This document shows positions 1-15,164 of a stretch of DNA of 15,164 nucleotides, piece after piece; position 1 is the first letter of the stretch; each line of letters opens with the position of its first letter. This stretch comes from Pyrinomonadaceae bacterium. GTDB taxonomy: Bacteria > Acidobacteriota > Blastocatellia > Pyrinomonadales > Pyrinomonadaceae. A program made the translations under genes and the position numbers. The notes under the pieces were generated by a model. That model made no database searches. It saw nothing but the letters and a program-made list of their open reading frames with translations, and had not been told where the DNA came from. The stretch covers positions 1-15,164 of the forward strand of contig JACCRA010000570.1 of the NCBI GenBank assembly GCA_013813825.1. The letters run 5' to 3'.

Positions 1-359
1 CGGTGAATCTCGTCGATGAACAGCACGTCGCCTTCCTGCAAGTTGGTCAACAGCGCGGCCAGATCGCCCGACTTTTCAATCACCGGGCCGGAAGTCGAAC
101 GCAACTCCGCGTTCATCTCGTTCGCCACGATAAACGCCAAGGTGGTTTTGCCTAAGCCCGGCGGGCCGGTCAGCAAGACGTGGTCGAGCGCCTCGCGCCG
201 CATCTGCGCCGCGCGGATGAAGACGCGCAGATTGTCCGTCGCCTTGCGCTGGCCGATGTACTCGGCGAGGCGCGTGGGCCGCAGCGACAACTCGAATTGT
301 TGCTCTTCGTCCATTACGCCCCGTTCGCGCACGCTGACTGGTTCGATATTTTCAGCCAT
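1..359 (-). CDS. ruvB: RuvB, Holliday junction branch-migration ATPase (N-terminal part, cut by window edge)
   Basis: RuvB is the AAA+ motor that drives branch migration of Holliday junctions together with RuvA. The 119 visible codons begin [10 protein letters not shown] and hold the family signature: LRP near residues 26-28, EYIGQ at 33-37, Walker [10 protein letters not shown] at 65-73 and Walker B with FIDEIH at 114-119. The gene continues past base 1, so the lid and winged-helix domains are not seen. The ATG at 359 has no clear Shine-Dalgarno (SD) sequence. An in-frame ATG at codon 16 is an alternative, but the longer N-terminus is usual in RuvB. It lies 24 bp downstream of an unknown gene that follows ruvA, which fits a ruvA-x-ruvB operon. 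Identity is very secure. Confidence 0.96.
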
Positions 360-383
360 GAACAATTCAAAAACTGTGTTGCC

Positions 384-731
384 CTACACGCCGCTCAATC
401 CGCCGAGCCGGTAGCTGATTTCATAGGCGACCACTGGCTTGCCCGTTTGTTCTTTCAATCTCTGCACCAACTCAGGAGAGTAAGGGACGTGCTTAACAGG
501 CATCTCTTCACTGAAACTATAAGTCCGGCCCAAGAGGTTCAAGCCTACGCTCGGAACCGATTTTATCAAGATGTACTTGCCTTTGGGCAGCGGCTCCTTA
601 TCCCAAGCGACGCTTTCGCCCTTCAGCCTGCACCACAGTCGGTACACGTCATAGGCCAAGGCTTGCCGGACATTCTGGTAACGGGCTTGTGGGCGAACAT
701 CCGGCAGGTCGCGAATGGCTTGGATGAGCAT
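384..731 (-). CDS. Unknown 115-aa protein encoded between ruvA and ruvB
   Basis: I do not recognise this protein. It starts MLIQAIRDLPD and is predicted soluble, with no signal peptide and no membrane segment. An N-terminal part that looks helical (ALAYDVYRLW, about residues 24-33) is followed by a part that looks beta-rich (KGKYILIKSV, then GRTYSFSE). A strong SD, GGAGG, sits 6 bases before the ATG, which supports a real translated gene. It lies 17 bp after the ruvA stop and 24 bp before ruvB, so it is probably cotranscribed with both. Position alone suggests a link to recombination, but it could be an unrelated passenger. It does not resemble RuvC. Confidence 0.75.
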   Translation of the reverse strand: MLIQAIRDLPDVRPQARYQNVRQALAYDVYRLWCRLKGESVAWDKEPLPKGKYILIKSVPSVGLNLLGRTYSFSEEMPVKHVPYSPELVQRLKEQTGKPVVAYEISYRLGGLSGV

Positions 732-748
732 GTTCAGCCTCCATGACC

Positions 749-1369
749 TCAGCCTTTAGATAGTGATCGCAAGCTACGCCGGAGCAACAACTCGACGGAC
801 AGATCGCCGCCTTCCTGCATCGCTTGGGTGAGCACTTTCTCCGCCGCCGCGCGCTGGTAGCCGAGGTTGATGAGCGCGGAGATTGCATCTTCGCGCAGGG
901 CGTCCTCCGAGGGCGCGGCGCCGGCAGCCCGGGCGGCCAACTGCTCTTCGAGCGCGGGCGAAGAGAGAGCGGCCATCTTGTCGCGGAGTTCGATCACCAT
1001 GCGCTCGGCCGTCTTTTTGCCGACGCCGGGGATGGCTGTCAAGCGCGCGAGGTTGTTGGTGCGGATCGCGGCGATGATCTCGTCGGCGCTCATCCCGGAG
1101 AGCGTCGCGATGCCGGATTTGGGACCGATGCCGGTGACGGAAATCAGGAGCATGAACAGTTCTCGCTCGCGCGCGGTGCGGAAGCCGAACAGTTGCAGCG
1201 TGTCTTCGCGGACGTGCGTGTAGATGCGAAGCGCGACTTGCGCGCCCGGCTCTTCCATGTCGAAAAAAGTCGAGACCGGGATCGTGACTTCGTAGCCGAT
1301 CCCGCCCACGTCCAGAATGACGCTCGTCGCCTGCTTGAAAAGTAAAGTGCCGGTTAAGTGTGCAATCAT
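749..1369 (-). CDS. ruvA: RuvA, Holliday junction DNA-binding subunit
   Basis: RuvA binds the four-way junction as a tetramer and loads RuvB. The 206-aa product matches the usual length of about 200. Domain I is an OB fold starting MIAHLTGTLL and including GGIGYEVTIP. Two helix-hairpin-helix motifs follow, around VTGIGPKSG (78-86) and AIPGVGKKTAERM (112-124). An acidic and Ala-rich linker (about 133-157) leads to the C-terminal RuvB-contacting domain with ALINLGYQRAAAEK (165-178). The open frame extends 40 codons upstream, but that part translates a heptamer repeat and is not RuvA-like, so the ATG at 1369 is chosen. It is the first gene of a probable ruvA-x-ruvB operon and is divergent from rex. 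Confidence 0.96.
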   Translation of the reverse strand: MIAHLTGTLLFKQATSVILDVGGIGYEVTIPVSTFFDMEEPGAQVALRIYTHVREDTLQLFGFRTARERELFMLLISVTGIGPKSGIATLSGMSADEIIAAIRTNNLARLTAIPGVGKKTAERMVIELRDKMAALSSPALEEQLAARAAGAAPSEDALREDAISALINLGYQRAAAEKVLTQAMQEGGDLSVELLLRRSLRSLSKG

Positions 1370-1373
1370 AATT

Positions 1374-1563
1374 GGGTGTCGGGTGTCGGGTGTCGGGGCC
1401 GGCAGTTTTGCCAGCCCGCAGCATCCCTTTACCCGTCCCGTCATAGTAGTTGAGGTGTCAGAACTTCGGCAACGCGCGAGCGGCTTCATGATTCTGAATG
1501 ATGGCGGGCAGACATTTGAACGAGCCGGCGAGCGTTCTTACCCGACATCCGATACCTGACACC
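1374..1563. repeat. Heptamer inverted-repeat element A
   Basis: Three exact tandem copies of GGGTGTC lie at 1374-1394. About 145 bp later, at 1541-1563, the complementary units appear in opposite orientation with small variations (CCGACAT, CCGATAC, CTGACAC). The right arm, read on the minus strand, matches the left arm of the element at 10988 with one mismatch in 23 bases. It fills most of the ruvA-rex intergenic space. It resembles in style the short tandemly repeated heptamers known from cyanobacteria, but any common origin is inference. Confidence 0.8.
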
Positions 1564-1585
1564 GTTTTATTGTCCGCGCTATACT
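1556..1585 (+). promoter_or_regulatory. Probable sigma70-type promoter of rex
   Basis: CTGACA (1556-1561) and TATACT (1580-1585) are separated by 18 bp. The first is five of six to the -35 consensus TTGACA. Transcription would begin near 1592, just before a purine-rich SD (GAGAAGAGGG, 1595-1604) and the rex ATG at 1615. The -35 hexamer lies inside the last heptamer of repeat element A. I see no TTGTG-N-CACAA dyad typical of a Rex operator here. Confidence 0.5.
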
Positions 1586-1614
1586 ATCGCAACCGAGAAG
1601 AGGGAATTGCGTCG

Positions 1615-2334
1615 ATGAAGTCTGAGAAAATTTCGGAGTTGACGACGAACCGTCTGAGCGTTTATCTGCGCTGCCTGAATTTGTTGGCCGACGCCGGCGT
1701 GAAAACCATCTCCTCGCAGGCGCTCGCCGATCAGTTTAATCTCAATTCGGCGCAAATTAGAAAAGACCTCGCGCACTTCGGCGAGTTCGGCGTGCGCGGC
1801 GTCGGCTATTTCGTCGAGGAGTTGCGCCAGCACATCACAAAGATTCTGGGACTGGATAGCGCGCGCCGCGTCGGCATCGTCGGGGTGGGGAACTTGGGGA
1901 CGGCGCTGGCGAATTACAACGGCTTCACGGCGTCGAACTTCACGGTGGTCGCGCTGTTTGACAACGACCGGGAGAAGGTTGGTTGCCGCGTCGGCCGCGC
2001 CGGCATTGTGGTGCATGACGTGCGGAAGATGGCACGCGTAGTGCGCGCGGAAGGAATTGATGTGGCTGTCATCGCCGTGCCCGCGCGCGTCGCGCAACGT
2101 GCCTTGAATCAAGTGATGTCGGCGGGCGTCAAGGCCGTCTTAAACTTCGCGCCAGTCCGCTTGCACGCGCGCCTCGACGTCAAAGTGAAAACGGTCGATC
2201 TGACCATCTCGCTTGAATCGCTCTCGTATTACCTCGCCCGCCCGCAGATCACCTGCGTGACGAACCCGCGCAGCATCCTGCCCTACGAAGAGATCGCGCA
2301 GCGGGAAGAGAATGAACTGAAGGGCGAAGCCTGA
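1615..2334 (+). CDS. rex: Rex, redox-sensing transcriptional repressor
   Basis: Rex represses fermentative and respiratory genes and leaves DNA when the NADH/NAD+ ratio rises. The 239-aa product has the N-terminal winged helix (about 1-80), with a recognition region around SSQALADQFNLNSAQIRKDL (33-52) and the typical HFGEFGVRGVGY (54-65). A Rossmann NAD(H) domain follows with GIVGVGNLGTAL (87-98) and ALFDND (113-118). The C-terminal swapped helix contains SLSYYLA. The ATG at 1615 has the SD at 1595-1604; the longer open frame runs through the repeat and is not Rex-like. Only 11 bp separate it from the next gene, and it heads a tight run leading into a microcompartment locus. NADH sensing would suit redox metabolism there, but cotranscription is inferred from spacing. 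Confidence 0.95.
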   Translation: MKSEKISELTTNRLSVYLRCLNLLADAGVKTISSQALADQFNLNSAQIRKDLAHFGEFGVRGVGYFVEELRQHITKILGLDSARRVGIVGVGNLGTALANYNGFTASNFTVVALFDNDREKVGCRVGRAGIVVHDVRKMARVVRAEGIDVAVIAVPARVAQRALNQVMSAGVKAVLNFAPVRLHARLDVKVKTVDLTISLESLSYYLARPQITCVTNPRSILPYEEIAQREENELKGEA

Positions 2335-2345
2335 AAGGAATTTTT

Positions 2346-2642
2346 ATGAACGAAGACCCCACTCACAATTTGCCGCAACCATTTGAGGAACGTGTGTTGG
2401 CCGAACTTAGGGCTATGCGCGGAGAGTTATCGACGATGAACACACGCTTGACCTCACTTGAAGAAAAAGTTGACGCACGCTTACGCGAGACGCGACCGAT
2501 TTGGGAAGGCGTGCAGGCTCAACTGACAAGATTGGAGACGGAGATGAAGACTCTGAATCGACATTTCAAATCGCTAATCAACGACATGTTCAAGCTGCGC
2601 TCGCTCGTCGAAGAATTAGAGGATAATCAGCCGGCAGCTTGA
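2346..2642 (+). CDS. Small coiled-coil protein, function unknown (98 aa)
   Basis: The protein is highly charged and almost entirely helical. Hydrophobic residues spaced by three and four (AELRAMRGEL, RLTSLEEKVDARL, LTRLETEMKTLNRHF) predict a coiled coil over about residues 15-90. No signal peptide or membrane segment is seen. The segment DARLRETRPIWE is, from memory, common in small unannotated acidobacterial proteins; this is recollection, not a search. An SD-like AAAGGA precedes the ATG by 7 bases. It lies 11 bp after rex and 10 bp before the TonB-C gene, so it is probably cotranscribed. It could be a scaffold or oligomerisation partner; nothing in the sequence gives a specific role. Confidence 0.75.
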   Translation: MNEDPTHNLPQPFEERVLAELRAMRGELSTMNTRLTSLEEKVDARLRETRPIWEGVQAQLTRLETEMKTLNRHFKSLINDMFKLRSLVEELEDNQPAA

Positions 2643-2652
2643 AGGGGAAATT

Positions 2653-3072
2653 ATGAAGTCTGTTGCTAAAAGGGCTATACCGTTTGCGCTTGCTGGTTTG
2701 TTGGGAGTTGCTCTGTCCGCCGTATCCTTTTGGCGTACACCTCAGCCTGCAACAGAGTTGGTCTGTCGCTTTACTGAACCTGCCCTGTTGATACCCGCCG
2801 AGATAGTTTTTAAGCCCGAACCGATGTTCTACACGAACTGGGCGCGCGCACACAATTACTCAAGCATCGCCCGCGTGCAAGTTACACTGGGCGCAAATTA
2901 CCTTGTTTCAGACGTCACGCTGTTAACGCCTCTGCCGGAAGAAGTCGCGGGTGAAGTGCTCAATGTGGCAAGAAGTATTGAATTCATCCCGGCGTTAAGG
3001 AATGGTACGCCGGAAGAAAGCACGGTCATAGTTGAATACAAACTCGACGGGCGGCCAAAAGGTAGTGGCTGA
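2653..3072 (+). CDS. Membrane-anchored TonB C-terminal-domain protein (139 aa)
   Basis: The N-terminus is basic (MKSVAKR) and followed by one hydrophobic segment (about 9-27), either a signal anchor or an uncleaved signal. The rest fits a TonB C-terminal fold: KPEPMFYTNWARAH (about 55-68), IARVQVTLGANYLVSDVTLL, then RSIEFIPALRNGTPEESTV and VEYKLDG. Unlike true TonB it has no long Pro-rich periplasm-spanning region, and no ExbB or ExbD is nearby. Short single-domain versions are frequent in Acidobacteriota. A GAAGGGG SD lies 5 bases before the ATG. It sits 10 bp after the coiled-coil gene and 8 bp before the aldolase. A role in envelope energy transduction is not established; the domain call rests on motif resemblance. 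Confidence 0.75.
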   Translation: MKSVAKRAIPFALAGLLGVALSAVSFWRTPQPATELVCRFTEPALLIPAEIVFKPEPMFYTNWARAHNYSSIARVQVTLGANYLVSDVTLLTPLPEEVAGEVLNVARSIEFIPALRNGTPEESTVIVEYKLDGRPKGSG

Positions 3073-3080
3073 TTCAGAAC

Positions 3081-3908
3081 ATGGATGAACAAACCGCCAG
3101 ACGCGAGATCGTCCGCGTCGGAAAGCTACTGTACGAGCGTGGCTACGTCGTCTCTTCGGACGGCAACGTGAGCGTGCGTCTTGACGACGGGCGGATCGTG
3201 GCGACGCCGACGCAGACCGGCAAGGGGCGGATGACGGAAGACTCGCTCGCCGTCACGGACAGCGAAGGCAAGGCGCTCAACGACCGGAAGGCTTCGAGCG
3301 AGTTGGCGATGCACTTGCTCATTTATCGCGAGCGGCCGGAAGTGAAAGCCGTCTGCCACGCGCACCCGCCGCACGGCTCGGCGTTCGCCGTCGCGGGATT
3401 GGCAATCGATCAGCCGATCCTGTCGGAAGTGATCTTAACTTTAGGCTGCGTCCCGCTCGCCGAATACGGCACGCCTTCGACCGATGAACTGACGGAAGCG
3501 ATGCGTCCGCTCGTCAAGCACCACAACGCGCTTTTGATGGCGAATCATGGCGCGGTTGCCTACGGCGCGGACGTGTGGCAGGCGTTCGACCGTTTAGAAA
3601 CTTTGGAACACACGGCCAAGATCGCGATCCTTGCGCGCGCCCTCGGCGGCGCAAAAAATCTGCCGCCCGATGCGATTGAGAAACTGATTCACGTCCGCGA
3701 AAAGGCCGGCTACTTGGACGAGCGTGCCCGCTGCCAATCGTGCGGCTACCTGCACGAAACGCGGATCACTTGTCCCGCCGGCGACGGCGTGGCTCAAGCC
3801 CCACCGCCCCGCGCCGCTGCGGCGGCGGCAAACGGCGCTGGCAAAATCAACTTGACGCGCGAAGAACTGATCGAGTTGTTGAGTCAAGCCGCGCGACTAC
3901 GCGGGTGA
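3081..3908 (+). CDS. Class II (fuculose-phosphate type) aldolase with C-terminal encapsulation-type peptide
   Basis: This family cleaves sugar phosphates such as fuculose- or rhamnulose-1-phosphate to DHAP and lactaldehyde, using Zn2+. Visible landmarks are the phosphate-binding SSDGNVS (25-31), catalytic Glu74 in SSELAMH, zinc ligands His93 and His95 (CHAHPPHGSA), and His156 (NHGAVA). After the roughly 210-residue core come CQSCGYLHETRITC (Cys218, Cys221, Cys231), an Ala/Pro-rich linker (about 236-255) and a terminal amphipathic helix INLTREELIELLSQAARL (256-273). Linker plus helix is the architecture of BMC cargo targeting peptides and is known for aldolases of planctomycete PVM-type compartments. 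Shell genes follow directly. The start has no clear SD but follows the previous stop by 8 bp. The substrate cannot be read from sequence. Confidence 0.9.
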   Translation: MDEQTARREIVRVGKLLYERGYVVSSDGNVSVRLDDGRIVATPTQTGKGRMTEDSLAVTDSEGKALNDRKASSELAMHLLIYRERPEVKAVCHAHPPHGSAFAVAGLAIDQPILSEVILTLGCVPLAEYGTPSTDELTEAMRPLVKHHNALLMANHGAVAYGADVWQAFDRLETLEHTAKIAILARALGGAKNLPPDAIEKLIHVREKAGYLDERARCQSCGYLHETRITCPAGDGVAQAPPPRAAAAAANGAGKINLTREELIELLSQAARLRG

Positions 3909-3915
3909 GCGCCGT

Positions 3916-4527
3916 TTGAGACTGAGCGAATACAGGGAGTCTCTCTGGGGCGGACGCCGTCACCGCCCGCTGACCCGTAGCGAAGAACTGCTGGCGCGTA
4001 AAGTCTTCGCCGCGTCCTTGCCTTACGATTGCGTCCGTTTCGCCGACGCTTACCTGCCGGGCATCGACGTCCCCGTGACGCTGGCCTCCACGCCTTTCAG
4101 ACGACGGACGATCTACACGATCCATTGGGGCGACGGAGATGTCTTCGACAAGGGCGCGGACGCCTGCGGCAATGACGAGCGCGCGAGCCTGATTCACGAA
4201 CTGACGCACGTGTGGCAAGGTCATCACGGCGCTTTCGCGCAAGGCTACATGCTCAAGTCGTTCGCCGCACAAGGCTTTCACGGCGTCCGGGACGTGATGA
4301 CAGCGCGGCGGTGGCGCGGGTGGGCGTGCCATCGCCGGCGGGCTTACGACTACACGCGCAAACTCGGCCAGTCGTGGAAAAGTTTCAATGTCGAGCAGCA
4401 AGCGGCCATCGTTGAAGATTGGTTCCGCGAGTGGATGAAGAGCGGTCTGACAGAAGCGGGAGAGCCGACCGGCGACGCCCGCCATGCCTACATCGAGCAG
4501 CACATTCGCGCGCGCAGTGGCCGGTAA
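3916..4527 (+). CDS. HExxH zinc metallopeptidase-like protein within the BMC run (203 aa)
   Basis: The core motif is LIHELTHVWQG (92-102), a classic HExxH zinc site (His94, Glu95, His98). A plausible third ligand is Glu167 in EQQAAIVEDWF (160-170), after an aromatic stretch (AYDYTRKLGQSW). This order resembles the HELTHV(V/W)Q proteins found near eCIS/DUF4157 and Rhs/Vgr genes. There is no signal peptide or membrane segment, so it appears cytosolic. No ATG or GTG exists between the upstream in-frame stop and the peptidase-like region; TTG at 3916, preceded by GGGTGAG, is the best start. It begins 7 bp after the aldolase stop, which suggests translational coupling. Substrate is unknown; processing of compartment cargo or shell is speculation. 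Confidence 0.8.
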   Translation: MRLSEYRESLWGGRRHRPLTRSEELLARKVFAASLPYDCVRFADAYLPGIDVPVTLASTPFRRRTIYTIHWGDGDVFDKGADACGNDERASLIHELTHVWQGHHGAFAQGYMLKSFAAQGFHGVRDVMTARRWRGWACHRRRAYDYTRKLGQSWKSFNVEQQAAIVEDWFREWMKSGLTEAGEPTGDARHAYIEQHIRARSGR

Positions 4528-4626
4528 CGCGGCGGATTCAGAGTCCGCGTGTCGTTTGTGGTAATCTTGCCGCCGTTCCTGTGAAGGTGTTAAAAATCGG
4601 ATCGGTAGTGTTAAGGAGAATGACGA

Positions 4627-4908
4627 ATGCAAGAAGCACTTGGAATGGTCGAGACAAAAGGTCTCGTAGCGATGATCGAGGCGGCGGATGCGATGGTCAA
4701 AGCCGCGAACGTGACACTGGTCGGCTACGAAAAGATCGGCGCGGGATTCGTTACCGCCATCGTGCGCGGCGACGTGGCGGCAGTTAAAGCGGCGACGGAC
4801 GCGGGAGCGGCGGCGGCGCGTCGCGTCGGCGAATTGGTCAGCGTCCACGTCATCCCGCGCCCGCACGGCAGCGTGGACGAAGCCTTACCGATTGGTAATA
4901 ACAGCTAA
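4627..4908 (+). CDS. BMC-H hexameric microcompartment shell protein (93 aa)
   Basis: This is a single-domain BMC shell protein that would form the hexagonal tiles of a microcompartment facet. Diagnostic segments are [21 protein letters not shown] (3-23 region), the conserved edge Lys25 in VKAA, the pore loop KIGAG (36-40, the usual form being KIGSG), the helix [14 protein letters not shown] (47-60) and the closing [10 protein letters not shown] (71-80), where Arg78 is a conserved edge residue. Length is typical, with a short polar tail. A strong AAGGAG SD (4613-4618) lies 8 bases before the ATG, the best SD in the run, consistent with the major shell component. About 100 bp separate it from the metallopeptidase gene, so an internal promoter is possible. 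Confidence 0.95.
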
Positions 4909-4911
4909 CAG

Positions 4912-4973
4912 CCGTGACCAGTAACGAGAGGCCGGTGACAAGTTTAAGACTTCTTGCTCGTCACTCGTCACTG
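4912..4973. repeat. Inverted-repeat element B between BMC-H and first BMC-P genes
   Basis: The left arm has GTGACCAGTAACGAG (4914-4928) and the right arm CTCGTCACTCGTCAC (4958-4972). These are complementary at 13 of 15 positions, and the right arm shows a 7-bp period (CTCGTCA, CTCGTCA). The element fills the short gap between two shell genes and ends 7 bases before the ATG of the next gene, replacing any SD. Confidence 0.7.
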
Positions 4974-4979
4974 CTTTTT

Positions 4980-5255
4980 ATGATTATCGCGCGCATCCTC
5001 GGCACCGTCGTTTCAACGCAGAAGGACGGGCGGCTGCAAGGCCGGAAACTCATGCTCGTTCGCCCGCTAAATCTCGACGGGACGGACGCCGGTAACAGCT
5101 ACTTCGTCGCGGTCGATACGGTCGGCGCGGGCTTTCACGAGCGCGTCTTAGTCGTTGCCGGCTCCAGCGCCCGCCTCGCCGAAGGTTTGAAAGACCTGCC
5201 AGTCGATGCCGCGATTGTCGGCATCATCGACACGGTCGATATCGTTGATGATTAG
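4980..5255 (+). CDS. BMC-P (EutN/CcmL family) pentameric vertex protein 1 (91 aa)
   Basis: Pentamers of this family cap the vertices of microcompartment shells. The product begins MIIARILGTVVST and continues with GRKLMLVRPLNLDG, the conserved YFVAVDTVGAGFHERVLVV and the closing DAAIVGIIDTVDIV, all in family order and at the usual length of 85-100 aa. The open frame reaches back to 4914, but that part is the translation of repeat element B, so the ATG at 4980 is chosen. No SD is visible, because the preceding bases are repeat arm plus a T-run. This may lower its translation, which would suit a minor vertex component; that is inference. Confidence 0.93.
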   Translation: MIIARILGTVVSTQKDGRLQGRKLMLVRPLNLDGTDAGNSYFVAVDTVGAGFHERVLVVAGSSARLAEGLKDLPVDAAIVGIIDTVDIVDD

Positions 5256-5262
5256 AGCGACC

Positions 5263-5307
5263 AGCTTTCAGCCGTCAGCGATCAGGTTTAAACCAAAGCT
5301 GATTGCT
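5263..5307. repeat. Heptamer inverted-repeat element C
   Basis: Tandem heptamer units AGCTTTC, AGCCGTC and AGCGATC occupy 5263-5283. AGCGATCAG (5277-5285) pairs with CTGATTGCT (5299-5307) at eight of nine positions across a 13-base loop that contains the palindrome GTTTAAAC. It lies between the first and second vertex-protein genes and could form a hairpin in the mRNA. No T-run follows, so it is not an obvious terminator. Confidence 0.6.
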
Positions 5308-5360
5308 TGAAGTGGTTTTGATTTGATGAGTGTGGTGGCACGGTTTGGCTGAAGGCTAAG

Positions 5361-5654
5361 ATGCAACTCGCGCGGGTCATCGGGACGGTGGTGGCGACAG
5401 TGAAGAACGATTCGCTGGAGGGGCGCAAGTTGCTCATCATCCAGTCGCTCGACGCCGGTTTGCTGCCGCAGGGGACGCCGCTTGTGGCGCTCGACGCCGT
5501 CGGGGCGGGCGTCGGCGAATTAGTCTTCTGGTGTCGCGGGAAAGAGGCGAGCTTTCCGTTCCGGCGCGAGGACACGCCGACCGATTGCACCATCGTCGGC
5601 ATCGTTGATTCAGAGCGGCACGTCACCACGCCCGGGAGCCGGCGGCGGAGATGA
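5361..5654 (+). CDS. BMC-P (EutN/CcmL family) pentameric vertex protein 2 (97 aa)
   Basis: This is a second vertex-protein paralogue. It begins MQLARVIGTVVATVKN and has LEGRKLLIIQSLD, then PLVALDAVGAGVGELVFWCRG and DCTIVGIVD. The C-terminal tail TTPGSRRRR is strongly basic and absent from its two neighbours. GAAGG (5351-5355) is placed 5 bases before the ATG. The stop overlaps the start of the next gene in an ATGA, which implies translational coupling. Three divergent BMC-P copies in one locus are typical of PVM-type compartments, where the paralogues probably occupy different vertices or mixed pentamers. That functional split is known only in outline. Confidence 0.93.
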   Translation: MQLARVIGTVVATVKNDSLEGRKLLIIQSLDAGLLPQGTPLVALDAVGAGVGELVFWCRGKEASFPFRREDTPTDCTIVGIVDSERHVTTPGSRRRR

Positions 5655-5944
5655 TCATCGCGCGCGTGATCGGGAACGTCGTGGCGACGCAGAAGAACGA
5701 GCGTTATGAGAACGCGCGCGTAATGCTCTGCCAACCCGTCGATCTCGCCGGAAGAGAGACGGGCGCGACCTTGATCGCGCTCGACACGGTGGACGCGGGC
5801 GTGGGCGATCTGGTGATGATTGTGCAGGAAGGGTGGGGCGCTTCGACGGCCGCGACCGGAGAGCCGGGCGCGGCGATTGACTCGGCAATTGTCGGCGTGG
5901 TGGATGACATCGACTTATTACCGGAAGAGCAGAGAACAAGATGA
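5651..5944 (+). CDS. BMC-P (EutN/CcmL family) pentameric vertex protein 3 (97 aa)
   Basis: This is the third vertex-protein paralogue. It begins MIIARVIGNVVATQKNE and continues with ARVMLCQPVDLAG, then TLIALDTVDAGVGDLVMIVQEG and DSAIVGVVDDIDLL. The segment GWGASTAATGEPGAAIDSAIVG agrees best with canonical CcmL/EutN members (EGSSAR-like loop, then D-AIVGI-D). It starts within an ATGA overlap with vertex protein 2 and ends within an ATGA overlap with the next gene, so the three are almost certainly translated from one message. The tail is acidic and polar (LLPEEQRTR), in contrast to the basic tail of protein 2. Confidence 0.94.
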   Translation: MIIARVIGNVVATQKNERYENARVMLCQPVDLAGRETGATLIALDTVDAGVGDLVMIVQEGWGASTAATGEPGAAIDSAIVGVVDDIDLLPEEQRTR

Positions 5945-6447
5945 GCCATGAGTTGGAAGAGGAGCGGGCGCGGACGCTGGCCGCGCGCGTCGCCGGACGA
6001 CTGGCGCGGGGCACAGCGGCGGCGACGACAGCGGCAGGCAGTGCTTCGTCGGCTGACGAAAATGCTGGCGGCCTCGGTCGCGAGTTGGCCGCGCTGCGCG
6101 CCGGATTGAGCGAGATCAAACAGCGCCTCGCCCACCTCGAATCCCATATCGTCGGCGAGGCCGAATGTAAGCACGAGAATGATGCTAATGGGTGGTTAAC
6201 TCCGCTAGTGGCGGCAGGGACACATCGCCGTACAGCGTCCAACGCGGAGCCGGCCGATGCCTCCTCGCCGCTCCGCTGGACGAGCAGCACTTACATTCCG
6301 GTCGTCCCGCCGAGCGAACAGCGTTTCGACATCAACGACGCCGTTTCCGAACTAGCCGATCACTTCGAGCAGGGCAAGACCTGCACGTTAGAGCCGGGCG
6401 GCAAGCCCTGCGATCACTGCTCGATGTGCAGCACGCGCGGTTTTTAG
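5941..6447 (+). CDS. Unrecognised BMC-linked protein with Cys-rich C-terminus (168 aa)
   Basis: I cannot assign this protein to a family. Residues 1-24 (MSHELEEERARTLAARVAGR and on) form a probable amphipathic helix, followed by an Ala/Thr/Ser linker (25-43). That is the layout of an N-terminal encapsulation peptide. Residues 46-71 (LGRELAALRAGLSEIKQRL) look like a short coiled coil. A disordered middle leads to FDINDAVSELADHFEQG (129-145) and the tail CTLEPGGKPCDHCSMCSTRGF, with Cys148, Cys157, Cys160 and Cys163. The C-x8-C-x2-C-x2-C pattern could bind Zn or an Fe-S cluster. It overlaps the third vertex gene by ATGA and is the last gene before the terminator, so it is firmly part of the locus. 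Cargo, linker or redox protein are all possible. Confidence 0.82.
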   Translation: MSHELEEERARTLAARVAGRLARGTAAATTAAGSASSADENAGGLGRELAALRAGLSEIKQRLAHLESHIVGEAECKHENDANGWLTPLVAAGTHRRTASNAEPADASSPLRWTSSTYIPVVPPSEQRFDINDAVSELADHFEQGKTCTLEPGGKPCDHCSMCSTRGF

Positions 6448-6474
6448 AAGTTAGCTTTCAAAAGATTAAACGAC

Positions 6475-6519
6475 AAAGAAGGAAGCCGCCCGCGATAAGC
6501 GATGGCGGCTTCCTTCTTT
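6475..6519. terminator. Bidirectional intrinsic terminator between BMC run and lemA
   Basis: AAAGAAGGAAGCCGCC (6475-6490) and GGCGGCTTCCTTCTTT (6504-6519) are perfect 16-bp complements around a 13-base loop. The stem is GC-rich at its top and A/T-rich at its foot, so each strand presents a U-rich 3' end. It lies between converging genes and would stop transcription from both sides. Confidence 0.93.
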
Positions 6520-6558
6520 TGAGCATTCGGCGCGGGTTCGCTGACTCTGGCCTGTGGC

Positions 6559-7179
6559 TTAACTATTCCTCCGCAACGATTCGGAGTTGATCGTCGGCGC
6601 TTGGCGCGAACCTTCCTCGGCCTTGAAGTAAGGCTCTTCCTTGAAGCCGTAGAGCTTTGCGGAGAGCACGGTCGGGAAGCTGCCGCGCGTCGTGTTGTAG
6701 TCCTGCACCGATGTGTTGTAATCGTTGCGCGATGTGGCGATGCGATTCTCAGTGCCTTCGAGAGAGTCTTGGAACTTCTGGAAGTTCTGGTTCGACTTCA
6801 GATCAGGATAATTCTCGACGAGCGACAATAGCCGCCCGATGGTGCCGCCAAAGCTGTTATTGGCTTCGATCACCGCCTGCTTCTGCTCGGGCGACTTGTC
6901 GCCGCCTTCGCCCTGCGGCGCGGCGCTGGTGGCGTTGAGCAAGCGCGAGCGCGCGGAGGCGATGTCGCCGAAGACTTGCTGCTCTTGTATGCCGGCGGCC
7001 TTCGCGGCTTCAAACAAGTTCGGAATCAGATCGGCGCGCCGTTGCAGTTGGCTCTCGACGCCGGCCCACTTCGCCCGAACATTCTGCTGTTTCGATTGCA
7101 GCGTATTGTAACCGCACCCGCTGGCCGTGATCGAAACGAACACCACGCCAGCCAGCAACAACATTCTTCGCTTATTCAT
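6559..7179 (-). CDS. lemA: LemA family lipoprotein (206 aa)
   Basis: LemA proteins are membrane-anchored helical-bundle proteins of unsettled function, often encoded beside TPM-domain proteins as here. The N-terminus is MNKRRMLLLAGVVFVSITAS followed by GC, a signal peptide with a variant lipobox (ASGC, lipidated Cys22). Family segments are GYNTLQSKQQNVRAKWAGVE, QLQRRADLIPNLFEAAK, the long helix with GGTIGRLLSLVENYPDLKS, NRIATSRNDYNTSVQDYN and SFPTVLSAKLYGFKEEPYF. The ATG at 7179 has the strong SD AGGAG 8 bases upstream; the open frame extends 11 codons further without support. It is the last gene of a probable TPM - nucleotidyltransferase - lemA operon. Confidence 0.95.
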   Translation of the reverse strand: MNKRRMLLLAGVVFVSITASGCGYNTLQSKQQNVRAKWAGVESQLQRRADLIPNLFEAAKAAGIQEQQVFGDIASARSRLLNATSAAPQGEGGDKSPEQKQAVIEANNSFGGTIGRLLSLVENYPDLKSNQNFQKFQDSLEGTENRIATSRNDYNTSVQDYNTTRGSFPTVLSAKLYGFKEEPYFKAEEGSRQAPTINSESLRRNS

Positions 7180-7260
7180 TACCTTTCTCCTCATTCCGTC
7201 AGTTAGACACATGACCTTATTTATGCTTCGTGCAACTTTCGCGCCGACCTGCGGCCGGCC

Positions 7261-8001
7261 CTAACGATTGCCCTCCATCCGCATCTCGTCAACCGCTTCG
7301 ACCACTTGTTCGATCTGCGCAAGATACGCGGTGAACAGTTCGTGCGCCTGCGCCTCCGAGGCGGGTCGCGCGCCCGTCTCGCGCAACTCGAAAATACGCT
7401 CGAACGGCTCTGGATCGAGCCGGAAAAATTTAGTCGCCGCGCGCACACCGTCGTGCTTGCCGACGGGCGGCGTCTGCCCGAAGAGCAGCAGCGCCGCCCC
7501 GAACAGCGCAGCGAAACTCGACAGACTATCCCGCATCAGATCGGACAACTTTTCCACCGAAGTGGACGCCGGGATGTAGCGCCGGCGCAGTTGAATTAAC
7601 TTGCTCCGCAACTCGTACTCGGTCTGGTGGCGCAAATTGGCGTCGGAAATATGCATCGTCGCGAACGGGTCTTCGCCGTGGAGGACGACGTGCGCGAGTT
7701 GCATCTGATGAAACTCAATCGGGAAAACGTCCGCCGCGTCGCGCAGTTCCTCGACGGTGAAATAGATGGGCAACGGATGCCCAAGTCTTTGCCACTCGCG
7801 CATTGGCGCTTGCGCCTGTCTCAGGTCTTCCGGCGTGATGCGCCGGAGCGCGATCAGCAAGTTGTAATCCGAACGCGCGGCGACGTACTCGCCCGTGACG
7901 GCCGATCCGTACAAGACCACGGCCGCCAGATTGTCGCCGTGCGTCGAACGTAGATCGCCGATCAGATGGTTGAACGCTTCATGCGCTACTTGATTCGCCA
8001 T
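7261..8001 (-). CDS. Nucleotidyltransferase-fold protein with altered catalytic motif (246 aa)
   Basis: The N-terminal part has the pol-beta-like nucleotidyltransferase signature VVLYGSAVTGEYVAARSDYNLLIAL (28-52 region). Gly32-Ser33 is intact, but the usual D-x-D metal pair reads D45-Y-N47, with Asn replacing the second Asp. The rest is mostly helical (ELRSKLIQLRRRYIP; SLSSFAALFGAALLLFG, about 160-176), like the C-terminal bundles of kanamycin-type nucleotidyltransferases. From memory, proteins with SDYN and a conserved VFPIEF segment (here DVFPIEFHQMQ) recur in Acidobacteriota, so the change may be a family trait. GGTGGAGG precedes the ATG closely. It lies between the TPM and lemA genes on the same strand. 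It may be a weak or non-catalytic nucleotide-binding protein. Confidence 0.85.
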   Translation of the reverse strand: MANQVAHEAFNHLIGDLRSTHGDNLAAVVLYGSAVTGEYVAARSDYNLLIALRRITPEDLRQAQAPMREWQRLGHPLPIYFTVEELRDAADVFPIEFHQMQLAHVVLHGEDPFATMHISDANLRHQTEYELRSKLIQLRRRYIPASTSVEKLSDLMRDSLSSFAALFGAALLLFGQTPPVGKHDGVRAATKFFRLDPEPFERIFELRETGARPASEAQAHELFTAYLAQIEQVVEAVDEMRMEGNR

Positions 8002-8014
8002 AGACCTCCACCGC

Positions 8015-8088
8015 GAAATGATGAATGCGGAATGATGAACGATAAATTAAAAACCGCTGTAGCCGGGTTTTTCATTCCGTTATTCGGC
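8015..8088. repeat. Heptamer inverted-repeat element D
   Basis: Left-arm heptamers GAAATGA, TGAATGC, GGAATGA and TGAACGA run from 8015 to 8042. The right arm (8071-8088) carries the complement, including TCATTCCG, which pairs exactly with CGGAATGA (8028-8035). The element fills the gap between the TPM and nucleotidyltransferase genes, inside a presumed operon. Confidence 0.65.
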
Positions 8089-8101
8089 TTTATATTACTG
8101 C

Positions 8102-8971
8102 TTACCAGTCGCCACCCGCGCCGCCGCCGCCAAAGTCGCCGCCGCCGCCGAAGCCGCCAAAACCACCGCCGCCGCTACTACCGCCGCCCGATCCACCGAA
8201 ACCGCCGCCGCTCCATCCGCTCGATCTGCCGCCGCTGTTCAAAAGCGAGCCGAGCAGCAACGCATTGAGCAAGCCCCCACCGCCACTACCACCGCCGCCC
8301 CGCCCGCGATTCGAGAACAGGACGATGATTATGACCAAAATGATAATTCCGATGCAGCACGGAGAGATCGCCCCTCTTGACTGAGTGCGCGAGCGCGGGC
8401 GCGACACGGGCGCGCGCTCGCCGAGACCTTCGATGCTAAAACCGCGCGACTGCGCCAGCGTCTGAACGTATGCGGCGGCGGTGTCGGCAATGCCTTGCGA
8501 ATAGTTGCCGCGCTTGAGTTGCGGGACCAATTGCTCGCGCTGAATCTGGCCTAACAACCCGTCGGGTAAGTCGCCTTCGAGGTGACGGCTGACCTGCGTG
8601 AAGTATTTGCGGTCATCGACGGCGACGAGCATGATCATGCCCATGCGCTCGCCGTCCTTCGCTCCGATGCCCCAGCCGCGCGCGACCGTTAGCGTATAGT
8701 CGAAAATGTCCTGCCCGCCCGTCGTCCGCACCGTCACGACGGCAAACTCGATCTGCGCTTGCCCCTTCAAATTAGTGAGCACCGTCTCCAAGCGATCTTC
8801 CGTCGCTGGATCGATGACGTTGGCGTAGTCATTGACGTAGCCGATTGGCGCGGGGAGCGGAGACGTGCCCGACGGCGATTGTTGGGCGCAGGCCGTATCA
8901 GCGGCGCTCAGGCCGAAAAGGCAGAGCAGTGCCAGAAGGATGAACGGAATTTGCGAGCGTCGAGTCTGCAT
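8102..8971 (-). CDS. TPM-domain (Psb32/YgcG-like) membrane protein with Gly-rich tail (289 aa)
   Basis: A Sec signal peptide (1-29, hydrophobic core FILLALLCLFGLSAA, cleavage after ACA) leads to a TPM domain. Typical segments are YVNDYANVIDPATEDRLE (45-62), QIEFAVVTVRTTGGQDI (73-89), GWGIGAKDGERMGMIMLVAVDDRKY (99-123 region) and GNYSQGIADTAAAYV. One transmembrane helix follows (about 205-220, IGIIILVIIIVLF) and then a tail of Gly/Ser repeats ending in GGDW, as in YgcG. The TPM domain faces the periplasm or exterior. Family members have been linked to phosphatase-like activity and photosystem repair, but the role here is unknown. The open frame begins at a GTG at 9079, but the signal peptide at ATG 8971 is the better start. 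Pairing with LemA supports an envelope role. Confidence 0.9.
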   Translation of the reverse strand: MQTRRSQIPFILLALLCLFGLSAADTACAQQSPSGTSPLPAPIGYVNDYANVIDPATEDRLETVLTNLKGQAQIEFAVVTVRTTGGQDIFDYTLTVARGWGIGAKDGERMGMIMLVAVDDRKYFTQVSRHLEGDLPDGLLGQIQREQLVPQLKRGNYSQGIADTAAAYVQTLAQSRGFSIEGLGERAPVSRPRSRTQSRGAISPCCIGIIILVIIIVLFSNRGRGGGGSGGGGLLNALLLGSLLNSGGRSSGWSGGGFGGSGGGSSGGGGFGGFGGGGDFGGGGAGGDW

Positions 8972-8983
8972 TGATTGCCGTGA

Positions 8984-9012
8984 ATAATACAAGTCAGGGA
9001 GCAAAAGGTAAA
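8984..9012 (-). promoter_or_regulatory. Possible promoter for the TPM - nucleotidyltransferase - lemA operon
   Basis: On the minus strand TTTACC (9012-9007) and TATTAT (8989-8984) are 17 bp apart, four and five of six to consensus. Transcription would start only about five bases before the ATG at 8971, giving a nearly leaderless message, which agrees with the absence of an SD. This is weak evidence from sequence alone. Confidence 0.3.
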
Positions 9013-9105
9013 ACCAAAAATAGAGCCGGCGACTGATTCGTGAGCAGGTAATCGTAAACTGTCGCCTCGCGCCCTTCACAGCTTAATCAAACTGCACAAG
9101 AAATT

Positions 9106-9191
9106 GACAGGACTAAGAGGACGCATGATGAAAGAGACGAGGCGCTTTATATTCTTGACTGCTTTATTTTGTGCATCCGGTTAATCCTGTC
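9106..9191. repeat. Inverted-repeat element F (GACAGGA...TCCTGTC type)
   Basis: GACAGGACTAAGAGGACGCA (9106-9125) is complementary at about 16 of 20 positions to TGCATCCGGTTAATCCTGTC (9172-9191), enclosing about 46 bases. The outer heptamer GACAGGA/TCCTGTC is exact. It occupies the space between the ZIP gene and the TPM gene. The remaining bases (8972-9105 and 9192-9240) show no gene. Confidence 0.65.
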
Positions 9192-9240
9192 TCTTCCTCC
9201 TTCTCATAATATTGTCTGTTCCGATTGAGGACTTAACTTT

Positions 9241-10038
9241 CTAACCTCCCGCGTCGATTAATAGATGTAGCACGTAGAACAGCGCGACGCCCGCGAAGAC
9301 GACAAGGGATACGAAGGGGTTTTTATGTTCCAGATGATTGACTTCCGGAATCAGATCGCTTGCGGCGACGTAAAGAGTCACCCCGGCCGAGAAGGGCAGG
9401 GCATAGACGACCGCCTCACTCATGCGCGCTTGTAGCAGCGCGACGCTCAGCACTCCACCGAGCGTCGCCGCGCCAATAATGACTGTCGCCATCAGCGCCT
9501 GCCGCGCCGTCCGTCCCGAAGCAAGGATAATCGAGGCTGCTGTAAAACCTTCCGGCACTTTATGCAGCAGCACCGCGACGAACACCAGCAACCCGACTTT
9601 GAAACTAACCGTAAACGCTGCGGCCACTGAGACGCCGTCGAAGAACGTGTGAATCGAGAGGCCGCCGATGGCCGTGTAGGCCGCCGACGGGCGTAGCATC
9701 GCCTCCGTATGCGTTTCCGCACCGAAGTGAAAATGCGGCGCGATGGTATGCTCAAAGAGATGGATTAAGAGATAACCTGCCAGCAGCAACGTCATCGCAC
9801 CTGTCACGGCGTGGCTCACTTCGGCCTGCTCCCCGCGCTTGATCCATAGGTCGGCGACTTCCGGTAAAATCTCCAAAAAAATCGCTGCCAGCATAAAGCC
9901 AGCGCCGAGCGCGACGAGGTAGCGCAGTGAATGAGCATCGCGCCGCGTCGTGCCGGGGCGGGCGATTAAAAGCCCGCCGATGACGTTCGCCGCAGCCACG
10001 AGCGCACCGAAAAACAGGAGAACGCCGAAGCGGGTCAT
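9241..10038 (-). CDS. ZIP-family divalent metal transporter (265 aa)
   Basis: ZIP transporters import Zn2+ or other divalent metals across the inner membrane. The product is strongly hydrophobic with about eight predicted helices. The two family signatures are present: HTFFDGVSVAAAF (His130, Asp134, Gly135) in helix IV and HKVPEGFTAAS (His159, Glu163) in helix V. A His-rich loop precedes helix IV (HLFEHTIAPHFHFGAETH, about 93-110), the usual metal-binding loop. The ATG at 10038 lacks a clear SD. The open frame extends 16 codons upstream, but that part is polar and unconserved in appearance. It could be transcribed with the TPM operon downstream, though 269 bp and a repeat intervene. Metal preference cannot be read from the sequence. 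Confidence 0.93.
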   Translation of the reverse strand: MTRFGVLLFFGALVAAANVIGGLLIARPGTTRRDAHSLRYLVALGAGFMLAAIFLEILPEVADLWIKRGEQAEVSHAVTGAMTLLLAGYLLIHLFEHTIAPHFHFGAETHTEAMLRPSAAYTAIGGLSIHTFFDGVSVAAAFTVSFKVGLLVFVAVLLHKVPEGFTAASIILASGRTARQALMATVIIGAATLGGVLSVALLQARMSEAVVYALPFSAGVTLYVAASDLIPEVNHLEHKNPFVSLVVFAGVALFYVLHLLIDAGG

Positions 10039-10396
10039 GCTAAGTGATACTTGCTGTGAATTAAATAGAGCAGACTCGGCGCGCAACTATACAAGAAGGC
10101 GTTGTAAAGCGACAGGCAAGGGTTGGCGTGTATTTGAGAAGAAGAGCGGGAGGCGCGACCGTCAGGCAGGGCGTTATTGAGCCACATAATCAACCCTCTC
10201 CCTGACCGGTCGCGCCTCCCGCCCTTTAGCATGGCAAGCGCACTCAATAAATGCCAACGTAAACGTCAATGCTGCTTAAGCACGGTCGCAGCTTGACCGC
10301 TTAAGACGAAAGCGTTTGTATGATTTCATGTCAAATGATCTAGACTGTTTGCACCAAATCGTGCTTAAAAATCAGTATGAATCGAACTTTTTGCCC
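10039..10396. other. Gene-free spacer between zip and the mraZ promoter
   Basis: No supported coding region is seen here. Besides the REP-like palindrome at 10146-10222 it holds a smaller hairpin at 10275-10305 (CTTAAGC...GGTC pairing with GACCGCTTAAG, with a two-base bulge and a seven-base loop). The stretch 10306-10396 is more A/T-rich than the flanking genes, as expected ahead of promoters. The minus-strand promoter of zip should lie near 10039-10145, but I could not pick convincing hexamers. Confidence 0.6.
10146..10222. repeat. REP-like palindrome
   Basis: GCGGGAGGCGCGACC then GTCAGG (10146-10166) is complementary to CCTGACCGGTCGCGCCTCCC plus GC (10201-10222), with a single bulged base. 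The loop is 34 bases. It lies between divergent genes and no T-run follows, so it is not a terminator. Its size and GC-rich stem resemble repetitive extragenic palindromes. Copy number elsewhere cannot be seen from this window. Confidence 0.7.
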
Positions 10397-10426
10397 TTGA
10401 CACTATTCAGTATGGGGGCGTACTAT
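10397..10426 (+). promoter_or_regulatory. Probable sigma70-type promoter of mraZ and the dcw cluster
   Basis: A perfect TTGACA (10397-10402) is followed after 18 bp by TACTAT (10421-10426). The predicted start near 10433 gives a 5' leader of about 110 bases before the mraZ ATG. Three spaced GTGG repeats begin at the predicted transcription start, which supports the placement. Confidence 0.6.
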
Positions 10427-10433
10427 GCGCGAC

Positions 10434-10460
10434 AGGTGGATAAAAGTGGCTCGAAGTGGG
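10434..10460 (+). promoter_or_regulatory. Probable MraZ operator: three GTGG repeats at 10-bp period
   Basis: GTGG occurs at 10436-10439, 10446-10449 and 10456-10459, exactly 10 bp apart, and the last two sit within AAGTGG. Characterised MraZ proteins bind direct repeats of a short G-rich pentamer spaced by one helical turn upstream of mraZ and repress their own operon. Position just after the -10 box fits repression. Three repeats in phase are unlikely by chance. Confidence 0.7.
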
Positions 10461-10543
10461 CTTTCTAGAGCATATTGACGTGAAGCGTTTAGGTTTTACT
10501 TTAACTTTTAAGCATCTCTCCCTCAATCGGTCGCCGAACGCCC

Positions 10544-10984
10544 ATGCTCAGAGGAAATTACACGGCGCGAATTGATTCTAAAGGGCGGCTTAAAGTGCCT
10601 ACCGTCTTTCGTCGTTATATCCAAGAAAAACATGGAGCGGAAGTTTACGTTACCAGCTTGACAGGCGAGAGCGCACGCATCTACCCGTTGCCCGAATGGG
10701 AGAACATTGAAAATCGTCTGGCCTTGTTGCCTTCGATGGATCCGGCACGTCGCCGGTTTCTCGACCGGGCCAACTATTACGGCCAACAGTCGGAGATGGA
10801 CGCACAGGGTCGCGTCCTAATTCACCCGCTGCTCCGCAAAAGCGCCGGCGTGATGGGCGATGTCGCGGTGCTCGGCTATTTGAACTATCTGGAAGTTTGG
10901 GAATTGGAAAATTTTCAGCAGCGCCTGCTGGCCGATCCTTATACAGAAGACGACGAGGCAGCTATCGCACGGTTGGGAATTTAG
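10544..10984 (+). CDS. mraZ: MraZ, transcriptional regulator of the dcw cluster (146 aa)
   Basis: MraZ is an AbrB-like DNA-binding protein that forms a ring and regulates the division and cell-wall cluster. Its two repeated half-domains each carry the expected motif: IDSKGRLKVP (10-19) and MDAQGRVLIHPLLR (85-98). The start MLRGNYTARIDSKGR is typical. Length is near the family norm of 140-155 aa. The ATG at 10544 has no obvious SD in the preceding 15 bases. It is the first gene of the cluster, with its own likely operator upstream. A repeat element separates it from rsmH by 134 to 140 bp, which is unusual since these two are often adjacent. Confidence 0.95.
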   Translation: MLRGNYTARIDSKGRLKVPTVFRRYIQEKHGAEVYVTSLTGESARIYPLPEWENIENRLALLPSMDPARRRFLDRANYYGQQSEMDAQGRVLIHPLLRKSAGVMGDVAVLGYLNYLEVWELENFQQRLLADPYTEDDEAAIARLGI

Positions 10985-10987
10985 AAA

Positions 10988-11085
10988 GGTGTCAGGTATC
11001 GGGTGTCGGGTGTCAAGTTAGAGACAAAGCAGACGCGCCGGACAGGTGTTCTTCACCCGATACCCGATACCCGATACTCGTCACT
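10988..11085. repeat. Heptamer inverted-repeat element E between mraZ and rsmH
   Basis: The left arm (10988-11014) holds units GTGTCAG, GTATCGG, GTGTCGG and GTGTC. The right arm (11054-11085) holds CACCCGA, TACCCGA, TACCCGA and TACTCGT in the opposite sense. The left arm matches the right arm of element A (1541-1563, minus strand) at 22 of 23 positions. It is inserted within the dcw cluster. Confidence 0.82.
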
Positions 11086-11124
11086 TGTTGGCACACTGTT
11101 CTTTGAGATCACGGGGGGGTGGCG

Positions 11125-12108
11125 ATGATTGCGCCCGGAGGGGGGCCGGACGCGCCCCACCGCCCCGTGTTGCTTTTGGAGGCCGTGCATTATCTCGCTC
11201 CGGAGCGCGGCGGGCTATTCATCGACGCGACGCTCGGCATGGGCGGGCACAGCGAGGCGATCCTTGAAGCAGCGCCGGACGCGCGCGTGCTCGGTCTGGA
11301 TCGAGATCGCGCGGCGTTGCGGATCGCCGGCGAGCGTCTTACCCGGTTCGGCGAGAGATTGCAGCTTGTGCATGCCAACCACCGCGAGATTAAACGCGTG
11401 TGGGAAGCGAAAGGCGAAGAGCAAGAGGTGCGCGGCGTGCTGGCGGACTTGGGCGTGTCGTCGCTTCAGTTCGACTCGCCGGAGCGGGGATTCAGTTTTC
11501 GACACGACGCGCCGCTTGACATGCGAATGGACGCGGAGGGCGACGAGGCGACTGCCGCCGAACTGCTCGCGCGACTGCCGGAAAATGAGATCGCGCGGAT
11601 CATCTTTGAATACGGCGAGGAGCGGAAGTCGCGGCGCATCGCGCGCTGGATCGTCGAGCGGCGCGAACAGGGCAGACCCCTCGAAAAAACTGCTGACTTG
11701 GCTGATCTAGTGGCGCGGGCGGTCGGCTACAAGCGGACAGATCGGATTCACCCGGCGACGCGAACTTTTCAGGCGTTGCGAATCGCGGTCAACAATGAAC
11801 TGGAAAGGCTCGCGGAGTTCATCGAAACGTCAATTGATCTTTTACAGACAGCAGGGCGCTTAGTCGTGATCAGTTTTCACTCGTTGGAGGATCGCATCGT
11901 GAAGCGCACGCTACGGCGGCTGGCCGGGCAGTGTGAATGCGATCCGCGCTCGCCAATTTGTTCATGCGGCGCGCGGCGCGCGGTCGAGATTTTAACCAGA
12001 AGGCCGGTAGTGCCGACGCAGGAAGAGTTGGAAGAGAATCCGCGAGCGCGGAGCGCGAAGCTGAGAGCGTGCGTGAAACTGGCAGCGGGCGCGGCCGGAG
12101 AAATTTGA
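11125..12108 (+). CDS. rsmH: RsmH, 16S rRNA m4C1402 N4-methyltransferase (327 aa)
   Basis: RsmH (MraW) uses S-adenosylmethionine to methylate N4 of C1402 in 16S rRNA. Recognisable segments are [13 protein letters not shown] (12-24), the SAM-binding [16 protein letters not shown] (32-47), [18 protein letters not shown] (108-125), PLDMRMD (130-136), [20 protein letters not shown] and [19 protein letters not shown] Cys-containing segment [13 protein letters not shown] is typical near the C-terminus. The ATG at 11125 is preceded by a G-rich SD-like run (11113-11119); a GTG at 11119 is an alternative that would place this run directly against the start. It is followed by ftsL and ftsI in the standard dcw order. 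Confidence 0.95.
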
Positions 12109-12210
12109 GAGGGCCGCTAGCCGAGGCTGCCAAGTATGTTGTCATATCGTCACGGGAGCGTGAGCGTCGAGTTGAATGTTTGGATCGTTGAGTCGGGTTT
12201 GCGTGCCGGA

Positions 12211-12612
12211 ATGAAAAGATTGCCTCCACAGTATCGAAACTCTTACGTGCGCCGCGAGCGTGACGGGCAGGCGCTGGCGCGTCAGGTCTTTTTGTTGGCC
12301 GGGGCGCTGGTGATCACCGCCGGGTTCGTGACGGCAGCTAAACTGCATTTCGCGGCGGTACGTTACGGCTACCAGAGCGAAGAGTTACGACACGAGCGGG
12401 CGCGGCTGTTAGGCGAGCGGAAGCAGTTGGAGTTGGAATTGAACGAGGCCGTTTCGCCTGCGTTGTTAGAACGCGCGGCGCGCGAGATCGGATTGCATCC
12501 GGCGCGTCCTGATCAGGTGGAATCATTGCGCGGTGAAGCGCGGCCAACGCTGTTGCGGCCGGCGACCGCACTGGCGAGACCGGCGGTGGCGGCAACGTCC
12601 CTCCGCCGCTGA
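12211..12612 (+). CDS. ftsL: FtsL-like cell division protein (133 aa)
   Basis: The position between rsmH and ftsI and the topology fit FtsL, the small bitopic divisome protein that works with FtsB and FtsQ. A basic cytoplasmic N-terminus (YVRRERDGQALARQ) is followed by one membrane helix (about 26-46, FLLAGALVITAGFVTAAKL). A periplasmic coiled coil comes next (about 50-80, EELRHERARLLGERKQLELELNE), then LLERAAREIGLHPARPDQV, typical of the family's C-terminal part. The tail is Ala/Arg-rich. The ATG at 12211 has no clear SD. An upstream in-frame ATG at 12136, with GAGG 9 bases before it, would give 158 aa and a shorter gap to rsmH, and is a real alternative. The primary sequence of FtsL is poorly conserved, so the call rests on context and topology. 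Confidence 0.82.
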   Translation: MKRLPPQYRNSYVRRERDGQALARQVFLLAGALVITAGFVTAAKLHFAAVRYGYQSEELRHERARLLGERKQLELELNEAVSPALLERAAREIGLHPARPDQVESLRGEARPTLLRPATALARPAVAATSLRR

Positions 12613-12634
12613 TTTTTTATCATCCTCCGTCGCG

Positions 12635-12658
12635 GCGCGAGCAGTGCTTGCTGCGCGC
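12635..12658 (+). other. Hairpin between ftsL and ftsI
   Basis: GCGCGAGCA (12635-12643) pairs with TGCTGCGCGC (12649-12658) with one bulged base around a five-base loop. No T-run follows, so it is more likely an mRNA structure within the cluster than a terminator. The 170 bases between the two genes hold no supported coding region. Confidence 0.4.
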
Positions 12659-12782
12659 GAAAACTCTCCCCCGAGTGTAGCCGGCCGACTTGATTTGCCG
12701 GCGTGTTGAATTTTGATTCTTGTTGCCTCGCGTTAGCGGGTGGCGCAAGAGTCGCTTGCCGCAGCCGCAGTCCGAACGCACC

Positions 12783-14873
12783 ATGGCGCGATCACACATC
12801 CGACCCGACATCTCACAGCGGCGCGCGTCTATTGTAGTCCTCCTCCTCGTCTTCTGGATGCTCATCATCGGCGGCCGTTTGATTCACCTGCAAGTCTGGC
12901 AGTACGAGGAACTGAGAGCGCGAGCGCGCCGACAGCAGCAGCGGGAGGTGACAACAAACTCTCCGCGCGGGTTAGTTTACGACCGGCAGGGACGCGAGTT
13001 GGCGCGAAGCCTCGATTCCGAGTCGTTCTTCGCCGAGCCTCATGCCGTCAAAGACATGCGCGAGACGGCGGAACAGTTAGCCGGCGTGCTCGGCGCGGAC
13101 GCCGAAGCTTTGACGGCGCGATTGACGGAAGCGCAAGCGGCCGGCAAAAAGTTCGTGTGGCTGGCGCGCAAGGTTGAGGCGGGTACGGCGGCGCAAGTTA
13201 AGGCGCTCAATCTGGCTGGCGTGGGCGCGGTTCCGGAGCCGAAGCGTTACTACCCGAACGGGGCGCTGGCGTCGCATGTGCTCGGCTTCGTCGGCACGGA
13301 CGACGCGGGGCTGGCGGGCGTCGAGCAGTATTACAATGCGGCGCTAGACGGCGAGGCGGGGAAATTATGGGTTGAAGGCGACGGGCGACGCCGTCCTTAT
13401 GAAAGCCGCGAAGTCGAAGCGCAAATTGGGCAGTCGGTAGTGCTGACGATTGATCGAAACGTGCAGCACCAGACCGAGCAGGTGTTGCAAGCGGCGGTCG
13501 GGCGCGCGCGCGCGAAATCGGGGACGGCCATCGTGCTCGATCCGCGGACGGGTGAGATATTGGCGCTGGCGAACGCCCCAACCTTCGATCCGAACAACGT
13601 GCTGACGCTCGCGCCGGGGGTGCGTGCGAATCAAGCGTTGCAAAACATTTACGAGCCGGGATCGACTTTCAAGATCGTGGCTTTCGCCGCCGCGCTCGAA
13701 GAACGGCTAGCGAAGCCTGATCAAAAAATCGATTGTCAGATGGGCGCGATCAAAGTGGCCGGCCGCATCGTCCACGATCACACGGCTTTCGGGACGCTGA
13801 CGATTACAGAGGCGCTCGCCAAGTCGAGCAATGTGGCGGCGATCAAGCTGGGTTTGCGCGTCGGCGACGAGCGGATGTACGGCTACATGCGTCGCTTCGG
13901 CTTTGGACAGAAGACGGGGATCGAGTTGCCGGGCGAGACGAATGGGTTGCTCCGGCCGGTTGCACGTTGGCAAAAGTCTTCGATGGGATCGCTCGCCATC
14001 GGGCAGGAGATCGGCGTCACACCGATGCAGATGGTAGTGGCCTTCGGCGCGCTCGCCAACGATGGCGTGCGCGTCGCGCCACACCTTGTCAGAGAACTTC
14101 GCGACGCCGAAGGCAACGTCGTCAAGCGCGCGCAACCGGAGACGCATCGCGTCGTGAGCGAGCAGACGGCGCGCACGCTACGCCCGATGCTGGAAAGCGT
14201 GACGGTCAAGGGCACGGCCAAGCTGGCGCGCGTTGACGGCTACAGCGCGGCGGGCAAGACCGGCACGGCGCAGAAGATCGATCCGCGGACGCGGACTTAT
14301 TCCCACACCAAACACGTGGCCTCGTTCGTCGGCTTCGCCCCGGTCGATCAGCCTTCACTGGTGATCGCGGTGGTCATTGACGAGCCAATTGGCGCATATC
14401 ACGGCGGCGACGTGGCCGCGCCCGTCTTTCGCGAGATCGCCGAGACGGTGCTGCCTTACTTGAACGTGCAGCCGGACACCGAATTTAAGACGGACGAGAC
14501 ACCGGCGCGCGAGCAGTTAGCGGCGCGGCGTGATCGACCGTTGCCGGAGATGCTTCAGGCCGGGAGCCATCACGCGCCGGGCGCGCCGAAGGACAAGCAC
14601 AATGCAGCGCCAGCCACACGCATCGAGGCGGTGCGGCAGGAGCGCCGGGCTGGCGAGGTCGGCGAATTGGTCTTCGCCGCAGCCGACGAGCGCGCGTTGC
14701 TGATGCCCGATCTGCGCGGTTGGAGTGTGCGCGACGTGGCGCGCGTCTGCGCGCAACTCGGACTGGAGTTGGAAGCGCACGGCGAGGGCCGGGCTACGCG
14801 GCAGAACATCGCGGCGGGAGAAAAGCTCGCCGCCGGGCAGATTGTCCAAGTCGAATTTAGCCGTGACGACTGA
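12783..14873 (+). CDS. ftsI: FtsI-type penicillin-binding protein (class B transpeptidase) with C-terminal PASTA domain (696 aa)
   Basis: This enzyme cross-links septal peptidoglycan. A cytoplasmic basic segment precedes one membrane helix (about 16-33, VVLLLVFWMLIIGG). The dimerisation domain starts with RGLVYDRQGRELA (62-74) and includes HVLGFVGTDDAGLAGVEQYY. The transpeptidase motifs are complete: SxxK as GSTFK (Ser294, Lys297), SSN (348-350) and KTGTAQ (492-497). After a charged, Ala-rich linker (about 570-635) comes a single PASTA domain (about 639-693, LMPDLRGWSVRDVARVCAQL and GQIVQVEFS). PASTA on FtsI is commoner in Gram-positives and several other phyla than in Proteobacteria. The open frame begins at a TTG at 12720; the ATG at 12783, MARSHIRPDIS, is the natural start. 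It follows the ftsL-like gene in the dcw cluster. Confidence 0.95.
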   Translation: MARSHIRPDISQRRASIVVLLLVFWMLIIGGRLIHLQVWQYEELRARARRQQQREVTTNSPRGLVYDRQGRELARSLDSESFFAEPHAVKDMRETAEQLAGVLGADAEALTARLTEAQAAGKKFVWLARKVEAGTAAQVKALNLAGVGAVPEPKRYYPNGALASHVLGFVGTDDAGLAGVEQYYNAALDGEAGKLWVEGDGRRRPYESREVEAQIGQSVVLTIDRNVQHQTEQVLQAAVGRARAKSGTAIVLDPRTGEILALANAPTFDPNNVLTLAPGVRANQALQNIYEPGSTFKIVAFAAALEERLAKPDQKIDCQMGAIKVAGRIVHDHTAFGTLTITEALAKSSNVAAIKLGLRVGDERMYGYMRRFGFGQKTGIELPGETNGLLRPVARWQKSSMGSLAIGQEIGVTPMQMVVAFGALANDGVRVAPHLVRELRDAEGNVVKRAQPETHRVVSEQTARTLRPMLESVTVKGTAKLARVDGYSAAGKTGTAQKIDPRTRTYSHTKHVASFVGFAPVDQPSLVIAVVIDEPIGAYHGGDVAAPVFREIAETVLPYLNVQPDTEFKTDETPAREQLAARRDRPLPEMLQAGSHHAPGAPKDKHNAAPATRIEAVRQERRAGEVGELVFAAADERALLMPDLRGWSVRDVARVCAQLGLELEAHGEGRATRQNIAAGEKLAAGQIVQVEFSRDD

Positions 14874-14944
14874 GCCGGCCGCCGGCCGTTGCGGTCGCAC
14901 TTCGCCACCAGCTTGAGAGCCGGAACGGACACACGGAGATTGCC

Positions 14945-15164
14945 ATGATCTTAGCTTCGCCGGGCAGTCAACACGATGAAGTTAATCGTCGAGTAGCGAA
15001 TTGCCGCGAACGTTTGCGACGGGCGCGCGCGACGCACAAAATGACGGGGCGCGCAATGCCCGCGGAATCGGCGGAGGATTTGCCGGAGACGGAAGTTCAC
15101 GAAGTTGTTGTCGCCGGTGAGCGGCACGGCGCGCGCTACGAAGAAACTATTTCAGCGCGAGGGA
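14945..15164 (+). CDS. Unknown gene after ftsI, cut by window edge
   Basis: An open frame starts at ATG 14945 with CGGAG at 14934-14938, 6 bases upstream, and runs without a stop to the last base. The 73 visible residues begin MILASPGSQHDEVNRRVANC and continue with RERLRRARATHKMTGRAMP, then acidic AESAEDLPETEVHEVVVAGE. The segment is charged, with no signal peptide or membrane helix so far. murE usually follows ftsI in dcw clusters, but this N-terminus does not look like MurE. It may be an inserted small gene or an unusual N-terminal extension. A short overlapping frame at 14976 stops after six codons and is not a gene. Confidence 0.6.
   Translation, partial: MILASPGSQHDEVNRRVANCRERLRRARATHKMTGRAMPAESAEDLPETEVHEVVVAGERHGARYEETISARG

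Follow-up and report, generated by a model that had tools for sequence, protein, structure and literature searches.

A rex-headed microcompartment locus in a Pyrinomonadaceae genome: a probable Blastocatellia form of the ACI type

Introduction

In a draft genome of a Pyrinomonadaceae bacterium (Acidobacteriota) the gene for Rex, an NAD(H)-sensing repressor, stands at the head of a run of microcompartment genes, and the locus raises the question of whether the redox sensor switches the compartment and of what kind of compartment this is. An original prediction, made from the letters of the DNA alone, had proposed redox-controlled expression of a reduced, PVM-like compartment. The window referred to below is the whole stretch of DNA that was analysed, 15,164 nucleotides of contig JACCRA010000570.1. 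We consider it likely that an ACI-like metabolosome in its Blastocatellia form has its main locus in this cluster, with the aldehyde dehydrogenase (AldDH) on a satellite locus and with Rex as an inherited leader for which operators are not detected here.

Results

The run comprises ten genes, all on the + strand, preceded by a promoter-like site:

1556..1585, + strand, rex promoter-like site CTGACA-18-TATACT; no Rex operator overlaps it
1615..2334, + strand, rex, NAD(H)-sensing repressor (NF003995, 254 bits, cut-off 126; 1.1e-75)
2346..2642, + strand, coiled-coil protein, lineage-specific, with a homologue in few related loci
2653..3072, + strand, small TonB-C-like protein, hydrophobic at its N-terminus (TonB_C below cut-off)
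3081..3908, + strand, class II aldolase with a linker and a C-terminal encapsulation-peptide-like helix (PF00596, 1.5e-46, 159 bits)
3916..4527, + strand, HExxH-type putative metallopeptidase, lineage-specific insert (HELTH motif)
4627..4908, + strand, BMC-H shell protein (PF00936, 7.3e-31, 106 bits)
4980..5255, + strand, BMC-P shell protein a (PF03319, 1.1e-29, 103 bits)
5361..5654, + strand, BMC-P shell protein b (PF03319, 1.8e-29, 102 bits)
5651..5944, + strand, BMC-P shell protein c (PF03319, 2e-23, 83 bits)
5941..6447, + strand, ORF10, with a probable N-terminal helix, a variable linker and a C-terminal Cx8Cx2Cx2C

The open reading frames lie where they had been placed, with gaps of 11, 10, 8 and 7 bp from rex through the HExxH gene. 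BMC-H follows 99 bp past the latter, BMC-P a begins after 71 bp if read from the ATG at which the matches of its relatives start and after 5 bp if read from GTG 4914, and BMC-P b lies 105 bp past BMC-P a; BMC-P b and c, and BMC-P c and ORF10, overlap by 4 bp. The shell set claimed originally, one BMC-H and three BMC-P without BMC-T, also holds, and no BMC-T-like protein was found among the ten proteins of the run. Among loci with more than 3 kb downstream, BMC-H and BMC-P a are each present in 57 of 59 and BMC-P b and c each in 56 of 59. Families f5, f6 and f8 carry two separate modules, rex-aldolase-BMC-H-BMC-Pa and BMC-Pb-BMC-Pc-ORF10, and the window cluster is the junction of both. The flank genes ruvA, ruvC, lemA, NTP, TPM and ZIP are on the - strand.

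The accessory genes differ greatly in how widely they are kept. Homologues of the coiled-coil protein occur in 4 of the 63 loci with more than 3 kb upstream (5/80 overall) and the HExxH gene in 5 of 74 testable loci; by this distribution both are lineage-specific inserts. The HExxH protein had been called a metallopeptidase, for which its HELTH motif speaks, but no Pfam or NCBIfam family scores above cut-off. Similarly, a small TonB-C-like ORF is indeed present, but in a profile search TonB_C reaches 16.6 bits against a cut-off of 24.6. BLAST homologues of this protein are found in 5/63 loci with more than 3 kb upstream and 11/80 overall, and in further loci the same gap is occupied by different small proteins that likewise start with a hydrophobic segment, one family of them in 27 loci and another in 10. 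ORF10, kept in 51 of 59 loci with more than 3 kb downstream, gives no Pfam or NCBIfam match up to E 0.1, and a sequence search with its long form returned no convincing solved relative. The Cx8Cx2Cx2C motif is present in all 120 ORF10 homologues listed, of 290 found. Judged from these comparisons ORF10 is a conserved, unnamed four-cysteine protein linked to the compartment.

Rex of the window also exceeds the cut-offs of two further models (NF003993, 243 bits against 217; NF003992, 237 against 226), and its residues R13, S34, Q47, R49, K50, G59, R61, G62 and Y65 correspond to 9 of the 12 DNA-contact residues of Thermotoga maritima Rex, its nearest solved relative. It is the sole Rex found in its genome, and each of the 40 genomes with a Rex above cut-off carries a single one, on the BMC-P contig in 35 cases (hand count; the exceptions are G003, G010, G021, G023 and G035). 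In the neighbourhood comparison 64 of 79 testable named loci have rex ahead of the aldolase, in a set that includes L101, L108 and L132, which are without rex, and excludes L126 as untestable. Where both genes are present they are linked in 12/12 Blastocatellia versus 0/35 other Acidobacteriota. Since rex accompanies these genes in many relatives, the objection that the original prediction had raised against itself, a neighbour peculiar to one genome, falls away.

Such a linkage could reflect inherited gene order alone, with no functional tie between rex and the compartment, a reading that we regard as possible and somewhat unlikely. It draws on the flanks, with ruvA divergent and upstream of rex in 55/55 testable loci and lemA downstream in 39/52, on the absence of rex from 15 of the 79 loci (7 changes on the aldolase tree), with aldolase, shell genes and ruvA remaining, and on the lack of linkage outside the class (0/35). 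Moreover, 16 of the 56 BMC-P genomes are without a Rex above cut-off (hand count), and Rex is therefore dispensable. Against it, L051 (f5), L151 (f8) and L147 (G045, f6) keep rex-aldolase-BMC-H-BMC-Pa contiguous even though ruvA does not adjoin rex, the cultured Pyrinomonas methylaliphatogenes still has rex beside the aldolase with its shell genes on another contig, and one clade has an operator at the rex promoter. We favor the description of Rex as an inherited operon leader, a long-standing neighbour by which the locus is probably not switched any more in this species.

The operator evidence is based on the Rex consensus TTGTGAAW4TTCACAA, which PMC2883068 also gives; the 4-base spacer was spotted by eye in rex upstream regions, which were then scanned. 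Sites with at most 3 mismatches occur in 15 of 61 rex upstream regions, compared with 0 for the reversed pattern and ∼0.45 for shuffles. All but one of these 15 are located between -38 and -52, at the rex promoter, in 14/61 regions that all belong to a sister clade, and the left half-site alone gives 4.5/7 matches against a background of 1.97. Ten of the 12 genomes of this clade also have an operator 150-225 bp before an actA-like gene; it is gone in the Rex-less G007, and G015 has Rex and no operator before actA. Further sister-clade operators precede genes for UDP-glucose dehydrogenase, in four genomes, and for cytochrome bd, in one. Genome-wide counts fail to separate Rex-bearing from Rex-less genomes, with 32 operator sites versus 17 for the control pattern in the 40 Rex-bearing genomes and 28 versus 9 in the other 20 (hand sums); a single repeated sequence in G038 accounts for 8 of these 28. 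Redox control of the compartment by Rex is, on these sequence patterns, plausible in the relatives.

In the window the situation is different. The best site in the 200 bp upstream of rex has 6/14 mismatches and that before the genome's own actA-like gene has 4 mismatches at another position, both scored against one consensus from which a diverged operator could escape detection, and the assembly holds no site with 1 mismatch or fewer. The redox-controlled expression predicted originally thus finds no support in this genome, with no operator either at the rex promoter or before the actA-like gene. A 3-mismatch site at 4579, 48 bp before BMC-H, was rejected as unconserved, only L130 besides the window having a 3-mismatch site. 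CTGACA-18-TATACT-like sites number 2 in 5.4 kb versus 1.3 expected, and a TATA(C/A)T -10 element lies 14-42 bp before rex in 50/61 upstream regions. With these operators not found in the window clade, the operon is probably read from a Rex-independent promoter near 1556-1585.

It is rather improbable, in our estimation, that Rex controls the compartment here too, through a diverged operator or another site in the operon such as that at 4579. The position of this single rex at the head of the run, the preserved DNA-contact residues and the persistence of the rex-aldolase linkage in genomes with other flanks would all fit such control, but the poor matches at both promoters, the unconserved 4579 site and the assembly-wide result argue against it.

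The aldolase residues E74, H93, H95 and H156, which we take to be the class II aldolase catalytic residues, are invariant in 7 aligned sequences, and the nearest solved relatives are aldolases including fuculose-phosphate aldolases. NCBIfam ranks 3-oxo-tetronate 4-phosphate decarboxylase (149 bits) above fuculose-phosphate aldolase (103), and neither score comes near the cut-off of its model. The protein ends in a linker and a conserved LTREELIELLSQAA-like stretch with a hydrophobic moment of 0.36, a value reached by 24% of shuffles; by this measure only 1 of 7 encapsulation-peptide-like segments, the second of the ACT protein, is clearly above shuffles.

AldDH, phosphotransacylase (PTAC) and alcohol dehydrogenase (AlcDH) are missing from the run, as had been stated, but AldDH is encoded elsewhere. 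AldDH was found in 52 of 60 genomes; it lies on a satellite adjoining guaB, and its nearest NCBIfam model is acetaldehyde dehydrogenase (acetylating), at 593 bits against a cut-off of 620. Contig C290 of the same genome carries a second BMC-H followed by the start of AldDH and ends ∼40 residues into it, so that the genome's own copy is a contig-end fragment with about 38 aligned residues; the arrangement matches the satellites of relatives, which have a second BMC-H and an AldDH of the acylating kind. PTAC was not found in this genome, and PduL was found in 0/60 genomes with E. coli and T. maritima as positive controls. Of the two options offered originally, enzymes elsewhere or a shorter pathway, the first holds for AldDH, and the pathway is not simply shorter because AldDH is on the satellite. 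No alcohol dehydrogenase was noticed in the main or satellite locus.

A DUF711 + ACT pair was considered as a PduL replacement and rejected. The pair occurs on the satellites of L034, L038, L040 (Pyrinomonas), L043 and L046, whereas in f5 and f8 stretches ACT stands alone, with no DUF711. As a general solution it is ruled out by its absence from all 10 sister-clade satellites (L226-L235) and from the 4 examined in f2, f4 and f6 (L236, L237, L239 and L240).

Discussion

In the ACI-like reading that we prefer, the C-terminal helix of the aldolase would bring the enzyme inside the shell. The aldolase would cleave a sugar phosphate, giving dihydroxyacetone phosphate plus a short aldehyde, and the satellite AldDH, inside the shell, would convert the aldehyde to acyl-CoA with formation of NADH. 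As long as NADH is low, Rex of the sister clade probably keeps its own promoter, and hence the compartment operon, repressed, and a respiratory operon (ActA-like cytochrome) is probably under the same repression.

A bolder variant, which we hold to be highly improbable, is a metabolosome without the usual internal recycling, where an electron path through a metal or iron-sulfur centre of ORF10 inside the shell would drain the NADH of AldDH, and Rex would read the NADH load and co-switch compartment and respiratory chain in the clade that keeps operators.

A rex-headed ACI variant without detectable PduL poses the question of how CoA and NAD+ would be regenerated in its absence, and ORF10, a widely kept compartment-linked protein, could bear on this. 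The sister-clade operators, together with the rex-aldolase pair in a cultured organism, P. methylaliphatogenes, pose a second question, whether compartment synthesis is under the control of a redox sensor.

Comparison with Known Systems

The nearest named loci are from Pyrinomonadaceae, Blastocatellia and Acidobacteria, some of them gp4. Sutter et al. 2021 (PMC8217296) describe ACI from Acidobacteria Subdivisions 4 and 6, with a PF00596 aldolase bearing a C-terminal encapsulation peptide (EP), a BMC-P triplet and a consistently satellite-borne AldDH; Acidobacteria can account for as much as 60% of soil bacteria, and PVM and GRM5 have the aldolase family in common (PMC8217296). The window resembles this portrayal in its acidobacterial host (Subdivision 4 or 6), PF00596 aldolase with an EP-like C-terminal end, BMC-P triplet, BMC-H and satellite AldDH. 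It differs from ACI as portrayed there in that rex heads the locus and that the hydroxyacid dehydrogenase of ACI (PF00389/PF02826) is absent from the 10 proteins of the run; inspection by eye of the ORFs around the aldolase in 80 related loci showed none either. Six loci from outside the class have aldolase-BMC-H-BMC-P x3 without rex, and in 4 of them (L271, L273, L274 and L276) PF00389/PF02826 was confirmed nearby. By sequence comparison the cluster is probably the main locus of the known, uncharacterised ACI-type compartment of soil Acidobacteria, in a variant with rex at its head.

The PVM shell consists of BMC-H and BMC-P without BMC-T, and the PVM locus has AldDH and PTAC together with the aldolase. 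The least probable reading is a PVM-type fucose/rhamnose compartment with AldDH, PTAC and AlcDH lost or elsewhere, which shares with the window the PF00596 aldolase and a BMC-H and BMC-P shell without BMC-T, but is opposed by the aldolase ranking, by AldDH outside the main locus, by the negative PduL search (0/60) and by the phylum. The PVM likeness suggested originally accordingly gives way to ACI as the nearest known type, with its acidobacterial host and satellite AldDH.

A literature search found no link between Rex and microcompartments; one Clostridia review (PMC11365079) contains both words, and the word Rex is absent from the main text of PMC8217296. With the Rex regulons described for Gram-positive bacteria and for Thermotogales the present system shares conserved DNA- and NAD-contact residues in Rex and, in the sister clade, the operator as given in PMC2883068; it is unlike them in that rex is linked to a microcompartment operon.

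Gene Organization of the Locus

The draft genome in which the window lies is 78% complete and comprises 819 contigs, the window being contig 176. The gene run of the original prediction is borne out, with rex, a coiled-coil gene and genes for a TonB-C-like protein, a class II aldolase and an HExxH protein separated by the proposed gaps of 11, 10, 8 and 7 bp, leading into BMC-H and three BMC-P genes; one further gene, ORF10, follows with a 4-bp overlap with the last BMC-P gene.

Features of the rex-headed run
1556-1585, promoter-like CTGACA-18-TATACT upstream of rex (sequence scan)
1615-6447, + strand, run from rex to the shell genes and ORF10
4532-4548, weak terminator-like site between the HExxH gene and BMC-H (terminator scan)

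We place the start of rex at 1615, not 1498, because its relatives begin there and because of the promoter-like element at 1556-1585. In family profile scans Rex, the aldolase and the shell proteins score well over the domain cut-offs, the TonB_C score of the TonB-C-like protein lies below its cut-off, and matches for the HExxH protein and ORF10 are absent or below cut-off. Aldolase catalytic residues E74, H93, H95 and H156 are conserved in the alignment. A terminator separating rex from the aldolase gene had been named as evidence against a common run; a scan of the + strand found no terminator-like site in that interval, and the 9 such sites found are no excess over the 6.7 expected from shuffles.

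Conservation of the Locus and of rex Linkage

An aldolase search of named genomes gave 153 related loci, the best 80 of which were used; nearly all of these are titled Pyrinomonadaceae, Blastocatellia or Acidobacteria/Acidobacteriota, Pyrinomonas methylaliphatogenes K22 and Aridibacter famidurans being among them. A 60-genome sample (own genome counted in) and a phylum sample of 247 genomes, 105 with an aldolase match, were also used. The shell genes are nearly constant (BMC-H and BMC-Pa in 57/59 loci each, BMC-Pb and BMC-Pc in 56/59 each), as is ORF10 (51/59). The coiled-coil, TonB-C-like and HExxH genes occur in 4/63, 5/63 and 5/74 testable loci, respectively, and other small proteins are present in the rex-aldolase gap of further loci. 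ORF10 has 290 homologues; among the matches listed, Cx8Cx2Cx2C lies near the C-terminus in 120/120, 117/120 end in GF, the N-terminal part is alike and the linker varies. Longer forms with an inserted domain occur in two genomes (G040 and G058), and a sequence search gave no convincing match to a solved relative of the longer form.

The possibility that rex neighbors these genes in a single genome is contradicted, as rex stands upstream of the aldolase gene in 64 of 79 testable loci among the best 80 of 153, three short loci counted in. Of the phylum-sample genomes that carry both genes, all 12 from Blastocatellia have them within 2 kb of each other, against 0 of the 35 from elsewhere in the Acidobacteriota; in some of these 35 the aldolase may be another class II aldolase. 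Rex exceeds the cut-off in 40/60 genomes (own included), as a single copy in each, and by hand count shares a contig with BMC-P in 35 of these 40; 16 of 56 genomes with BMC-P are without Rex above cut-off (also by hand). Loci read from families f5, f6 and f8 keep rex, aldolase, BMC-H and BMC-Pa contiguous with BMC-Pb and BMC-Pc elsewhere, an ORF10-like gene standing beside the separate pair in L050, L153, L154 and L155. In P. methylaliphatogenes (G021) rex and aldolase are together and the shell genes are on a different contig. ruvA flanks rex in f6 loci L146, L148 and L150 and does not in L147, L051 (f5) or L151 (f8). On the aldolase tree all 15 rex-less rows fall inside one clade of 24 rows and 7 state changes are needed; rex has therefore probably been lost repeatedly with shell and aldolase retained, which speaks against a tight tie.

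A further NAD-related neighbor is a glutamine-dependent NAD synthase gene after BMC-Pa in f2 and f6 (L047 10414-12153 and L146 9253-10995, Pfam-checked), with similar genes recognized by eye in L147, L148 and L150.

Rex Operators

The consulted part of PMC2883068 gives the Rex operator consensus as TTGTGAAW4TTCACAA. Operator-like sites with at most 3 mismatches occur in 15 of 61 rex upstream regions, as compared with 0 for the reversed pattern and about 0.45 for shuffles. Fourteen of them, all in the sister clade of 41 tree rows, are between -38 and -52 relative to rex; the fifteenth, in L054 of the window's clade, is at -185. As the right half is also similar to a -35 box, we scored the left half-site alone, obtaining 4.5/7 matches vs a background of 1.97 in the 12 regions whose right half has at most 1 mismatch.

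A second set of sites precedes a gene for an ActA-like multihaem cytochrome (cytochrome c7 in Pfam), present in 59/60 genomes and judged by eye to open an alternative complex III operon. We examined upstream regions from the best 30 of the 59, assigning 12 to the sister clade by 68-100% identity to G012, the other 18 being at 59-65%. An operator (at most 3 mismatches) lies 150-225 bp before the gene in 10 of the 12; the remaining two are G015, with Rex, and G007, without it, and among the 10 is G031, in whose draft neither Rex nor BMC-P was found. Such sites occur in 2 of the other 18, at different positions, and the control pattern gets to 3 mismatches in 1/30; for the window's own genome the best match upstream of the gene is at 4 mismatches. 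In four genomes (L179, L181, L182, L186; Pfam for L181) a site with at most 1 mismatch also stands 8-48 bp ahead of a UDP-glucose dehydrogenase gene, and in one genome such a site precedes a cytochrome bd gene (Pfam-checked); several of the 20 low-mismatch sites examined are inside genes or before unrelated genes.

Window Rex keeps 9 of the 12 DNA-contact residues of T. maritima Rex, including Arg48, Lys49, Arg60 and Gly61, as listed in the consulted part of PMC8836258. Since operator sites at rex and actA-like genes are found mainly in the sister clade, a Rex regulon covering rex and the compartment operon is likely there, and redox control of compartment expression, as suggested in the original prediction, is plausible to that extent; for the window's clade the sequences do not support it. 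We found nothing joining Rex with an acidobacterial compartment in openly licensed papers, supplements aside, and such a report may exist.

Separately, G038, in which Rex was not found, carries eight exact copies of TTGTGAACGCGTTCACAA on contigs C110, C134 and C149, perhaps a repeat element or the site of another regulator.

The Satellite Locus and Proposed Working

The original prediction held that AldDH and phosphotransacylase were missing. This stands for PduL (PF06130), found in 0/60 genomes (47 with completeness of 90% or more and contamination of 5% or less) with positive controls E. coli and T. maritima detected; in relatives AldDH lies on a satellite, in the order guaB, rodZ-like HTH gene, BMC-H2, AldDH, which in some of them continues with BMC-P4, an ACT-domain protein, a zinc-ribbon protein, DUF711 and BMC-H3. 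Matches to AldDH at E 1e-80 or better occur in 52/60 genomes. The own genome is one of the eight without such a match because it carries a truncated gene: contig C290 carries guaB, the HTH gene, BMC-H2 and the AldDH start (38 aligned residues) and then ends. Among NCBIfam models, acetylating acetaldehyde dehydrogenase comes nearest to AldDH, at 593 bits vs a cut-off of 620.

Observed here are the gene content, the retained aldolase catalytic residues, the satellite AldDH and the lack of a PduL match. From family knowledge, the aldolase would produce an aldehyde that would then be oxidised to acyl-CoA and NADH within the shell.

AldDH is extended at its C-terminus by ~130 residues, the last of which form a conserved EDDVRRAIQKGEKIYV...TIITPAARD-like module (L034 9348-11120 and relatives). 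The ACT-domain protein (L034 8391-8864 and relatives) carries an N-terminal extension of ~65 residues, strongly amphipathic in its second half (a level matched by 0.04% of shuffles), and in satellites its gene stands 5' of DUF711; from this extension and position, the two proteins may be cargo of the compartment in some family members. GuaB of G014 (L043 13804-16647) contains a ~450-residue insert after GPGSIC, intein-like by eye.

Comparison with the ACI Compartment

The consulted part of Sutter et al. 2021 (PMC8217296) describes the ACI type, mainly from Acidobacteria Subdivisions 4 and 6, as containing a PF00596 aldolase with a C-terminal encapsulation peptide, a BMC-P triplet, BMC-H and a hydroxyacid dehydrogenase, with AldDH consistently on a satellite. 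The window locus fits these features except the hydroxyacid dehydrogenase, the encapsulation peptide of its aldolase being a putative one. All six out-of-class loci read, taken from the 105 phylum-sample genomes with an aldolase match, have aldolase, BMC-H and three BMC-P genes without rex, and four (L271, L273, L274, L276) have a PF00389/PF02826 gene nearby. The window, in which no hydroxyacid dehydrogenase was seen, is therefore the Blastocatellia form of an ACI-like type, headed by rex.
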